NCBI GenBank assembly: GCA_947488435.1
Contig: CANKZG010000003.1
Coordinates: forward strand, 124,001 to 188,000
DNA length: 64,000 nucleotides
Source of the DNA: an uncultured Flavobacteriaceae bacterium
Lineage (GTDB): Bacteria > Bacteroidota > Bacteroidia > Flavobacteriales > Flavobacteriaceae
Direction of reading: 5' to 3'
A model generated the notes under the pieces. It had not been told where the DNA came from. It made no database searches and saw nothing but the letters and a program-made list of their open reading frames with translations. The position numbers were made by a program, and so were the translations under genes. This document shows positions 1 to 64,000 of this stretch, one piece after another; the stretch's first letter is position 1, and every line of letters starts with the position of its first letter.

Positions 1-2283
1 TGAAGGCGGTAATACAACCTCTAAATCGTTCTGTGGAGCACTCTCAGGTCCTCCATTAATATTAAAAGTATAGTTATTGGCAAAGCCATCAATAAGGAAA
101 GTTCCTGTACCATCAGAAGCACCATTACAAACACGCAAGTCTCCTCCAGATCGCACACGAGCTCGTATTGAACTTATTACTGCAGGCGTAAAGCTTTCCG
201 TATACATACAGCCATTAGCATCGGTAATTCTAAATTCGTAAGATGTATTTGTATTTAAGCCTGTGAAGGTGTCATTTCCGCCATTATTAACACTTACAGG
301 GTTTATAATTTCGTACAAAACAATAGCAGCATTTGCCGTAGGTGTTAACTGTACATCGGTAGTACCGCTTGCACAATTGATATTACTTTGTGCAAAATCA
401 AGATCAGTAGGTGGATCTACGTCCAATATTGTTATTGGTGTTAAATCTAATTGACAGCCTCCGTCATCTCTAATAATAGGAGTATAGGTCCCTGGAGCAA
501 GATTTGTATAGGTAGTCTGTGTACTGAAGTTTGAAGGGGCTCCACCGGAAATACTAAACTCATAACCGCTTCCAGAACCACCAGAAAATGGGCCTTGAAA
601 TTCAATAACTCCACCATCTACACCGCCAGACGCATTACAAGTTCTATCAGATAGTTTCACAGCTGTACCAACAATAACATCAGTTGTAGTTACGGTAATT
701 GAACTTGGTAAATCAAAAATACAATCAAACCCTCCTTGCTGATAACGTACTTGAATAGTATTATAAGTACCAGCTGGAACTGAAAGCAAAGGCGCTGAAC
801 TCCATGGATCGGAAGGTTGCGCTCTAAACGATAAATTATATCCTTTAGCATCAACCACGGTGATATCTAATTTAGCTCCGCCATTAGTACAAGTCCCATC
901 TATTCCCGCAACGGTAACATCGGGAGGTGTTAATTCCTCCACATTTGCTGAAGCCGTTATTGTACATCCATTCGCATCAGTAATTAAAAAGTCATAAGTT
1001 CCCGGACTTGTTACGTTGTATGTTGTGTCTGCGGTGTATGAGCCGCTAGAAGAACCCCCATCGCTCACCGTAAAGGTATATGGAGGATTACCTCCTGAGG
1101 TTCGTACGATAATATCCACGTCGGTAACATTACATCCAAAACTATTATTTACCTCGGTGGAGGCAGCTAATGCTACTAAGCCATCCCCGATAATAATAGG
1201 GTTTCCATTGATATCAATATCTTGTCTTGGCGGAAGTATTCCATTAGCTGGATCTCCATTACACTGCTGTGTTTCTACCTGAACACCATAAGTCCCAAAA
1301 CCAACAGCGCTAAATGTATAGGTGTCACTTGCAATAAATGAAGTAAATTCTTGAGGCACTCCCGAAGCATCCAATAAAGTATATTTATAGGGTCCAGGCA
1401 CATTATTAACCTGCACGTCAATACTTCCAGTATCGCCAAAACATTGCGCATCTGTAAAGGTAAGTGCAATATCAATATCCTGTTGTTCTATTACAATGGG
1501 TTCGTACGGATACTCGCAGGTATTTGCAGTATTCTGTAAACGTGCTCTTACAATATATGTTCCCGGTAAAAGTCCATCGAAAATTGCACCTTGCCATGGT
1601 CCAAACCCAGAACCGTCATCAATACTATACTCATAGGCACTTGAAAGATTGGTTACTTGGATTCTTCCGGGCACACCGCAGATAAAATCTCTTTTAATGG
1701 TTGTTTGTGTTATGGTACTTTTCTTAACCTTAAAATAACTATATGCTCCACTATTTACACGCACTCTAAATTCAGCGCCCGTTGAAGCGTTTATGGTACT
1801 GGCATCTAAATTGAAGGTGGCTGTTGTTGCTACAGTAGTCCAACAAGAATTTGTAGTATCAGGACAGTCTTCATCAACATCAAAGCTACATCCACCTCCA
1901 GCGTTGAACTGTTGCCACTCATAACTTGATCCACTCTGACTCAAACTTATGGTTCTATCATCAAAATCACCACATAAGTTAAATCGAGCTACTGTACTTC
2001 CATCATTACTACAAGCAACCTCTTCATCGGCGCCTTGAATAATAGTCATAAAAAGAAAAGCACTATCAAGACCTGCTGCTTCTTTTGTAGAGTTTTTGGA
2101 GTGAACTATTGCAGGGGATACTATACCAACCGCTTCTTTTTTTGAAGTGGCTTCTCGTATTACTTCCGTAAATTCCGAGATTAAATGGTAAACTTTTGTA
2201 TTTGCAACTGCTGAAGTGCCAAAAATTGAGAGCACAATCAAAAGCACAGCATACAAAAGACGCCTTGTTTTTTTTTGGAGCAT
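1..2283 (-). CDS. Secreted SprB-like repeat protein, probably a T9SS substrate (C-terminus beyond window)
   Basis: The frame is open from an ATG at 2283 to the window edge (761 codons, no stop), so the C-terminus is missing. The start MLQKKTRRLLYAVLLIVLSIFG is a signal peptide (hydrophobic core about residues 8-24). The rest is Ser/Thr/Gly-rich with regularly placed cysteines and repeated beta-rich modules. The phrase ITDANGC recurs at residues 434-440 and 686-692, and a related IRDDGGC lies between them. This is the look of SprB-repeat or PKD/Ig-like modules in flavobacterial cell-surface proteins. By analogy with that family I infer export by the type IX secretion system and a gliding-associated C-terminal sorting domain, but that part is not visible. 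An adhesin or extracellular polymer-binding role is inference. The gene is divergent from the sugar dehydrogenase gene across 139 bases. I see no clear TAnnTTTG element for it. Confidence 0.85.
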   Translation of the reverse strand, partial: MLQKKTRRLLYAVLLIVLSIFGTSAVANTKVYHLISEFTEVIREATSKKEAVGIVSPAIVHSKNSTKEAAGLDSAFLFMTIIQGADEEVACSNDGSTVARFNLCGDFDDRTISLSQSGSSYEWQQFNAGGGCSFDVDEDCPDTTNSCWTTVATTATFNLDASTINASTGAEFRVRVNSGAYSYFKVKKSTITQTTIKRDFICGVPGRIQVTNLSSAYEYSIDDGSGFGPWQGAIFDGLLPGTYIVRARLQNTANTCEYPYEPIVIEQQDIDIALTFTDAQCFGDTGSIDVQVNNVPGPYKYTLLDASGVPQEFTSFIASDTYTFSAVGFGTYGVQVETQQCNGDPANGILPPRQDIDINGNPIIIGDGLVALAASTEVNNSFGCNVTDVDIIVRTSGGNPPYTFTVSDGGSSSGSYTADTTYNVTSPGTYDFLITDANGCTITASANVEELTPPDVTVAGIDGTCTNGGAKLDITVVDAKGYNLSFRAQPSDPWSSAPLLSVPAGTYNTIQVRYQQGGFDCIFDLPSSITVTTTDVIVGTAVKLSDRTCNASGGVDGGVIEFQGPFSGGSGSGYEFSISGGAPSNFSTQTTYTNLAPGTYTPIIRDDGGCQLDLTPITILDVDPPTDLDFAQSNINCASGTTDVQLTPTANAAIVLYEIINPVSVNNGGNDTFTGLNTNTSYEFRITDANGCMYTESFTPAVISSIRARVRSGGDLRVCNGASDGTGTFLIDGFANNYTFNINGGPESAPQNDLEVVLPPS

Positions 2284-2422
2284 AGGTTAAGTCGCATTTG
2301 GTCGAGAAGGTTAAGATTTGGGATCAGAAACTTTCTCTAGTGTAATTATTTAAACTTATAAAATTCTATTTATTTTTATACTTATATAATTCCCACCTAA
2401 TATTAATTTCGAACGTGAAAAT

Positions 2423-3544
2423 ATGAAAATTAGTGTTGTATGTACCTATTTATTCGTTGTAATGACATCGCTGTCATGTGCGCAAGAGCATAAAAATCAG
2501 GCAAAAGTCCAGGAAAACCAGGATTTCATCGTTGAAATGCATGTTGATAATTTAATTAACCCTTGGGGCATGGTTTTCCTTCCAAATGGGGGATTATTGA
2601 TTTCTGAAAAATCTGGGGAGTTACTCCTTTTTAAGGACGGAAAAAAAGTAGTTATTGGGAATTTACCTGAAATTTATGTCAGAGGTCAAGGGGGTTTTTT
2701 AGATTTGGAATTACATCCAGATTATGCCAATAATGGATGGTTGTATTTTTCATTTGCTTCTTCAGAAGGAGAAGGAAAAGGTGGAAATACGGCTATTATG
2801 AGAGCAAAGTTGAAAAACAACACTTTAGTAGAAAAACAATTGCTATACAAGGCAACTCCTAATACTACTAAAGTTCAACATTTTGGGTCTAGATTAGAAT
2901 TTGATAACGAAGGTTATTTATATTTTTCTATTGGAGATCGTGGAAATAGAGATGTAAATCCACAAGATATCACTAGAGATGGTGGAAAAATATACCGTAT
3001 TCTTGATGATGGTCGTATTCCCAATGACAATCCTTTTATTAATGAAAAAAATGCAAAGAAGGCTATTTTCAGTTATGGGCATCGCAATCCGCAGGGTTTG
3101 GTAAAACATCCGGAAACTGGAGCTATTTGGGATCATGAACATGGACCTCGCGGTGGCGACGAAATTAATATTTTAAAGAAGGGAAAAAATTACGGATGGC
3201 CTGTAGTCACGTATGGTATAAATTATAGCGGAACGCCCATTACCAATAAAACCAGTTTGGCCGGAATGGAACAGCCTTTGCACTATTGGGTTCCCTCAAT
3301 TGCCCCTAGCGGAATGACTTTTGTAACATCAAATAAATATCCCAATTGGAAAGGAAACTTATTGGTAGGCTCACTTTCTTTCCAATATTTGGAGCGTTTA
3401 ATTTTAGAAAATAAGAAGGTGGTTTATCGGGAAAAGTTGTTAGAAAACATGGGGCGTGTTCGTAATGTACGTCAAGGACCTGATGGCTATATTTATGTGG
3501 CTATTGAAAGAAAAGGAATTTACAAATTAATCCCTAAAGGGTGA
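2423..3544 (+). CDS. PQQ-dependent sugar dehydrogenase-like (GSDH) lipoprotein
   Basis: A 373-residue protein of the glucose/sorbosone dehydrogenase beta-propeller family. The N-terminus ends in a lipobox-like TSLSC (Cys19), so it is probably a lipoprotein facing the periplasm or cell surface. Family landmarks are visible in order: NPWGMVFLPNG (46-56), GQGGFLDLELHPDY (88-101), HFGSRLEFD (153-161, containing the position of the family's catalytic His), GDRG (171-174) and the YGHRNPQGL and HGPRGGDEIN blocks. By family it would oxidise an aldose or similar polyol with PQQ; the actual substrate is unknown, and many homologues are uncharacterised. It stands alone and converges on murQ with a 34-base gap. 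The ATG at 2423 gives the complete signal sequence. Confidence 0.88.
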   Translation: MKISVVCTYLFVVMTSLSCAQEHKNQAKVQENQDFIVEMHVDNLINPWGMVFLPNGGLLISEKSGELLLFKDGKKVVIGNLPEIYVRGQGGFLDLELHPDYANNGWLYFSFASSEGEGKGGNTAIMRAKLKNNTLVEKQLLYKATPNTTKVQHFGSRLEFDNEGYLYFSIGDRGNRDVNPQDITRDGGKIYRILDDGRIPNDNPFINEKNAKKAIFSYGHRNPQGLVKHPETGAIWDHEHGPRGGDEINILKKGKNYGWPVVTYGINYSGTPITNKTSLAGMEQPLHYWVPSIAPSGMTFVTSNKYPNWKGNLLVGSLSFQYLERLILENKKVVYREKLLENMGRVRNVRQGPDGYIYVAIERKGIYKLIPKG

Positions 3545-3578
3545 TCCGGATCTAAGTTAATAATATCGTATTCCTTTT

Positions 3579-4394
3579 TTAACCGGTATAAGCATCTATT
3601 GCCTTCTTTACAGAACCGTGTTTTTTAAGTAAGGCTTGCGCTTTATCATAGTTCAGTCCCAATTCTTCTACCAAGTAACGGGTACCGCGATCTACTAATT
3701 TGGTATTACTTAATTGCATGTTTATCATTTTATTCCCTTTCACTCTTCCAACTTTAATCATCAATGCTGTAGAGATCATATTTAATACTAATTTTTGAGA
3801 TGTGCCACTTTTCATTCGAGTACTACCAGTGACAAACTCGGGACCTACATTTACTGCAATTTGTATGGTCGCTGCAAGTGCCAAAGGGGAACCTGGATTA
3901 TTCGTAATACAAGCCGTGAGAACGTCATTCGCATTGGCAGTTTCAATGCCACCAATAACATAAGGCGTTGTTCCTGAAGCGGCAATACCCACTACCGTAT
4001 CCAAACTATTAATATCATATGCCTGTAGGTCTTTCCAAGCCTGTTTGCTATTATCTTCCGCAAACTCCACCGCTTTTCGAATTGCAGTATCTCCACCTGC
4101 AATCAATCCTACTACCCGATCAAACGGCATTCCAAAAGTTGGTGGTATTTCCGATGCATCTAAAATTCCTAATCTACCACTTGTTCCTGCCCCTATATAA
4201 AAAAGCCGCCCCCCTTTAGTAAAACGAGGAATAATAGCATCAACAAGTTTTGTGATTTCGGGAATACACGCATGAACCGCCTCAGCCACTTTTTGATCTT
4301 CAGCATTCATCTTTTTTAAAAGGGAAAGCGTATCCATTTCTTCCAAATGGTCATAATGCGAAGGAGTTTCTGTAATTTTAATATAATCCGACAT
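3579..4394 (-). CDS. murQ: N-acetylmuramic acid 6-phosphate etherase
   Basis: MurQ cleaves the D-lactyl ether of MurNAc-6-phosphate to give GlcNAc-6-phosphate and D-lactate in the cytoplasm, the committed step in reusing wall-derived muramic acid. The 271-residue protein has the SIS sugar-phosphate fold: GAGTSGRLGILDASEIPPT (residues 68-86, with Glu82 matching the catalytic Glu of the family), IAASGTTPYVIGG and STRMKSGTSQKLVLN. It is slightly shorter than the enterobacterial protein (about 298 residues) but has all core motifs. The gene starts two bases after the regulator stop, so both are probably transcribed from the deoR promoter at 5179-5186. Its substrate is made by AnmK, encoded at the far end of the divergent operon. 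Confidence 0.96.
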   Translation of the reverse strand: MSDYIKITETPSHYDHLEEMDTLSLLKKMNAEDQKVAEAVHACIPEITKLVDAIIPRFTKGGRLFYIGAGTSGRLGILDASEIPPTFGMPFDRVVGLIAGGDTAIRKAVEFAEDNSKQAWKDLQAYDINSLDTVVGIAASGTTPYVIGGIETANANDVLTACITNNPGSPLALAATIQIAVNVGPEFVTGSTRMKSGTSQKLVLNMISTALMIKVGRVKGNKMINMQLSNTKLVDRGTRYLVEELGLNYDKAQALLKKHGSVKKAIDAYTG

Positions 4395-4396
4395 AT

Positions 4397-5146
4397 TTAT
4401 AGCAACTGTATATCCTGGTTTTTAAAGGAAATGAGAGCGTTATTATCAGGGTCTAGCTCTGTAATCATAGTGTTGATTGCACTTACGTCACAGGTTTTAT
4501 ACCGGTGATTTGAATTTAATTTTTCTGAAATTGATAAAAGAATTGTTTTTTTAGATGCCTTTATTACCGCCTTTTTCACCTGAACAATATCCCAATCAAA
4601 CTCTGTTAGACCGTATACGGCATCTACATAACCAGTGCCTATGAATCCGTAATCTACGGTAATTCCAGAAAGGTTATGCATAGCATTAGCTCCAATGGCA
4701 ATTTGTGCATCACGAGACAGCTGTCCGCCAATAAATATTACTTGAATATTAGGCTTTGTTAACAATTCCAGAGCAACTGGCAAACTTAAGGTAAAACAAG
4801 TAAGCTGCAACTCATGTGGTATTGCTCGTGCTAATTCTACACAAGTGGTTCCGCCATCGATGAGCAATACACTTCCTTCTTTTAATAAACTTACTGCTTT
4901 TTCGGCAATCTTGGTTTTCTCTTCAATTGCATAAATATTCTGATTCTTAGGATTAAAATTGACGAAGCCCAACGATATTGCCCCACCATGTACTTTTCGC
5001 AGTTTCTGCTCCGCATCCAATTCTTTTACATCGCGACGAATAGTATCAATAGAGACATCTAATGATTCAGCAATGTCGGTTAACAATACCCTATTGTGTA
5101 ATGCAACTTCATTTAATATAACACGAAAACGCTCCTCTTTTAACAT
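4397..5146 (-). CDS. DeoR/GlpR-family transcriptional regulator of the amino-sugar locus
   Basis: A 249-residue regulator with an N-terminal winged helix-turn-helix (about 6-57; LLTDIAESLDVSIDTIRRDV is the DeoR signature) and a C-terminal sugar-phosphate sensing domain (DGGTTCVELARAI, IGTGYVD, SISEKL). DeoR-family proteins normally repress sugar-catabolic operons and release DNA on binding a phosphorylated sugar. Its position between murQ and the divergent nagB operon makes it the likely local regulator, with GlcNAc-6-P, GlcN-6-P or MurNAc-6-P as plausible effectors (inference). The intergenic DNA holds an inverted repeat and two palindromes that could be its operator. The start at ATG 5146 is 32 bases after a TAnnTTTG element on the same strand. 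Confidence 0.92.
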   Translation of the reverse strand: MLKEERFRVILNEVALHNRVLLTDIAESLDVSIDTIRRDVKELDAEQKLRKVHGGAISLGFVNFNPKNQNIYAIEEKTKIAEKAVSLLKEGSVLLIDGGTTCVELARAIPHELQLTCFTLSLPVALELLTKPNIQVIFIGGQLSRDAQIAIGANAMHNLSGITVDYGFIGTGYVDAVYGLTEFDWDIVQVKKAVIKASKKTILLSISEKLNSNHRYKTCDVSAINTMITELDPDNNALISFKNQDIQLL

Positions 5147-5178
5147 GATTCAAAACCCTATATCTATATAAACGATTG

Positions 5179-5186
5179 CAAAGATA
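5179..5186 (-). promoter_or_regulatory. -7 promoter element for deoR-murQ
   Basis: Minus-strand TATCTTTG matches the Bacteroidota -7 consensus TAnnTTTG and lies 32 bases upstream of the deoR start. No clean TTG -33 element is seen at the usual distance; the left arm of the inverted repeat lies there instead. Confidence 0.6.
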
Positions 5187-5201
5187 CTAAAATAATACAG
5201 A

Positions 5202-5280
5202 TTGCTGTTTTTTACCGTTTCATGTTATTAAATTATTAAATATTGCAATTTATTGCAATATAAAAAGCAAAAAACAGCAA
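5202..5280. promoter_or_regulatory. Candidate operator: 12-bp inverted repeat between divergent promoters
   Basis: TTGCTGTTTTTT at 5202-5213 is repeated perfectly inverted as AAAAAACAGCAA at 5269-5280. The arms sit roughly 16-27 bases upstream of the two outward-facing TAnnTTTG elements (5186-5179 minus and 5299-5306 plus), where RNA polymerase would contact the -33 regions. This symmetry suggests that one regulator controls both transcription units, with the encoded DeoR protein as the obvious candidate. Binding is inferred. Confidence 0.55.
5242..5259. repeat. Two phased ATTGCAAT palindromes
   Basis: The perfect 8-bp palindrome ATTGCAAT occurs at 5242-5249 and again at 5252-5259, exactly 10 bp (one helical turn) apart, between the arms of the inverted repeat. 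Further ATTGCAAA-type sequences occur at 5174-5181 and 5335-5342. They may be part of the same operator system. Confidence 0.6.
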
Positions 5281-5298
5281 ATATATATATTTTTTGCA

Positions 5299-5306
5299 TA
5301 CATTTG
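5299..5306 (+). promoter_or_regulatory. -7 promoter element for the nagB-anmK operon
   Basis: TACATTTG matches TAnnTTTG and lies 39 bases upstream of the nagB ATG (5346). There is no good TTG -33 element at the expected place; the right arm of the inverted repeat lies there instead. Confidence 0.6.
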
Positions 5307-5345
5307 CAGTTCAAATAGATCATTATTACTTTAAAATTGCAAAAA

Positions 5346-7289
5346 ATGGTAACTGAGCAAAATACTTTAAGTATCCCAACGGATGAAGCCTCTCGAAAAT
5401 TTGAGAAAATTTCAACTGTGATACATGAAAATTCGGAACAGGCTTCACATTATGTCGCTACCGAAATTGTGAATCTAATTAAGCAACGACAAAAACAAGG
5501 TAAGAAACTGGTTTTAGGTTTGGCAACGGGTTCTACGCCAACAAAAGTTTACGATTACCTTGTTCAGTTTCATAGAGAAGGGTTGAGCTTCAAAAATGTA
5601 ATAACATTTAATTTGGATGAGTACTTTCCTATGCAACCGGATTCAATTCATAGTTACGTTCGTTTTATGAACGAACATCTTTTTGACCATATCGATATTC
5701 CTGCCGAAAATATAAATATCCCAAAAGGAGATCTTAGCAAGGAAGATGTTCGCGAGTTTTGTCAGAATTACGAACAAAAAATTAGCGATGCCGGAGGAAT
5801 AGATATTCAGGTACTCGGTATTGGTAGAACCGGACATATCGGTTTTAATGAACCAGGGTCTTCAATAAAAAGTAAAACCCGCTTGGTGCGTCTAGATCGT
5901 GTAACACGATTGGATGCTGCAAGTGATTTCTTTGGTTTAGAAAATGTTCCTTCCAGAGCTATAACCATGGGGGTGGGAACTATTATGGAGGCTAAACGCA
6001 TTATTTTAATGGCTTGGGGTGAAGGAAAAGCCAATATTATAAGACAGGCAGCTGAAGGACCCATCAGAGAATCTGTACCTGCTACCTTCCTGCAACAACA
6101 TACGAATTGTGATTTTATAATCGATCATGCCGCAAGTTCTGCACTTACCAGAGTATCAACGCCATGGTTAGTTAGCGATTGTGAATGGAATGAGAGTCTA
6201 ATTAAAAAAGCAACTATTTGGTTATCTGAAAAATTAGAAAAAGCGATCTTAAAACTTACCAATGAAGATTACAATGAGTATGGAATGGGGAGTCTTATTG
6301 CCGAAATTGGCTCTGCAGAACATATTAATTTAATTGTATTTAATCAATTGCAACGCACTATAACCGGTTGGCCTGGCGGAAAACCTCAAGCTGACGATAG
6401 TTCTAGACCCGAAAGACGTTATCCTTTTCCAAAAAAATCGCTCATTTTTAGCCCACATCCAGATGACGACGTAATTTCTATGGGAGGTACGCTGTTACGA
6501 TTGGTAGATCAGGGTCATGAAGTTCATGTAGCCTATCAAACTTCAGGAAATATTGCGGTATTTGATGACGAAGTAATACGCTTCTTAGATTTTGCTTTAG
6601 ATGCGCAACCGAATAACCAAGCGCTACAAGAACAGGTGAAAAAGGTTAGAAAATTTCTTCAGAACAAAAAACCAGGAGAAGTAGATAGCGCTGAGATACA
6701 AAAATTTAAAGGGCTTATTCGAAAGGGCGAGGCATTGTCGGCATGTAGATATTGTGGTGTTGATGAAAAAAACGCGCACTTTCAAAATCTACCTTTTTAT
6801 GAAACGGGTACTGTAAAGAAGAAACCGTATTCCGAAGCGGATGTAAAAATCACCTATGATTTGCTGCAAAAAGTTAAACCGCATCAAATCTTTGCTGCGG
6901 GAGATTTGTCGGATCCACATGGAACACACCGGGTATGTTTACAGGTTATTTATGCCGCTTTGGATCAATTTGTAGCTGAAAAAGCTGAATGGGTCAATGA
7001 CTGCTATGTGTGGCTATACCGTGGTGCATGGCAAGAATGGGATATTGCCGACATGGAAATGGCAGTACCTATTGGTCCAAAAGATATGACGCGAAAGAAA
7101 AATGCTATTTTTAAGCATCAATCTCAAAAGGATGCAGCCATGTTTCCTGGAAATGATGAGAGAGAGTTCTGGCAAAGGGCTGAACAGCGAAATACAGCGA
7201 CTGCTCGTAAATATAATGCCTTAGGGATGGCAGAATATGAAGCACTAGAAGGTTTTGTTCGTTATAAGTTTAATGTCACCTCAGAGTAA
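5346..7289 (+). CDS. nagB: Glucosamine-6-phosphate deaminase (NagB) fused to a PIG-L/LmbE deacetylase domain
   Basis: A 647-residue two-domain cytoplasmic protein. Residues about 20-270 are NagB/GlcN-6-P isomerase-like: LGLATGSTPTKVY (57-69), FNLDEYF (88-94, Asp91 aligned with the catalytic base) and GIGRTGHIGFNEP (158-170, His164 and Glu169 kept). The usual Asp two residues before that His is Thr162. Residues about 370-640 are PIG-L/LmbE-like with the zinc motif HPDDD and a late DPHGTHR. PIG-L proteins typically remove N-acetyl groups from GlcNAc compounds. NagB converts GlcN-6-P to fructose-6-P plus ammonia, so the fusion might join deacetylation and deamination (inference). This architecture is known in Bacteroidota, often annotated only as deaminase. 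ATG 5346 is preferred over a TTG nine bases upstream. First gene of the plus-strand operon. Confidence 0.9.
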   Translation: MVTEQNTLSIPTDEASRKFEKISTVIHENSEQASHYVATEIVNLIKQRQKQGKKLVLGLATGSTPTKVYDYLVQFHREGLSFKNVITFNLDEYFPMQPDSIHSYVRFMNEHLFDHIDIPAENINIPKGDLSKEDVREFCQNYEQKISDAGGIDIQVLGIGRTGHIGFNEPGSSIKSKTRLVRLDRVTRLDAASDFFGLENVPSRAITMGVGTIMEAKRIILMAWGEGKANIIRQAAEGPIRESVPATFLQQHTNCDFIIDHAASSALTRVSTPWLVSDCEWNESLIKKATIWLSEKLEKAILKLTNEDYNEYGMGSLIAEIGSAEHINLIVFNQLQRTITGWPGGKPQADDSSRPERRYPFPKKSLIFSPHPDDDVISMGGTLLRLVDQGHEVHVAYQTSGNIAVFDDEVIRFLDFALDAQPNNQALQEQVKKVRKFLQNKKPGEVDSAEIQKFKGLIRKGEALSACRYCGVDEKNAHFQNLPFYETGTVKKKPYSEADVKITYDLLQKVKPHQIFAAGDLSDPHGTHRVCLQVIYAALDQFVAEKAEWVNDCYVWLYRGAWQEWDIADMEMAVPIGPKDMTRKKNAIFKHQSQKDAAMFPGNDEREFWQRAEQRNTATARKYNALGMAEYEALEGFVRYKFNVTSE

Positions 7290-7307
7290 CCTAATACATA
7301 ATTCCAA

Positions 7308-8249
7308 ATGTATATTGCCGCAGCACAATTTGAGCCCAAAGATGGAGATAAAGACTATAATCTAGCGATTATAGAAAAGCTTGCGAAAAAAGCAAAATCT
7401 GAAGGTGCAGATGTGATTAGTTTTCACGAAATGTGTGTTACGGCATATACATTTACTAAAGACTTAAGTCGTGAGGAATTGACTGCCTTAGCCGAACCTA
7501 TCCCGGATGGAAAAAGTATTCAAAAGCTTATTCAAATCGCAGCAAGCTCCGATATTCCTATTTTGGCAGGTTTAGTTGAAAAGGAAGGAGAGGCACTTTA
7601 CAACACCTATGTATGTGTATCTAAAGATGGCGTTTTGGCAAAATATCGGAAATTACATCCATTTATAAGTGATTATATGTCGCCCGGAAATGACTATGTG
7701 ATTTTTGATCTTTTTGGATGGAAATGTAGTATTTTAATTTGCTATGACAATAATATTATTGAAAATGTAAGGGCAGTAAGTATTTTAGGTGCTGAAGTTA
7801 TTTTTGCTCCTCATGTTACCGGATGTACCCCTTCTGCAATGCCTGGAAGAGGGTTTGTTGATCATTCATTTTGGGAAAACCGTGTAAAGAATCCCAAAGC
7901 ACTTCGTTCAGAGTTTGATGGACCAAAAGGACGCGAATGGCTTATGCGCTGGTTGCCGGCAAGAGCTTATGATAATGGTCTTTACTATATTTTTACCAAT
8001 CCCATAGGCTATGACGGGACACATTTAAAAAACGGCAACGCGATGATCATCGATCCTTACGGAGAAGTTTTATCGGAGATCAAAAGTTTTGACGCTTGTA
8101 TTACCCTTGCTAAACTCACTAAAGATAAAATCCCGTTGTCTGGAGGGTACCGCTATAAAAATGCTAGAAGACCAGAAATATACGGTCATATATTAGGTAA
8201 AATGCATCAGCCAAAACTCAAACCTATATGGATGACTACCAAAAATTAA
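7308..8249 (+). CDS. Carbon-nitrogen hydrolase (nitrilase superfamily amidase)
   Basis: A 313-residue nitrilase-superfamily enzyme. The catalytic Glu-Lys-Cys triad is visible: Glu41 in SFHEMCVTAY, Lys115 in KYRKLHP and Cys145 in ILICYDN. These enzymes hydrolyse nitriles, amides or carbamoyl groups; the substrate cannot be read from the sequence. No signal peptide is present, so it acts in the cytoplasm. It lies 18 bases after nagB and 24 before the GHL10 gene within one operon. That context suggests a role in handling wall-derived amides or amino-sugar derivatives, which is inference. Confidence 0.92.
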   Translation: MYIAAAQFEPKDGDKDYNLAIIEKLAKKAKSEGADVISFHEMCVTAYTFTKDLSREELTALAEPIPDGKSIQKLIQIAASSDIPILAGLVEKEGEALYNTYVCVSKDGVLAKYRKLHPFISDYMSPGNDYVIFDLFGWKCSILICYDNNIIENVRAVSILGAEVIFAPHVTGCTPSAMPGRGFVDHSFWENRVKNPKALRSEFDGPKGREWLMRWLPARAYDNGLYYIFTNPIGYDGTHLKNGNAMIIDPYGEVLSEIKSFDACITLAKLTKDKIPLSGGYRYKNARRPEIYGHILGKMHQPKLKPIWMTTKN

Positions 8250-8273
8250 ATCTTTTGTAAATTAACACCATAG

Positions 8274-9803
8274 ATGTCTACAAAAACCTATTTCACGTTA
8301 TTTTTTCTGGTTATAATGACATCATGTACGGTATTTACCAAAGCTATTCCACAACCTAAGCGAGAGTTTAGAGGGGTTTGGATTGCAACAGTCGCAAATA
8401 TTGATTGGCCAAAAAATGGTGCGGATGCAGTTGCAAAACAAAAAGAGGATTATCTCAATATTTTAGACTACTATAATAAATTACATTTTAATGCCGTAAT
8501 TGTTCAAATAAGAACCGCAGGAGATGCCTTTTACCCTTCAGCTTATGCACCTTGGTCTCGCTTTCTTACAGGTACTGAAGGGGAAGCAAAAGAAGACCAT
8601 CCGGACTTACTATCCTGGATGATCTTAGAGGCGCACAAACGGGGCTTTGAATTCCATGCCTGGCTTAATCCTTATCGGGCCACTTTTGATGAAAATATAG
8701 AAGTTTTAAGCGCTTCTCATGATTATTTTCAACATCCTGAATGGATGCTTAAATACGGCAAAAAAAATTACTACAACCCCGGTTTACCAAAAGTTCAAAA
8801 TCATTTAGCTGCAATAATTAAAGAAACCTTAGACAATTATGATATCGACGCCATTCATTTTGATGATTATTTTTATCCTTATAAAATTAAGGGAGAAATT
8901 TTTCAAGACTCTTTAGCCTATAGAACGTATGCAAGACCAAATCAATCCGTAGATAATTGGCGCAGAGCTAATATAGACTCTTTAGTAAAAAAAGTGCATG
9001 CAACTATAAAAAGTACAAAACCCTGGGTGCAATTTGGAATTAGTCCTTTTGGAGTTTGGAAGAATAATAATACCGACCCTAAAGGTTCTGATACCCGTGC
9101 AGGGCAAACTACCTACGAAGATTTATACGCAGATCCGATTTTATGGATGGAAAAAGGTTGGATAGATTATCTAGCACCTCAAATCTACTGGAGTTTAGAA
9201 TACCCTCCAGCATCCCATCGTAAGCTCATAAAATGGTGGGGAGGTCAACCCAAGTTAACGAATTTATATGTTGGGAATGGCGTTTATAAAATTCGAAATA
9301 ACGCAGATAAAGCTTGGAAGAAGAAAAAGGAAGTTCCAAATCAACTAAAGCTTTCAAGACAAACTTCAAACATAGACGGCAACATCTTTTTTAGTGCAAA
9401 ATCCCTAATGCAAGACCATAAGGACGTAGTAAATTATATGAAGCGTAAGTACTACAGGAACATTGCATTACCTCCAACTTCCATGGATGTACAGAATCAT
9501 GATCCTTTCAAAACCCTTATAACAGATTTTACGGAAACAAAAGAAGCCATAGCTTTTAATATTGATGCTTCAGATATCACAGTTCATTTTGCATTAATTT
9601 ATAGAATCCGGAAGAAGGATAACTCCGTAGTCCTTACCAACAAAAAACCCATTGCAAAGGTTTACTTAAATGCTGAAAACAAGCATCGCATATTGAAAAG
9701 AGAATTTCAAAACAAAAAGCATATTGCCTTAACTTTTGCAGACCGGTATGAAAGAGAAAGTGAGCCAATTGTAGTACATTTAAAATATGATCAGAAAAGA
9801 TAA
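8274..9803 (+). CDS. GHL10-family (DUF187, DigH-like) glycosyl hydrolase lipoprotein
   Basis: A 509-residue protein with a lipobox IMTSC (Cys18), so it is anchored in the envelope. The GHL10/DUF187 TIM-barrel spans roughly residues 30-370: REFRGVWIATVANIDWP near its start, then VQIRTAGDAFY, AWLNPYR, IHFDDYFYPY, FGISPFGVW and YLAPQIYWS. A C-terminal segment (about 400-509) looks like an FN3-type beta domain. The family includes E. coli DigH (formerly YddW), which cuts denuded peptidoglycan glycan strands. Placement between amino-sugar enzymes and an AmpG-like permease fits release of glycan fragments for recycling. Its 3' end overlaps the permease start by 17 bases, indicating translational coupling. 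Confidence 0.9.
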   Translation: MSTKTYFTLFFLVIMTSCTVFTKAIPQPKREFRGVWIATVANIDWPKNGADAVAKQKEDYLNILDYYNKLHFNAVIVQIRTAGDAFYPSAYAPWSRFLTGTEGEAKEDHPDLLSWMILEAHKRGFEFHAWLNPYRATFDENIEVLSASHDYFQHPEWMLKYGKKNYYNPGLPKVQNHLAAIIKETLDNYDIDAIHFDDYFYPYKIKGEIFQDSLAYRTYARPNQSVDNWRRANIDSLVKKVHATIKSTKPWVQFGISPFGVWKNNNTDPKGSDTRAGQTTYEDLYADPILWMEKGWIDYLAPQIYWSLEYPPASHRKLIKWWGGQPKLTNLYVGNGVYKIRNNADKAWKKKKEVPNQLKLSRQTSNIDGNIFFSAKSLMQDHKDVVNYMKRKYYRNIALPPTSMDVQNHDPFKTLITDFTETKEAIAFNIDASDITVHFALIYRIRKKDNSVVLTNKKPIAKVYLNAENKHRILKREFQNKKHIALTFADRYERESEPIVVHLKYDQKR

Positions 9804-11061
9804 AAATGCTTGGCTTTGGGTACCAATACTTTATTTTACTCAAGGAATACCGTACGTTATGGTAGTTACGGTATCCGTAATTATGTACAAACGCTTGGGG
9901 ATTAGCAATGAAGACATCGGTTTGTATACCAGTTGGTTGTATTTACCATGGGTGTTGAAACCTCTTTGGAGTCCTTTTGTTGATTTAAAAAGCACCAAAC
10001 GCAATTGGTTTTTGGGAATGCAACTTCTGATTGCGCTATCGTTATTGGGTGTTGGCCTTACATTACCTACGAATCAATTTTTTATTACCACCCTAGCCTG
10101 TTTTTGGATGGCAGCTTTTTCCTCCGCAACAAATGATATTGCATCAGACGGCTATTATATGATTGGATTAAGCGAAAAAAAACAGTCATTTTTCGTTGGA
10201 ATGCGAAGTACTTTTTACAGACTCGCTATGGTAACCGGAGAGGGATTGATTGTAATTTTTGCCGGTTATCTTGAAAACTATTATGGGGATAATTCAAAGG
10301 CATGGTCAATCACAATGATTTGTGCAGCTACGCTAATGTTATTACTTACAGTTTCCAATTTCTTCTCGACTCCGAAGTTTGAATCTGCTGATCCAACAGT
10401 TAAAGATAAACCAGGAAGTTTCGGAGAAGTTTTTGCCTCTTTTTTTAAGAAGAAAAATATTGGTATTGCACTGGCATTTATACTTTGTTATCGTTTGGGA
10501 GAGTCGCAATTGGTTAAAATGGCTGCCCCTTTCCTACTAGATCCAATAGAAAAAGGTGGTTTGGGATACAGCACAGAAGCTTTAGGTAAAATTTTTGGAA
10601 CTGTAGGAGTTATTATGCTATCCTTAGGCGGTATTCTCGGAGGAATTTTAATTTCGCGTGATGGACTCAAAAAATGGATGCTTCCCATGGTACTTTCATT
10701 AAATATTCCAAACGTACTTTATGCTATTTTGGCTTTTACCAAAACCACAAATATTATTGCTGTTGTAGCTACTGTTGCTTTTGAAAAATTCGGGTATGGA
10801 TTTGGTTTTGCAGCTTTTCTAATCTATTTGATATATATCGCTGAAGGAAAATCCAAAACCTCACATTATGCCATCGCTACCGGTTTTATGGGATTGGGTA
10901 TGATGCTCCCAGGAATGATTAGCGGTTATGTACAAAAATGGCTAGGCTATGATGGTTTTTTTATTTGGGTGGTAATAGCGGCATTACCTTCATTATTTCT
11001 GCTAAAATACATTACCTATCCCGCAGATTTTGGGAAGAAAATTAAAAAATCAGATGGTTAA
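9787..11061 (+). CDS. AmpG-like MFS permease (anhydromuropeptide importer candidate)
   Basis: A 424-residue, roughly 12-helix major facilitator protein. The opening YFTQGIPYVMVVTVSVIMY followed by LPWVLKPLWSPFVD is the pattern of the AmpG/acetyl-CoA transporter branch. AmpG imports GlcNAc-anhydroMurNAc peptides into the cytoplasm. The downstream NagZ-like and AnmK enzymes act on just such cargo, so the neighbourhood supports the assignment, though AmpG-like proteins can carry other substrates. The start at 9787 lies inside the GHL10 gene; the next in-frame Met would delete the first helix. The stop overlaps the nagZ start in ATGGTTAA. Confidence 0.85.
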   Translation: MIRKDKNAWLWVPILYFTQGIPYVMVVTVSVIMYKRLGISNEDIGLYTSWLYLPWVLKPLWSPFVDLKSTKRNWFLGMQLLIALSLLGVGLTLPTNQFFITTLACFWMAAFSSATNDIASDGYYMIGLSEKKQSFFVGMRSTFYRLAMVTGEGLIVIFAGYLENYYGDNSKAWSITMICAATLMLLLTVSNFFSTPKFESADPTVKDKPGSFGEVFASFFKKKNIGIALAFILCYRLGESQLVKMAAPFLLDPIEKGGLGYSTEALGKIFGTVGVIMLSLGGILGGILISRDGLKKWMLPMVLSLNIPNVLYAILAFTKTTNIIAVVATVAFEKFGYGFGFAAFLIYLIYIAEGKSKTSHYAIATGFMGLGMMLPGMISGYVQKWLGYDGFFIWVVIAALPSLFLLKYITYPADFGKKIKKSDG

Positions 11062-12643
11062 AATTCCTCAGTATAAGCAGGCAAGTGAGCTCCTAACGCA
11101 AAGCGAAAAAATAGGACAATTTTTTATGCCAGCCGCCTTCATTAATGATACCGAAGCAGAGATTCAGCATTTAGAACACCAAATTCGAACGCTAGGCATA
11201 GGGGGAATTTGTTTTTTTCATAGCCGAGCAAGTGCTGCCACCAATTTCGAAGGAAAGAAAAAAGTAATTTACAATGACAAAAGCCTTACAACACTCAAGC
11301 GTCTTATAAAACGCTACCAAGCTTGTGCCAGATATCCATTGCTTATTAGTATAGATGCAGAGTGGGGTCTTGCCATGCGTATTGAAGAAACACCACAATA
11401 CCCCTATGCAATTACCTTAGGTGCAATGAACCAGCAAGAGGAACTTATATATGAAGTTGGGAAGCGTATTGCCCAAGATTGTTTGCACGCAGGTATTCAT
11501 TGGAATTTTGCTCCTGTGGTGGATATTAACAGTAATCCTAATAATCCGGTCATTGGGTACCGCTCTTTTGGTTCTAATAAACACAAGGTGTTAGCTGCTT
11601 CAAAAGCATTTCTGAAAGGCGCTCAAAGTCAAGGAATTTTAAGTTGTATTAAACATTTTCCAGGACATGGAGACACAGCAACGGATTCACATCTTGGCAT
11701 GCCAATTATAGACAAATCAGAAATTGAAGTGTTTAACGAAGAACTTTTTCCATTTAAAGCACTTATTAAAGAGGGGGTTGAAGCGGTAATGGTAGGACAC
11801 CTTGCTATTCCTGCTTTAACAAATGGTGAAGCAATACCCGCAACAATATCAGCTCGTATTATCAAAGGAACACTTCGAAAAACATTAGGGTTTAAGGGTT
11901 TAGTGGTCTCTGACGCATTAAATATGCACGCAATTTCAAAGTTATTTCCTGAAAATGGAGATTTAGAATGGACTGCTTTCGATGCTGGAAATGATATCTT
12001 ATGTTTTACGGAAAATTGTGAAGCTGGAATACATAAAATCATGCAAAATGCTACACCTGCACAAATTGAAGATAGCTTTGAACGCGTATGGCGGTTAAAA
12101 GAAAAGATAAACAAACAGCAAAGACCTTCTGAACTCAGTAATGTTGCTGAAATTCAGAAGACCGTTGCCCTCAATAGTCTTACGCTATTAAAAGGAGATG
12201 AAACCACAGTTAATACCATTAGTTCTAAAAAATTTGTAGGCCTAAGCATTGGAAAAAATACCGAGAACTATTTCTTTCAAGAAATTAGCAACACCATAGA
12301 CTTTCCGAAATTACATTTTAATAATGAGAATGGTGATGCCTGTCAAGCAGCTATTACCTCCACAGATAATCTTGTAATTGCCTTATACCCAAGGCATATA
12401 AAACCAAACAACAAGTTTGGACTTAGTGATCAAGAAATTCAGTTTTTAAATAAAACTACAGCCACTAAAAATGTGATCCTATATCTATTTGGAAATCCAT
12501 ACTGTGTACAACATATCGGGATAGAAACTTTAGAAAGTTGCGTCTTAGTTTATCAAGATTTCAAGGCATTTCAGCAAAATGCTGCGCAACACTTTCTAGG
12601 CAAAATAAAAGCAAAAGGCATCGTGCCAGTAAATCTTATCTGA
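11054..12643 (+). CDS. nagZ: Beta-N-acetylhexosaminidase, glycoside hydrolase family 3 (NagZ-like)
   Basis: GH3 enzyme of 529 residues. The NagZ signature KHFPGHGDT (200-208) carries the His/Asp dyad used as acid-base in this subfamily, and the nucleophile Asp287 lies in LVVSDALNMHAI. No signal peptide is seen, consistent with a cytoplasmic enzyme cutting GlcNAc from GlcNAc-anhydroMurNAc. It is longer than proteobacterial NagZ (about 340 residues); the extra C-terminal part (about 375-529) resembles the second alpha/beta domain of two-domain GH3 enzymes. ATG 11054 shares ATGGTTAA with the permease stop. An upstream in-frame ATG (11030) would add eight basic residues and a longer overlap and is less likely. 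Confidence 0.93.
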   Translation: MVKIPQYKQASELLTQSEKIGQFFMPAAFINDTEAEIQHLEHQIRTLGIGGICFFHSRASAATNFEGKKKVIYNDKSLTTLKRLIKRYQACARYPLLISIDAEWGLAMRIEETPQYPYAITLGAMNQQEELIYEVGKRIAQDCLHAGIHWNFAPVVDINSNPNNPVIGYRSFGSNKHKVLAASKAFLKGAQSQGILSCIKHFPGHGDTATDSHLGMPIIDKSEIEVFNEELFPFKALIKEGVEAVMVGHLAIPALTNGEAIPATISARIIKGTLRKTLGFKGLVVSDALNMHAISKLFPENGDLEWTAFDAGNDILCFTENCEAGIHKIMQNATPAQIEDSFERVWRLKEKINKQQRPSELSNVAEIQKTVALNSLTLLKGDETTVNTISSKKFVGLSIGKNTENYFFQEISNTIDFPKLHFNNENGDACQAAITSTDNLVIALYPRHIKPNNKFGLSDQEIQFLNKTTATKNVILYLFGNPYCVQHIGIETLESCVLVYQDFKAFQQNAAQHFLGKIKAKGIVPVNLI

Positions 12644-12656
12644 AAGTACTCAATAT

Positions 12657-13334
12657 ATGGAAGATCCTATCTTAAAAACATGGCGAATTAATGCAAAAGA
12701 ATGGGTTTCCGCAATTCAAAACAACACCATTTCCTCTCGAAAATATACAAACCAAGCAATTGTAGACACCATCCAAACTTTACCCTTAAAAAGAATTCTA
12801 GATGTTGGTTGCGGAGAAGGGTGGCTTGTTAGAGCTATTTCAGCAATGAAAAAAACTGCTGTTGGTATCGATGCTACGGCTGATTTACTTAAGGCAGCTA
12901 GGCAAGAAGGGCCTGAATCTTACCATCTTCTAGATTACTCCCAAATAAGTTTAAGTACTTCTATAAAAGAAGAACCTTTTGATGGAGTTATATTTAACTT
13001 TTCTTTATATCAAGAAAAAGGATTGGTCACACTTTTTAACGCTTTAAAGCAGCATATTTCACCATCAGGATATTTCATTATTCAAACTTTACATCCATTT
13101 TTTTTGATCCAGCATGAAAAAGGGTATCAAAGTCAATGGCTTCAGGATTCCTGGAAAGGGCTTTCAGGAAATTTTAAAGATGGACACCCGTGGTATGCTA
13201 GAGTTTTAAGTGATTGGATTTTAACTTTTAATCAAAGTAAGTTGCAGATTCTTGAAGTAAAAGAAATATTAAATCAAAATCAGGAACCCGTTTCCATTAT
13301 ATTTATTTTAAAAACACCTTATGAAAAAGTATAA
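12657..13334 (+). CDS. Class I SAM-dependent methyltransferase
   Basis: A 225-residue methyltransferase with SAM-binding motif I LDVGCGEGW (48-56), an acidic motif II (AVGIDATADLL) and LHPFF further on. Substrate unknown. It sits 13 bases after nagZ, and its end overlaps anmK by 14 bases, so it is translated together with recycling enzymes. It could modify a metabolite or act on an unrelated target; nothing in the sequence decides this. Confidence 0.9.
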   Translation: MEDPILKTWRINAKEWVSAIQNNTISSRKYTNQAIVDTIQTLPLKRILDVGCGEGWLVRAISAMKKTAVGIDATADLLKAARQEGPESYHLLDYSQISLSTSIKEEPFDGVIFNFSLYQEKGLVTLFNALKQHISPSGYFIIQTLHPFFLIQHEKGYQSQWLQDSWKGLSGNFKDGHPWYARVLSDWILTFNQSKLQILEVKEILNQNQEPVSIIFILKTPYEKV

Positions 13335-14397
13335 AGTAATCGGCTTAATGTCCGGAACTTCTCTGGACGGATTAGATTTAGTGCATTGTACCATTTGGAA
13401 AAAATTAAATCAATGGCAATTTGAAATTAATGCTACTAAATCCGTCGATTATGATGCTGCAATGACAGCACAATTAAAGCATGCTATTACCCTGCCATCT
13501 GAGAAGCTTTTACAATTGCATAACTCCTATGGCCAATGGTTGGGAGAACAGGTATCTTATTTTGTAGAAGAACAGCAATTGGAAGTCGATCTTATTGCAA
13601 GTCATGGCCATACGGTACACCATCAACCGGATAAGGGTATTACGCTTCAAATTGGCTCTGGACAACATTTAGCCAACAATTGCAAGAAAAAAGTTGTTTG
13701 TGATTTTAGAACCAACGACGTTGCCTTGGGTGGGCAGGGTGCTCCATTAGTTCCCATTGGAGATCAGCTGTTTTTTGGTTCTCATGATTTTTGCTTGAAC
13801 TTGGGAGGAATTAGTAATGTATCTTTCGATCATCAAGGCACTCGAAAAGCCTATGATATTGGATTGGCAAACATGATTTTAAATCATATTAGCTCAAAAA
13901 TAAATTTAAAATTTGATGCCGGCGGAGCAATGGCTTCACGTGGAAAGTTGAATACTAAAATGTTGGAACAACTAAATGCGTTGGACTACTATCGTTTGGA
14001 TTTTCCAAAATCTACCGGTTATGAATGGTTTACGGAAAAGGTCATCCCCATAGTAGATGCAACCGAAGATACTATTGAGAATCTGTTACATACTAGCATT
14101 CATCATATTTGTGAACAAATCGCAATTCAAATTACAAAAAATAGCTCTCGAAATAACGCTACCCTATGGATTACCGGGGGTGGTGCACTAAATCACTTTT
14201 TAATTGATATGCTGCAGGAAAAGTTAGGTACAGTTGCTCTTGTAACCCTCCCCTCACCTACCCTAATAGCATTTAAAGAAGCTTTGGTCTTTGCACTGAT
14301 GGGGGTATTGCGTATTGAACAAGAAACTAATGTTTTAGCTTCTGTAACGGGTGCAACTTCGGATTCTTCTAGTGGAGTAGTTTATTTACCGCTTTAG
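13321..14397 (+). CDS. anmK: Anhydro-N-acetylmuramic acid kinase
   Basis: AnmK opens the 1,6-anhydro ring of anhydroMurNAc and phosphorylates it with ATP, giving MurNAc-6-phosphate for MurQ. The 358-residue protein has the ASKHA kinase layout: phosphate-1 motif IGLMSGTSLDGLDL (7-20), ASHGHTVHHQP, CDFRTNDVALGGQGAPLVP with its catalytic Asp, LNLGGISN and a late WITGGGALN. Length and motifs match the family. It is the last gene of the operon; a new promoter follows before udk. Confidence 0.97.
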   Translation: MKKYKVIGLMSGTSLDGLDLVHCTIWKKLNQWQFEINATKSVDYDAAMTAQLKHAITLPSEKLLQLHNSYGQWLGEQVSYFVEEQQLEVDLIASHGHTVHHQPDKGITLQIGSGQHLANNCKKKVVCDFRTNDVALGGQGAPLVPIGDQLFFGSHDFCLNLGGISNVSFDHQGTRKAYDIGLANMILNHISSKINLKFDAGGAMASRGKLNTKMLEQLNALDYYRLDFPKSTGYEWFTEKVIPIVDATEDTIENLLHTSIHHICEQIAIQITKNSSRNNATLWITGGGALNHFLIDMLQEKLGTVALVTLPSPTLIAFKEALVFALMGVLRIEQETNVLASVTGATSDSSSGVVYLPL

Positions 14398-14475
14398 TTT
14401 TCCTGAAAACACAAGGCGAAAAATTGATTATAAAATCCGTTAATTTCAATTTCAATTTTTTCACCCCAAAATCCG

Positions 14476-14483
14476 TATTTTTG
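14476..14483 (+). promoter_or_regulatory. -7 promoter element for udk
   Basis: TATTTTTG matches TAnnTTTG, 16 bases upstream of the udk ATG. It marks the break between the recycling operon and the udk-M16 gene group. Confidence 0.55.
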
Positions 14484-14499
14484 AACAAAATGAATAGCT

Positions 14500-15108
14500 A
14501 TGCTCATAATTGGTATTGCGGGTGGCACAGGATGTGGAAAAACAACAGTGGTAAATCAGATTGTAAATGAATTTCCTGATGATGAAGTGGGTGTAATATC
14601 TCAAGATTCATATTACAACGATCTTTCGCAGCTATCCTATGATGAGCGAACAAAAGTGAACTTCGACCATCCCAGGGCTATCGACTTCGATTTATTGGCA
14701 CAACACCTAAGTCAATTAAAAAAAGGAAAAACAATTCATCAACCTATTTATTCCTTTGTGCAGCATAATCGAACTAAAGACACGATTTCCACGCATCCAA
14801 GAAAAGTAATGATTGTTGAAGGTATTTTAATTATGACGAATCCACAGATTCGGGAAATGTTTGATATTAAAATATTTGTTCATGCAGATTCCGATGAGCG
14901 ATTAATACGAAGATTAAAACGTGATATTAATGAACGAGGGCGCGATCTGGAAGAAGTATTAAATCGTTATCAAACCACCTTAAAGCCGATGCACGATCAA
15001 TTTATTGAACCCACCAAAGAGTTTGCAGATATTATTATTCCGAATAATAAATACAATACCGTTGCGGTGGATATCGTAAGAACTATTATAAATGATAAAA
15101 TTACCTAG
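14500..15108 (+). CDS. udk: Uridine kinase
   Basis: A 202-residue P-loop kinase that phosphorylates uridine (and cytidine) to UMP/CMP in pyrimidine salvage. The Walker A GIAGGTGCGKTT is at residues 5-16, followed by DSYYNDL, the NFDHPRAIDFDLL substrate segment and RRLKRDINERGRDLEEVLNRY with the lid arginines. Length is normal for bacterial Udk. The ATG at 14500 is used; an overlapping ATG at 14490 is out of frame. Confidence 0.95.
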   Translation: MLIIGIAGGTGCGKTTVVNQIVNEFPDDEVGVISQDSYYNDLSQLSYDERTKVNFDHPRAIDFDLLAQHLSQLKKGKTIHQPIYSFVQHNRTKDTISTHPRKVMIVEGILIMTNPQIREMFDIKIFVHADSDERLIRRLKRDINERGRDLEEVLNRYQTTLKPMHDQFIEPTKEFADIIIPNNKYNTVAVDIVRTIINDKIT

Positions 15109-15110
15109 CT

Positions 15111-15455
15111 ATGGGGCTAAAAGAATTTAAGAAAAATAAATGGTTCACCATTGTTGGCGCTGTGGGAGGATTATACATTCTTACGCTTACCATTTTTGCA
15201 GTATGGATGATCTTTTTTGATACTAATTCGCTATTTATCCATTGGGAATTAAATAAGCAAGTTCAGGAATTGGAGAAGCAAAAGGAATTTTTGGAAGCTG
15301 AAATTGCAAAAGACCGCAAGATTTTAGATCAGTTATCCGATCCAAAAGAACTTGAAAAATTTGCTCGAGATAAATATTATATGAAGAAGAAGAATGAAGA
15401 AATTTACCTTATTGAATACGAAGACAGTTTAAAAATTGCCAAAGCAAATGAGTAA
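15111..15455 (+). CDS. FtsB/DivIC-like septum formation initiator
   Basis: A 114-residue bitopic protein: short cytoplasmic basic start, one membrane helix (about 13-33), then a coiled coil (about 44-75) and the family tail DPKELEKFARDKYYMKK. FtsB/DivIC proteins join FtsL and FtsQ/DivIB to activate septal wall synthesis. It follows udk by two bases, and its stop overlaps the next start in ATGAGTAA. Confidence 0.88.
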   Translation: MGLKEFKKNKWFTIVGAVGGLYILTLTIFAVWMIFFDTNSLFIHWELNKQVQELEKQKEFLEAEIAKDRKILDQLSDPKELEKFARDKYYMKKKNEEIYLIEYEDSLKIAKANE

Positions 15456-16866
15456 AACTCTTTTATTTTCTGAATTTGAAGAAATTTCCGCCAAAGTATG
15501 GAAACAGAAAATTCAGTTCGATCTTAAAGGTGCAGATTACGGAGAAAGCCTAATTTGGGAATCTCCTGAGGGGATAAAAGTTAAGCCTTTTTATAATGAG
15601 GATGATTTGCTTAATACCATTTCTCCCATCCGAAAAAAAAATACATCTTGGACTATTGGTCAGGAATTTTACGTTACCGAGGAACAAAAAACAAACGTTA
15701 AGGCACTAGATGCGATTGATCGCGGTGCTACAAGTGTAACTTTTATAATTGCTGCAGCAACTATTGATCCGGAAAGATTACTTAATGGTATTCTTCAAAA
15801 AGATATTACGGTTCATTTTCAACTTCTCTTCTTGTCGATTGCTTATGTTGAAAATTTAGTGCTAATTTTTTCAAAATACAAAGCCAATTGTACTTTACAA
15901 ATTGATCCTATAGGAAAACTCGCAAAAACCGGTAATTGGTATTATAACCAAAAAAAGGATTTTGAAATTATTGAACAAATTCTTGTTAAAACTGCTAAAA
16001 ATGATACCGTGCAGATACTAGCAATTGACGCTACATTATATCAAAACGCCGGTGCTACAATCGTACAACAGTTAGCATATGCTATGGCACATGCCAATGA
16101 ATATCTTAATGCACAAGAGGAAGGGCCTGCAAAGAAATTACAGTTTACTTTTAAAATAGGAATTGGATCTAACTACTTTTTTGAGATCGCAAAACTAAGA
16201 GCGCTACGTATATTGTGGAGCAAACTTATCGATGTTTATAATCTAGATGCTGACTGCTTTATTACTGCCGTTCCTAGCAGAAGAAACAAAACATTATATG
16301 ATTATAATGTAAATATGTTACGCACAACAACAGAATGCATGTCAGCCATTTTAGGAGGTGCAAATACCATTTGCAATACACCTTATGATCATACTTATCA
16401 TAAAGACAATGAGTTTGGAGAACGGATCGCTCGAAATCAGCTTTTAATTTTACAACATGAAAGTTTTTTGAATCAAGTATCAAATCCAGCAGATGGCTCT
16501 TATTATATTGAAAGTATTACACAACAGCTCGCTCAAAAAGCTTTAGATCTTTTTAAAATTATTGAAGCTGGGGATGGTTTTTTAGCACAGTTAAAAGCGC
16601 ATCATATCCAGAAAAAAATAAAAGAGAGTGCACAAAAAGAACAGGATGCTTATGATGCTCAAAATGAGATTCTTGTTGGCAGCAATAGCTATCAAGATAC
16701 CACCGAGCAAATGTCGGGATCTATTGAGCTTTATCCTTTCCTAAAAAAGCAGCCTAAAAAAACGATCATAGAACCAATTATTGAACGTCGGTTGTCTGAA
16801 GCATGGGAGCAGGAACGACTAAAAAAAGAACCGCAACCATATAACCCTACCAATGCTAAAAAGTAA
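15448..16866 (+). CDS. mutA: Methylmalonyl-CoA mutase small (beta) subunit
   Basis: A 472-residue, catalytically inactive partner subunit of heterodimeric methylmalonyl-CoA mutase. It has the mutase barrel region ([47 protein letters not shown]) but lacks the B12 motif DxHxxG and most of the cobalamin domain. Together with the next gene it interconverts methylmalonyl-CoA and succinyl-CoA. ATG 15448 ([10 protein letters not shown]) overlaps the ftsB stop; a TTG twelve bases earlier is unlikely. Confidence 0.95.
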
Positions 16867-16867
16867 T

Positions 16868-19021
16868 ATGCGAAAAGATGTTCAAAATATTGCCTTAAAA
16901 ACCGCTGTAGTTTCAGATCAAAAAACAGCCAACGCTGATAATGCTAACTTTGAAACTGCAGAAGGCATAGCGGTAAAAAAGATCTATTCAAAAAACGATA
17001 TTTCTGAATTAGAACATGCTAATTTCGTTGCTGGAATCCCTCCTTATCTCAGAGGCCCCTATAGCACAATGTATGTACGAAGACCATGGACCATAAGGCA
17101 ATATGCAGGATTCTCAACCGCTGAAGAAAGTAATGCCTTTTATAGACGAAATTTAGCTGCGGGTCAAAAAGGACTTTCCGTTGCCTTTGATCTTCCCACC
17201 CATCGGGGTTATGATAGTGATCATTCCCGAGTTGTAGGGGATGTTGGAAAAGCGGGGGTTGCCATTGATTCTGTAGAAGACATGAAACTTTTGTTTGACA
17301 GTATTCCATTAAATGAAATGTCGGTCTCTATGACCATGAATGGTGCTGTTTTGCCTATTATGGCTTTTTATATTGTAGCAGCGGAAGAACAAGGTGTTTC
17401 TAAAGAGCAACTTGCAGGTACTATTCAGAATGATATCTTAAAAGAATTCATGGTCCGCAACACCTATATCTACCCCCCCAGGCCATCTATGCAAATAGTT
17501 GCTGATATTTTTAAATATACCAGTAAATACATGCCCAAGTTCAATAGTATTAGTATTTCCGGGTATCATATGCATGAGGCTGGTGCAACGGCCGATATTG
17601 AACTTGCCTATACATTGGCTGATGGCTTGGAATATATACGAACAGGGTTACAGAGTGGTTTATCTATCGATAGCTTTGCTCCGCGACTTTCTTTCTTTTG
17701 GGCAATAGGAATGAATCATTTCATGGAAATTGCCAAATTACGTGCTGGTCGCATGCTATGGGCAAAACTGGTGAAACAATTCAATCCAAAAAATGAAAAA
17801 TCCTTAGCATTACGAACACACTGTCAAACTAGTGGATGGAGTTTAACTGAACAGGATCCCTTTAACAATGTGGCAAGAACTACTATTGAAGCAGCAGCTG
17901 CCGTATTTGGAGGTACTCAAAGTTTGCATACCAACGCATTGGACGAAGCCATTGCTTTACCCACCGATTTTTCTGCGCGTATTGCAAGAAATACGCAACT
18001 TTTCCTTCAGAAAGAAACCAAAATAACAAAAACGGTAGATCCGTGGGCAGGCAGCTATTATGTGGAGTCCTTAACGGATCAAATTGCTCAAAAGGCGTGG
18101 AAACTGATTGAAGAAGTAGAAGCGTTGGGAGGTATGACAAAAGCTATTGATGCGGGTATTCCAAAAATGAGAATTGAAGAAGCTGCAGCAAAAAAGCAAG
18201 CCAGAATTGATAGTAATCAAGATATTATTGTTGGTGTAAATAAATATGCTTTAGCCTCAGAAGATCCACTTCATATTTTGGAAGTTGATAACGCTAAAGT
18301 AAGACAACAACAAGTCAATCGCCTACAACAGATAAAAAATGATCGGGATAGTACTGCGGTAACAAAAGCATTGAAAAAACTAACCGATTTATCGATCTTA
18401 AAATTGAGTAAAAAAAATAATGACCCCAGCGAAAATTTACTATCTTTAGCGGTAGAGGCGGCAAGAGCCAGAGCAACCTTAGGAGAGATCAGCGACGCTA
18501 TGGAAGTCGCTTTCAAGAGATATAAAGCAAAAATACAATCAGTTAGCGGGGTGTATTCGAAAGAAATAAAAGACGACAGCAGTTTTAAAAAAGCACGAGC
18601 GTTAGCCGATTCATTTGCCGAAAATGAAGGGCGAAGACCAAGAATAATGATAGCAAAAATGGGGCAGGATGGTCACGATAGAGGGGCTAAGGTTGTTGCA
18701 ACAGGTTATGCAGATCTTGGTTTTGATGTAGATATTGGTCCTCTTTTTCAGACACCGGCAGAAACGGTAAAACAAGCAATAGAGAATGACGTGCATGTAT
18801 TGGGTGTATCATCGCTTGCAGGAGGTCACAAAACTTTGGTTCCTGAAGTAGTTAAGGAATTGGAAAAATACAATAGAAATGATATTATGATTATTGTTGG
18901 TGGCGTAATTCCAAAACAAGATTACCAATATCTTTTTGATGCAGGCGCTGTTGCCATTTTTGGTCCAGGAACTAAAATTAGCGAAGCTGCTATTCAAATA
19001 TTAGAAATTTTAATAGACTAA
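16868..19021 (+). CDS. mutB: Methylmalonyl-CoA mutase large (alpha, catalytic) subunit
   Basis: A 717-residue adenosylcobalamin enzyme. The barrel domain has the substrate region [20 protein letters not shown] and the active-site blocks [17 protein letters not shown] and [11 protein letters not shown]. The C-terminal B12-binding domain (about 580-717) has DGHDRGAK (the base-off DxHxxG motif with the cobalt-ligating His) and SSLAGGH. It isomerises succinyl-CoA and methylmalonyl-CoA for propionate metabolism. ATG 16868 comes one base after mutA; an in-frame ATG at 16853 overlapping mutA is also possible. No epimerase or MeaB-type chaperone gene is nearby. Confidence 0.97.
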
Positions 19022-19055
19022 TTCAATATACGCTTTCTAAAAAGTACAGAACATT

Positions 19056-21911
19056 ATGACACATCCTACTATAGTAAAAAAAATTAGTTGTTTTTTCACT
19101 TTTTTTATCTTTCTCTCAAGCATAAATGCTCAAGTTGCGGAACCCGACCAAATGGTTTCTGGAACAGTTGTAGATGAACCTTTACCTATAGATCCTAATG
19201 TAAAAATTGGGAAACTATCGAACGGTCTTACTTACTACATTCGCAATAATGGAAAGCCAGAAGATAAAGTAGAATTACGATTGGTTGTAAATGCCGGTTC
19301 TATACTCGAAGATGATGATCAATTAGGTCTTGCACATTTTATGGAGCATATGAATTTTAATGGTACTGCCAATTTCAAAAAAAATGACCTCGTAGATTAC
19401 TTGCAAAGTATTGGAGTTAAATTTGGGGCGGATTTGAATGCATATACAAGTTTCGATGAAACGGTTTATATTTTACCCATTCCTAGCAACGATCCTGAAA
19501 AATTAGAAAAAGGATTTCAAATTATAGAAGATTGGGCATTTAACACCCTTCTGGAAGATACCGATATCGATGAAGAACGCGGGGTTGTTCTGGAGGAATA
19601 TCGCCTGGGTCTAGGAGCTGAAGAGCGTATGCGACAGCGCTATCTTCCAAAAATCATGTCTAACGCAAAATATGCTCAACGTCTTCCTATAGGAACTAAA
19701 GAAAGTTTGGAAGGATTTTCGTATGAGAGTCTTAAGCGTTTTCGAAATGACTGGTATCGACCCGATTTAATGGCGGTTATTGCTGTTGGAGATTTAGATG
19801 TTGCTACCCTCGAACAAAAAATAAAAACACATTTCGAAAGTAAAACGGCTCCTGCTAATCCAAGACAAAGAGAGGTATTTAGTCTTCCAAACCATGAGGA
19901 AACTTTAGTCGCAGTTGAAACGGATAAAGAAGCTAGTTTTACCCGTGTGCAAATTATGTATAAGGATAAAGAGGATGCAAAAATAACCCGAACTATTGCA
20001 GATTACAGAGATCAGATGGTAGAAGGGCTATTTTCGCAAATGATCAATAACCGTTTAAATGAACTACGCAATGGCAATACCCCGCCTTTTGTATTTGGAT
20101 TTTCTTTTCATGGAGGAACTTTTTCCAGAACTAAAGAAGCTTATCAGTCAACGGCTATTACAAGTGAAACAGGACAGCTCGTAGCTTTAGAAGCGCTTTT
20201 GACCGAAAATGAACGTGTAAAAAGATTTGGATTCCAACAAGGAGAATTTGAACGTGCTAAAAAAGACGTCATGGCTCGTCTTGAACGTGCTTATAAAGAT
20301 AGAGAGAAACAAGAATCTAATCGTATCATTGGAGCTTACGTAAATAATTATCTGGAAGAAACTCCAATTCCAGGTACCGCATGGAATTATGAATTTTATA
20401 AAAAAGAGCTTCCTAATGTAAAAATTGAAGAGATTAATGCTCTTATTACCAATTTTTTACATGAAGACAATAGAACTATTGTTTTTACAGGGATTGAAAA
20501 GGAAGGGGTAAAAAAAGTAACTGAAGACGAAATATTAACCATCTTAAAGAAAGTAGAAACGGATGACAATATTAAACCCTATGAAGATTCAAATATTCGC
20601 AGCGCCTTAATGACAGAGCTACCGAATAAAGGTAAAATTGTTGAAACTACTACTAATGAAAAACTAGGGTATACCAAGTTTGTATTAAGCAACGGAGTTA
20701 CGGTTACCTATAAGAAAACAGACTTCAAAAATGATGAGGTTTTGTTTGATGCTTTTAGCTATGGGGGCACTTCCCTTTACTCTGCAGCCGAATTAAAAAG
20801 TACTTCATTCGGAAATGGAGGGCTTTCAGAAGCTGGCGTTGATGGGCTTTCAAAAAACGATCTTTCTAAAATACTGACCGGAAAAATTGTAAATGTCTCT
20901 CCCTATATTACTGGATTGAGCGAAGGATTTAGAGGCTCGTCTTCTCCAAAGGATTTAGAAACCTTGTTTCAATTGGTACATCTATACTTCACTAAGCTCA
21001 ATAAAGATCAAGATGCTTTTAATGCTTTTGTGAGTAAGCAAAAGGGGTTGTTTTCTAACTTTCTATTGAATCCGCAGTTCTACTTTCAAAATGAACTGGG
21101 AAAATTTAGAAACCAAGGAAATCCTCGATATGTTGGTTTTCCAACTGCTGAAGCCATGGATCAATTAGATTATAATCTGGCATACACTAAATATCAGGAA
21201 CGGTTTGCAAATGCCGGAGATTTCAATTTTTATTTTGTTGGAAATATAGACGAGACTAAACTTCGTGACTTCGCAGAAATTTACCTTGGAAGCTTGCCGG
21301 CATCAGAAAATAAGGAAAATTATAAAGTTCATGATTTCAGACCTTTAACTGGAAACCATGAGAAAATTGTAAAAATAGGAAAAGATCCCAAAAGTCTTGT
21401 AAGTCTTATCTGGAATGGAGAAACTGCTTACGATGCAAAAGAAAGTTACTATATGCGAAGTTTGGGTGAGATATTAACAATTAAATTGGTAGAAAAACTT
21501 CGGGAAGAAGAATCTGGTGTTTACGGGGTTGGCGCTAATGGACGACTTAGTAAAATACCTTATGGATCGTACAGTTTTAGTATTGGTTTCCCATGCGGAC
21601 CAGAAAATGTAGAAAAACTTAAAGAAGCTGCATTAACGGAAGTTAAGCGGTTGATTAATGAAGGCCCTACGGATAAGGATTTAGCAAAAATTAAAGAAGC
21701 ACAACTTTTAAAACGTAAAGAAGATATAAAAAAGAACCGTTTTTGGCTTACAAGTTTACGTTCCAATGATTATTTACAGCGATCAGAGGAGGATTATTCT
21801 TCCTATGAAACTAAAGTAAATGCGCTTACTAAAAATGATATTCAAAAAGTAGCAAAAAAATATTTAGCTAAAGATTTCATTACTGGTATTCAGTTACCGG
21901 AAGACGAGTAA
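19056..21911 (+). CDS. M16-family zinc protease (pitrilysin-like), secreted
   Basis: A 951-residue two-lobed M16 metallopeptidase with a signal peptide (about 1-26, ending SSINAQ). The inverted zinc motif is HFMEH (94-98), with the distal Glu in DEERGVVLEEYRLG. A second M16 half (from about 540) has no zinc motif, as usual for closed two-lobed members. Likely periplasmic degradation of peptides. It follows mutB by 34 bases with no clear promoter between. Confidence 0.93.
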   Translation: MTHPTIVKKISCFFTFFIFLSSINAQVAEPDQMVSGTVVDEPLPIDPNVKIGKLSNGLTYYIRNNGKPEDKVELRLVVNAGSILEDDDQLGLAHFMEHMNFNGTANFKKNDLVDYLQSIGVKFGADLNAYTSFDETVYILPIPSNDPEKLEKGFQIIEDWAFNTLLEDTDIDEERGVVLEEYRLGLGAEERMRQRYLPKIMSNAKYAQRLPIGTKESLEGFSYESLKRFRNDWYRPDLMAVIAVGDLDVATLEQKIKTHFESKTAPANPRQREVFSLPNHEETLVAVETDKEASFTRVQIMYKDKEDAKITRTIADYRDQMVEGLFSQMINNRLNELRNGNTPPFVFGFSFHGGTFSRTKEAYQSTAITSETGQLVALEALLTENERVKRFGFQQGEFERAKKDVMARLERAYKDREKQESNRIIGAYVNNYLEETPIPGTAWNYEFYKKELPNVKIEEINALITNFLHEDNRTIVFTGIEKEGVKKVTEDEILTILKKVETDDNIKPYEDSNIRSALMTELPNKGKIVETTTNEKLGYTKFVLSNGVTVTYKKTDFKNDEVLFDAFSYGGTSLYSAAELKSTSFGNGGLSEAGVDGLSKNDLSKILTGKIVNVSPYITGLSEGFRGSSSPKDLETLFQLVHLYFTKLNKDQDAFNAFVSKQKGLFSNFLLNPQFYFQNELGKFRNQGNPRYVGFPTAEAMDQLDYNLAYTKYQERFANAGDFNFYFVGNIDETKLRDFAEIYLGSLPASENKENYKVHDFRPLTGNHEKIVKIGKDPKSLVSLIWNGETAYDAKESYYMRSLGEILTIKLVEKLREEESGVYGVGANGRLSKIPYGSYSFSIGFPCGPENVEKLKEAALTEVKRLINEGPTDKDLAKIKEAQLLKRKEDIKKNRFWLTSLRSNDYLQRSEEDYSSYETKVNALTKNDIQKVAKKYLAKDFITGIQLPEDE

Positions 21912-22107
21912 TCTAATACAGGTTGTTTTAACTTAAAGGGAGGTTTTATATAATTTCTAGAACGAGACGCTGTGGTGCTGCATAATTGACAAGGACAAGT
22001 TTAACTGACTTTAACACCTATTCTTTCTGTTATTCACTTTGTGTTAACAAAATACATTTTTTAGCACCATAAATAATTGTATTTTTAACCCCTAACTTAC
22101 TTGTACC

Positions 22108-22881
22108 ATGGGCAAAATTATTGCTATCGCCAATCAGAAAGGTGGGGTGGGAAAGACCACTACCACAGTTAACCTTGCCGCTGCTTTAGGGGTTCTTGAA
22201 AAAAAGGTTTTGCTGATTGATGCAGATCCCCAGGCAAATGCTACCTCAGGATTAGGGATTGATGTTGACAATGTTCAAAGTGGCACTTATCAATTGCTAG
22301 AACATACGCAGAAGGCTGAAACAACAATTATTAATACTTCATCTCCAAATGTTGACCTAATTCCGTCGCATATTGATTTGGTAGCCATAGAAATAGAATT
22401 GGTTGATAAGGATGAACGAGAGTATATGTTGAAAAAGGCTATAAATCATTTAAAAGAGGTTTATGACTTTATTTTAATTGACTGTGCTCCTTCCCTTGGT
22501 TTGCTTACCTTAAATGCACTAACAGCTGCAGATGCTGTAATGATTCCTATTCAATGCGAATACTTCGCTTTAGAAGGTTTAGGAAAGCTTTTAAATACCA
22601 TAAAGAGTATCCAGAAAATACACAATCCCGATTTGGATATTGAAGGGATGCTATTAACGATGTACGATTCCAGATTGCGACTTTCTAATCAAGTGGTGGA
22701 GGAAGTAAAAAAACATTTTGGAGATATGGTTTTTGATACCATCATCCAACGAAACGTTCGCTTAAGTGAAGCACCCAGTTATGGTGAAACTATTATTAAA
22801 TACGATGCTAGTAGTAAAGGTGCTGCCAATTATTTAAATTTGGCTAATGAAGTTTTGAAAAAAAATAAGGAGAAAGTATAA
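22108..22881 (+). CDS. parA: Chromosome-partitioning ATPase ParA (Soj)
   Basis: A 257-residue Walker-type ATPase with the deviant Walker A KGGVGKTTTTVNLA near residue 11, switch LIDADPQANAT and IDCAPSLGLLTLNAL. It moves ParB-parS complexes during chromosome segregation. The stop overlaps the parB start by one base. Upstream, TATTTTTA at 22080-22087 is a one-mismatch TAnnTTTG element. Confidence 0.96.
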   Translation: MGKIIAIANQKGGVGKTTTTVNLAAALGVLEKKVLLIDADPQANATSGLGIDVDNVQSGTYQLLEHTQKAETTIINTSSPNVDLIPSHIDLVAIEIELVDKDEREYMLKKAINHLKEVYDFILIDCAPSLGLLTLNALTAADAVMIPIQCEYFALEGLGKLLNTIKSIQKIHNPDLDIEGMLLTMYDSRLRLSNQVVEEVKKHFGDMVFDTIIQRNVRLSEAPSYGETIIKYDASSKGAANYLNLANEVLKKNKEKV

Positions 22882-23789
22882 TGGCGAAGGCAACAAAAAA
22901 ACAGGCGCTGGGAAGAGGTTTATCTGCTTTATTGAAAGACCCTGATAATGATATACAATCTGCATTAGATAAGAACGCGGATAAAGTTGTGGGGAGTATT
23001 GTAGAGTTAGATATCGATTCGATTGCTGTAAATCCCTTTCAACCTAGGTCCAATTTCAATGAAGAAGCTTTAACTGAATTGGCTACTTCTATTAGAGAGT
23101 TGGGGGTAATTCAACCCATTACCGTTCGTAAAATGGGCTTTGACGAATATCAACTTGTTTCTGGAGAACGTCGTTTCAGAGCTTCTAAGCTTGTTGGCTT
23201 AAAAACAATACCTGCTTACATTCGCATTGCTAATGATCAAGAATCTTTAGAAATGGCCTTGGTGGAAAACATCCAACGTCAGGATTTAGATCCCATCGAA
23301 ATTGCACTTTCTTATCAACGATTAATAGAGGATATACAATTAACACAAGAAAGATTAAGTGATCGTGTGGGTAAAAAACGCTCTACAATTACCAATTACC
23401 TGCGTTTACTTCGATTAGACCCAATAATTCAAACCGGAATTCGTGATGGTTTTTTAAGTATGGGACATGGTAGAGCTTTGGTAAATATTGATAAGAAAAA
23501 AGATCAAATAGCGCTTTACGAAAAAATTGTCGAGCACAATTTGTCTGTTCGGGAAACTGAAAAAACGGTACGAGAATACCAGAATAGCAAAAATGGAAAA
23601 GTATCAGCCCAAAAACCAGAAATTGCTATTGTTCCTGAATTTGCTAAAAAAGGTGCCCAACGTTTTACGGAACACCTTGCCGTAAAAGTAGAAGTTAAAA
23701 CTTCTGAAAAAGGTAATGGAAAAATAACAATCCCTTTTCATTCTAAAGAAGAGTTTAAACGTTTAAGAAAATTGATTACCGGTGAATAG
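22881..23789 (+). CDS. parB: Chromosome-partitioning CTPase/DNA-binding protein ParB (Spo0J)
   Basis: A 302-residue ParB. The N-terminal CTP-binding region carries the GERRFRASK and ENIQRQDLDP boxes, followed by a helix-turn-helix for parS (LSDRVGKKRSTITNYLRLL) and a C-terminal dimerisation segment ending in FHSKEEFKRLRKLI. It loads at parS and spreads as a clamp. I found no convincing parS site in this window. The 3' end overlaps the DUF5683 gene. Confidence 0.96.
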   Translation: MAKATKKQALGRGLSALLKDPDNDIQSALDKNADKVVGSIVELDIDSIAVNPFQPRSNFNEEALTELATSIRELGVIQPITVRKMGFDEYQLVSGERRFRASKLVGLKTIPAYIRIANDQESLEMALVENIQRQDLDPIEIALSYQRLIEDIQLTQERLSDRVGKKRSTITNYLRLLRLDPIIQTGIRDGFLSMGHGRALVNIDKKKDQIALYEKIVEHNLSVRETEKTVREYQNSKNGKVSAQKPEIAIVPEFAKKGAQRFTEHLAVKVEVKTSEKGNGKITIPFHSKEEFKRLRKLITGE

Positions 23790-24429
23790 AAATCTAAGTT
23801 TTTTATTCTTTTTTTTACTTTCGGTAGTTGCAACCCAGGCACAGGATGAAAGGCCTGAACTGCAAATTGATACGGTAGAAACCGTTATCGAAGGTAAAGG
23901 TATCAAGGCGGATAGGGCTTTTCTTGAAAAAAGGAAACGCATTAATCCTTTAGCACCCAGCAAAGCAGCTTTCTATTCTGCCATACTTCCGGGTTTAGGG
24001 CAAATCTATAATCGTCGCTATTGGAAAGTGCCTATTGTATATGCCGCAATTGGTACAGGAGTTTTAGTTTATTTAGATAACAACAGTAATTACAATAGAT
24101 TCAGAGATGCTTTTAAACGGCGAAGAGCTGGTTTTACGGATGACGAATTTTTTGATCTTCCACCACTTCAAGATACGCCTCCTGCAAATCCCGAATTTAG
24201 TACCGCTGCTTTAGAAGATGCTCAGGAGCGTTTTCAACGTGATCGTGATTTGGCATTAGTTGTTACAATACTATTGTATGCTCTAAATGTGGTAGATGCT
24301 AATGTTGATGCGCACTTGAAACAATTTAATATTGACAATAATTTAGATCTGGATATTACTCCTTTTGTAAATCAAAATCCTATTTCGGCAAATATAGATT
24401 TTGGAATGACATTCACTATAAAATTTTAA
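23782..24429 (+). CDS. DUF5683 family protein
   Basis: A 215-residue protein with an N-terminal signal sequence (about 1-20, ending VVATQA). The DUF5683 core is NPLAPSKAAFYSAILPGLGQ, then YNRRYWKVPIVYAAIGTG, with hydrophobic helices around 65-85 and 155-175. Function unknown. In flavobacteria this family habitually sits between parB and dapB, as here. The likely start is GTG 23782, overlapping the parB stop by eight bases, because it gives the full signal peptide. Confidence 0.85.
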   Translation: MNRNLSFLFFFLLSVVATQAQDERPELQIDTVETVIEGKGIKADRAFLEKRKRINPLAPSKAAFYSAILPGLGQIYNRRYWKVPIVYAAIGTGVLVYLDNNSNYNRFRDAFKRRRAGFTDDEFFDLPPLQDTPPANPEFSTAALEDAQERFQRDRDLALVVTILLYALNVVDANVDAHLKQFNIDNNLDLDITPFVNQNPISANIDFGMTFTIKF

Positions 24430-24431
24430 GC

Positions 24432-25133
24432 ATGAATATTGCCTTATTTGGGTATGGAAAAATGGGGAAAATGATCGCGCAAATAGCGCAATCACGAAAA
24501 CATACCATTGGTTTAAAGGTAGATGTTGGAACCAATGAAATTAATTTGGATACGATCGATGTAGCTATCGACTTTAGCACTCCAGATGCTGCTTATACCA
24601 ATATAAGCAATTGTTTAAACTCAGGAATACCGGTAATTTCAGGGACAACAGGTTGGTTGGCGAATTATGATAAAGCGGTTGCTTTATGTAAGGAGAAAGA
24701 AGGTGCATTTATTTATGCTTCCAACTTTAGTTTGGGTGTAAATTTATTTTTTGAATTAAACGAGCGTCTGGCGAAAATGATGGCTAATCTGGATGCATAC
24801 AGGGTTGTTATGGAAGAAATCCATCATACGCAAAAAATAGATGCTCCAAGTGGCACGGCTATTACATTGGCTGAGAGTATAGTTGCAAATTCGAGTTACG
24901 ATGGTTGGAAACTTTCTGAAACCGAAACCGGAAAAATTCCGATACATTCCAAAAGAATTGGAAAAGTCCCCGGTACGCATGCGATTACCTATAACAGTGG
25001 AGTTGACAGTATAGAAATTAAACACACTGCTCACAATAGAGAAGGTTTTGCCTTAGGTGCTGTTATTGCAGCAGAATGGATACTAGGTAAGAAAGGTGTT
25101 TTTTCAATGAAAGATGTGTTAAACCTAGGTTAA
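24432..25133 (+). CDS. dapB: 4-hydroxy-tetrahydrodipicolinate reductase
   Basis: DapB reduces hydroxy-tetrahydrodipicolinate with NAD(P)H on the path to diaminopimelate and lysine. The 233-residue protein has the Rossmann glycine motif FGYGKMGKMIA (6-16), SGTTGW (70-75) and the active-site EEIHHTQKIDAPSGTA (128-143). It is short compared with the enterobacterial form (about 270) but complete. It follows DUF5683 by two bases. Confidence 0.96.
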   Translation: MNIALFGYGKMGKMIAQIAQSRKHTIGLKVDVGTNEINLDTIDVAIDFSTPDAAYTNISNCLNSGIPVISGTTGWLANYDKAVALCKEKEGAFIYASNFSLGVNLFFELNERLAKMMANLDAYRVVMEEIHHTQKIDAPSGTAITLAESIVANSSYDGWKLSETETGKIPIHSKRIGKVPGTHAITYNSGVDSIEIKHTAHNREGFALGAVIAAEWILGKKGVFSMKDVLNLG

Positions 25134-25185
25134 TAATTGTAACAGTATCACCGATTAAAAGTCTAAGAGAAGAAAGTTATTGTAT

Positions 25186-25193
25186 TATTTTTG
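25186..25193 (+). promoter_or_regulatory. -7 promoter element for lepB
   Basis: TATTTTTG in the 125-base dapB-lepB gap matches TAnnTTTG. It lies 65 bases upstream of the lepB ATG and would give lepB its own transcript. Confidence 0.5.
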
Positions 25194-25258
25194 TAATCAA
25201 TTGTATGAAGTAAGACACGTTTTAAACAATTGATTCCTATAAACTAACAACGAAACCA

Positions 25259-26962
25259 ATGAATGCATCACAGTGGATCCTTTTTATACTTGCAGTTCAG
25301 CTTATTCATTTTCTAGGTACTTGGAAACTATATGTTAAAGCTGGTAGAAAAGCTTGGGAGGCAGCAATTCCTATCTACAATGCGATCGTATTGATGCAAA
25401 TTATCAGAAGACCCAAATGGTGGGTATTTCTATTGTTTATTCCTATTATTAATCTACTCATGTTCCCAGTTGTTTGGGTAGAAACTATACGTAGTTTTGG
25501 TCAAAACACGTTAAAAGATACCTGGTTGGTGATTCTAACTCTTGGATTTTACACCTATTATCTAAATTATAGTATGGACGTAACCTATGTTGAAGATCGC
25601 AGTTTGCATCCTAAAAGCGCACTAGGAGAATGGGTAAGTTCTATTGTTTTTGCTATCGTTGCAGCAACTTTTGTGCACACCTATTTTATTCAACCTTATG
25701 TAATTCCTACAGGCTCTCTAGAAAAAACCTTGTTGATTGGAGATTTTTTATTCGTGAGTAAATTCCACTACGGGGCTCGTGCTCCCATGACAACAATTGC
25801 AGCTCCAATGGTTCATGACACTATTCCCGTCGCAAAAGTAAAATCATACTTGACAAAACCGCAACTCCCTTATTTTAGACTCCCGGGCTTTCAAAAAATA
25901 AAGCGAAACGATTTGGTTGTTTTCAGCTGGCCTGCTGATACGGTGCGTCAATTCTTTATTGCAGAAAAAGGAGTAAAAAAACCGATCGATAAAAAATCAA
26001 ATTATGTAAAACGCTGCGTAGGTCTCCCTGGAGATTCCTTAGCTGTTATTGATGGATATGTTCACATTAACGGCAAACAAACCGTATTACCCGATCGAGC
26101 AAAACCACAATATACTTACACTGTATATGGACAAAAAGGAGTTTCTTCCAGAGTGCTTTTGGAAGCGGGAGCAGACGATTTTACTCGTAAGTATATTACT
26201 TCTCGAATAAACGAACAACAAATTAAGGCTCTTAACAAACATATTTTAGGTGCTAATCGAACGCCTGACGGAAAATTAGAATTGTATACTAAGTATAGCG
26301 GTATTCCGGCCAGTGTTATCCAAAAATACCGATTGTCCTTGCAAGAAGTCACAGAACGACAGCGTTCGGTAGTGCTTACCAAAGAAAACGCAGCGAAACT
26401 ATCTCGAAATTCGGCAATTGATTCTGTAGTTAGGCAACTAAGTGCTTCAGGGGTTAGGGATGTTAGTATTTTTCCACACGACCCTTCTTATCAATGGAAT
26501 AATGATTTTTTTGGAACCCTATATATTCCAAAAGCGGGAACTACGATTCCTTTAACGCTCAAAACCCTCCCCTTATACAAGAAAATCATTAAAGATTACG
26601 AAAACAATACGATTTCGGTAACAGGAAATCAAATAAGTCTCAACGGTCAGGTTACAGATAGCTATACTTTTCAATATGATTATTACTGGATGATGGGTGA
26701 TAATAGACATCGGTCTGAAGATAGCCGTGCATGGGGGTTTGTTCCGGCCAATCACATAGTAGGAAAACCTATATTTATTTGGATGAGCCTTGAAGGTATT
26801 AATGATGGCGTAGCCAATTGGAAACCGCGTTGGAATCGCGTTTTTACTACGGTTAGTGGAAGTGGAGAACCGCAGTCATTATTTAAATATTTTCTACTGC
26901 TTCTTGCGGGCTGGTTTGTTTTCGATTATTTCAGGAAGCGTCGTAAGAAAGCAAAACAATAG
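25259..26962 (+). CDS. lepB: Signal peptidase I, large Bacteroidota form
   Basis: Membrane serine protease that removes signal peptides from exported proteins. At 567 residues it is much longer than E. coli LepB (324). Residues about 1-100 hold several hydrophobic helices (a DUF5684-like region), with another helix at about 125-143. The catalytic Ser is in PTGSLEKTL (Ser153) and the general-base Lys in NYVKRCVGLPGD (Lys251). Between that box and the C-terminal MMGDNRHRSEDSR (478-490) lies an insert of about 200 residues. A final membrane helix and basic tail follow (about 540-567). Confidence 0.95.
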   Translation: MNASQWILFILAVQLIHFLGTWKLYVKAGRKAWEAAIPIYNAIVLMQIIRRPKWWVFLLFIPIINLLMFPVVWVETIRSFGQNTLKDTWLVILTLGFYTYYLNYSMDVTYVEDRSLHPKSALGEWVSSIVFAIVAATFVHTYFIQPYVIPTGSLEKTLLIGDFLFVSKFHYGARAPMTTIAAPMVHDTIPVAKVKSYLTKPQLPYFRLPGFQKIKRNDLVVFSWPADTVRQFFIAEKGVKKPIDKKSNYVKRCVGLPGDSLAVIDGYVHINGKQTVLPDRAKPQYTYTVYGQKGVSSRVLLEAGADDFTRKYITSRINEQQIKALNKHILGANRTPDGKLELYTKYSGIPASVIQKYRLSLQEVTERQRSVVLTKENAAKLSRNSAIDSVVRQLSASGVRDVSIFPHDPSYQWNNDFFGTLYIPKAGTTIPLTLKTLPLYKKIIKDYENNTISVTGNQISLNGQVTDSYTFQYDYYWMMGDNRHRSEDSRAWGFVPANHIVGKPIFIWMSLEGINDGVANWKPRWNRVFTTVSGSGEPQSLFKYFLLLLAGWFVFDYFRKRRKKAKQ

Positions 26963-27011
26963 GCGTCCTATACCATAGCGATGTATAAAATACAGAAATA
27001 GTGTTATACGA

Positions 27012-27653
27012 ATGAAAACGCTTCTTCACCCTACTTACTTTCCAAATATTAAGAGTTTTGCTGTTTTAATACAAAGCAATGTTTGTTGGGAGGTTGAAGA
27101 TAACTTTCAAAAACAAACCTATCGTAATCGTTGCTATATTTGCACGGATCAGGGCAAACACATGCTTACCATACCCATACAACATGTCGGGGGAGCGCAA
27201 GGAAGACAAAAGTATAAAGAGGTTAAATTAGATCGCACCTATTCTTGGCAAAGGCAACATTGGCGTACACTTGAGACTGCTTATAGAACATCTCCATTTT
27301 TTGAGTTTTATGAAGATGATATTGTGGATTTGTTTAAAGATCCCACAGATTATCTTTTAGATTTTAATTTAAAATCTATTGAAATACTGTGCAATTGTTT
27401 GGAGTTATCTACTCCTCAGGAAAAAACAATCAACTATACCAAGGCCGTTAACAATGATTTAGTTGACGGACGTTTTTTGGTAAATGCAAAAAAAGAATTA
27501 TTCCATCCACAGGAACAGTACACGCAGGTGTTTGGAAGTAAGCATGGTTTTGTTGCAAATACGAGTATGTTAGATCTACTATTTAATGAAGGTCCTAATG
27601 CGCTAAATTATCTTAAAAACTATAATCTCAATTTTTTGGATGTTACGCTTTAG
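27012..27653 (+). CDS. WbqC-like family protein
   Basis: A 213-residue protein of the WbqC-like family: the N-terminal HPTYFPNIKSFAVL, then the RNRCYI segment and the DRTYSWQRQHWRTLETAYR block. Members occur in glycan and polysaccharide loci, but no reaction is established to my knowledge. It lies 49 bases after lepB and overlaps the DUF6122 gene by 14 bases, so the three may be co-transcribed. Confidence 0.85.
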   Translation: MKTLLHPTYFPNIKSFAVLIQSNVCWEVEDNFQKQTYRNRCYICTDQGKHMLTIPIQHVGGAQGRQKYKEVKLDRTYSWQRQHWRTLETAYRTSPFFEFYEDDIVDLFKDPTDYLLDFNLKSIEILCNCLELSTPQEKTINYTKAVNNDLVDGRFLVNAKKELFHPQEQYTQVFGSKHGFVANTSMLDLLFNEGPNALNYLKNYNLNFLDVTL

Positions 27654-27954
27654 TCTTCATTATGGTATTCACTTTTTAGTTCCCATTTTAATCGGTGTTC
27701 TTTTTTTTAAGCAAAATACTAGAAATGTTATTCTAATCTTGCTTGCAGGAATCATGATCGATATGGATCACTTATGGGCAACTCCAATTTACGATAGTAC
27801 ACGGTGCAGTATTGGTTTTCATCTACTTCATAGTTACGGATTCATAGGTGTTTATACCGTACTTCTTCTTTTTAAGAAAACCCGTCTATGGGGGATAGCC
27901 TTATTGCTACACATTTTTGCCGATTGGATAGACTGTCTATTTATTCATTCTTAA
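27640..27954 (+). CDS. DUF6122 family small membrane protein
   Basis: A 104-residue integral membrane protein with about three helices and acidic/His clusters (GIMIDMDHLWATP, HIFADWIDCLF) typical of the DUF6122 family. The HYGIHFLVP start and the IDMDHL segment suggest membrane-embedded polar residues, but the function is unknown. Its last 14 bases overlap the 3' end of the opposite-strand EEP gene. Confidence 0.75.
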   Translation: MLRFSLHYGIHFLVPILIGVLFFKQNTRNVILILLAGIMIDMDHLWATPIYDSTRCSIGFHLLHSYGFIGVYTVLLLFKKTRLWGIALLLHIFADWIDCLFIHS

Positions 27955-28978
27955 GGTTAAAAGAAGCCATTATAGGAAAATGATCCGATAATTTGTGATC
28001 AAAGTTTTTATGCGATTTCACTACATACTTATCATCCGATAATATAAAATCAATACGCATTGGAAAATATTTAAAATCAAAGGTTCGCCCAAAGCCTTTT
28101 CCTTTCTCCAAAAAACTATCGTTCATATTTTGTCCGATACTTCGATACACATGTGAAAATTGTGTGTTATTAAAATCTCCACATATAATCTTTGAATAAG
28201 AAGTTTTATCCATATGTTTTCTTACAAACAACACTTGTTGCTCTTGTTTCACAAAGGTTTCTCCCATTCTTTGATATAGTTTTCTAGAAGTTTCATTTGA
28301 AAGACCTTTTTCTGTTGGCTCAATTCTGAAAGACTGGAAATGCAGGTTGTAAACTCTTATCGTATCATTTTGGAATAAAACATCTGTATAAATACCATTA
28401 TTTCCACTATCTAAAAAATCAAGCGATCCTCTAGAAACTATGGGGTATTTAGAGAAAACTGCCTGAACAGTTCTTCTTCTTTTCCTAAAAATATAGTTTA
28501 CATATTTATGTGGGTATTCGTTAAAATCATCACGTTTTTTGTAATTGAATTCCTGAAAACAAATAATATCCGGTTTTTCTTCGTCAATCAACACTTTAAT
28601 ATCATTAAAAATATTCGGATTTTTAAAATGCTTGCTTTTATCGAAATAGCGAACATTAAAACTCATAATACTAAGCTCTCCCTGCTGATTTGTATCCTTT
28701 GAAAATCTAAATTGAAAAAACGAATCATAAAAAAACAACCCTATAATAAGTGTCGCAAAAGAAACCAATGCTTTTTTGCTTCTAACAAAAACCCAAACGA
28801 TAAGGAATCCAATATTGACTACAACCAAAACTGGTAGAAAAAGTGCTAAAAAAGAAGGCACTATCATTACTTCTGCAGAAATATATGAAGCAAAATAAGA
28901 TAGTACTAGGGCTACTGAAAATAGTATGTTAAGTCCAAAGCATATCGTTCTTAAAAAGAAAACACTGGCTGATTTCAA
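27941..28978 (-). CDS. Endonuclease/exonuclease/phosphatase (EEP) family membrane protein
   Basis: A 345-residue protein with three hydrophobic helices in the first 90 residues and a C-terminal EEP domain (about 100-345). Visible EEP motifs are MSFNVRYFD, the metal Glu in ICFQEFNYK, ICGDFNNT and the final His in KLSDHFPI. The family hydrolyses phosphodiesters of nucleic acids, phospholipids or inositol phosphates; the membrane anchor with the domain probably outside argues for a lipid or extracellular substrate (inference). Last gene of the mutL-rhomboid group, five bases after the second rhomboid. Confidence 0.88.
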   Translation of the reverse strand: MKSASVFFLRTICFGLNILFSVALVLSYFASYISAEVMIVPSFLALFLPVLVVVNIGFLIVWVFVRSKKALVSFATLIIGLFFYDSFFQFRFSKDTNQQGELSIMSFNVRYFDKSKHFKNPNIFNDIKVLIDEEKPDIICFQEFNYKKRDDFNEYPHKYVNYIFRKRRRTVQAVFSKYPIVSRGSLDFLDSGNNGIYTDVLFQNDTIRVYNLHFQSFRIEPTEKGLSNETSRKLYQRMGETFVKQEQQVLFVRKHMDKTSYSKIICGDFNNTQFSHVYRSIGQNMNDSFLEKGKGFGRTFDFKYFPMRIDFILSDDKYVVKSHKNFDHKLSDHFPIMASFNLKNE

Positions 28979-28983
28979 TTTTT

Positions 28984-29862
28984 CTAACTTTCTTTTCCCG
29001 CCTTAAATAAGAAGTCTTTTTCTGCTTTGCTTAAACTCTCATATCCAGATTTACTGATCTTATCTAAGATGGCATCTATTTTTCGCTGATTAGCTTCTTT
29101 ATCATAATCTTGCTGCGTCTTTTGCGTTGCTGTCGCAGTTTTTTTTCGGTATACCGTCTTCATCGGTGCTTTCTTTTCTTTTTTAGTAAAAATAGCGCCT
29201 ATGCCATCCAGTAATGTCGAAAACCCTTCTCCAATATCCCTTCCGTTAAATAATTGTTTCGCGTATAGATATCCTAACAATGCACCACCCAGATGCGCAA
29301 TGTTACCTCCGGCATTACTTATTGGTATCTGAATAAAATCCATTAAAACAACAAAAACACCAATATACCACAGTTTCACATTAAAAAAGAAGACACGTAC
29401 TTCCTGATTTGGAATGTAAGCACTAACAAAAATAAGGATTGCTCTTACGCCTGCCGAAGCTCCAATTAAGATAGCATTGTCCCTAAAAAACACCGGAAAT
29501 AAATTGTAACTCACTAAAAAAAAGAGTCCGCCCAAAATAACTCCTAAAAAATAAACACTTACAAATCGTCTAGTATCAAAAAGGTTTAGAAAAATTCTGC
29601 TCACAAAATATAGGATTAACATATTTCCAAACAGATGCCAAAAACTACCATGAAAAAAGGAATAAGTAACCAAAGACCATGGTTGAGAAATAAAGGTAAA
29701 CAAATCTTGAGGTAACCAAAACCAACTGGTAATGCTATCCTTTGGCCATTGCAAGAGAAATGGAAAGAGGCCATTGATTAAAAAAACCAATATATTAACC
29801 GCTATTAGCTTTTCGGCAAAACTTAATTTTGCAAATTGATATTTTAAATTTTCACTAGCCAT
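28984..29862 (-). CDS. Rhomboid-family intramembrane serine protease (second paralogue)
   Basis: A 292-residue rhomboid with six or so membrane helices in residues 20-215 and a charged cytoplasmic-type tail of about 75 residues. Ser136 lies in GASAGVRAI, where the usual GxSG reads GxSA; the partner His190 is in NIAHLGGALLG. Both catalytic residues remain, so activity is plausible. Substrates unknown. It starts three bases after the preceding rhomboid gene. Confidence 0.92.
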   Translation of the reverse strand: MASENLKYQFAKLSFAEKLIAVNILVFLINGLFPFLLQWPKDSITSWFWLPQDLFTFISQPWSLVTYSFFHGSFWHLFGNMLILYFVSRIFLNLFDTRRFVSVYFLGVILGGLFFLVSYNLFPVFFRDNAILIGASAGVRAILIFVSAYIPNQEVRVFFFNVKLWYIGVFVVLMDFIQIPISNAGGNIAHLGGALLGYLYAKQLFNGRDIGEGFSTLLDGIGAIFTKKEKKAPMKTVYRKKTATATQKTQQDYDKEANQRKIDAILDKISKSGYESLSKAEKDFLFKAGKES

Positions 29863-29865
29863 TTC

Positions 29866-30642
29866 TTAATTCCAACGATTCTTATTAAACTGATTTTTCT
29901 TCCAATACCACATCATAATAAAACCAATAAATGCCCCTCCCAAATGCGCCACATAGGCTGTATTGTTTGGACTAAATATAGAGACTCCTGTTAAAGCAGA
30001 GAATAAGTCCAAACCGATAATTGCCGGAATAAAAAATTTAGCTTTTATAGGAATTGGTAAAAAAATCAACATGAGTTTAGATTCCGGAAACAACATCCCA
30101 AAGGCAACCAAAACTCCCATGATAGCCCCCGAGGCGCCAACCATTGTGGTAACGGTTATATTGTACATTCCTTGCAATGTATTGAAACTCTCGTCTACAA
30201 TACCAGGAGGAGGTACACCATTTACAAATGACTGCTGTATTTGTTCCGTAGTAAACCCTAATTCATGTAACGAAGTTAAACCAGAATTGTATTGTATAAA
30301 ACTAACTCCTAAAGAAATCAATGCAGCCCCTAAACCTGCAGAAATATAAAAGAAAATAAACTTTTTACGGCCAAAGGTTTGTTCTACAGGGCTTCCGAAC
30401 ATCCATAAGGCAAACATATTAAACAAAATATGCTGAAAATAAATACTGCCCCCAGGACCATAAGAAGCATGCATAAACATGTGAGTAAATACCTGCCAAG
30501 GTTTGAACAAAGGATTGGATGGAAAATGAAGCGCAAACAAATCATTAAACACCTGACCATTGGCACCAATGGTTAGCGTAGCAATCCAAAATAGGGCATT
30601 GATAATAATTAAGTGTTTAACTGTTTCTGTTATTCTCCCCAT
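29866..30642 (-). CDS. Rhomboid-family intramembrane serine protease (first paralogue)
   Basis: A 258-residue rhomboid with the canonical catalytic pair: Ser171 in MVGASGAIMGV and His233 in VAHLGGAFIGF. The HILFNMFALW segment (71-80) is the conserved helix-2 region. A long loop (about 120-160) separates helices before the active Ser. It lies directly after mutL with no gap and is followed by a divergent paralogue. Confidence 0.94.
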   Translation of the reverse strand: MGRITETVKHLIIINALFWIATLTIGANGQVFNDLFALHFPSNPLFKPWQVFTHMFMHASYGPGGSIYFQHILFNMFALWMFGSPVEQTFGRKKFIFFYISAGLGAALISLGVSFIQYNSGLTSLHELGFTTEQIQQSFVNGVPPPGIVDESFNTLQGMYNITVTTMVGASGAIMGVLVAFGMLFPESKLMLIFLPIPIKAKFFIPAIIGLDLFSALTGVSIFSPNNTAYVAHLGGAFIGFIMMWYWKKNQFNKNRWN

Positions 30643-32496
30643 TTAATTAAATTTTTTATCAATATTATTTTCTGTTAGGGTAATATAGATAGATTTTTGA
30701 AAAGGACTCACCTGCCACTCTTTACAGGCAAACAAATCATTTACCAATGCTAATTGTGAAGCACTATCCAATACAACGCCTGTTTTAACTGCTAATGATT
30801 TACTTAATGTTTTTGCTAAGATGTCGTTCTGAGAAAAACCATCGATTTGATACTCTTCTTGGTGATTTGAAATCAACTGATCCAAAACCGTCCCTACTTC
30901 ACTTTCCGAAAGTAATGGAGGTATCCCAACAATCTCCAGAGTATCTTTAGTTATTTTCTCAAAAACAAAACCAACTGTTTCTAGGCTTTCTCGAATTTCT
31001 ACAATAAAAGCAATATCAGGTTCTGAAAATCCAAGTTTTAACGGAAACAGTAATTGTTGACTAATAGATTCGTTAATAGTAATATTCCGTAAAAACTTCT
31101 CATATAATACCCGTTGATGCGCTCTATTTTGATCAATAATCAGCATCCCGGATTTTATCGTTGTTACGATGTACTTACGTTTAAACTGAAATGTTGTGCT
31201 ACCATAATCTGCTTGCTTTTCTTCGTCTTCAAATATGGAACCCGTAATGGCATCCGATTCAAAACTAATACTATTTAAATCTTCATTTTTCCCAACTTGT
31301 GATTCCAATCCTACATAGAGACCTTCCCAACTTCCTGCATTGTTCTTCGGGATATAACTTGATTTACCTCCTGATGTATTCGGTTTTTCCTTAAAAGGGT
31401 TAAAAGCAGTATCAACAGTTACTTTAGGTAGCACTGCTTGTTTATCTTTATATGCATATGGGGTTTCCAAATTTTGATCTTGTTCAAAATCCAAAATAGG
31501 AGTAACACTAAACTGACCTAAGCTATGTTTTATTGTAGATCGCAATAATGCATATAGTGTATGCTCGTCATCAAACTTTATTTCTGTTTTTGTAGGGTGA
31601 ATATTAATATCTATTGAAGCAGGATCTACTTCCAGAAACAGAAAATAACCAGGATAGGTATCTGATTTTATTAAACCTTCAAAGGCCGCAACCACCGCGT
31701 GATGCAAATAAGGGCTTTTTATAAAGCGATTATTTACAAAGAAAAACTGTTCTTTTCGACTCTTTTTAGCAAACTCGGGTTTGCAAATAAATCCGGAGAT
31801 TTTAACTACTTCTGTTTCTTCATGTACCGGAACTAACTTTTCCTGTGTCCGGCTTCCCAAAATATTTACAATACGTTGTTTCGAGTTTGAACTTGGTAAA
31901 TTAAAAAGTTCAGAACCGTTTGTATAAAACACAAATTGAACTTTTGGATGTGCCAAGGCCACCCTATGGAATTCATCAGTAACATGTCGTAATTCTACCT
32001 GATTGGATTTTAAAAAGTTTCTTCGTGCTGGAATGTTATAAAATAAATTTTTAACAGAGATCGAAGTTCCTTTTGGGGTTGCAACTACTTCCTGAAAAAT
32101 AAACTTACTCCCCTCAATTTTAAGATGTGTTCCTACCTCATCCTGCTCGGTTTTAGTTTGCATTTCTACATGAGAAATGGCTGCTATTGAGGCTAATGCT
32201 TCCCCCCGAAACCCTTTCGTTTGTAATTGAAATAAATCTTTGGCATCTTTTATTTTCGATGTTGCGTGTCGCTCAAAGCTCAATCGCGCATCTGTAGTGC
32301 TCATCCCGATACCATCATCAACAACTTGAATTAGTGTTTTTCCGGCCTCCTTAATAATTAATTTAACTGAAGTAGCTCCGGCATCAATTGCATTTTCGAG
32401 CAGTTCTTTTACTACCGAAGCAGGCCGCTGTACCACCTCCCCCGCTGCAATTTGGTTAGCAACATGGTCTGGCAAAAGTTGAATAATATCTGCCAT
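30643..32496 (-). CDS. mutL: DNA mismatch repair protein MutL
   Basis: A 617-residue MutL. The N-terminal GHKL ATPase is intact: IAAGEVVQRPASVVKELLEN (17-36), DDGIGM (60-65), FERHATSKI and TKGFRGEALASI (93-104). The C-terminal dimerisation domain begins near 430. Its endonuclease motif, normally DQHA-x2-E-x4-E, reads DQNRAHQRVLYE (455-466), with the His and the first Glu replaced. The terminal CP(H/N)GRP-type zinc motif appears as SPFQKS (597-602). The protein therefore looks like a mismatch-repair mediator with doubtful nicking activity. Its start overlaps the 97-residue upstream gene by one base. Confidence 0.96.
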   Translation of the reverse strand: MADIIQLLPDHVANQIAAGEVVQRPASVVKELLENAIDAGATSVKLIIKEAGKTLIQVVDDGIGMSTTDARLSFERHATSKIKDAKDLFQLQTKGFRGEALASIAAISHVEMQTKTEQDEVGTHLKIEGSKFIFQEVVATPKGTSISVKNLFYNIPARRNFLKSNQVELRHVTDEFHRVALAHPKVQFVFYTNGSELFNLPSSNSKQRIVNILGSRTQEKLVPVHEETEVVKISGFICKPEFAKKSRKEQFFFVNNRFIKSPYLHHAVVAAFEGLIKSDTYPGYFLFLEVDPASIDINIHPTKTEIKFDDEHTLYALLRSTIKHSLGQFSVTPILDFEQDQNLETPYAYKDKQAVLPKVTVDTAFNPFKEKPNTSGGKSSYIPKNNAGSWEGLYVGLESQVGKNEDLNSISFESDAITGSIFEDEEKQADYGSTTFQFKRKYIVTTIKSGMLIIDQNRAHQRVLYEKFLRNITINESISQQLLFPLKLGFSEPDIAFIVEIRESLETVGFVFEKITKDTLEIVGIPPLLSESEVGTVLDQLISNHQEEYQIDGFSQNDILAKTLSKSLAVKTGVVLDSASQLALVNDLFACKEWQVSPFQKSIYITLTENNIDKKFN

Positions 32497-32789
32497 TAAA
32501 TCAAGAAATCTAGTTTACCATATTTGACCGCGGCGTACGCAAAAACAAATAAAAAAATGAGGATTACAATAAAACGTAGTCTTGTATTTTGACTGCGATC
32601 CATACTTTTTAAGGTTTTCCAATCTTCTCTAAAACTTTTCCTACGATATCCTTTAAAATATTCACTATCGGATCTAGCAGCTTTTGCTTTTTTTAAATTT
32701 TCAATACGCTCTTTACGCTCATCATAATAACGCGGGGTATAGTTATATGATTTGTTTCTATTTTGCTTAAAGAGTGTAGGAAGTCTCAT
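32496..32789 (-). CDS. Small conserved membrane protein upstream of mutL
   Basis: A 97-residue protein: very basic, Tyr/Arg/Lys-rich N-terminal two thirds, then one membrane helix (about 72-90) and a short tail. Homologues in flavobacteria are, as far as I recall, sometimes labelled as a riboflavin synthase subunit because ribH is near, but nothing here resembles lumazine or riboflavin synthase. Function unknown. It is the first gene of the mutL transcript, 18 bases after a TAnnTTTG element. Confidence 0.75.
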   Translation of the reverse strand: MRLPTLFKQNRNKSYNYTPRYYDERKERIENLKKAKAARSDSEYFKGYRRKSFREDWKTLKSMDRSQNTRLRFIVILIFLFVFAYAAVKYGKLDFLI

Positions 32790-32807
32790 AAGTATTGCTG
32801 CTTAACT

Positions 32808-32815
32808 CAAATGTA
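32808..32815 (-). promoter_or_regulatory. -7 promoter element for the mutL-rhomboid group
   Basis: Minus-strand TACATTTG matches TAnnTTTG, 18 bases upstream of the 97-residue gene that leads into mutL. Confidence 0.55.
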
Positions 32816-32890
32816 CTGAAAATAGGGTAAAATTGGCGTCGTAAGATGCTAAAAATTGTTAACAGCTTCCGTGCGGTATGGAACGGGAAT

Positions 32891-33376
32891 TTATATGTCC
32901 CCTAAAGCTGCCATTTTAATAGCTGCAATAGCTGCCTCCGTTCCCTTATTGCCATGCTTTCCGCCACTACGATCAATCGCTTGTTGTAGGTTGTTATCGG
33001 TAAGTACACAAAATATTGTAGGAATATCGGTTTGCATATTCACATCCTTAATTCCTTGAGCAGCAGCACTGCAAACAAAATCAAAATGTGCTGTCTCCCC
33101 TTTGATTACACTTCCAATGGCAATAACGGCATCCAAATTATTAGATGCGATCATCTTTTTACATCCTAATGCAAGTTCAAATGTTCCAGGAACATCCCAG
33201 CGTATAATATTTTCTTGCTTTGCACCACAATCTATAAGCGCAGCATAGGCACCGGAAAAAAGACCTTCGGTGATCTTAGTATTCCATTCTGAAACAACAA
33301 TCCCAAATCGAAACGTATTCGCAATTGGGATTGTATTCTTATCGTAAACCGATAAATTTTTATTAGCCGTAGCCAT
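32891..33376 (-). CDS. ribH: 6,7-dimethyl-8-ribityllumazine synthase
   Basis: RibH condenses the ribityl-aminouracil and dihydroxybutanone phosphate to lumazine, the penultimate riboflavin step. The 161-residue protein has FGIVVSEWN (substrate-contact Trp), the VPGTFELALGCKKM loop, IGSVIKGETAHFDFV with the catalytic His region, and FCVLTDNNLQQAIDRSGGKHGNKG. It follows the TPR gene with a one-base overlap. Confidence 0.97.
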   Translation of the reverse strand: MATANKNLSVYDKNTIPIANTFRFGIVVSEWNTKITEGLFSGAYAALIDCGAKQENIIRWDVPGTFELALGCKKMIASNNLDAVIAIGSVIKGETAHFDFVCSAAAQGIKDVNMQTDIPTIFCVLTDNNLQQAIDRSGGKHGNKGTEAAIAAIKMAALGDI

Positions 33377-34143
33377 TAATTTGTTTTTTGAGCTCTTCCG
33401 ATAAATGCATCGATTGAATTCGCTTCTTCTGACGCTGAAAATTCGTCTTTTATACGTTGGAAATACGATAATGCTTTTGCATTTTCATCCAATTCTAAAG
33501 CTGTAACTCCTGCTTTGTATAAAAATTTTGGTGTTGTATAATCGTTAGTATTTTCTTTAAAGGCAGCTTCATAGTATTCCAATGCCTCTGTAGGTTGATT
33601 TAACTGCATAAAAGCATCTCCAAGACCTCCTTTAGCAATAGCACCTAAAATTGCATCATCTGAAGAAAACTGTTCCAAGTGATTAATAGCTTCTTGATAA
33701 TTTTGCATATTTAAGTATGCCATCCCAGCTGCGTAATTCGCTAAGTTGGCAGCCTTTGTGCCTTTATACTCATCAATGATATCAAGAAAACCATATTTAC
33801 CTTCACCTCCATTGAGCGCCAGTGTAAATAGCGAATCTTTTTCTGTTGTACTTGCAATGGCTTGATCAAAATACTGTTGCGGATAGTATAATTCATTTGC
33901 TGCACTGGCTTCCTTAGGTTTTTGTATAAACTGTGCATAGCCTAAATATCCCAATACGCCTATGGCTACCACTCCAATAATTCCTAAAATATAATTCTGA
34001 TTTTTAGAAACCCACTCTTCTGTTTTTGAAGCCCCTTCATCCAAAGTACTAAAAACCTCAGCAGTAGTACTTCCATGTTGGTCAAATTCCTCTACTTCAA
34101 CTTTACCCTTAGGCTTATGCCCTCTCTTCTTGTATGTGGCCAT
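33376..34143 (-). CDS. TPR-repeat single-pass membrane protein (YfgM-like)
   Basis: A 255-residue protein: basic and acidic cytoplasmic N-terminus (1-50), one membrane helix (about 51-72), then TPR-like helical repeats (about 80-250; LANYAAGMAYLNMQNYQEAI and ALEYYEAAFKENTND). The layout matches YfgM/ancillary SecYEG translocon proteins of the periplasm, though sequence identity alone does not prove it. First gene of a two-gene unit with ribH. Confidence 0.82.
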   Translation of the reverse strand: MATYKKRGHKPKGKVEVEEFDQHGSTTAEVFSTLDEGASKTEEWVSKNQNYILGIIGVVAIGVLGYLGYAQFIQKPKEASAANELYYPQQYFDQAIASTTEKDSLFTLALNGGEGKYGFLDIIDEYKGTKAANLANYAAGMAYLNMQNYQEAINHLEQFSSDDAILGAIAKGGLGDAFMQLNQPTEALEYYEAAFKENTNDYTTPKFLYKAGVTALELDENAKALSYFQRIKDEFSASEEANSIDAFIGRAQKTN

Positions 34144-34163
34144 TTTTTATTTAATTAATCGCG

Positions 34164-34171
34164 CAAAAATA
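34164..34171 (-). promoter_or_regulatory. -7 promoter element for TPR-ribH
   Basis: Minus-strand TATTTTTG lies 20 bases upstream of the TPR gene start. A minus-strand TTTTG at 34189-34193 is about 17 bases further upstream and could serve as the -33 element. Confidence 0.55.
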
Positions 34172-34371
34172 AAGTTTTTATCCAAAACCAAAAGGGTATT
34201 TATTCGTTATTTTTCAATATTTTGCAGCTTCGTCTTCCAGAGCTAAGATTTATCTTCGGCTTTAACGTATGATGAAGCTATATCTTGAACCGTAAATCAA
34301 ATAGCGTATTTCCGTTTAAAAGGGATTAAAAAATCAACAAATACCCTAATTATAATACCCATACCAATCTA

Positions 34372-35451
34372 ATGTTACTTAAAAAACTAGCCCTTTTAAA
34401 TTATAAAAATTTCGATACTCAAGATTTTGAATTCGATACTAAAATTAACTGTTTTGTTGGCGCTAATGGTATTGGAAAAACTAATGTTTTAGACGCTATT
34501 TATCATCTCTCTTTCGGAAAAAGTTATTTCAATCCCATCACAACACAAAACATTAAGCATGGCGAAGATTTTTTTGTAATTGACGGTGAGTTTCTCAAAA
34601 ATGATCGCGATGAAAAGGTAATTTGTAGTGTAAAAAGGGGATCAAAAAAGATTATAAAACGCAATGGAAAAGCATACGAACGATTTTCCGATCATATTGG
34701 ATTCTTACCGCTAGTCATAGTTTCCCCAGCAGATCGCGATTTAATTACCGAGGGAAGCGATACGAGACGAAAATTTATGGATGGTGTTATCTCACAATCT
34801 GATAAAGACTATCTTCAAAATCTAATAAAGTACACCAAAGTTTTAGCCCAACGCAACTCTTTGTTAAAGTATTTTGCTGTAAATAATACTTTTGACCAGG
34901 ATACCCTAGAAGTTTACAACGAACAATTGCATGTTTTAGGAACAAGCATACACAGCAAACGAATTGCTTTTTTAGAAGCATTTATTCCTATATTTAAAGA
35001 GCAGCATGCTCTTATTTCAAACGGAGTTGATCAAATATCCTTGTCGTATGATAGCAAACTATCGCAAAGTAATTTGTTGATTTTACTAAAAAATGCATTA
35101 GAAAAAGATAGAGCTTTGCAGTATACCAGTGTAGGTATTCATAAAGATGATCTCAATTTTGAGATTGATGGTTATCCCATTAAAAAGTTTGGAAGTCAAG
35201 GGCAGCAGAAATCGTTTCTCATTGCTTTGAAACTTGCACAATTCCATTTTATAAAAACGCAATCACAGACAACCCCGATACTTCTATTAGATGACATCTT
35301 TGATAAACTGGATGAAAGTCGGGTCTCTCATATTGTATCACTCGTAGACGATTCGCAATTTGGTCAGATTTTTATAAGTGATACTCACGCAGATCGCACG
35401 GAAAAAGTAGTAAAAAACATTCACCAATCGTATAAAATTTTTAAATTGTAA
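34372..35451 (+). CDS. recF: DNA replication and repair protein RecF
   Basis: RecF is an SMC-like ATPase that helps load RecA at gaps via RecO/RecR. The 359-residue protein has Walker [15 protein letters not shown] (29-42), the ABC-type signature [19 protein letters not shown] and Walker [13 protein letters not shown]. Length is typical. Two bases separate it from the following lipoprotein gene. The 228-base gap upstream is AT-rich; I see no consensus promoter in it. Confidence 0.96.
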
Positions 35452-35452
35452 T

Positions 35453-35875
35453 ATGCGCAGTGTTATTCTGTTATCATTAACATTTTTACTAACTTCTTGT
35501 TCCCATAAAATAACAAGAGAAGATCTGCAGCAGCTAAACGGGTATTGGGAAATTGAAGAAGTACTATTTCCAGATGGAAACCGCAAATCTTTTGGCGTAA
35601 ATCCGATGATAGATTATATTGAAGTTTCGGAAAACTTAGAAGGTTTTCGGAAAAAAATGCAACCAAAATTCGATGGTACTTATACCACATCTGATCATGC
35701 TACTTTTTTCGAAATCAACGAGATTGATGGGGCATTTAAAATTGAATATAAGGACGTTAGTTCTTTACGTATAGAACAGTTAATTTTGGTATCGGAAACG
35801 AACCTTTCTTTAATTAACGAAGCAAACGTTCAATACAAGTACCGACGATATCACCCAATTAATGTAGGAAACTAA
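35453..35875 (+). CDS. Lipocalin-like small lipoprotein, function unknown
   Basis: A 140-residue protein with a lipobox LLTSC (Cys16) and a beta-rich body starting LNGYWEIEEVLFPDG, which resembles lipocalin-like domain proteins of Bacteroidota. I do not recognise a specific function. It is placed between recF and the DUF721 gene, touching the latter by one base, so it is transcribed with replication and repair genes. Confidence 0.75.
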   Translation: MRSVILLSLTFLLTSCSHKITREDLQQLNGYWEIEEVLFPDGNRKSFGVNPMIDYIEVSENLEGFRKKMQPKFDGTYTTSDHATFFEINEIDGAFKIEYKDVSSLRIEQLILVSETNLSLINEANVQYKYRRYHPINVGN

Positions 35876-36171
35876 TGGATAAAACTAAACATGAAAACTT
35901 ATCGATAAGTAAGGCCCTGCAAAAGTTCATTGCTAGCAATAAATTGCAAAAAGGAATTGACAAAGTAGATGCTCGTGAGTCATGGAAAAGAATAATGGGA
36001 AAAGGTGTTAATAATTACACTACGGGTGTTGAACTTAGAAATTCTACCCTTTTTGTTTCCTTATCCTCTTCTGTTCTTAGAGAAGAACTGAGCCTTGGGA
36101 AATCTAAAATTATAAAGCTTTTAAATGAAGATATGGGAAAAGAGCTTATTCACAAATTGGTTTTGCGATAA
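35875..36171 (+). CDS. DUF721 (DciA-like) protein
   Basis: A 98-residue DUF721 domain protein: ISKALQKFIASNKLQKGIDK, then ESWKRIMGKGVNNYT and the basic ELSLGKSKIIKLLNEDMG. The DUF721 family includes DciA, which helps load the replicative helicase DnaB in bacteria without DnaC or DnaI. This short version is essentially the domain alone. Location just after recF supports a DNA-replication role (inference). Confidence 0.85.
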   Translation: MDKTKHENLSISKALQKFIASNKLQKGIDKVDARESWKRIMGKGVNNYTTGVELRNSTLFVSLSSSVLREELSLGKSKIIKLLNEDMGKELIHKLVLR

Positions 36172-36198
36172 AACTATTTTCCCATATTCCTATTTTTT

Positions 36199-36621
36199 CT
36201 AAGCGTACACTTCTCTTCCTGAAAAATGAAAAGCGCCTTCAATAGCTGCATTTTCATCACTATCTGAACCATGTACTGCATTTTCTCCAATTGATGTTGC
36301 AAATAACTTGCGTATGGTTCCTTCTGCAGCTTCCGCAGGGTTGGTAGCTCCAATAAGCACTCTAAAGTCCTCCACAGCATTTTCTTTTTCTAAAATTGCT
36401 GCCACTATAGGTCCACGTGTCATAAATGTCACCAACTCTTCAAAAAATGGGCGCTCTTTATGTACTGCATAAAACTCTTTAGCATCGCGTAAGCTAAGCT
36501 GCGTATATTTTAGCGCTACTATTTTAAAACCTGCTGCCGTGATCTTTTCTAAAATAGCACCTATATGACCATTTTCAACCGCATCCGGCTTAATCATAGT
36601 AAATGTTTTGTTTTCTGTCAT
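36199..36621 (-). CDS. ndk: Nucleoside diphosphate kinase
   Basis: Ndk balances nucleoside triphosphates by ATP-dependent phosphorylation of NDPs. The 140-residue protein has [16 protein letters not shown] (6-21), the Kpn-loop region and the active-site block [16 protein letters not shown] with the phosphorylated His. Length and motifs are standard. It converges on the DUF721 gene with a 27-base gap. Confidence 0.97.
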
Positions 36622-36637
36622 TTGTAAAAATTTTCGG

Positions 36638-36645
36638 CAAAAATA
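36638..36645 (-). promoter_or_regulatory. -7 promoter element for ndk
   Basis: Minus-strand TATTTTTG, 16 bases upstream of the ndk ATG. Confidence 0.55.
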
Positions 36646-36666
36646 CGGTTTTTACCCTAACCCAAC

Positions 36667-37710
36667 TTAATATACTTGCCATAATTCTTGCAGGACCTCC
36701 CCTTCTTTTCCAATCATCTTAAAAATTACTTTTCGGGTATTCAAATTCAATTCTATAAGTCCAAAACTTTCGGTAGCAATAACCTCTCCTATACGATAGG
36801 TATTTGCCTCTCCAGAAAAATTAGTATATGCATGGGTTAAACCGCTGCTTGTAAAATCAATTAATGGATAGGACATCCCTTCAATTCTGGTTTTAGAGAA
36901 TTCAGAAATATGACGATCTCCCGACAAAACAATAACTCCTTTAGCAGCTGAATTCTGTACTATCTTCTTAAATCGATCCACTTCATGCGGAAAGTTTCCC
37001 CAAGTTTCAAAACCATGTTCTTTTGATAATAATTGAATACTACTCACAACAATATTAAAATCAGCTGTTGATTGTTTCAGTTGTTCTTCAAGCCAATGCC
37101 ATTGTTTTTCTCCCAATAAGGTTCCCTTGCCATAGGTGTTAGGCTGAAAACGCTTTGATCCATTTTCGGCCTTGGTCAACCCAGAGCGAAAGTATCGCGT
37201 ATCCAAAACAATGACACGCACTTTTTTTGTTTCAATTTTATAATCATGCACATCATAAATTCCTTCTTGAAAACGAATCGGATCATCATCTGAAACATCA
37301 AGAAAATCTAAAAACAGCTGTTGGCTTTCTTTTTTTGCGGCAAATTCAACTCCACCATCATTCAAGCCGTAATCATGATCATCCCAAGTACCAATAATGG
37401 GTATCGAAGATTTCAAATATTGGTAGGCTTTTACTTCGTCTTGACGTTGATATAACTTTTCGAGTTTAATCATATTACTGGTATCAGCATATATATTATC
37501 TCCACCCCAAATCCACAAATCCGGATTTTCTGCAACAATAGGTTCCCATAGCATATTTTTTATCTGAGTCTTGTTGCAAGAACCAAAGGCAATGGTAAAT
37601 TTTGAATTGAGGGTCTTTCCTGCAGTTTTAGCATTTTCTTGCACATATCCAAAATTATAGCTCAAAAGGCACAGGCAAAATAGTAGTTTTTTCATTTTAT
37701 AAATTAACAT
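36667..37710 (-). CDS. PhoD-like metallophosphoesterase (alkaline phosphatase D family)
   Basis: A 347-residue exported phosphatase-like protein. The metal-binding blocks of the PhoD-like fold are visible: FGSCNKTQIKNMLWEPI, IWGGDNIYADT, GTWDDHDYGLNDGG and VVLSGDRHISEFS. A signal peptide starts at the internal Met at 37695 (MKKLLFCLCLLSYNFG); ATG 37710 or 37695 are the plausible starts. A more distal ATG (37746) lies upstream of the TAnnTTTG element at 37731-37738 and is unlikely. It could hydrolyse phosphodiesters or phosphomonoesters; substrate unknown. Confidence 0.9.
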   Translation of the reverse strand: MLIYKMKKLLFCLCLLSYNFGYVQENAKTAGKTLNSKFTIAFGSCNKTQIKNMLWEPIVAENPDLWIWGGDNIYADTSNMIKLEKLYQRQDEVKAYQYLKSSIPIIGTWDDHDYGLNDGGVEFAAKKESQQLFLDFLDVSDDDPIRFQEGIYDVHDYKIETKKVRVIVLDTRYFRSGLTKAENGSKRFQPNTYGKGTLLGEKQWHWLEEQLKQSTADFNIVVSSIQLLSKEHGFETWGNFPHEVDRFKKIVQNSAAKGVIVLSGDRHISEFSKTRIEGMSYPLIDFTSSGLTHAYTNFSGEANTYRIGEVIATESFGLIELNLNTRKVIFKMIGKEGEVLQELWQVY

Positions 37711-37730
37711 TTTACGATCAGCTTTAGTGC

Positions 37731-37738
37731 CAAATTTA
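37731..37738 (-). promoter_or_regulatory. -7 promoter element for the PhoD-like gene
   Basis: Minus-strand TAAATTTG matches TAnnTTTG. A TTG at 37760-37758 on the same strand lies 19 bases upstream, the usual -33 spacing. It lies 20 bases before the ATG at 37710 and so argues against the longer reading frame. Confidence 0.6.
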
Positions 37739-37844
37739 GCACTCAAACTATAGTTTACAATTGTATCGTATTCAATTTCGAGACAACATTCTTTTGGGGT
37801 TTTAAAATTACTGAATTGTACGTAAAGTCTATGTTATAAAATCA

Positions 37845-37852
37845 TATCTTTG
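37845..37852 (+). promoter_or_regulatory. -7 promoter element for the nrnA-like gene, five bases before its ATG
   Basis: TATCTTTG matches TAnnTTTG and ends only five bases before the ATG at 37858. Transcription would start at or next to the start codon, suggesting a leaderless mRNA. No TTG at normal -33 spacing is visible. Confidence 0.55.
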
Positions 37853-37857
37853 CATGC

Positions 37858-38874
37858 ATGAATTTAGCAGATATTCAGGCAGTAAAAGAAATTCTTTCTA
37901 CACCCCAAAAAATTGTAATTCTACCTCATAAAAATCCGGATGGAGATGCTATTGGTTCCACCTTGGCTTTATATCATTATTTAATTGCAATAGGACAGGA
38001 TGCGAGGGTAATTGCACCCAATGACTATCCTAAATTTTTAAAATGGATGCCAGGAACAGATGCTATTTTAAATTTTGAAAAACAACATAAACTTTGCGAT
38101 AGCCTTATTAGACAAACTTCGGTTATTTTTACCTTAGACTTTAATCATTTCTCAAGGGTTGGACAGTTAGAACCGCTATTGGAGGCTTCCGATGCTACAT
38201 TTGTAATGATTGATCATCATCAAGCTCCTGCCTCTTATGCTAAAGTAACATACTCTGATGTACAGATGAGTTCTACTTGCGAGATGGTTTATAATTTTAT
38301 AGCTTATTTAGACGGTCTGGATCGTATTACCCGAGATATTGCCAATTGTTTATATACGGGAATAATGACCGATACAGGCTCTTTTAAATTTCCGTGTACA
38401 ACGAGTAAAACGCATAGAGTTATAGCCGATCTTATTGAAAAAGGAGCTGAAAATACAGCAATTCATGATCGCGTTTACGATACCAATTCCCCCAGCCGTT
38501 TACAACTTTTAGGGTGCGCTTTAAAAAATTTAGTGATCTTACCACAATATCATACCGCATATATTACGTTAAGTCAAGAAGAGTTAGACACCTATAACTA
38601 TAAAAAAGGAGATACCGAAGGTTTTGTTAATTATGGTTTAACAATGGAGAACATCATTTTTGCAGTTATTTTCATTGAGAATAAGGAGGAAAAAATTATC
38701 AAAATATCTTTTAGATCAAAAGGAAATTTTTCCGTAAACGAATTTGCTCGATCACATTTCAGCGGTGGAGGACACACTAATGCGGCAGGAGGAAAAAGTG
38801 ATATGAACATGAAAGAAACAACCGAACACTTTTCAAAACTATTGGAAAGGTATAAATCAAAGTTAAGTGCATGA
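37858..38874 (+). CDS. DHH-family phosphoesterase (NrnA-like nanoRNase/pAp phosphatase)
   Basis: A 338-residue DHH/DHHA1 protein: HKNPDGDAIGSTLALYHYL (metal site), DFNHFSRVG, the namesake MIDHHQAP, TGIMTDTGSFKF, and the C-terminal DHHA1 motif SGGGHTNAAGG. NrnA-type enzymes degrade very short RNA (2-5 nt) and dephosphorylate 3'-phosphoadenosine 5'-phosphate. Length matches NrnA. Its end overlaps gldI by four bases. Confidence 0.93.
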   Translation: MNLADIQAVKEILSTPQKIVILPHKNPDGDAIGSTLALYHYLIAIGQDARVIAPNDYPKFLKWMPGTDAILNFEKQHKLCDSLIRQTSVIFTLDFNHFSRVGQLEPLLEASDATFVMIDHHQAPASYAKVTYSDVQMSSTCEMVYNFIAYLDGLDRITRDIANCLYTGIMTDTGSFKFPCTTSKTHRVIADLIEKGAENTAIHDRVYDTNSPSRLQLLGCALKNLVILPQYHTAYITLSQEELDTYNYKKGDTEGFVNYGLTMENIIFAVIFIENKEEKIIKISFRSKGNFSVNEFARSHFSGGGHTNAAGGKSDMNMKETTEHFSKLLERYKSKLSA

Positions 38875-39422
38875 AACAGTTATTTATCTTTTTAGGGTGT
38901 ATTAGTTTCATTGGATGTGCTGGTCCTGAGGCACGAAGGCCGAAAGAAGTGAGATCGGGAAGTTTTATTCAAGAATCTGTACAACGTAGTAAAGCCCTTC
39001 TAGAAAAAGAACAACAACTTATACAGCAGCTTATAGCACAAGATTCAGCGCATAGTTATCAAAGCACCGCCAGTGGTTCTTGGTTTTTCTATCAACAAAA
39101 AAACGAAGACGGTAGCGAGTTAATCCAAACTGATGACATGGTCACATTAACTTACGATCTTATCTCTTTTTCCAACGATACAATTTACTCGCAAGCAGAA
39201 ATTGGAACACTGGTTTATAAAGTAGATAAACAGGAACTTTTTCCAGGCTTAAGAAATAGCATTAAAACACTTAAAGAGGGAGAAATTGCAACATTCCTAT
39301 TTCCCTCTTCCCTAGCCTATGGTTATCATGGCGACAATGATAAAATAGGAGCTAATGTGCCTGTAAAATCAACAATTAACATATTAACTATTGAACGTAA
39401 AAAAGATAGCATTCAAAATTAA
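38871..39422 (+). CDS. gldI: Gliding motility lipoprotein GldI, FKBP-type peptidyl-prolyl isomerase
   Basis: A 183-residue lipoprotein (lipobox FIGC, Cys16) with an FKBP-type domain at about 80-178 (DDMVTLTYDLISFSND, LFPGLRNSIKTLKEGE, LAYGYHGDNDKIGANVPV). The CAGPEARRP start and overall form match GldI, an envelope foldase needed for gliding in Flavobacterium. FKBP active-site residues are only partly kept, as usual for GldI. It overlaps the DHH gene by four bases and precedes a larger isomerase by 12 bases. Confidence 0.9.
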   Translation: MKQLFIFLGCISFIGCAGPEARRPKEVRSGSFIQESVQRSKALLEKEQQLIQQLIAQDSAHSYQSTASGSWFFYQQKNEDGSELIQTDDMVTLTYDLISFSNDTIYSQAEIGTLVYKVDKQELFPGLRNSIKTLKEGEIATFLFPSSLAYGYHGDNDKIGANVPVKSTINILTIERKKDSIQN

Positions 39423-39434
39423 AACTATAATAAC

Positions 39435-40622
39435 ATGAAAAAAATACACGTATTGTTTTTTACAATACTATTCGTACTTCTAGGTTGTAAATCCAGTCAA
39501 CGTGCAGATTTGGGTGACGGTATTTTTGCCGATATTAAAACCAATAAAGGAGATATTGTTTTAAAATTAGAACATGGAAAAGCGCCCATCACGGTCGCTA
39601 ATTTTATTTCGCTTGCGGAAGGTAAAAACCCCTTTGTAACAGATAGTCTTAAAGGAAAAAAGTATTACGATGGGGTCATATTCCATCGCGTTATGAAAGA
39701 TTTCATGATTCAAAGCGGAGATCCAACGGGTACCGGAAGAGGAAATCCAGGGTATCGATTTAAGGACGAGTTTAGTGATTCGTTGCGACATTATAAGGCA
39801 GGAATTTTATCTATGGCTAATGCCGGCCCTAAAACAAATGGAAGTCAATTCTTTATCACGCATAAAGAAACTCCTTTTCTTGATGCTTATGATGAAAATG
39901 GATTTTTAAAGCCTTGTGCAAACCCTAGAGTAAGTTGTCATGCCGTATTTGGAGAAGTAGTTGAAGGTATGGAAGTTGTTAATGCCATTGCCGAAACAGA
40001 AGTGTCGACTGATCCTAGTACACCAAACCGTCCTATAAGTGAAGTCGTTATGAATACGATTCAAATTATACGCAATGGAAAGGAAGCCCGAAAATTTGAT
40101 GCAGTACAGGTAATGACAGATTATTTTGCCGAGGAAGAGGAGCTTATAAAAGCTAAGGAAGAAAAGAAATTAGCCTTTGTAGAAGAATTTAAAAAACAAC
40201 AAGCAGTTGCTCAGGAACTTGCTTCAGGATTAAAAATATATACACTTGAAAAAGGAACAGGTGTAAAACCCAAATTAGGAGAAAATGTTTTGGTGAACTA
40301 TGCAGGTTGGTTGGAAGATGGAACGTTGTTTGATACCTGTGTAAAAGAAGTCGCGGAACAAGCTGACAACTTTGCTCAAATTAATGCAAGACATCGAGGG
40401 ATTTTTGCACCTACCCCTATGGGCTATAGCCCTGAAGCACGCCTAGTACCAGGTTTTAGAGAAGGACTTTTATCCATGAGTGTAGGAGATAAAGTGCGAG
40501 TTTTTATTCCTCCCCATCTAGGGTATGGCGCATCCGGAAGTGGACCAATTCCGCCGAATGCTAATCTAGTTTTTGATCTTGAGATCACAGGTACGGTTTC
40601 CAATCCTACGCCTGAGCAATAA
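39435..40622 (+). CDS. Cyclophilin-FKBP fusion peptidyl-prolyl isomerase lipoprotein
   Basis: A 395-residue lipoprotein (lipobox VLLGC, Cys18) with two unrelated isomerase folds. A cyclophilin domain occupies about 30-215 (FHRVMKDFMIQSGDPTGTGRG with the catalytic Arg, then MANAGPKTNGSQFFIT). A linker rich in Lys/Glu follows (about 222-262), then an FKBP domain at about 270-392 (VLVNYAGWLEDGTLFDTC, VPGFREGLLSMSVGDKVRVF, PPHLGYGASGSGPIPPNA). Both active sites look complete. It likely folds outer-membrane or secreted proteins in the periplasm. A strong terminator follows. Confidence 0.93.
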   Translation: MKKIHVLFFTILFVLLGCKSSQRADLGDGIFADIKTNKGDIVLKLEHGKAPITVANFISLAEGKNPFVTDSLKGKKYYDGVIFHRVMKDFMIQSGDPTGTGRGNPGYRFKDEFSDSLRHYKAGILSMANAGPKTNGSQFFITHKETPFLDAYDENGFLKPCANPRVSCHAVFGEVVEGMEVVNAIAETEVSTDPSTPNRPISEVVMNTIQIIRNGKEARKFDAVQVMTDYFAEEEELIKAKEEKKLAFVEEFKKQQAVAQELASGLKIYTLEKGTGVKPKLGENVLVNYAGWLEDGTLFDTCVKEVAEQADNFAQINARHRGIFAPTPMGYSPEARLVPGFREGLLSMSVGDKVRVFIPPHLGYGASGSGPIPPNANLVFDLEITGTVSNPTPEQ

Positions 40623-40644
40623 TTAAAAGTCATTACAGTACATT

Positions 40645-40675
40645 AAAAAAAGTCCGCAGTTTGCGGACTTTTTTT
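40645..40675. terminator. Bidirectional rho-independent terminator
   Basis: Perfect 8-bp stem AGTCCGCA / TGCGGACT (40651-40658 and 40662-40669) with a GTT loop, flanked by an A tract and a T tract. It serves both the isomerase gene (plus) and pepD (minus), which converge here. Confidence 0.9.
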
Positions 40676-40684
40676 AATACTATT

Positions 40685-42145
40685 TTATTTATTTGGTATG
40701 TGTTGTAGAATTTCTAAAAGAAAACGCCAAAACTTTTGAACGGACGAAATCTGCACACGCTCATCTGGAGAATGCGCTCCCTCAATAGTTGGTCCAAAAC
40801 TTATCATATCCATTTCTGGATAATTTTGTCCTAAAATACCACATTCTAATCCCGCATGACAAGCCGCAACCTTAGGTTTTTCATGAAATAAAGTTTCGTA
40901 TCGGGTTAGGAGCACGTTCAATATATCAGAATCAGATCTTGGCGTCCACCCTGGGTAATCTCCACTAAATATAACTTTGCAACCAGCAAGTTCAAAAGTA
41001 GCTTTTAACCCATTTGCTAAATCAGTTTTTGCTGAATTTACAGACGATCGAGTTAAACACATTATTTTAATAGCCCCTTCTTTTACCAATACTCTCGCTA
41101 CATTGTTCGAGGTTTCAACCAAATCAGAAACTACAGCACTCATAGCATAAACACCGTTATGGGCAGCATAAACTGACCTGAGCAGTAGTAACTGAACTTC
41201 TTTGTTCATAACCTGATCTGAAGCTTCTGTAGCAATCAAATCTATAGTCAGCTCCGGTTCCATTACTTTCAATTCCTCTTTTTGCGTGCTACAATCAAGT
41301 TTAAATTCTGCTTTGAACATTGCTTCCTGCGCTACAGGTAGTCTAATTATCGCATAACTTTCTCTTGGAATTGCATTCCGTAATCCTCCACCATTAATTT
41401 CTACAATTTCAATTGGAAATGCCTCCGTTGCATTAAATAAAAGCCGGTTCATAATTTTATTGGCATTTCCATAACCCCTATGAATATCTATCCCACTATG
41501 TCCACCTTGAAGTCCTTTTACCTCAATACGGTATGCAATACTGTCAGGAAAAGCGGTTACTTCCTCATAAGATCTTGAGGCAGTAACATCAACGCCTCCC
41601 GCACAGCCGATATCCAATTCATCGTCTTCTTCTGTATCTAGATTCAAAAGTATCTCTCCTTTTAAAATACCACCTTCCAATCCCATTGCCCCAGTCATTC
41701 CCGTTTCCTCGTCAATAGTGAATAATGCTTCCAACTCAGGATGAGGTATCGCTGTACTTTCTAATAGGGTCATAATCGCAGCAACTCCTAGTCCGTTATC
41801 TGCGCCCAATGTAGTTCCTTTGGCGCGTACCCAATCTCCATCGACAAACATTGCAATACCTTCAACATCAAAATCAAACACGGTATCTGTATTTTTCTGA
41901 TGTACCATATCCAGATGTGACTGCAGGGTAACACATTTTTTATGTTCCATCCCTGGAGTAGCAGGTTTTCGAATAATAACATTTCCTACCTTATCCGTTA
42001 TTGTTTCGAGACCTAATTTTTTTCCAAAGTCTACCATAAAGGCGATAACTCGCTCCTCTTTTTTTGAAGGTCTTGGCACTGCATTTAAGTCAGCAAAATT
42101 TTTCCAAACTAATTTTGGTTCTAAGTTTCTTATTTCTTGACTCAT
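40685..42145 (-). CDS. pepD: Aminoacyl-histidine dipeptidase (beta-Ala-His dipeptidase), M20 family
   Basis: PepD is a zinc aminopeptidase that splits Xaa-His and other dipeptides in the cytoplasm. The 486-residue protein has the M20 metal motifs: LQSHLDMVHQ (first metal His), GADNGLGVAA, DEETGMTGAMGLEG (catalytic Glu), LNLDTEEDDELDIGCAGG and the late CHAGLECGIL. Length equals the E. coli enzyme. It stands alone between a terminator and the divergent DUF3810 gene. Confidence 0.95.
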   Translation of the reverse strand: MSQEIRNLEPKLVWKNFADLNAVPRPSKKEERVIAFMVDFGKKLGLETITDKVGNVIIRKPATPGMEHKKCVTLQSHLDMVHQKNTDTVFDFDVEGIAMFVDGDWVRAKGTTLGADNGLGVAAIMTLLESTAIPHPELEALFTIDEETGMTGAMGLEGGILKGEILLNLDTEEDDELDIGCAGGVDVTASRSYEEVTAFPDSIAYRIEVKGLQGGHSGIDIHRGYGNANKIMNRLLFNATEAFPIEIVEINGGGLRNAIPRESYAIIRLPVAQEAMFKAEFKLDCSTQKEELKVMEPELTIDLIATEASDQVMNKEVQLLLLRSVYAAHNGVYAMSAVVSDLVETSNNVARVLVKEGAIKIMCLTRSSVNSAKTDLANGLKATFELAGCKVIFSGDYPGWTPRSDSDILNVLLTRYETLFHEKPKVAACHAGLECGILGQNYPEMDMISFGPTIEGAHSPDERVQISSVQKFWRFLLEILQHIPNK

Positions 42146-42258
42146 GGGTATTCCATTTTAAGTGTTAAAAATAAGCATATGAATATTGTATTAGGGCTTT
42201 TTTTAATTTTACCTTTAGAATTCTTACGTCATAAAAAAAAGTACGTTCAATAATTGGC

Positions 42259-42266
42259 TATTTTTG
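42259..42266 (+). promoter_or_regulatory. -7 promoter element, six bases before the DUF3810 ATG
   Basis: TATTTTTG matches TAnnTTTG and ends six bases before the ATG at 42273. This leaves almost no leader and rules out the TTG codon at 42264, which lies inside it. Confidence 0.55.
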
Positions 42267-42272
42267 AATCCT

Positions 42273-43340
42273 ATGCATAGAAAAATAAAAAATGGTTTTG
42301 CCATTTCGCTACTTCCTCAAATTGTGCTCGTAAAGTGGATAGGGAGTTACCCAGAGATCATAGAACATTATTATAGTAATGGTATTTACCTCATAATTTC
42401 AAAATTCTTACGCCTTCTATTCGGATGGATTCCTTTTTCTATCGGAGATCTTATTTATATTATACTAATCATCATTACGCTACGCTATCTGCTAAAAAAC
42501 AGAAAAGAAATAAAAAAAAACTTCAGTTCTTTTTTAAGAGATATTGCAACCGTATTATCAATAGTTTACTTTGTTTTTCATTTGTTTTGGGGACTTAATT
42601 ATTACAGAACACCTATTGGGCAGGCACTCAATTTAAAGGAAAGTCATGAAAATGATGAATTGGTTTTTTTCACCAAACAGCTAATTCATAAGGCAAATGA
42701 AATACATTTGACAATTACTAAGGATAGTAATGAGATTGTTCATATTCCCTACTCAAAAAAGGAAATTTTCAGCAAAACTAGAACAGCTTATCAAAACTTA
42801 GAATATGAATTTCCCATTTTCGCTTACCAGTATTCGAGTCTAAAAAAGTCTCTTTTAAGTATTCCACTCACTTATATGGGGTATGGTGGTTATCTTAACC
42901 CATTTACTCATGAGGCTCAGGTCAACTCGAAATTACCTCTGGTTAGATTTCCTATTGTTAGTGGTCATGAAGTAGGGCATCAAGTAGGATATTCCGCCGA
43001 AAATGAGACGAACTTTATTGGTTTTTTAGCCACCATACATCTCGATGATCCCTATTTTAAATATTCTGGATATACTTATGCATTAAGTTACTGCTTATCT
43101 GATATTCGAAAAAAGGATGAAGTTTTGTTTAACGAACTCTACGCTCAAGTGAATGTTGGCATTAAGAAAAATTACCAAGAAATTGCTCTATTTTGGGAAC
43201 AGTACGAGAATCCAACTGAACCTATATTCAAAGCAGTATTTAGCTCTTTTTTGAAAGCAAACAGTCAATCGCAGGGAATTCAAAGTTACAATGCCGTAGT
43301 TTCATTACTGGTAACCTATCACCAGAAGTATCCTTTATAA
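42273..43340 (+). CDS. DUF3810 membrane metalloprotease-like protein
   Basis: A 355-residue protein with N-terminal membrane helices (about 45-75 and 85-105) and a C-terminal domain containing SGHEVGHQVGYSAENETNF, an HExxH-type zinc motif (HEVGH). Family DUF3810 is Bacteroidota-centred and uncharacterised; the motif suggests a membrane-bound zinc peptidase. I start it at ATG 42273 because the promoter element covers the upstream TTG. Confidence 0.88.
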   Translation: MHRKIKNGFAISLLPQIVLVKWIGSYPEIIEHYYSNGIYLIISKFLRLLFGWIPFSIGDLIYIILIIITLRYLLKNRKEIKKNFSSFLRDIATVLSIVYFVFHLFWGLNYYRTPIGQALNLKESHENDELVFFTKQLIHKANEIHLTITKDSNEIVHIPYSKKEIFSKTRTAYQNLEYEFPIFAYQYSSLKKSLLSIPLTYMGYGGYLNPFTHEAQVNSKLPLVRFPIVSGHEVGHQVGYSAENETNFIGFLATIHLDDPYFKYSGYTYALSYCLSDIRKKDEVLFNELYAQVNVGIKKNYQEIALFWEQYENPTEPIFKAVFSSFLKANSQSQGIQSYNAVVSLLVTYHQKYPL

Positions 43341-43501
43341 CTAAAATTACAGCATCAAATTAACGGATTTTCCTAGTTTCATTGGTTATAAATCAAAGTA
43401 TTAACGTGTACTTCTTTGATATGTTAAAAAAATCTTAACGTATTAAAAATTCTGCTGTTATCCGTTACCTTTAGGATGACTAATTCACTAAATTTCTTTA
43501 T

Positions 43502-46453
43502 ATGAAAATGAGACTTCTGGCGCTTGCCATGATCTTGTGTTCTTCCTTCGTGTTTGCACAAGATTATTTTCCTAAAAATGATGGTATAGTAGCTAAAAAC
43601 AACAACTTTACTGCCCTTACAAATGCTAAAATCTATGTAACACCAAATCAAGTAATTACAGATGGCACACTGCTAATTCAAAATGGAAAAGTCATTCAAG
43701 TAGGCAGGTCTATAAGCATTCCGAAAAACACAGTAGTGATGGATATGAAGGGGAACTCTATTTATCCTTCTTTTATTGATGCGTATTCCAATTTTGGTGT
43801 CGAAAAACCGAAACGTGTTCCGGGTCAAGGAAGGTCACCTCAATACGAACCCACGCGTGAAGGGTTTTACTGGAATGATCATATCATGCCCGAGAACAAT
43901 GCGATTGACAAATTTAACTATGATGATAAAAAAGCTAAAGAACTACGAAATGTTGGTTTTGGCGTTGTAAATAGTCATATACAAGATGGCATCGCAAGAG
44001 GTACAGGAGTGTTGATCGCTTTAAATGGAAAAGGAAATGATGCCGATAGAGTTCTGGAGGATAAATCTTCTCAACATTTTTCATTTACTAAAAGTATTGC
44101 AAAGAGGCAGTCCTATCCGACTTCCCTGATGGGAGCAATGGCGCTGTTGCGACAATTGTATTACGATACGGATTGGTATGCTAAAGGTAATGTATCAACT
44201 AAGGATCGTTCAATAGAGGCTTTAATCGAAAATAAAAACTTGCCTCAGATTTTTGAAGCAAAAAACAAAACAAATGTCCTAAGAGCAGATAAAATTGGTG
44301 ACCTTTTTAACATCAATTATGCAATTGTTGGTGGGGGAGATGAATATGAAACTATTGCTGCAATTAAAGCCACAGGAGCACAGTTTATTATTCCAATTAA
44401 TTTTCCTGATCCTTACGACGTTTCAGATCCGTATCAAGCTAAATATATTTCTCTTGAAGATATGAGGAGTTGGAATCAGGCTGCAGCTAATCCCAAAATA
44501 CTTGAAGAAAATGGGGTTCCCTTTTCTTTTACAATGCATGGCCTAAAATCTCCAAAAAAACTTAGAGATAATCTTATAAAAGCAGTTTCCTACGGTCTTT
44601 CAAAAAATAAGGCACTAGAAGCGCTTACTAGTGCTCCGGCACAGCTATTAGGTAAATCTAATGAAATAGGAACGCTTCAAGTTGGCCGTTATGCCAATTT
44701 CTTAATTACCTCTGGGGATATTTTTGAAAAGGAAACCACCTTATATGAGAATTGGGTTCAGGGAGAACAACATATTATTAATGATAAAAATAGTAAAGAT
44801 ATTAGAGGATCTTATAGCCTTACTATTGATGGATTAACTTATGAATTGAAAATAAAGGGCAGCCCTGTTAAACCTAGTGCTTCTGTTCAGAGAGATACTT
44901 TAAAATTCAAGTCCAAATTTAGTTTTAAAAACAATTGGATGGAACTTTCTTTTGCTCCGGATTCCAATACTAAAGTGTATCGCATGACTGGGTTAACCAA
45001 TAAAACATCGGATAATATCTCAGGAAAACTAGTGTTGCTGAATGGAAGTGAAACTAGGTTTACGGCTACGAAAACAGAAAGTTTTACCGAAAAATCAGAT
45101 GATAAGGAAAAGGCGACTCCCCCGAAAATAATGCCCGTTACTTTTCCAAATGTAGGTTACGGTTATGTTGAAAAACCAAAATCTGAAAACATGCTTTTTA
45201 AGAATGCAACAGTATGGACTGGTGAAGAAGCAGGTATTCTAAAAAATACTGATGTTTTAATTAAGAATGGAAAAATTGCTAAAATCGGAACTAATCTAAA
45301 AGCAGGAAGTGCCATAATCATTGATGCTACCGATAAACATCTAACCGCAGGTGTTATCGACGAGCATTCGCATATTGCAGCTCTAGCAGTTAATGAAGCA
45401 GGACATAATTCTTCTGCAGAAGTTCAAATGGAAGAAGTTGTAGATCCTGAAGACATTAATATTTATCGCAATCTTGGAGGTGGAGTAACTTCTATTCAGC
45501 TATTGCATGGTTCGGCAAATCCTATAGGAGGAAGGTCGGCCATTTTAAAACTAAAATGGGGAGAATCTGCAAAAAATATGATTTATGATAACTCCCCCAA
45601 ATTTATCAAGTTCGCATTAGGTGAAAATGTAAAGCAATCCAATTGGCAAAGCTTCAATCGCTTCCCGCAAACTCGTATGGGAGTTGAACAAGTTTTCGTA
45701 GATTTTTTCCAAAGAGCTAAGGAATATGATGCCAAGAAAAGAAGTGGTCAATCCTATCGATATGATGAAGAAATGGAAGTGTTGGCCGAAATTCTCCGAG
45801 GAGAACGCTATATAAGCTGTCATTCTTATGTACAAAGTGAAATTAATATGCTAATGAAAGTAGCAGATAAATTCAACTTTACGGTAAACACCTTTACTCA
45901 TATTCTTGAGGGGTATAAAGTAGCCGATAAAATGGCAGAGCACGGTGTTGGCGGTTCTACTTTTAGCGATTGGTGGGCTTACAAATACGAAGTAAATGAT
46001 GCAATTCCATATAATGCGGCAATTATGCATAGTCAGGGCGTTACGGTTGCCATTAATAGTGATGATAGAGAGATGTCGAGAAGATTAAATCAAGAAGCAG
46101 CTAAAACTATTAAATATGGAGGGCTTTCTGAAGAAGAAGCTTGGAAAATGGTAACGATAAACCCCGCTAAGTTACTGCATATTGATGATCGAGTAGGTAG
46201 TATAAAAGAAGGAAAGGATGCCGATGTTGTTTTATGGAGTGACCATCCGATGTCTGTATATGCTAAAGCAGAAAAAACAATTATTGAAGGAGCAACCTAC
46301 TTCGATCTAGAAAAAGACAAACAACAAAGAGTTGCAATTAAAAAAGAACGCAACACCCTTATTCATATGATGTTACAAGAAAAAGAAGGTGGAGGTAAAA
46401 CAAGAGCTCCAAAACGTAAGGAAAAGAAACATTTTCAATGTAACACACTCTAA
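43502..46453 (+). CDS. Secreted amidohydrolase-family protein with two amidohydrolase halves
   Basis: A 983-residue protein with a signal peptide (1-19, ending FVFA). Two amidohydrolase-like halves are visible. In the N-terminal half the metal HxH site is FIDAYSNFG (Ala94, Ser96), so it lacks ligands. In the C-terminal half (from about 560) the site is intact: VIDEHSHI (His622, His624), then CHSYVQSE, FTHILEG and the Asp in INSDDRE. Members hydrolyse cyclic amides, imides or prolyl dipeptide bonds, but the substrate here is unknown. A ten-base gap leads to a second family member, so the two are co-expressed. Confidence 0.88.
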   Translation: MKMRLLALAMILCSSFVFAQDYFPKNDGIVAKNNNFTALTNAKIYVTPNQVITDGTLLIQNGKVIQVGRSISIPKNTVVMDMKGNSIYPSFIDAYSNFGVEKPKRVPGQGRSPQYEPTREGFYWNDHIMPENNAIDKFNYDDKKAKELRNVGFGVVNSHIQDGIARGTGVLIALNGKGNDADRVLEDKSSQHFSFTKSIAKRQSYPTSLMGAMALLRQLYYDTDWYAKGNVSTKDRSIEALIENKNLPQIFEAKNKTNVLRADKIGDLFNINYAIVGGGDEYETIAAIKATGAQFIIPINFPDPYDVSDPYQAKYISLEDMRSWNQAAANPKILEENGVPFSFTMHGLKSPKKLRDNLIKAVSYGLSKNKALEALTSAPAQLLGKSNEIGTLQVGRYANFLITSGDIFEKETTLYENWVQGEQHIINDKNSKDIRGSYSLTIDGLTYELKIKGSPVKPSASVQRDTLKFKSKFSFKNNWMELSFAPDSNTKVYRMTGLTNKTSDNISGKLVLLNGSETRFTATKTESFTEKSDDKEKATPPKIMPVTFPNVGYGYVEKPKSENMLFKNATVWTGEEAGILKNTDVLIKNGKIAKIGTNLKAGSAIIIDATDKHLTAGVIDEHSHIAALAVNEAGHNSSAEVQMEEVVDPEDINIYRNLGGGVTSIQLLHGSANPIGGRSAILKLKWGESAKNMIYDNSPKFIKFALGENVKQSNWQSFNRFPQTRMGVEQVFVDFFQRAKEYDAKKRSGQSYRYDEEMEVLAEILRGERYISCHSYVQSEINMLMKVADKFNFTVNTFTHILEGYKVADKMAEHGVGGSTFSDWWAYKYEVNDAIPYNAAIMHSQGVTVAINSDDREMSRRLNQEAAKTIKYGGLSEEEAWKMVTINPAKLLHIDDRVGSIKEGKDADVVLWSDHPMSVYAKAEKTIIEGATYFDLEKDKQQRVAIKKERNTLIHMMLQEKEGGGKTRAPKRKEKKHFQCNTL

Positions 46454-46463
46454 AAAACAAAAT

Positions 46464-47756
46464 ATGAAAATCATAAAAATATATATTGCAGCACTTCTAT
46501 TAACTGCGACAACCACATTTTTTGGACAGCAAACTCCTGCTGCGATACAACAGGAGGCGATTACAATAACGGGAGCAACTGCTCACATCGGAGATGGTAC
46601 CATTATTAACAATTGTACACTAGTTTTTGAGGCTGGTAAAATCACAGCCATTGGAACTACCGGTATAACTACTAAAGGCACTGTTATTGACGCAACGGGA
46701 AAACATATTTATCCCGGTTTTATTGCTCCGAATAAATCTTTAGGCCTTGTAGAAGTTAATGCCGTTCGCGCTAGTAACGATCAAGATGAAATAGGAAACA
46801 TCATTCCACACATTCGAAGTATAATTGCTTATAATGCCGAATCTAAAGTTGTAGAAAGCATGCGCCCAAATGGGGTTCTTTTGGGGCAAATTACGCCACG
46901 TGGAGGAAGAGTTTCAGGCACCTCATCTATTGTACAATTTGATGCTTGGAATTGGGAAGATGCGGCGGTAAAAACAGACGACGGTATTCACCTAAATTGG
47001 CCTAATTCCTTTCGAAGAGGGCGTTGGTGGTTGGGAGAACCGGCAGGGTTTAGTCCAAGCAAAAATTATCAAAATCAAATTCAGGAAGTTCGGGAGTTTC
47101 TCGAAAACGCATTGGCATATGGTAAAAGTAATGCTACTATAACAAATCTTGCATATGAAGCCTCGCAAGGTTTGTTCAATGGAAATCAAAAGCTTTATGT
47201 TTATGCAAATGGTGAAAAAGAAATATTAGATGCCATAACCTTAATTAAAGCTACTGGTGTAAAAGATATTGTTCTTGTAGGAGGGTATGAAGCACATAAG
47301 ATCAGTTCCTTTTTAAAGGAAAACAATATTCCTGTTCTTGTTGGCTTTACGCATAATTTACCAGCATTGGATGACGATGATTACGATATGTCATACAAAC
47401 TCCCCAAGTTACTAATAGATGAAGGACTTTTAGTAGGACTACAAAATGCAAATGCTTCCAACTTTCAAACCAGAAATTTACCTTTTTATGCTGGACAAGT
47501 TGTCGGTCAGGGTTTAGATAAAGAAAAGGCGCTACAGCTTATCACCGGCAATACGGCTAAAATATTAGGTATTGATGCCGACTATGGAACACTAACCCCT
47601 GGTAAAAGTGCTACCTTATTTATTTCAGAAGGAGATGCTTTGGATATGCGTGGAAATATTTTAACACATGCTTTTATCGATGGTCGTCAGATTTCTCTAG
47701 AAACCCATCAAACAAAGTTATGGAAACGTTATATGGGGAAATATAGTGGAAAGTAA
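46464..47756 (+). CDS. Amidohydrolase-like secreted protein lacking metal ligands
   Basis: A 430-residue protein with a signal peptide (about 1-21, ending TTFFG). The amidohydrolase beta-sandwich parts are present (ITITGATAHIGDGTIINN, KILGIDADYGTLTPGKSATL), but the HxH metal motif reads GFIAPNKSLG with no His. It resembles the inactive N-terminal half of the preceding protein and could be its partner subunit (inference). ATG 46464 is chosen because the longer frame starts inside the upstream gene and has no signal peptide. A terminator follows. Confidence 0.87.
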   Translation: MKIIKIYIAALLLTATTTFFGQQTPAAIQQEAITITGATAHIGDGTIINNCTLVFEAGKITAIGTTGITTKGTVIDATGKHIYPGFIAPNKSLGLVEVNAVRASNDQDEIGNIIPHIRSIIAYNAESKVVESMRPNGVLLGQITPRGGRVSGTSSIVQFDAWNWEDAAVKTDDGIHLNWPNSFRRGRWWLGEPAGFSPSKNYQNQIQEVREFLENALAYGKSNATITNLAYEASQGLFNGNQKLYVYANGEKEILDAITLIKATGVKDIVLVGGYEAHKISSFLKENNIPVLVGFTHNLPALDDDDYDMSYKLPKLLIDEGLLVGLQNANASNFQTRNLPFYAGQVVGQGLDKEKALQLITGNTAKILGIDADYGTLTPGKSATLFISEGDALDMRGNILTHAFIDGRQISLETHQTKLWKRYMGKYSGK

Positions 47757-47778
47757 AATAGTTCTGAAGTAATTATAA

Positions 47779-47813
47779 AAAAAGCATGTAATCTAAACGA
47801 TTACATGCTTTTT
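47779..47813. terminator. Bidirectional rho-independent terminator
   Basis: A 15-bp perfect stem (47779-47793 with 47799-47813, ending in five A and five T) around a TAAAC loop. It ends both the amidohydrolase operon (plus) and the DUF6503-like gene (minus). Confidence 0.9.
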
Positions 47814-47832
47814 AGTTCTATCAACGTTAATT

Positions 47833-48633
47833 TCATTGCTCCTTTTTAGCTACAAAATTAGCCGCTTCGGGTTTGGCATAAAAACTTGCCGCTTTTGCGG
47901 CTTTACTTATACTCATACTTTCAAAAGTTAATGTATTTCTGGCTTCTTTAATCTCTCTACCTTCATACAAATGCCAAGTAATGGAGTTTGGTAATACCAC
48001 ATTGTCTAAAGTAGTCCAATCATTATAGTTAATCCAACTTACTCGATCTGATTTTTCACCACTTCGGTAGGTTACCGTATATCCTAACCAAGCCATTTGA
48101 TGGGTTTCAGGGTTATAATGAATAAAATACTCATCCTTAGGTGAAGTACCTACTCCATCGCCATAGCTAATCCGTATTCCGGGATAATGCACATTATTTA
48201 CTACCAGATCTTCAGTTTGATCATAACGAATACCATCGTCTGCCAAAACAAAAGGCATTGCATAAAAGTAAAAGATAAGATTATGGTAAAATACCGGATC
48301 TCCCTTATAAGCTTCATTAGCGTTCTGCAACCAAACTTGGTTTCCATCAAAACCCATAGAAAAACCTTCTCCCTCTACCTTATCTTTTCTATTGACTAAA
48401 TCGATGGTATGGATTTCTGGCTTATCCCCTCCTTTGGTATATACTAAGGTACGCTGCGACTTCCAATTTTCAAGTCCTCCATGTGCTGCAAAAACTTTTT
48501 CCAGTGCTTGAGGATATTCTTTTTTAACTGCAACTTCCGTTTCTACAACCTCAACAACCTTTTCCGTTTGTTTTCCTGTTTGTTTGCATGAAATTATTGC
48601 CAATAAAAGCAATGCTAAAATACTGTGTTTCAT
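47833..48633 (-). CDS. DUF6503-like lipoprotein
   Basis: A 266-residue lipoprotein (lipobox IISC, Cys16) with a body reminiscent of outer-membrane lipoprotein-sorting folds: VFAAHGGLENWKSQRTLVY, DGNQVWLQNANEAYKG, YFIHYNPETHQMAWLGYTV and INYNDWTTLDNVVLPNSI. I assign it tentatively to DUF6503. Function unknown; a lipid- or hydrophobe-carrying role is only suggested by the fold resemblance. Divergent from the TrmH gene by 75 bases. Confidence 0.78.
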   Translation of the reverse strand: MKHSILALLLLAIISCKQTGKQTEKVVEVVETEVAVKKEYPQALEKVFAAHGGLENWKSQRTLVYTKGGDKPEIHTIDLVNRKDKVEGEGFSMGFDGNQVWLQNANEAYKGDPVFYHNLIFYFYAMPFVLADDGIRYDQTEDLVVNNVHYPGIRISYGDGVGTSPKDEYFIHYNPETHQMAWLGYTVTYRSGEKSDRVSWINYNDWTTLDNVVLPNSITWHLYEGREIKEARNTLTFESMSISKAAKAASFYAKPEAANFVAKKEQ

Positions 48634-48695
48634 AAGTTTGTTTTAGTGTTCTTTGCATTTGTCGTAATCTATTCAGCAGGTTTACGCAATTGCAT

Positions 48696-48703
48696 TATTT
48701 TTG
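48696..48703 (+). promoter_or_regulatory. -7 promoter element, five bases before the TrmH-family ATG
   Basis: TATTTTTG matches TAnnTTTG and ends five bases before the ATG at 48709, suggesting a leaderless message. No -33 TTG at normal spacing. Confidence 0.55.
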
Positions 48704-48708
48704 TGTTG

Positions 48709-49515
48709 ATGCATGGTACAAAATATATAAGTAGTATACAAAATCTTCAGGTAAAAAAAGTTTTACTACTGAAAGAGAAATCCCGAGAACGAAGAAAGAC
48801 CAATCGTTTTGTAATTGATGGATTAAGAGAGCTCGAATTAGCAGTAAAAGCTAATTACGTTATTGAAACTGTTTTTTTTGAACCAGATCTCATTTCTCAA
48901 TCCAGTTTGTTCGAAATTTTTGAATCTTCTGTGTCTACTCCTGAATTTATTTGCGTTTCTAGAGAAGTCTATAAAAAGATGGCCTATCGGGAAACTACAG
49001 AAGGTGTTCTTAGTATCGCTCATTGCAAAACGCATGATTTAGAAAAACTTAAACTCTCTTCTAAGCCCTTACTATTAGTAGCCGAAGCTCCTGAAAAACC
49101 AGGAAATATTGGCGCTTTATTGCGCACTGCAGATGCAGCCAGGATTGATGCTTTTATTATTGCTAATCCTAAAACCGATGTTTATAACCCTAATATTATA
49201 CGCTCAAGCGTAGGAGGTGTTTTTACCACTACCATTGGTATAGGAACCACTGCGGAGATTATTGAATTTTTAAAAACTAACCAAATCAAACGCTATTGTG
49301 CAGCATTTTCTGCAGCTACAAATTATCTCGAAATTGATTATAACACGCCATCAGCGATTATTGTAGGAACGGAAGCAACAGGTTTATCCAAAGATTGGCT
49401 AAAAGAATCCGATCAAAATATAATAATACCTATGAAAGGAGAACTAGACTCCTTAAATGTATCTGTATCGGCAGCAATACTTATCTTTGAAGCTATTCGA
49501 CAAAGAGAAATTTAA
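48709..49515 (+). CDS. TrmH/SpoU-family RNA 2'-O-methyltransferase
   Basis: A 268-residue SPOUT methyltransferase. It has an N-terminal substrate-binding domain (about 1-95; KEKSRERRKTNRFVIDGLRE) and the knotted catalytic domain with GNIGALLRTADAARIDA, VGTEATGLSKDWL and the SAM-binding IPMKGELDSLNVSVSAAI. It methylates ribose in rRNA or tRNA; the target nucleotide cannot be deduced. The longer frame from 48625 overlaps the divergent lipoprotein gene and passes through the promoter element, so ATG 48709 is preferred. Confidence 0.92.
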   Translation: MHGTKYISSIQNLQVKKVLLLKEKSRERRKTNRFVIDGLRELELAVKANYVIETVFFEPDLISQSSLFEIFESSVSTPEFICVSREVYKKMAYRETTEGVLSIAHCKTHDLEKLKLSSKPLLLVAEAPEKPGNIGALLRTADAARIDAFIIANPKTDVYNPNIIRSSVGGVFTTTIGIGTTAEIIEFLKTNQIKRYCAAFSAATNYLEIDYNTPSAIIVGTEATGLSKDWLKESDQNIIIPMKGELDSLNVSVSAAILIFEAIRQREI

Positions 49516-49607
49516 ATTGTTCTAAGTACATTTTCCAGTCAATATTAAGCATTTTGAATTGGAAAACTAAAGGAGGATTAATCAGCCCTCAAGTAGAAAT
49601 TAATTGT

Positions 49608-50840
49608 ATGAGTACAACCGTATTATTTTATAGTATTATTAGCATTTTATCCCTGCAGTTCTTAATAGAAATTGTTTTAGATCATTTAAATTACAAACGC
49701 TTTAAAGATCCTGTCCCCGAAGAGCTTTCGGATGTATTTAATTCATCAGAATACGAAAAATCCCAAGCTTATAAAGCAACCAACTATACCTTTAATCTTA
49801 TATCCTCTTCTTTTTCCTTTATACTTATGTTAGCATTTCTTTTTTTTGGAGGTTTCGCATGGGTTGATGGGATAGCGCGATCTTATACCGAAGATCCTAT
49901 TGCAATAGCATTGCTGTTTTTTGGAATTATTATGATCGGAAGTGACCTTATTAATACCCCTTTTTCGTATTATCAAACTTTTGTTATTGAGGAACGTTTT
50001 GGATTCAATAAAACAACTAAAAAACTATTCTTTTTGGATAAAATAAAAGGATGGCTAATGACTCTAATATTAGGGGGTATTATTTTAGCGCTTGTATTGT
50101 GGTTTTATCAATGGGCGGGTGCTAACTTTTGGTTGTATGCCTGGGGTTTAATTGCATTTTTTACACTGTTTATGAACCTCTTTTATAGTAAATTAATTGT
50201 ACCATTGTTCAATAAACAAACGCCTTTAGAAGAAGGGAGTTTACGAAATAGTATTGAACATTATGCTAAGAAGGTAGGATTTGAACTTCAGAATATTTTT
50301 GTAATTGATGGCTCCAAACGTTCCACCAAAGCAAATGCTTATTTCTCTGGTTTTGGCAAAGAAAAGCGGATTACTCTTTACGATACGTTAATCAAAGATC
50401 TCGATGAAGAGGAGATAGTAGCTGTTCTAGCACATGAGGTAGGACATTATAAACGCAAACACATCATCTACAATTTAATAGCTTCTATTTTTTTAACAGG
50501 ATTGACCTTATTCCTCTTATCGCTATTTGTTAACAACCCAGAGGTTGCCATGGCTATTGGCGTAGTAACCCCCAGTTTTCATGCTGCTTTAATTGGGTTT
50601 GCCATTTTATATAGTCCGATATCAGAAATTACAGGTCTATTCATGAATTACTTTTCGAGAAAATTTGAATATGAAGCGGATGATTATGCTAAAAACACTT
50701 TTGCCTCACAGCCATTAATTACCTCATTAAAAAAACTATCGAAAAACAGCTTAAGTAATCTTACTCCGCATCCAGCCTATGTATTTATGCATTATTCACA
50801 TCCTCCTTTAATTGCTAGAATTCGGAATTTAAAGGCATAA
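49608..50840 (+). CDS. M48-family zinc metalloprotease (Ste24/CAAX protease 1-like)
   Basis: A 410-residue integral membrane protease with about seven helices. The zinc motif is HEVGH in VLAHEVGHYKRKH, with the third-ligand region FEYEADDYAKNT. The long form with N-terminal helices resembles Ste24/CAAX prenyl protease 1 rather than HtpX, so it may act in membrane-protein quality control. ATG 49608 is chosen over an in-frame TTG at 49554. A perfect AGGAGG at 49571-49576 lies too far upstream (31 bases) to act on this ATG. Confidence 0.92.
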   Translation: MSTTVLFYSIISILSLQFLIEIVLDHLNYKRFKDPVPEELSDVFNSSEYEKSQAYKATNYTFNLISSSFSFILMLAFLFFGGFAWVDGIARSYTEDPIAIALLFFGIIMIGSDLINTPFSYYQTFVIEERFGFNKTTKKLFFLDKIKGWLMTLILGGIILALVLWFYQWAGANFWLYAWGLIAFFTLFMNLFYSKLIVPLFNKQTPLEEGSLRNSIEHYAKKVGFELQNIFVIDGSKRSTKANAYFSGFGKEKRITLYDTLIKDLDEEEIVAVLAHEVGHYKRKHIIYNLIASIFLTGLTLFLLSLFVNNPEVAMAIGVVTPSFHAALIGFAILYSPISEITGLFMNYFSRKFEYEADDYAKNTFASQPLITSLKKLSKNSLSNLTPHPAYVFMHYSHPPLIARIRNLKA

Positions 50841-50868
50841 TTTTTGTGCTACTACTAAAAGTTTATGC

Positions 50869-50876
50869 TATTTTTA
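50869..50876 (+). promoter_or_regulatory. Near-consensus -7 element close to the rel start
   Basis: TATTTTTA differs from TAnnTTTG only at the last base and ends four bases before the first ATG (50881), seven before the second (50884). It resembles the leaderless layout seen at other genes here, but is weaker. Confidence 0.35.
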
Positions 50877-50880
50877 ATAT

Positions 50881-53088
50881 ATGATGACGGAAGCTGCCAT
50901 AGAACAGGAAAATAAGGAAATAAAAAAGCAATATAAAGAATTGCTTCGCGTAAGTTACCAACTGCTTAGTAATGCAGATAAAAAACTTATCCGCGCTGCC
51001 TTTGATATGGCTTTAGATGGGCATAAAAATCAGCGTAGAAAATCTGGTGAAGCGTATATTTTTCATCCTTTAGCTGTTGCCAAAATAGTTGCTTCTGAAA
51101 TAGGGATGGATGCAGTTTCAATTGCATCCGCATTACTGCATGATGTTGTTGAAGACACAGAATACAATTTAGATGATATCGAGCAAACTTTTGGAGAAAC
51201 CATAGCTCGCATTGTAGACGGATTAACTAAAATTGCTCACTTGAAAAAGGATATGAACATATCCCAACAGGCTGAAAATTTTAGAAAAATGCTACTTACC
51301 TTACATGATGATGTACGGGTAATTATTATTAAAATTGCGGATCGTTATCACAATATGCTTACCATGGATTCCATGCCAGAGCACAAACAGGTGAAAATTG
51401 CATCCGAAACCTTATATATTTATGCTCCGTTAGCACATCGTATTGGTTTATATAATATTAAAACCGAACTAGAAGATCTTAGTTTAAAATATACCGAACC
51501 AGAAGTATATCATGACATCCAAGAGAAGATTGATAATACTAAGGAAGAACAATTAAACTATATCGACGATTTTACAGCTGTTGTTAAAGGCGCATTGGAT
51601 CAAGAAGGTTTGAATTATTCGGTGAAAGGAAGAATGAAATCGATCTTTTCTATCCGAAGAAAAATGCTCGCACAAAATGTATCCTTTGATGAAATTTATG
51701 ACAAGTTTGCCATAAGAGTCATTTATAAATCGGATCGGCATAATGAAAAATTTCTCGCTTGGAAGATATATTCCATTGTTACTGATCACTTTACTCCAAA
51801 TCCGATACGATTACGTGATTGGATTACCTCTCCAAAGTCAACAGGTTATGAAGCCTTGCACATTACCGTAATGGGACCGGAAGGGAAATGGGTAGAAGTC
51901 CAAATTCGCAGCGAAAGAATGCATGAAATTGCAGAAAAAGGATACGCAGCACATTTTAAATACAAACACGGCGATCAGAAAGAACAGGGTATCGATGTAT
52001 GGCTCAATAGACTGCAAGAGGCACTGGAGAATCCAAATGCTAATGCGGTAGATTTTGTAGAGGAATTTAAGTTAAATCTTTATTCCAAGGAAATATTTGT
52101 CTTTACTCCAAATGGAGAACTAAAGTCTTTACCGAAAGGCGCAACTCCCTTAGATTTTGCTTTTCATATCCACACCGAAATCGGTATGAAGACTAGAGGA
52201 GCGAAAGTAAATGGCAAATTGGTTCCGTTAAATACCATTCTAAATAGTGGAGATCAAGTAGAAATAATTACTTCAGAAAATGCGAAACCCAATCAAAATT
52301 GGTTGGATTATGCAACTACTGCGAGAGCAAGAGCGAAAATAAAATCTTCCCTACGCGAAGAAAAAAAGAGCATTGCTTTAGAAGGCAAAGAGATCTTACG
52401 TAGAAAGTTAAAATCTCAAAAAATCAGTTTCAATGAAGATAGCATTAATAAAATGGTAGTCTTCTTTAAACTAAAAACAAGTCTTGATCTTTTTTATAGA
52501 ATTGGGATTGGTGTAATTGACAATCAAAAAATAAAAGATTTTGCGTCAACGTATAACAATGCGTTTATCAGTTTCTTTAAGAACAAGATTCGAAGAAATC
52601 CCATTCCTGAAGGTATAAACAATGAGGAGATAACAACAAAATATGACACTCTTGTTTTTGGAAAAGAAGAAGAGAAGTTAAGTTATAAATTATCCCCTTG
52701 TTGCAATCCTATTCCCGGAGATGAAGTATTTGGATTCGTCAGTGTTAATGATGGTATTAAAGTTCACAAAAAAAATTGTCCGAATTCCATCAGTCTTCAA
52801 TCCAATTATGCTTACAGAATTATTGGAGCGAAGTGGATTGATTCTTCTCAAGAAGAGTTTACTGCCGATATAGAATTAGCTGGAATAGATAACCTAGGTT
52901 TAATGAATGAAATCACCAAAATGATTTCAGATAACATGCATGTTAATATGCGTAACCTCAACTTTAGTACAGATGGAGGCACCTTCTCAGGTAAAATTAA
53001 AGTTGTGGTTAAAAACAACGCTATTCTTAAAAAATTAATAAACAATATTAAGCGTATTAACGGTATTGATAAAGTATCCAGAATTTAA
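50881..53088 (+). CDS. rel: Bifunctional (p)ppGpp synthetase/hydrolase (RelA/SpoT family)
   Basis: A 735-residue stringent-response enzyme. Domains in order: HD hydrolase (HDVVEDTEY near 100), synthetase (FAIRVIYKSD, then SPKSTGYEALHITV and EVQIRSERMHEIAEKGYAAH), TGS (VFTPNGELKSLPKGATPLDFA), helical and zinc-finger-like region (SPCCNPIPGDEVFGF) and a C-terminal ACT domain. The intact HD motif indicates both synthesis and breakdown of (p)ppGpp. The start is one of two adjacent ATG codons (50881 or 50884). Confidence 0.96.
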   Translation: MMTEAAIEQENKEIKKQYKELLRVSYQLLSNADKKLIRAAFDMALDGHKNQRRKSGEAYIFHPLAVAKIVASEIGMDAVSIASALLHDVVEDTEYNLDDIEQTFGETIARIVDGLTKIAHLKKDMNISQQAENFRKMLLTLHDDVRVIIIKIADRYHNMLTMDSMPEHKQVKIASETLYIYAPLAHRIGLYNIKTELEDLSLKYTEPEVYHDIQEKIDNTKEEQLNYIDDFTAVVKGALDQEGLNYSVKGRMKSIFSIRRKMLAQNVSFDEIYDKFAIRVIYKSDRHNEKFLAWKIYSIVTDHFTPNPIRLRDWITSPKSTGYEALHITVMGPEGKWVEVQIRSERMHEIAEKGYAAHFKYKHGDQKEQGIDVWLNRLQEALENPNANAVDFVEEFKLNLYSKEIFVFTPNGELKSLPKGATPLDFAFHIHTEIGMKTRGAKVNGKLVPLNTILNSGDQVEIITSENAKPNQNWLDYATTARARAKIKSSLREEKKSIALEGKEILRRKLKSQKISFNEDSINKMVVFFKLKTSLDLFYRIGIGVIDNQKIKDFASTYNNAFISFFKNKIRRNPIPEGINNEEITTKYDTLVFGKEEEKLSYKLSPCCNPIPGDEVFGFVSVNDGIKVHKKNCPNSISLQSNYAYRIIGAKWIDSSQEEFTADIELAGIDNLGLMNEITKMISDNMHVNMRNLNFSTDGGTFSGKIKVVVKNNAILKKLINNIKRINGIDKVSRI

Positions 53089-53098
53089 ATTTAAACTG

Positions 53099-53106
53099 TA
53101 CATTTG
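53099..53106 (+). promoter_or_regulatory. -7 promoter element for fur
   Basis: TACATTTG matches TAnnTTTG, 24 bases upstream of the fur ATG. It overlaps a TTG (53104) that could otherwise be taken as an upstream start. Confidence 0.55.
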
Positions 53107-53130
53107 CAAAATAATGGAGCATTAATCGCA

Positions 53131-53586
53131 ATGGCTGAGAATAAAGATCAGGAAATCGTAAAAAACGTCTTCACTTCTTTTTTAGAAGACAACGGACACC
53201 GAAAAACACCGGAACGATATGCTATACTTCAAGAAATTTATGATCGTGAGGATCATTTTGATATAGAGGAACTTTATATCAATATGAAAAACAAGAATTA
53301 TCGTGTTAGTCGAGCAACACTTTACAATACAATTGAGTTACTATTGGATTGTAAATTGGTTCGAAAACATCAATTCGGCAAAAATCAGGCGCAATATGAA
53401 AAATCGTATTTCGATCGCCAGCATGATCATGTAATCCTTACAGATACCGGAGAAGTTATGGAATTTTGCGACCCGCGAATTCAATCCATTAAGAAAACGA
53501 TAGAAGAAGTTTTCGATATTAAGATTAGTAATCATTCACTTTATTTTTACGGCACTAAAAATTCGGAAAAAGAAACCAACAGTTAA
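53131..53586 (+). CDS. fur: Fur-family metalloregulator
   Basis: A 151-residue Fur-family repressor: N-terminal winged helix (about 15-85; [15 protein letters not shown] and [15 protein letters not shown]) and a C-terminal metal/dimer domain with [20 protein letters not shown] (96-115). The CxxC pair found in that segment of many Fur proteins, which binds structural zinc, is absent here (LTDTGEV), leaving one Cys (113). Regulation of iron or oxidative-stress genes is probable; Zur or PerR cannot be excluded. It is followed by purA after 13 bases. Confidence 0.9.
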
Positions 53587-53599
53587 TTTAACACAACCT

Positions 53600-54871
53600 A
53601 TGGCAGTAGATTTACTACTAGGGCTTCAGTGGGGAGACGAAGGAAAAGGAAAAATCGTTGACGTACTGACCAAAGATTATGATATCATTGCCCGCTTTCA
53701 AGGCGGTCCCAATGCAGGACACACACTAGAATTTGATGGTATTAAGCATGTTTTACATACCATACCTTCAGGTATTTTTCATAAAAATGCATTAAATATA
53801 GTAGGAAACGGTGTAGTTATCGATCCTGTTATTTTTAAAAAGGAATTGGATAATTTGGCGAAGTTCAATTTGGATTTCAGCGCAAAACTACTTATCTCTA
53901 GAAAAGCACATTTAATTCTCCCTACACATCGACTTTTAGATGCTGCCTCAGAAACTGCAAAAGGCAAAGCTAAAATAGGTTCAACCCTAAAGGGTATAGG
54001 ACCTACCTATATGGATAAAACCGGACGTAATGGTATGCGCGTTGGGGATTTGGAATTTGACGATTGTAAAGAAAAGTACCGAGCACTTGCAAATAAGCAT
54101 GAGGCCATGTTAGCTTATTATGGTGTTGCCATCGAATACAATTTACAGGAATTGGAGAATGAGTTTTTTGAAGCTGTTGATACTCTCAAAAAATTAACCT
54201 TCATCGATAGTGAAGAGTTTTTATTTAACGCGATGCAAGAAGGCAAAAAAATATTGGCTGAGGGTGCGCAAGGATCATTGTTGGATATTGATTTTGGCAC
54301 TTATCCTTATGTAACTTCTTCAAATACCACTGCCGCGGGAGCTTGTACCGGTTTAGGTGTTGCACCCAATAAAATAGGCGGTGTATTTGGTATTTTCAAA
54401 GCCTATACCACTCGAGTTGGAAGCGGTCCTTTCCCTACAGAGCTTTTTGATAAAGATGGGGAAACCATGGGACGCGTAGGAAATGAATTTGGAGCAACTA
54501 CGGGGAGACCCCGACGTTGTGGATGGTTGGATTTAGTAGCCCTAAAGTATGCTGTTCAAGTAAATGGTGTTACCGAACTTATGATGATGAAAGCTGATGT
54601 ATTAAGCGGTTTCGAGACCATAAAAGTATGTACTGCCTATAAATATAAGGGAGAGACAATTACACATTTGCCTTACAATATAGAAACACACAATATTGAA
54701 CCTATTTATAAAGAGTTGAAGGGGTGGAAAAAGGATTTAACGCAGTTAAATGATGTTAATGACCTTCCTCCTAACCTAAATGCCTATATTGATTATTTGG
54801 AAAAAGAGTTGAAGGTACCCATTAAGATTGTGTCGGTTGGACCTGATCGTGTACAAACGATTCACAGATAA
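53600..54871 (+). CDS. purA: Adenylosuccinate synthetase
   Basis: PurA joins IMP and aspartate with GTP hydrolysis, the first step from IMP to AMP. The 423-residue protein has LQWGDEGKGKIVDVL (catalytic Asp and P-loop), GGPNAGHTLEF (with catalytic His), GSTLKGIGPTYMDKTGR, EGAQGSLLDIDFGTYPYVTS and TTGRPRRCGWLDL. Normal length. Followed by a terminator. Confidence 0.97.
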   Translation: MAVDLLLGLQWGDEGKGKIVDVLTKDYDIIARFQGGPNAGHTLEFDGIKHVLHTIPSGIFHKNALNIVGNGVVIDPVIFKKELDNLAKFNLDFSAKLLISRKAHLILPTHRLLDAASETAKGKAKIGSTLKGIGPTYMDKTGRNGMRVGDLEFDDCKEKYRALANKHEAMLAYYGVAIEYNLQELENEFFEAVDTLKKLTFIDSEEFLFNAMQEGKKILAEGAQGSLLDIDFGTYPYVTSSNTTAAGACTGLGVAPNKIGGVFGIFKAYTTRVGSGPFPTELFDKDGETMGRVGNEFGATTGRPRRCGWLDLVALKYAVQVNGVTELMMMKADVLSGFETIKVCTAYKYKGETITHLPYNIETHNIEPIYKELKGWKKDLTQLNDVNDLPPNLNAYIDYLEKELKVPIKIVSVGPDRVQTIHR

Positions 54872-54873
54872 TT

Positions 54874-54897
54874 AAAGCCGCGTAAAAGCGGCTTTTT
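54874..54897 (+). terminator. Rho-independent terminator after purA
   Basis: Stem AAAGCCGC / GCGGCTTT (54874-54881 and 54888-54895) with a GTAAAA loop followed by T residues, starting three bases after the purA stop. Confidence 0.85.
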
Positions 54898-54956
54898 ACG
54901 TTTTAGAAGGTATATTAAAACTATACTAATCTTTTAGCTGCTCCCCTGAAATATGC

Positions 54957-54964
54957 TATTTTTG
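54957..54964 (+). promoter_or_regulatory. -7 promoter element, six bases before the OstA-like ATG
   Basis: TATTTTTG matches TAnnTTTG and ends six bases before the ATG at 54971. It lies downstream of the earlier in-frame ATG (54953), excluding that start, and implies a leaderless or nearly leaderless message. Confidence 0.55.
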
Positions 54965-54970
54965 AAAAAA

Positions 54971-56692
54971 ATGAGTTCCGTGAATACCGCAAAACTTTTT
55001 GGTTTATTATTTTTTCTTAGCAGTATTGTTTATACTCAAACAACTGCCATAAATGAAAATGGGGAACAAAAGCTAATTAATATTGTTCACGGAGGAAGCT
55101 TGATTAAGGACGAGGTAAAATACCCTGGCGCTTCCATTTTTTATAAAGATGATCAACAAGTACGCTTCGAACATCAAGGTGCTGATCTTTGGTGTGATTA
55201 TGCCATTTTAAAGGAAAACAAACTCCGAGCCATTGGAAATATTCGAATGCAGCAAGGAGATTCTATTCAAATGACTAGTGGAAAAATTAATTATGATGGC
55301 GATACTCGGTTAGCTAAAGCTTGGGAGCATGTTGTGCTTACAGATAATGATTTTACGCTTACTACGGATACTTTGTATCTGGATCGTGAAAAGCAGGAAT
55401 CGTATTATCCGAGTTACGGCACCGTGGTAGATTCGGCAAGCACTTTAACCAGTGATGTAGGAAAGTATTTTCTTATTCAAAAAAAAGTACAATTTTTAGA
55501 AGATGTATTTATCGTTAATCCCGAATGGACGGTAGAATCAGAACAACTCGATTACTATCGGGTATCGAAAAATGCATATATGTATGGTCCTTCTACGATT
55601 ACTGGTGAGGATTATAAAATTTATTGTGAACGCGGATTTTATGACACTAAAATAGAACGTGGATACGGCATTAAAAATACGCGAATCGATTATAACGATC
55701 GTATAATTAAAGGCGATAGTTTATTTTTTGACAAATTATCAGAATTTGCTTCCGCCACCAACAATATCACTGTAATAGATACCATTAACAAAGGTATTAT
55801 ACGGGCGCACTATGCTGAGGTCTTTAAAGCGAAAGACTCTGTTTTTGCAACCAAAAGAGCAGTTGCTGTTAATGAAGTTCAACAAGATTCGGTATACATC
55901 CATGGAGATACCTTAATGATTACAGGAAAACCCGAATCACGAATTCTAAGAGCATTCAGGAATGCTAAATTTTATAAAACAGATCTTAGTGGTAAATGTG
56001 ATTCTATACATTTTAATGAAAAGACCGGAATTACGGAGCTTATTACAAATCCCATTTTATGGAGTGGTGAAAATCAGATGACAGGTGATAGTATTCATCT
56101 CATTTCGGATTTAGAAACGGAAAAATTAGATTCCCTTAAGGTATTGGAAAATGCTTTTGTGATTGCTTTAGATTCGATTGGAAAAGAGGGATACAATCAG
56201 GCAAAAGGAAAAGATTTATTTGGAAAATTTATTGAAAACGAATTAAAAATCATTGATTTAGTTAAAAATACGGAAGTAATCTACTACCTGTATAATGACG
56301 ACAACGAACTTGTAGGTATCGATAAAACTATTTGCAGCAAAATACGCATGATAATGAATCAAAATGATATCGAAGAAATTACGTTTTATACCAATCCGGA
56401 CGGAGAAATTTATCCTGAAGCTGATTTTCCAGAGCAATCCAGAAAATTAAGGGGTTTCATTTGGCGGGGTGATGAACGTATTCGTTCTAAGGATGCTATT
56501 TTTGATGAGGATGATAATAATATAGAATTGGTAGTCATTAGAGGTATCGATAATCCAATTGATATTGATGCGGAAGAATTGGAACGGCAAAAACAAGAAG
56601 AAAAAGAGCAACAAGATAACGGTAACGCCACTAAAGCAAGTCAAAAAGCACGTAAACCTGACGAAAAATCAACAGTAAAGAAAGCACAATAG
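54971..56692 (+). CDS. OstA/LptA-like envelope protein
   Basis: A 573-residue exported protein (signal sequence about 1-22) with an OstA/LptA-type beta-jellyroll region made of stacked short beta repeats (FEHQGADLWCDYAILKENK, MQQGDSIQMTSGKINYDGDT, RVSKNAYMYGPSTITGEDY). LptA and the N-terminal part of LptD form the periplasmic bridge for lipopolysaccharide. This protein is much longer than LptA and lacks an evident LptD barrel. The Lys/Gln/Glu-rich C-terminal tail (about 535-573) looks disordered. A role in LPS or lipid transport is inferred from the fold. Confidence 0.83.
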   Translation: MSSVNTAKLFGLLFFLSSIVYTQTTAINENGEQKLINIVHGGSLIKDEVKYPGASIFYKDDQQVRFEHQGADLWCDYAILKENKLRAIGNIRMQQGDSIQMTSGKINYDGDTRLAKAWEHVVLTDNDFTLTTDTLYLDREKQESYYPSYGTVVDSASTLTSDVGKYFLIQKKVQFLEDVFIVNPEWTVESEQLDYYRVSKNAYMYGPSTITGEDYKIYCERGFYDTKIERGYGIKNTRIDYNDRIIKGDSLFFDKLSEFASATNNITVIDTINKGIIRAHYAEVFKAKDSVFATKRAVAVNEVQQDSVYIHGDTLMITGKPESRILRAFRNAKFYKTDLSGKCDSIHFNEKTGITELITNPILWSGENQMTGDSIHLISDLETEKLDSLKVLENAFVIALDSIGKEGYNQAKGKDLFGKFIENELKIIDLVKNTEVIYYLYNDDNELVGIDKTICSKIRMIMNQNDIEEITFYTNPDGEIYPEADFPEQSRKLRGFIWRGDERIRSKDAIFDEDDNNIELVVIRGIDNPIDIDAEELERQKQEEKEQQDNGNATKASQKARKPDEKSTVKKAQ

Positions 56693-56703
56693 ATCTTTAC
56701 AAA

Positions 56704-57885
56704 ATGAAAGAAGATTTTCTTAAATATCAAGCACAGACCACTCCACACCCACTTGCTTTACATGTTTCACACGCCAAAGGCTGCTATATTTATGATACCG
56801 AAGGAAAAAAATATTTAGATTTCGTGGCAGGTGTATCGGCCTGCGGATTAGGACATTGTCATCCCAAAATCGTTGAGGCTATTCAGACCCAAACCAACCA
56901 ATACATGCATGTAATGGTTTATGGGGAATATATACAAGAACCTGCGGTTACCTATACAAAACTATTAGCAAGCTTACTACCTGCATCTTTAGAAACTACT
57001 TATTTAGTAAACTCGGGCACGGAAGCAATAGAAGGCGCTATAAAGCTAGCAAGAAGAATTACAGGAAGATCTCAACTCATAGCGGCAGATAAAGCATATC
57101 ACGGAAATACGATGGGTAGTCTTAGTCTTATGGGCTATGAAGAAAGAAAAAGCGCATTTAGGCCATTAATCCCCGACATCGCATTTATTCAATTCAACAA
57201 TGTAAAGGATTTACAAAAAATCACTAAAAACACAGCTGCGGTTGTTTTAGAGACTATTCAAGGCGGAGCAGGCTTTATCCTCCCAAATGAAGCGTATCTG
57301 AAAGCCGTGAGGAAAAGGTGCTCCGCTATGGGAGCCTTATTAATATTAGATGAAATACAACCTGGGTTCGGACGAACGGGGACTTTATTTGCTTTTGAGC
57401 AATATCAGTGTATTCCTGATATTCTGGTTTTAGGGAAAGGTATGGCTTCCGGATTACCTGTAGGAGCGTTCGTAGCTTCGCATAAGGCCATGCAAAAACT
57501 GCAAACAAAACCACAATTAGGGCATATTACTACTTTTGGAGGAAATCCAGTAATTGCAGCCGCAGCTCTAGCGACCCTAAAAGAACTCATACGTACGGAT
57601 TTAATTACCGATACGCAAAAAAAAGAGGCACTCTTCCGCCATCTTTTAAAACATAAACACATTCAGGAAATCCGGGGTAAAGGGCTAATGCTGGCACTCA
57701 TACTACAAAGTAAAGAACAGGCAAACAACCTTGTTTTACAGGCTGCAGAAAAAGGTTTAATTCTATTCTGGTTACTTTTCGAACCTAACGCAGTTCGAAT
57801 TACCCCTCCACTAACTATTTCAGAAGAAGAAATTGAAGATGGATGTAAAATAATACTGTCTATCTTGAACACATTAGATTCCTAA
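56704..57885 (+). CDS. Class III (acetylornithine-type) PLP aminotransferase
   Basis: A 393-residue PLP enzyme of aminotransferase class III. It has FVAGVSACGLGHCHPKIVEA, the phosphate-binding NSGTEAIEGAIKLARR, LLILDEIQPGFGRTG with the PLP-contacting Asp, and the Schiff-base Lys in VLGKGMASGLPVGA. Relatives act on acetylornithine, ornithine or 4-aminobutyrate; with no arginine genes nearby the substrate is uncertain. It lies 11 bases after the OstA-like gene. Confidence 0.92.
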   Translation: MKEDFLKYQAQTTPHPLALHVSHAKGCYIYDTEGKKYLDFVAGVSACGLGHCHPKIVEAIQTQTNQYMHVMVYGEYIQEPAVTYTKLLASLLPASLETTYLVNSGTEAIEGAIKLARRITGRSQLIAADKAYHGNTMGSLSLMGYEERKSAFRPLIPDIAFIQFNNVKDLQKITKNTAAVVLETIQGGAGFILPNEAYLKAVRKRCSAMGALLILDEIQPGFGRTGTLFAFEQYQCIPDILVLGKGMASGLPVGAFVASHKAMQKLQTKPQLGHITTFGGNPVIAAAALATLKELIRTDLITDTQKKEALFRHLLKHKHIQEIRGKGLMLALILQSKEQANNLVLQAAEKGLILFWLLFEPNAVRITPPLTISEEEIEDGCKIILSILNTLDS

Positions 57886-58079
57886 AAAACGTCTCTCCTT
57901 GCTTTTTTTCTTGAAAAATATCTTGCAAATCACTTTAACCTGCGTTTCATCCAAAACAGCTAATGCCCATATAATTGTAAGCTATGTTAACTATTTTGTT
58001 AATAATATCGCCAAAAAGGAACTTATGGAAAGAAGCAAAAGATTATTTTTAATTCCATAGTTTAGACAACTACATTGCT

Positions 58080-59480
58080 ATGGCGTTAAACCCTAACGAA
58101 AGATCCAATAAACCTGTCATCAAGTTCGAATCTATGCTTAAAACTGATGACATCTATTTCTTTGATGCAGAAGATTTCGAAGATATCATACACCATTATC
58201 TCAACAATGGAAAAATTGGTTTGGCTAAAAAAGCAATAAAAATTGGTTTACAACAACATCCTGACGTAATAGATCTAAAACTTCTGAATGTTGAAGTGAT
58301 GGTATTTGAGAACAACTTGGATCTTGCAGAGCAAATGCTAGACGAGCTTCAACAATTAGATAGTTCTAATGAAGAAATTTACATCCAACGTGCTAATATT
58401 TTTTCAAAAAAAGACAATCATGAGGCGGCAATAAATCTGCTAAAAAAGGCATTAGAAATATCAGAAGAGAGTTTTGATATTTATTCCCTCTTAGGAATGG
58501 AATATCTTTTTATGGATAATTTTGAGATGGCAAAAGAGAATTTTATGATGTGCGTATCTTTTGACGATCATGATTATTCTTCGTTGTATAATGTAATTTA
58601 TTGCTTTGAATTTTTAGAAGATTATGAGGGTGCTATTTACTATCTTAATGACTATCTGGAACGCAACCCCTACTGCGAGGTAGCTTGGCATCAACTTGGC
58701 AAGCAATATGTTGCTAAAAACATGCATGACGAGGCCTTAACTGCATTTGATTTTGCCATTATTGCAGATGATACGTTTATTGGTGCTTATTTTGAGAAAG
58801 GGAAAGTCTTAGAAAATTTAGGGCGTTATAAGGAGGCTATTGAAAATTACGAGACTACAATCACAATCGAAGATCCTACGTCACATGCATATTTGCGGTT
58901 AGGAAAATGCTATCTTAAATTAAAAAACGATGAATTAGCAAAATACTATTTCTATCGAACCGTTCATGAGGATCCGCTTTTAGATAAAGGTTGGTTGGCA
59001 ATAACGGATTTATATCTAACAAACAAAGAATACACCAAGGCTCTTTACTATATCAACAAGGCGATAAATATTGATGGTGAAAATCCTCTATATTGGAAAA
59101 AAAGCGGAATCATAAATACAATGTTAGAGAATTATGATGAAGCTGACTTTTCTTTCAAACAAACAGTAGAACTAGGCAACTACGAAATGGATACTTGGTT
59201 GCAGTGGTCTGAAGTAATGCAGGCGGTAAATGATTCGGAATCTATGCTTCAAATTCTACTTCAAGGATACGACTTTTACCCTGAAGAATGTATAATCCCT
59301 TTCAAAATTGCAGGAATCTACGCTGCCCAACAGAACGAGGTGATGGCCAAAGAATTTTTGATTAAAGGATTGACCATTAACCCTAAGAACATCGCCATTT
59401 TTAAAGCTAAATTTCCCGTGCTTAGCAATGCTTCATGGGTTCAGAACATTATTTTAAAATTTGATAAGGCTTCGAGATAA
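58080..59480 (+). CDS. TPR-repeat protein
   Basis: A 466-residue, acidic, mostly helical protein with at least eight TPR units from about residue 35 to 440 (for example FEMAKENFMMCVSFDDHDY, EALTAFDFAIIADDTFI, EAIENYETTITIEDPTSHA). No signal peptide or membrane helix, so probably a cytoplasmic scaffold. Partners cannot be read from the sequence. Preceded by a 194-base gap in which I see no clear promoter. Confidence 0.88.
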   Translation: MALNPNERSNKPVIKFESMLKTDDIYFFDAEDFEDIIHHYLNNGKIGLAKKAIKIGLQQHPDVIDLKLLNVEVMVFENNLDLAEQMLDELQQLDSSNEEIYIQRANIFSKKDNHEAAINLLKKALEISEESFDIYSLLGMEYLFMDNFEMAKENFMMCVSFDDHDYSSLYNVIYCFEFLEDYEGAIYYLNDYLERNPYCEVAWHQLGKQYVAKNMHDEALTAFDFAIIADDTFIGAYFEKGKVLENLGRYKEAIENYETTITIEDPTSHAYLRLGKCYLKLKNDELAKYYFYRTVHEDPLLDKGWLAITDLYLTNKEYTKALYYINKAINIDGENPLYWKKSGIINTMLENYDEADFSFKQTVELGNYEMDTWLQWSEVMQAVNDSESMLQILLQGYDFYPEECIIPFKIAGIYAAQQNEVMAKEFLIKGLTINPKNIAIFKAKFPVLSNASWVQNIILKFDKASR

Positions 59481-59486
59481 AAGAAC

Positions 59487-59494
59487 TATTTTTG
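59487..59494 (+). promoter_or_regulatory. -7 promoter element for the first DUF368 gene
   Basis: TATTTTTG matches TAnnTTTG, 12 bases upstream of the ATG at 59507. It gives the DUF368-DUF368-aroE group its own promoter with a very short leader. Confidence 0.5.
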
Positions 59495-59506
59495 TTCCTT
59501 TATCCT

Positions 59507-60445
59507 ATGGAAAAACGCACTTTATTACAATACTTACTTCTTACGCTTAAAGGAATGGCTATGGGAGCTGCCGATTTGGTTCCAGGAGTATCTGGAGGTA
59601 CTATTGCATTAATTGCCGGAATTTATGAGGAACTTATTACTTCCATAAATCAGATAAAGCCTGCCTTATTCATTACTTGGCGTAAAGAGGGGTTCAGTGT
59701 TTTCTGGAAAAAGTTAAATGGTAACTTCTTGTTGTCCATTTTTGCAGGTATTTTCATTAGTATATTTTCCTTAGCAAAACTTATAAGTTGGCTTTTAACT
59801 AATCAACCTATTTTGCTCTGGTCTTTTTTCTTTGGATTGGTTCTAGCAAGTATAATTTTGGTAGGTAAGTCCATTAAGAAATGGAACTATGGTGTTGTAT
59901 TAGTCCTCCTATTGGGAACATTAGTTGCTTATTTTATTACTATTCTTCCCCCAGCTGAAAATACCGCCAGTTTTCCTTTTTTATTTCTTTCAGGAGCTTT
60001 AGCGGTTTGTGCTATGATTCTTCCTGGAGTTTCCGGAGCATTTATCTTAGTCCTTTTGGGTTCCTATAAAACCGTTTTAGATGCGGTGCATGAGCGTGAT
60101 TTTAAAATAGTAATTACGGTTGCCTTAGGTGCAATTTTTGGATTACTAAGTTTTGCTCGTCTATTGAAATGGATGTTTAAAAATTATAAGAACAGTACTT
60201 TGGCATTATTAACGGGCTTCATTTTAGGATCTTTAAACAAAATATGGCCTTGGAAAAAAGTGTTAGAATATCGAGATTATGGGGACAAAGTAATTCCGAT
60301 TAAGGAGAAAAATATTTCCCCATTTATTTTTGATGGAGATCCGCAATTAAGCTATGCTATTGTAATAGCACTTACAGGTTTCTTACTTATTTTTATACTA
60401 GAAAGAATAGCTTCAAAAAATAATAGCTCAAGCTCCGCTACATGA
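59507..60445 (+). CDS. DUF368 (PopT-like) membrane protein, first copy
   Basis: A 312-residue polytopic protein. The DUF368 signature occurs twice, as expected for an internally duplicated fold: ADLVPGVSGGTIALIAG (22-38) and MILPGVSGAFILVLLG near the middle. DUF368 proteins (PopT) have been shown to recycle undecaprenyl phosphate across the inner membrane for wall and envelope glycan synthesis. ATG 59507 is used; a TTG at 59492 lies inside the promoter element. The stop overlaps the second copy in ATGA. Confidence 0.9.
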   Translation: MEKRTLLQYLLLTLKGMAMGAADLVPGVSGGTIALIAGIYEELITSINQIKPALFITWRKEGFSVFWKKLNGNFLLSIFAGIFISIFSLAKLISWLLTNQPILLWSFFFGLVLASIILVGKSIKKWNYGVVLVLLLGTLVAYFITILPPAENTASFPFLFLSGALAVCAMILPGVSGAFILVLLGSYKTVLDAVHERDFKIVITVALGAIFGLLSFARLLKWMFKNYKNSTLALLTGFILGSLNKIWPWKKVLEYRDYGDKVIPIKEKNISPFIFDGDPQLSYAIVIALTGFLLIFILERIASKNNSSSSAT

Positions 60446-61461
60446 CGCCCCTTCGTACATTTTGGGATAAATTATTTCTAGTCATTAAAGGCCTGTGCAT
60501 GGGTGCCGCAAATAAGGTTCCCGGTGTTTCTGGAGGAATTGTAGCATTCGTAGGCGGTTTCTATGAAGAATTCATCTACTCGTTACAAAAGGTAAATATC
60601 AACGCGTTTAAATTACTTTTTAGCGGACGATTTAAGAGTTTCTATCGCTATGTAAATGGTCAGTTTCTATTTCTTCTGATCATGGGCATGTTGGTTAGTT
60701 ATTTTAGTGTATCCAAAATATTAGACTACTTTTTGGTAAAAAAGGAGTTATTTGTTTGGGCAGCTTTTTTTGGGATGATCATTGGATCAATTTATTATAT
60801 AGCGAAAGATTTTAAACATTGGAATTCTAAGACTATTCCGGCTGGAATTATTGGTTTAATTTTTGGTATTTCTATAAGTTTTTTGAGTCCTGCCCAAGAG
60901 AACGACAATCTATTTTTCATTTTCTTTTGCGGAATCATAAGTGTTTCTGGAATGACTTTACCTGGACTTTCTGGATCGTTCATTTTAATACTTATTGGAA
61001 ATTATGTGTTGCTTCTTGTAGACTCTGTCAATGCATTGTACGATACCATGGCTGAAATGATTCGCGGTGACTTCAGTTTTGTTAAAAACAAAGTACGATT
61101 AAATACCCTTCGGATTTTAGTAGTATTTACGCTAGGTTCGGCGACTGGTCTTGTTACACTTTCCCATATTTTAGGCTATGTATTAAAGCATTTTAAGCAC
61201 ATTACCACGGCGGTAATTTTGGGTTTCATAACAGGTTCTTTGGGAACAGTTTGGCCTTGGAAGCGGAAAATGTATAAACTGGATGATCTTGGGAATGAAA
61301 TATTAGATTCAAATGGGGAACAAATTGTGGCCAATTTTCAGCGTTACCTTCCCGATATAACCAATGCGGAAACATGGTGGGCCATATTTTATATCTCCAT
61401 AGGAATTGGGATTTTACTAAGTTTAGATTGGTATGGAAAAAACAGAAAACAAAAGATTTAG
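60442..61461 (+). CDS. DUF368 (PopT-like) membrane protein, second copy
   Basis: A 339-residue paralogue of the preceding protein with both signatures: ANKVPGVSGGIVAFVGG and MTLPGLSGSFILILIG. The two copies have clearly diverged, so this is an old duplication. Predicted undecaprenyl-phosphate translocase by family. The start overlaps the first copy by four bases, and the 3' end overlaps aroE by 29 bases. Confidence 0.9.
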   Translation: MTPLRTFWDKLFLVIKGLCMGAANKVPGVSGGIVAFVGGFYEEFIYSLQKVNINAFKLLFSGRFKSFYRYVNGQFLFLLIMGMLVSYFSVSKILDYFLVKKELFVWAAFFGMIIGSIYYIAKDFKHWNSKTIPAGIIGLIFGISISFLSPAQENDNLFFIFFCGIISVSGMTLPGLSGSFILILIGNYVLLLVDSVNALYDTMAEMIRGDFSFVKNKVRLNTLRILVVFTLGSATGLVTLSHILGYVLKHFKHITTAVILGFITGSLGTVWPWKRKMYKLDDLGNEILDSNGEQIVANFQRYLPDITNAETWWAIFYISIGIGILLSLDWYGKNRKQKI

Positions 61462-62179
61462 GTTTGGTCTAATTGGACGAAATATTTCCTATTCTTTTTC
61501 CAAAGGATATTTCACGAAAAAATTCCTGAATCTGGGATTGAAATCACATTCGTATGAGAATTTTGAGTTATCAAATATTCAAGAATTCGCACAATTAAAT
61601 ACTACTGATATCTTAGGAATTAACGTTACTATCCCTTACAAAGAAGCAATTATACCATTTCTACATCAAATTGATCCTCAAGCTCAGAAAATAGGGGCGG
61701 TCAACACGATTAAATTTACCGTTAATGGTCCCGTTGGGTTCAATACGGATGCATATGGGTTTCAAGAATCTTTAACTCCTTTTTTAAAACAAGAGCATAA
61801 CAACGCTCTAATTTTGGGAACCGGAGGGGCGTCAAAAGCGATCGCTTTTGTGCTTGAAAAATTAGGGATTTCGTATCAATTTGTTTCCAGGAATCCTGAT
61901 AACTCCCAACTTGCTTATACCGATCTTACGGAAACTACTATTTCAAAGCATTTAATTATTATTAATTGCACGCCTTTAGGTACACATCCCAATATCAGCG
62001 ATAAGCCGGAGATTCCATATTTAGCTATTACCAAACAGCATTTATTGTACGATTTAATCTATAATCCGGAAAAAACAGCCTTTCTAAAAGAAGGTGAAGA
62101 TAAAGGAGCTAAAATTTGCAATGGTTTATCAATGCTAGAATTGCAGGCAGAGCGGTCTTGGGAAATCTGGAACTCCTAG
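61433..62179 (+). CDS. aroE: Shikimate dehydrogenase
   Basis: AroE reduces 3-dehydroshikimate to shikimate with NADPH in aromatic amino-acid synthesis. The 248-residue protein has FGLIGRNISYSFSKGYF (substrate Ser motif), GINVTIPYKEAI with the catalytic Lys, FNTDAYGF (catalytic Asp), LGTGGASKAIAFVL (NADP-binding) and NGLSMLELQAERSWEIW. The start overlaps the DUF368 gene by 29 bases, and it is the last gene of that group. Confidence 0.96.
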   Translation: MEKTENKRFRFGLIGRNISYSFSKGYFTKKFLNLGLKSHSYENFELSNIQEFAQLNTTDILGINVTIPYKEAIIPFLHQIDPQAQKIGAVNTIKFTVNGPVGFNTDAYGFQESLTPFLKQEHNNALILGTGGASKAIAFVLEKLGISYQFVSRNPDNSQLAYTDLTETTISKHLIIINCTPLGTHPNISDKPEIPYLAITKQHLLYDLIYNPEKTAFLKEGEDKGAKICNGLSMLELQAERSWEIWNS

Positions 62180-62352
62180 CGCTTATAAGGGTTTTGGAAG
62201 GTAATAGTATTCTGTCAGTCTTCTCTAAACCAAAAAAAGCAATTTAATCCTTCCGCATTATTTAAAAAGAAGCTTCTTTAGCTTTGCTGTTCGGCACGTT
62301 GTTAGTATCTTACCCTATAATTGAACATCAATCAATAAATTAATATAAAGGA

Positions 62353-64000
62353 ATGTTGGAAGATAACGATCAAGAGCTGCAGCAAAATGCAGAAAGTGAA
62401 GGAGGCTCGGATACCAACAATGTCGCACCTGTTTCTGAACAAGAAAGCAAAGAAGAAATCACAACAGAAACAACTACAACATCATCGAAGGAAATGCCAA
62501 ACGAGGCACAAATAACTTCTTTTGATAATGCTGATAACACAGACAATGTCATATCTGATTCTACTGAAGATACCGAAGGCACTACGGCCAGCAAATCGGT
62601 TACACCAGAAGAAAAGAAGGAAGAAGTCTTAGAGGAAATTGAGCAAAACAATGCCGAAGATGCTGAAGACAAGGACAACCACCAACGACATCATATTCCA
62701 GAGTTAGATTACCATTCCATGTCCATGGAAAACCTAGTTGGTGAATTGCAAAAGCTCGTGCGGAACGAAAAGATTCAAGCTATAAAAAGGCATGTAGATA
62801 GTATTAAACAAGAGTTTGATCTTAAGTTTCAGGACTTTATTGAACACAAAAAAGAAGATTTCGTCAGTCAAGGTGGTAATGAAATTGATTTTCGTTACAA
62901 TTCAGTAACCAAAAGACAGTTTAATGAGGTCTACGCAGATTATCGTGAAAAAAGAGATCAATATTTTAAGAGTCTAGAACGCTCTCTGGGTGACAACCTC
63001 AACAATCGACTAGAAATTATCGAAGAATTAAAAGGATTGGTAAATGTTGAAGAGGATATAAATACCACCTATAAAAACTTTAAAGATATTCAAGAAAGGT
63101 GGCGGAATGCCGGTCCAATTCCGCGAAACAATTACAATGACGTTTGGAAAACTTACCATCATCATATTGAAATTTTCTACGATTTTCTGCATTTAAATAG
63201 AGAACTGAGAGATTTAGATTTCAAACATAATCTGGAAGAAAAGTTAAAGATCATTACCAGAGCGGAAGCATTGGTTGAAGAGCCAGATTTAATGAAAGCC
63301 TTTAACGAGTTACAAACGCTGCATAAAATTTGGAAGGAAGATATTGGTCCTGTAGACAAGGCAAATAGAGAAGAGATTTGGGGAAGGTTTAGCAATGCTA
63401 CCAGAGCGCTGCATCAACGCAGACAGGACTATTACAAAGAACAGGATGCCGTTTATGAAAAAAATCTGGAACGCAAAAAGGAAATCATAGCAGCGATACA
63501 TACCATTTCTACTAAAATCGCCACTAGTCATCGAAATTTACAACAACAGATTCGAGAAATAGAAAAACTACGGGAAGATTTTTTTAGCGCTGGTAAAGTT
63601 CCTATGAAATCGAATGAATCTACATGGGCAGCTTTTAAAGAAGCCGTACGTACCTTTAATAAAGGAAAAAACACTTTTTATAAAAGCCTTAAAAAAGAGC
63701 AGCAAGAAAATTTAGAAAAAAAACGAGCACTTCTAGAACTCGCGGTTTCGCTTAAAGACGGAGAGGATTGGGATAGTATTACTCCTCAGATGAAACGTAT
63801 TCAGAACGATTGGAAAAAAATAGGTCATGTTCCAAGAAAGTATTCTGATAAAATTTGGAATGAATTTAAGAATGCCTGTAATCATTACTTTGATCGTTTG
63901 CATGCGCGTAAGAACAAATCTCAAAAACAAGAATTAGAAAACCTTGATAAAAAGAATGCTTGTTTAAAACGCTTACGAGCTTTTGAGCTTAGTAAAGATC
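62353..64000 (+). CDS. DUF349 repeat protein (C-terminus beyond window)
   Basis: The frame is open from ATG 62353 to the window edge (549 full codons). Residues 1-110 form an acidic, Thr/Ser/Glu-rich, probably disordered segment. After that come DUF349 repeats marked by a W-x-x-x/G-P pattern: NAGPIPRNNYNDVWKTY near 251, DIGPVDKANREEIWGRF near 329, SAGKVPMKSNESTWAAF near 412 and KIGHVPRKYSDKIWNEF near 488, about 78 residues apart and charged-helical between. DUF349 proteins are predicted coiled-coil proteins; function unknown here. A 173-base gap lies upstream, without a clear TAnnTTTG element. Confidence 0.88.
   Translation, partial: MLEDNDQELQQNAESEGGSDTNNVAPVSEQESKEEITTETTTTSSKEMPNEAQITSFDNADNTDNVISDSTEDTEGTTASKSVTPEEKKEEVLEEIEQNNAEDAEDKDNHQRHHIPELDYHSMSMENLVGELQKLVRNEKIQAIKRHVDSIKQEFDLKFQDFIEHKKEDFVSQGGNEIDFRYNSVTKRQFNEVYADYREKRDQYFKSLERSLGDNLNNRLEIIEELKGLVNVEEDINTTYKNFKDIQERWRNAGPIPRNNYNDVWKTYHHHIEIFYDFLHLNRELRDLDFKHNLEEKLKIITRAEALVEEPDLMKAFNELQTLHKIWKEDIGPVDKANREEIWGRFSNATRALHQRRQDYYKEQDAVYEKNLERKKEIIAAIHTISTKIATSHRNLQQQIREIEKLREDFFSAGKVPMKSNESTWAAFKEAVRTFNKGKNTFYKSLKKEQQENLEKKRALLELAVSLKDGEDWDSITPQMKRIQNDWKKIGHVPRKYSDKIWNEFKNACNHYFDRLHARKNKSQKQELENLDKKNACLKRLRAFELSKD

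Follow-up and report, generated by a model that had tools for sequence, protein, structure and literature searches.

Genes at the locus

The window, the 64-kb stretch of DNA from a marine Flavobacteriaceae bacterium that was analysed as a whole, contains a deoR-murQ unit on the reverse strand and, diverging from it, an operon on the forward strand that begins with a nagB-like gene. The genes and the family matches on which their names are based are as follows.

3579..4394, reverse strand: murQ, the gene after deoR (NF003915, 370 bits, cut-off 168)
4397..5146, reverse strand: DeoR-family regulator of 249 aa (Pfam HTH_DeoR and DeoRC, above gathering scores)
5346..7289, forward strand: fusion of a nagB-like glucosamine-6-phosphate deaminase with a PIG-L deacetylase-like domain (NF002557 at 1049 bits; in Pfam, Glucosamine_iso and PIG-L)
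7308..8249, forward strand: carbon-nitrogen hydrolase (Pfam CN_hydrolase)
8274..9803, forward strand: glycosyl hydrolase-like 10 protein (Pfam GHL10)
9787..11061, forward strand: AmpG-like muropeptide transporter (TIGR00901, the AmpG family, is its best NCBIfam match with 193 bits, short of the cut-off of 350)
11030..12643, forward strand: NagZ-like glycosidase, GH3 (NF003740, 158.5 bits, below the cut-off of 207; Pfam Glyco_hydro_3)
13321..14397, forward strand: AnmK, anhydro-N-acetylmuramic acid kinase (NF007144, 511 bits, cut-off 436)

The regulator combines an N-terminal helix-turn-helix (PF08220, 45.1 bits at a cut-off of 21) with a C-terminal DeoRC sensor domain (PF00455, 137.2 bits at a cut-off of 31.8). 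When it was compared with the named NCBIfam DeoR equivalogs (GlpR, AgaR, SrlR, DeoR, UlaR and others) the best score was 153 bits at a curated cut-off of 300, and the protein is therefore not GlpR, AgaR or another of the named members. The order in the right operon is NagB/PIG-L fusion, carbon-nitrogen hydrolase, GHL10, AmpG-like, NagZ-like GH3, methyltransferase and AnmK, where the names AmpG and NagZ denote best family matches that both fall below the curated cut-offs. Together AmpG, NagZ, AnmK, MurQ and NagB, the genes placed here under common control, constitute the anhydro-MurNAc recycling set, a route which we take to apply on the basis of established family knowledge. The operon genes examined include no separate nagA, and the PIG-L domain fused to NagB (5346-7289) may provide the GlcNAc-6P deacetylase step. 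A similar gene set, including deoR, murQ, nagB and ampG, has been described from a Urechidicola symbiont of a mussel (PMC10199937).

Repeats and predicted promoters between deoR and nagB

Two kinds of symmetric repeat and two predicted promoter elements lie between the divergent genes.

5179..5186, reverse strand: TATCTTTG, the -7 element predicted for the promoter of deoR-murQ, fits TAnnTTTG
5202-5213: left arm of a 12-bp inverted repeat, TTGCTGTTTTTT, exact reverse complement of the right arm
5242-5249 and 5252-5259: twin ATTGCAAT palindromes whose starts are 10 bp apart
5269-5280: right arm of the inverted repeat, AAAAAACAGCAA, exact reverse complement of the left arm
5299..5306, forward strand: TACATTTG, the -7 element predicted for the promoter of nagB, fits TAnnTTTG; 31-32 bp past the start of the proximal box (below) in most relatives

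The original prediction had reported the perfect inverted repeat, the two palindromes and the two outward TAnnTTTG elements, all of which are present at these coordinates. In dinucleotide shuffles of the 199-bp region (n = 2000) a perfect 12-bp inverted repeat arose in 2.8% and one of the same size with at least three G/C in the arm in 0.2%. A repeated 8-bp palindrome 8-12 bp apart arose in 0.35% of 2000 shuffles and, with at least two G/C, in none of the 2000. Both the inverted repeat and the palindrome pair thus exceed local chance. Across the 64-kb window nine positions begin some 12-bp inverted repeat of this kind. For such repeats conservation is a stronger test than shuffling.

TAnnTTTG is the -7 consensus of flavobacterial sigma-A promoters (PMC9723704) and is matched by both elements of the window. 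Positions relative to the start were computed with the -7 element taken as -12 to -5 (PMC9723704). The arms of the inverted repeat are upstream of both predicted start sites, a position that speaks against reading the repeat as an RNA or terminator feature.

Three conserved boxes made of direct half-sites

A scan of GTDB genomes yielded 80 loci with a close relative of the regulator (71-83% identity), nearly all of which have murQ downstream of deoR and a divergent nagB-like gene. With loci from other searches added, 96 distinct murQ-deoR/nagB intergenic regions were available for comparison; viral contigs gave no relative. Three putative operator boxes emerged from this comparison, and in the window they lie as follows.

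5203..5220, reverse strand: deoR-side box, TGCTGTTTTTTACCGTTT on the forward strand and AAACGGTAAAAAACAGCA on the reverse strand; about -29 to -46 of deoR; contains the left arm
5245..5257, forward strand: distal box, GCAATTTATTGCA, degenerate in its middle part; upstream of the proximal box by 22 bp; about -66 to -54 of nagB
5267..5279, forward strand: proximal box of the nagB promoter, GCAAAAAACAGCA; about -44 to -32; contains the right arm

The proximal box agrees with GCAnAAAACnGCA without mismatch in 82 of the 96 regions and with at most one in 95. The deoR-side box, with the forward-strand consensus TGCnGTTTTnTRCnGTTT, is oriented opposite to the two boxes on the nagB side; it matches at all 15 consensus positions in the window and at 13 or more of the 15 in 71/96 regions. 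Its distance from the deoR -7 element is usually 23-24 bp, and CAAAnnTA stands at a near-constant distance from it in the relatives. The distal and proximal boxes are separated by 22 bp in 86 regions and by 21 or 23 bp in the remainder. In the window the GCA half-sites are in register at 5245 and 5255 (distal) and at 5267 and 5277 (proximal), and all four (GCA-10-GCA-12-GCA-10-GCA) are kept in 88 of the 96 regions. GCA pairs at a spacing of 10 numbered 182, in 83 regions, compared with 1.2 in shuffles, which agrees with the direct half-sites of 10-11 bp period found in DeoR-type operators. Judged from these alignments, the predicted operator box GCAwAAAACnGCA is a pair of direct half-sites 10 bp apart and not an inverted repeat; the impression of an inverted repeat arises from two direct-repeat boxes that face each other, each containing one of the arms. 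By the same comparison the twin ATTGCAAT palindromes represent the third, distal box in degenerate form and not separate candidate sites: the octamer occurs anywhere in only 5 of the 96 regions and as a pair in the window alone.

The proposal that DeoR binds the arms or the palindromes therefore needs to be divided. The arms lie inside conserved boxes that are very probably DeoR operators, and as boxes they recur throughout the related genomes, whereas the palindromes do not, only the GCA half-sites within them being retained. The arms had also been placed at the -33 regions of the two outward TAnnTTTG elements, from which TTG was said to be missing. This proved accurate on both sides, as no -33 TTG is conserved at either promoter and the boxes occupy that position. 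The three boxes all fall within about -29 to -66, and none of them overlaps a -7 element or a start.

It could be supposed that the arms make up a single symmetric operator, with each palindrome an additional dyad site and a DNA loop joining them. The repeats are indeed present and above local chance, but the unit that is conserved is a direct repeat, the palindromes are not conserved, and the DNA between the opposed boxes measures 24-36 bp (57 bp in two sister species), which is too short for an ordinary loop. We consider this arrangement extremely improbable, and looping in the strict sense, as had been suggested, is unlikely with such gaps.

Association of the boxes with DeoR

A search with the tandem pattern found it in 40 of 397 genomes of the family, at one place each, while a reversed control pattern had no match in the 397. 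A DeoR homologue is encoded in 39 of the 40 genomes with the array as compared to 73 of the 397 overall, and in all 39 the array is located at the start of deoR. The lone family match away from deoR (L097) has two mismatches and, with none of deoR, nagB and murQ in its vicinity, was put down to chance. The window itself was missed by the tandem pattern (22-bp period, up to three mismatches) on account of its degenerate distal box. In the 4.3-Mb genome of the window the 10-12-10 array occurs once. Four other exact matches to a single box were considered as regulon members and rejected, all being inside coding frames. The uniqueness of the array and the location of the other single boxes within genes indicate that the regulator is probably local.

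The pattern extends beyond close relatives. Upstream of more distant DeoR homologues (36-58% identity) 31 GCA pairs at a spacing of 10 were counted where 0.5 were expected, and the recognition-helix region is similar across these proteins. GCA-N7-GCA repeats were observed upstream at L136, L139, L142, L148 and L150, beside DeoR homologues of other families and classes, which suggests that Bacteroidota DeoR proteins may have a half-site code in common. At L130 (G190), with 58% DeoR identity, the array near deoR is reversed, towards nagB, and a TTTGCTGTTTTT element is located on the nagB side.

The three boxes are accordingly read as very probable operators of the DeoR protein encoded alongside. 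As the pairing of DeoR and boxes rests on co-occurrence, the boxes might instead serve another, unlinked transcription factor. We regard this as very unlikely given the 39 of 40 genomes in which the array is at the start of deoR, the same half-site pattern upstream of distant homologues, and the behaviour of the neighbouring gene. Two classes of NagB/PIG-L genes, with about 80% and about 55% identity to that of the window, are found beside the same deoR and array, with at least seven switches of class on the DeoR tree, and the array persists whichever class adjoins it. In L102 and L171 (G364) the deoR-nagB distance is 1243 bp owing to extra inserted sequence, and the array is still beside deoR.

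Whole-turn spacing of the opposed boxes

From the deoR-side box to the proximal box the spacing measures 64-66 bp in 58 of the 96 regions, 73-76 bp in 36 and 97 bp in 2, while spacings of 67-72 bp occur in none. The steps between these classes amount to about 10 bp, except in two sister species, where the step is 33 bp. Parsimony on the DeoR tree required 14 changes between spacing classes, at least 5-6 of them on well-supported branches. The phase concentration of the opposed boxes was 0.92 at about 10.25 bp and 0.91 when 17 representatives below 80% identity were used. For the distance between ATG and box it was 0.36 (all) and 0.16 (17 representatives), and for the separation of the two -7 elements 0.72. 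In L013-L016 the deoR -7 element is located about 19 bp from the box rather than 23, a shift of about 4 bp, and the operator spacing is still 64. The weaker phasing of the -7 separations, together with a -7 element that moved while the spacing was kept at 64, favours contact between operators over contact between promoters. That the spacing changes by whole turns only points to contact of regulators that occupy a single face of the helix. As the opposed boxes keep the same helical face, their regulators would probably touch.

The same steps could reflect a mode of mutation, namely gain or loss of one 10-bp repeat unit, and not regulator contact. The half-sites are 10-bp direct repeats from which slippage would produce 10-bp steps, and the second half-site of the 74-bp class stands where the 64-bp class has its first. 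Slippage would explain the size of the steps but not the absence of other sizes: no region has a spacing of 67-72 bp despite an unconserved, AT-rich stretch between the boxes, nearby distances vary freely (ATG to box 42-59), and in L013-L016 the operator spacing remained constant when the deoR -7 element shifted. We therefore see slippage as a possible but doubtful account of the pattern, and contact of bound regulators is retained as the probable one.

A proposed recycling switch

Taken together, the intergenic region is best read as the control region of a local, self-regulated switch for peptidoglycan (anhydro-MurNAc) recycling, in which DeoR would act on direct repeats and repression would be relieved by an amino-sugar phosphate; we assign this reading a probability of roughly 0.7. 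The boxes, their register, their spacing and their link to deoR follow from the comparison of relatives. DeoR would bind direct repeats of the half-site (A)AACnGCA, 10 bp apart, in two tandem boxes on the nagB side and in one opposite-facing box at its own promoter. The tandem boxes, being 22 bp apart, would share one helical face. Between the opposed boxes, which likewise keep a common face, the bound regulators would probably make contact. Both promoters carry a box in place of a -33 element, so that DeoR, once bound, would most likely obstruct RNA polymerase on either side, and occlusion of the polymerase is the simplest interpretation of where the predicted boxes lie. An amino-sugar phosphate of the pathway (e.g. 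MurNAc-6P, GlcNAc-6P or GlcN-6P) would then release DeoR, so that deoR-murQ and the nagB-ampG-nagZ-anmK operon are turned on jointly. DeoR binding, repression, contact between the bound proteins and an inducer are what we infer from the comparison, and the identity of the inducer is a guess from the gene neighbours. The original prediction that both directions are switched jointly is in keeping with this, co-ordinate control being the best reading of conserved boxes at -33 of both promoters.

The repressor reading has weak points, in that all boxes are upstream of or at -33, which would suit an activator too, and in that the distal box of the window is degenerate. DeoR might bind the same boxes as an activator of one or both promoters (class II, over -33), possibly in its ligand-bound form. 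Both promoters are without a -33 TTG, the boxes leave the -7 elements and starts free, and NCBIfam lists an L-fucose operon activator within the DeoR family. Most studied DeoR-family sugar regulators are repressors, however. In one organism, C. bescii, the sites of this family overlap promoters or 5' UTRs, which suggests a repressor role (PMC8579813). Moreover, in about ten regions the nagB -7 element is about 21 bp from the box and not 31, a change that a strict class II activator would tolerate poorly, although it equals one helical turn. Activation is on balance unlikely, if still worth weighing, and repression by DeoR is preferred.

A wider proposal is that Bacteroidota DeoR proteins share the GCA-N7-GCA code and that here the two opposed arrays form one nucleoprotein assembly, its helical phase selected through repeated whole-turn changes, which would make both divergent promoters one cell-wall-recycling switch; we would give this even odds. 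In the Flavobacteriaceae, a family with few known transcription-factor sites, the locus offers a concrete and testable pair of operator and regulator for the recycling of peptidoglycan, with a half-site code that seems to reach distant DeoR homologues within Bacteroidota. The spacing steps of 10 bp that occur in nature constitute a ready series of operators for tests of cooperative binding at a divergent promoter.

Comparison with known systems

In E. coli, murQP and the regulator MurR control catabolism of MurNAc. That system resembles the present one in its divergent murQ control region and in MurNAc-6P chemistry; MurR is an RpiR-type regulator, whereas the regulator here is of the DeoR family. 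E. coli DeoR acts through three palindromic operators and DNA looping. It shares with the present case the protein family and the joint action of several operators, but its operators are distant palindromes and those proposed here are direct repeats that fit into about 80 bp. In B. subtilis, two regulators of the SorC family, DeoR and CggR, bind split operators as tetramers (PMC11229326). Likenesses are the several half-operators on one face, binding as an oligomer and a phosphosugar-binding domain; the different family and the combination of palindromes with direct repeats make this a resemblance only.

Closest in operator type are the RhaR regulators of the DeoR family, with direct-repeat operators of 10-11 bp (PMC3870299), and the type is therefore already known for DeoR regulators. 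The present operators differ from these in sequence (GCA-N7-GCA plus an A-tract), in pathway and in having three boxes, one facing the others, with a conserved phase between them. No description of this sequence, pathway and three-box layout was found in the literature searched, which includes few subscription journals. The kind of switch is ordinary; the whole-turn spacing pattern is unusual.

Follow-up and report, generated by a model that had tools for sequence, protein, structure and literature searches.

We propose that the PIG-L/LmbE half of a NagB-PIG-L fusion protein is a GlcNAc-6-P deacetylase non-orthologous to NagA and that the fusion as a whole would make fructose-6-P, a reading to which we assign a probability of roughly 0.7. 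The fusion gene lies in a stretch of 64,000 nucleotides from an uncultured marine Flavobacteriaceae bacterium, hereafter the window, which is the whole stretch of DNA that was analyzed (Table 1). In the putative mechanism, the PIG-L/LmbE domain would act as a single-metal hydrolase that converts GlcNAc-6-P to GlcN-6-P and acetate in place of the unrelated NagA, and the N-terminal NagB domain would next convert GlcN-6-P to fructose-6-P and ammonia. In this operon, the substrate would derive from anhydro-muropeptides via AmpG, the NagZ-like GH3 enzyme, AnmK and MurQ; in other lineages, import of GlcNAc or of chitin products may provide it (GH20, SusC, NagP, NagX and ROK kinase). Genomic context and co-occurrence suggest the GlcNAc-6-P deacetylase function of the PIG-L half, and we likewise infer what each half acts on, which step comes first and any channelling.

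Table 1. Features of the window, and members of the divergent ~790-aa family in other loci
Feature	Position	Strand	Remarks
murQ, N-acetylmuramic acid 6-phosphate etherase	3579..4394	-	NF003915 370.4 bits (cut-off 168); TIGR00274 299.0 bits, just under cut-off 302
DeoR-family regulator	4397..5146	-	Pfam
Divergent intergenic region, deoR/fusion	5147..5345	.	repeated ATTGCAAT
NagB-PIG-L fusion gene, 647 aa	5346..7289	+	ATG 5346, stop 7289; alternative TTG start 5337, the earliest possible start of the ORF
NagB (Glucosamine_iso) domain, residues 29-252	5430..6101	+	Pfam 80.2 bits, cut-off 27
FNLDEY motif with catalytic D91	5607..5624	+	D in 65/67 relatives
GRTGHIGFNEPG motif with H164, E169, T162	5823..5858	+	H164 66/67, E169 67/67
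Conserved inter-domain linker, residues 269-360	6150..6425	+	GWPGGKP invariant, 67 relatives
GWPGGKP linker motif, residues 341-347	6366-6386	+	invariant despite model pLDDT about 65-67 nearby
PIG-L/LmbE domain, residues 366-538	6441..6959	+	Pfam PF02585 64.8 bits, gathering score 28.2
HPDDD metal and base motif, residues 371-375	6456..6470	+	67/67 relatives
DPHGTHR motif, residues 523-529, H528 ligand	6912..6932	+	H528 67/67, H525 65/67
Carbon-nitrogen hydrolase (nitrilase superfamily)	7308..8249	+	Pfam
GHL10 glycosyl hydrolase-like protein	8274..9803	+	Pfam
AmpG-like muropeptide MFS permease	9787..11061	+	Pfam; TIGR00901 192.9 bits, under cut-off 350
GH3 NagZ-like beta-N-acetylglucosaminidase	11030..12643	+	Pfam; NF003740 158.5 bits, under cut-off 207
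Methyltransferase, in the operon	12657..13334	+	Pfam
anmK, anhydro-N-acetylmuramic acid kinase	13321..14397	+	NF007144 511.2 bits, above cut-off 436
~790-aa family member (among others)	L187:541-2904	-	
~790-aa family member (among others)	L190:9337-11712	+	
~790-aa family member (among others)	L192:7419-9764	-	

Architecture, catalytic residues and predicted fold

An earlier note on this DNA had described a NagB-like N-terminal half and a PIG-L/LmbE C-terminal half in one polypeptide, with the motifs HPDDD and DPHGTHR. Both domains scored above their Pfam gathering scores and both motifs were found in the PIG-L half as it had described; the minus strand carries many stops across 5346-7289. 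The note had also held the architecture to be known, and the fusion is indeed a full-length member of NCBIfam NF002557 (score 1049.3 bits, cut-off 384; its residues 12-642 aligned to profile positions 19-652 of 653), so the architecture was already catalogued. The match is not a chance one, since relatives scored above the NF002557 cut-off in 121 of 296 genomes. The fusion also exceeded the cut-off of the nagB model TIGR00502 (262.7 against 236.9 bits), and no NagA model was among its NCBIfam matches at E<=0.001.

Residue conservation was read from an alignment of 67 rows, comprising 60 of 80 named loci, six sequences retrieved in the genome search, and the protein of the window itself; the omitted rows were two loci with an in-frame stop and others left out as a precaution for the same reason or as close duplicates. 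In the NagB half, D91, H164 and E169 are all present, together with phosphate-binding R179 and K228 equivalents. We take D91, H164 and E169 to be the equivalents of Asp72, H143 and E148 of the E. coli enzyme, and T162 to sit at the position of Asp141. This last replacement speaks against our reading. However, Asn occupies that position in the solved deaminase NagB of Bacillus subtilis, so Asp is not a defining requirement and T162 is not shown to be the sign of a dead deaminase; among the 67 relatives, the position is occupied by T in 61, N in four, S in one and V in one. In the PIG-L half, the metal ligands H371, D374 and H528 and the base D373 are invariant in all 67 relatives. Invariant columns amount to 71 of 283 in this half, 34 of 247 in the NagB half and 16 of 92 in the linker, where the GWPGGKP motif may have a lid or interface role.

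An AlphaFold2 model of the fusion built on the 67-row alignment (mean pLDDT 87.5, pTM 0.79) matched solved NagB structures over its N-terminal half (Z 38). The C-terminal half was predicted to have an LmbE-like fold, with BshB and the Pyrococcus diacetylchitobiose deacetylase as the best matches (Z 20.7) and MshB at 18.6. The substrates of these nearest solved PIG-L relatives are unphosphorylated GlcNAc compounds, which counts against a sugar phosphate as the substrate here. The predicted fold does not by itself settle the substrate of the PIG-L half.

Gene neighborhood and the source genome

The fusion is the first gene of an operon whose plus-strand genes at 7308-14397 are closely spaced or overlapping downstream of it, and murQ is divergent. 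The repeat ATTGCAAT occurs twice, 10 bp apart, at 5240-5260 in the divergent intergenic region, and may be an operator. The carbon-nitrogen hydrolase gene (7308-8249) sits within the recycling operon, and the enzyme has no known role in muropeptide breakdown. The chemistry of AmpG, NagZ, AnmK and MurQ is that of peptidoglycan recycling, ending at GlcNAc-6-P. Because the MurQ product is already phosphorylated, the deacetylase required here must accept a 6-phosphate.

This setting bears on the most serious rival, in which the substrate of the PIG-L half carries no phosphate (free GlcNAc, chitobiose or a muropeptide) and a kinase acts after deacetylation to make GlcN-6-P for the NagB half. This rival agrees with the closest solved folds, the archaeal diacetylchitobiose deacetylase and BshB, and NagZ would supply free intracellular GlcNAc; in addition, a ROK-family kinase is encoded within 6 kb of the fusion in eight of the best 80 loci, on the same strand in seven. 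However, it would leave unused the GlcNAc-6-P produced by MurQ, which is present in 120 of the 121 fusion genomes and is encoded beside the fusion here, and the operon of the window showed no GlcNAc or GlcN kinase. We regard this rival as unlikely, and retain deacetylation of GlcNAc-6-P as the preferred reading.

The 80 named loci are the best 80 of 556 confirmed relatives, so neighborhood counts lean toward close relatives. Within 6 kb of the fusion, these best 80 of 556 loci contained MurQ in 12, DeoR in 12, AnmK in 16, GHL10 in 14, NagX in 14, GH3 in 11, AmpG in 8, ROK kinase in 8, NagP in 6, GH20 in 6 and a SusC-like protein in 21; neighbor labels were checked on representatives, and the NagX, NagP and ROK matches lie under equivalog cut-offs. 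Among 20 further fusion stretches, mostly from multi-copy genomes, NagP, GH20, SusC or ROK lay alongside in 12 and not in 8.

The earlier note had seen no nagA in the window and had called for a search of the whole genome. In the source assembly (99.98% complete, 26 contigs), that absence extends to the entire genome: the nagA profile TIGR00221 gave 18 weak matches, the best of which reached 31.8 bits where the cut-off is 225.65. This rules out the limited extent of the window as the reason why nagA was not seen. Likewise, no separate nagB was found in the whole genome, and the only other NagB-like gene is a 6-phosphogluconolactonase adjoining a G6PDH-like gene. With nagA and a separate nagB both absent, the genome has one obvious candidate gene for deacetylation and deamination after MurQ.

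Distribution of the fusion, its variants and nagA

The fusion, nagA and MurQ were looked for in a phylum sample of 296 evenly drawn genomes, each at least 90% complete. By best NF002557 score, 121 genomes carry the fusion, 26 a separate NagB only and 149 neither (other). MurQ was found in 120/121, 26/26 and 65/149 of these classes, respectively (91 of 175 non-fusion genomes overall), and nagA at E<=1e-25 in 29/121, 17/26 and 4/149; every nagA-positive genome (50/50) has MurQ. Scores above the nagA cut-off were reached in 23 of 121 fusion genomes compared with 16 of the 26 in the separate-NagB class. These genome counts ignore kinship; the genus tally, in which nagA was found in 21 of 64 fusion genera compared with 15 of 23 separate-NagB genera (p 0.013), is the sole correction and is weaker. 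The suggestion that the fusion goes with absence of nagA was borne out in that nagA is scarcer in fusion genomes, but its presence in 29 fusion genomes means that the two are not mutually exclusive. Moreover, 61 MurQ-positive genomes (e.g., G029, G053 and G226) lack the fusion, a separate NagB and nagA alike, so the absence of nagA alone is no proof of replacement.

Among ten named genomes, seven had no nagA match at 1e-10 (JC017, Muriicola, Robiginitalea, Muricauda, Lentiprolixibacter, Christiangramia and Pontibacter), two had nagA above the cut-off (Pedobacter ghigonis and Hymenobacter cavernae) and Adhaeretor had weak nagA matches. The control genome of Bacteroides ihuae, probably the one control above the fusion cut-off, matched the fusion profile and MurQ but not nagA at 1e-10.

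The nagA neighborhoods of 20 of the 29 nagA-positive fusion genomes were clustered. In some fusion genomes (loci L081 and L216), nagA adjoins the fusion. In five of the 20 (L203, L204, L205, L206 and L209), all from one family of fusion-bearing genomes, nagA lies between translation-like genes, which we take to be rpsB-tsf and pyrH-frr; this is apparently an old housekeeping position, a setting that is conserved yet odd for a catabolic nagA. Two recurrent neighbor clusters were found, one without a Pfam match, and the idea that nagA serves another (GalNAc) pathway in genomes with the fusion gained no support but may still hold.

On the sequence evidence, the strongest argument for our reading is the set of fusions with a decayed NagB half that occur alongside a separate NagB and without nagA. 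Two genomes of one genus (G230 and G238) encode a fusion with D91Y, T162V and H164N and intact PIG-L motifs; both also encode a separate canonical 270-aa NagB with NMDEY and PDGHIAFNEP, MurQ is present and nagA is absent. The fusion of Marinilabiliaceae JC017 (locus L104) carries D91M and keeps the deacetylase residues, and this genome has no nagA; its separate NagB-like match scored 238.5 bits and includes one stop. D91 is lost in just two of the 67 relatives, namely L104 and L034 (from G230), which also have the two most diverged NagB halves of the 67. One point counts against our reading: in L034, with its degenerate NagB half, the PIG-L half is rather diverged too, the second lowest of 67. 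A split version was found in G219, in which nagB (263 aa) is followed 23 bp on by a PIG-L gene (286 aa; L186:1456-2316 and 2340-3131, minus strand), with MurQ present and nagA absent. The decayed and split versions together suggest a separate task for the PIG-L half within the same pathway, with the deaminase half as the one that can be replaced.

These variants weigh on a second rival, which limits the fusion to GlcN-6-P deamination: its PIG-L half would have a regulatory role or act elsewhere, and GlcNAc-6-P would be deacetylated by an unrecognized amidohydrolase. The weak nagA-profile matches in the source genome could hide such an enzyme, and the 61 MurQ-positive genomes without any recognized NagA, NagB or fusion also favor it. 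However, the metal and base residues of the PIG-L half are invariant, and in G230, G238 and L104, where a separate NagB is present, decay struck the deaminase half, which is the opposite of what this rival predicts; we consider it improbable. The least credible alternative assigns the PIG-L half to deacetylation in the synthesis of bacillithiol or another product, with co-regulation as the sole purpose of the fusion. It draws on a shared fold and weak BshB1 similarity, but the fusion scored far under the cut-off of TIGR04001 (26.6 against 182.5 bits), its neighbors are peptidoglycan and GlcNAc catabolic genes, and a true BshB1 (299.3 bits) is present elsewhere in the genome, on which ground we reject the fusion as a mere supply of bacillithiol deacetylation. 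Apart from the fusion and BshB1, the genome has a third PIG-L gene (L135, G000:C2:40371-40778), an 849-aa open frame that extends past the locus end.

Low-threshold scans of 57 non-fusion genomes (24 + 33) of the 296 revealed a divergent protein of ~790 aa in 27 of the 57. It aligns with the fusion over both halves (hhalign probability 100, E 4e-50), and the one member tested had no Pfam match. Its NagB half keeps D and H and has lost the equivalent of E169 (the E148 equivalent); the motifs of its PIG-L half are HHDD and GPDTH. The gene adjoins MurQ in L189 and is near MurQ in L190, and elsewhere it lies in AmpG/GH18/GH94/NagB clusters. The protein occurred in seven of nine separate-NagB genomes without nagA compared with seven of 17 with nagA, which is not significant (p 0.11), and ten of the 27 genomes with this family also have nagA, so the family is not tied to nagA loss.

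Overall, the earlier idea that the fusion could replace NagA holds in part: co-occurrence and the decayed NagB halves speak for it, whereas the 29 nagA-positive fusion genomes and the 61 MurQ-positive genomes without all three genes speak against it. On balance, we incline slightly toward a phylum-scale replacement, in which the usual GlcNAc-6-P deacetylase of Bacteroidota and some neighbors would be a NagB-tied PIG-L/LmbE protein and not NagA, with channelling possible. The forms it may plausibly take are the 650-aa fusion, split adjacent genes, decayed-deaminase fusions with a separate NagB and the ~790-aa family beside MurQ.

Implications and comparison with known systems

In a literature search that left preprints and most subscription journals outside its scope, the NagB-PIG-L fusion was nowhere named as a deacetylase and no functional test was found. 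BT0258 of Bacteroides thetaiotaomicron is presumably a member of the fusion family. One report lists BT0258 simply as a glucosamine-6-phosphate deaminase (PMC10434189). A review assigns "NagA and NagB" to Bacteroidetes and names no genes there (PMC10017367). In a third paper, five bacteria use NagX for glucosamine and NagA is implicated in four of them, the fifth being the Bacteroidota member Echinicola (PMC9007349, Fig. 3E); this pattern is in line with our reading, although not direct.

If our reading is true, it would supply a step now missing from the pathways for GlcNAc, chitin and sialic acid and for peptidoglycan recycling across a whole phylum, including gut Bacteroides, and would correct genome-based metabolic models that score such genomes as lacking GlcNAc-6-P deacetylation. 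PIG-L/LmbE enzymes would gain a new type of substrate, a sugar phosphate, and the fusion would be a natural bifunctional enzyme suited to channelling tests. Through the versions that are split or have a decayed half, NagA replacement is open to direct tests.

Compared with known systems, the fusion is identical in architecture to the catalogued family NF002557 (PRK02122, "glucosamine-6-phosphate deaminase-like protein"), whose name covers the deaminase half only and is silent on deacetylase function. The monomeric-type NagB of B. subtilis (PDB 2bkv/2bkx) shares ~41% identity with the fusion (rmsd 1.1 A over 241 residues) and the motif GIGRxGHIGFNEPG; unlike the fusion, it has N at the position of T162 and no PIG-L domain. 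The archaeal diacetylchitobiose deacetylase (Dac), a PIG-L/LmbE protein, is one of the top fold matches for the C-terminal half (~25% identity, Z ~20) but lacks a NagB domain. Dac is a stand-alone enzyme that acts on GlcNAc-type substrates, namely unphosphorylated GlcNAc or chitobiose, in chitin breakdown. The bacillithiol deacetylases BshB1 and BshB2 have the LmbE-like fold and the metal motif in common with the PIG-L half. Finally, NagA (TIGR00221), a member of the amidohydrolase superfamily, is unrelated to the fusion in sequence, but the fusion would, if our reading is right, perform the same GlcNAc-6-P deacetylase step ahead of NagB.
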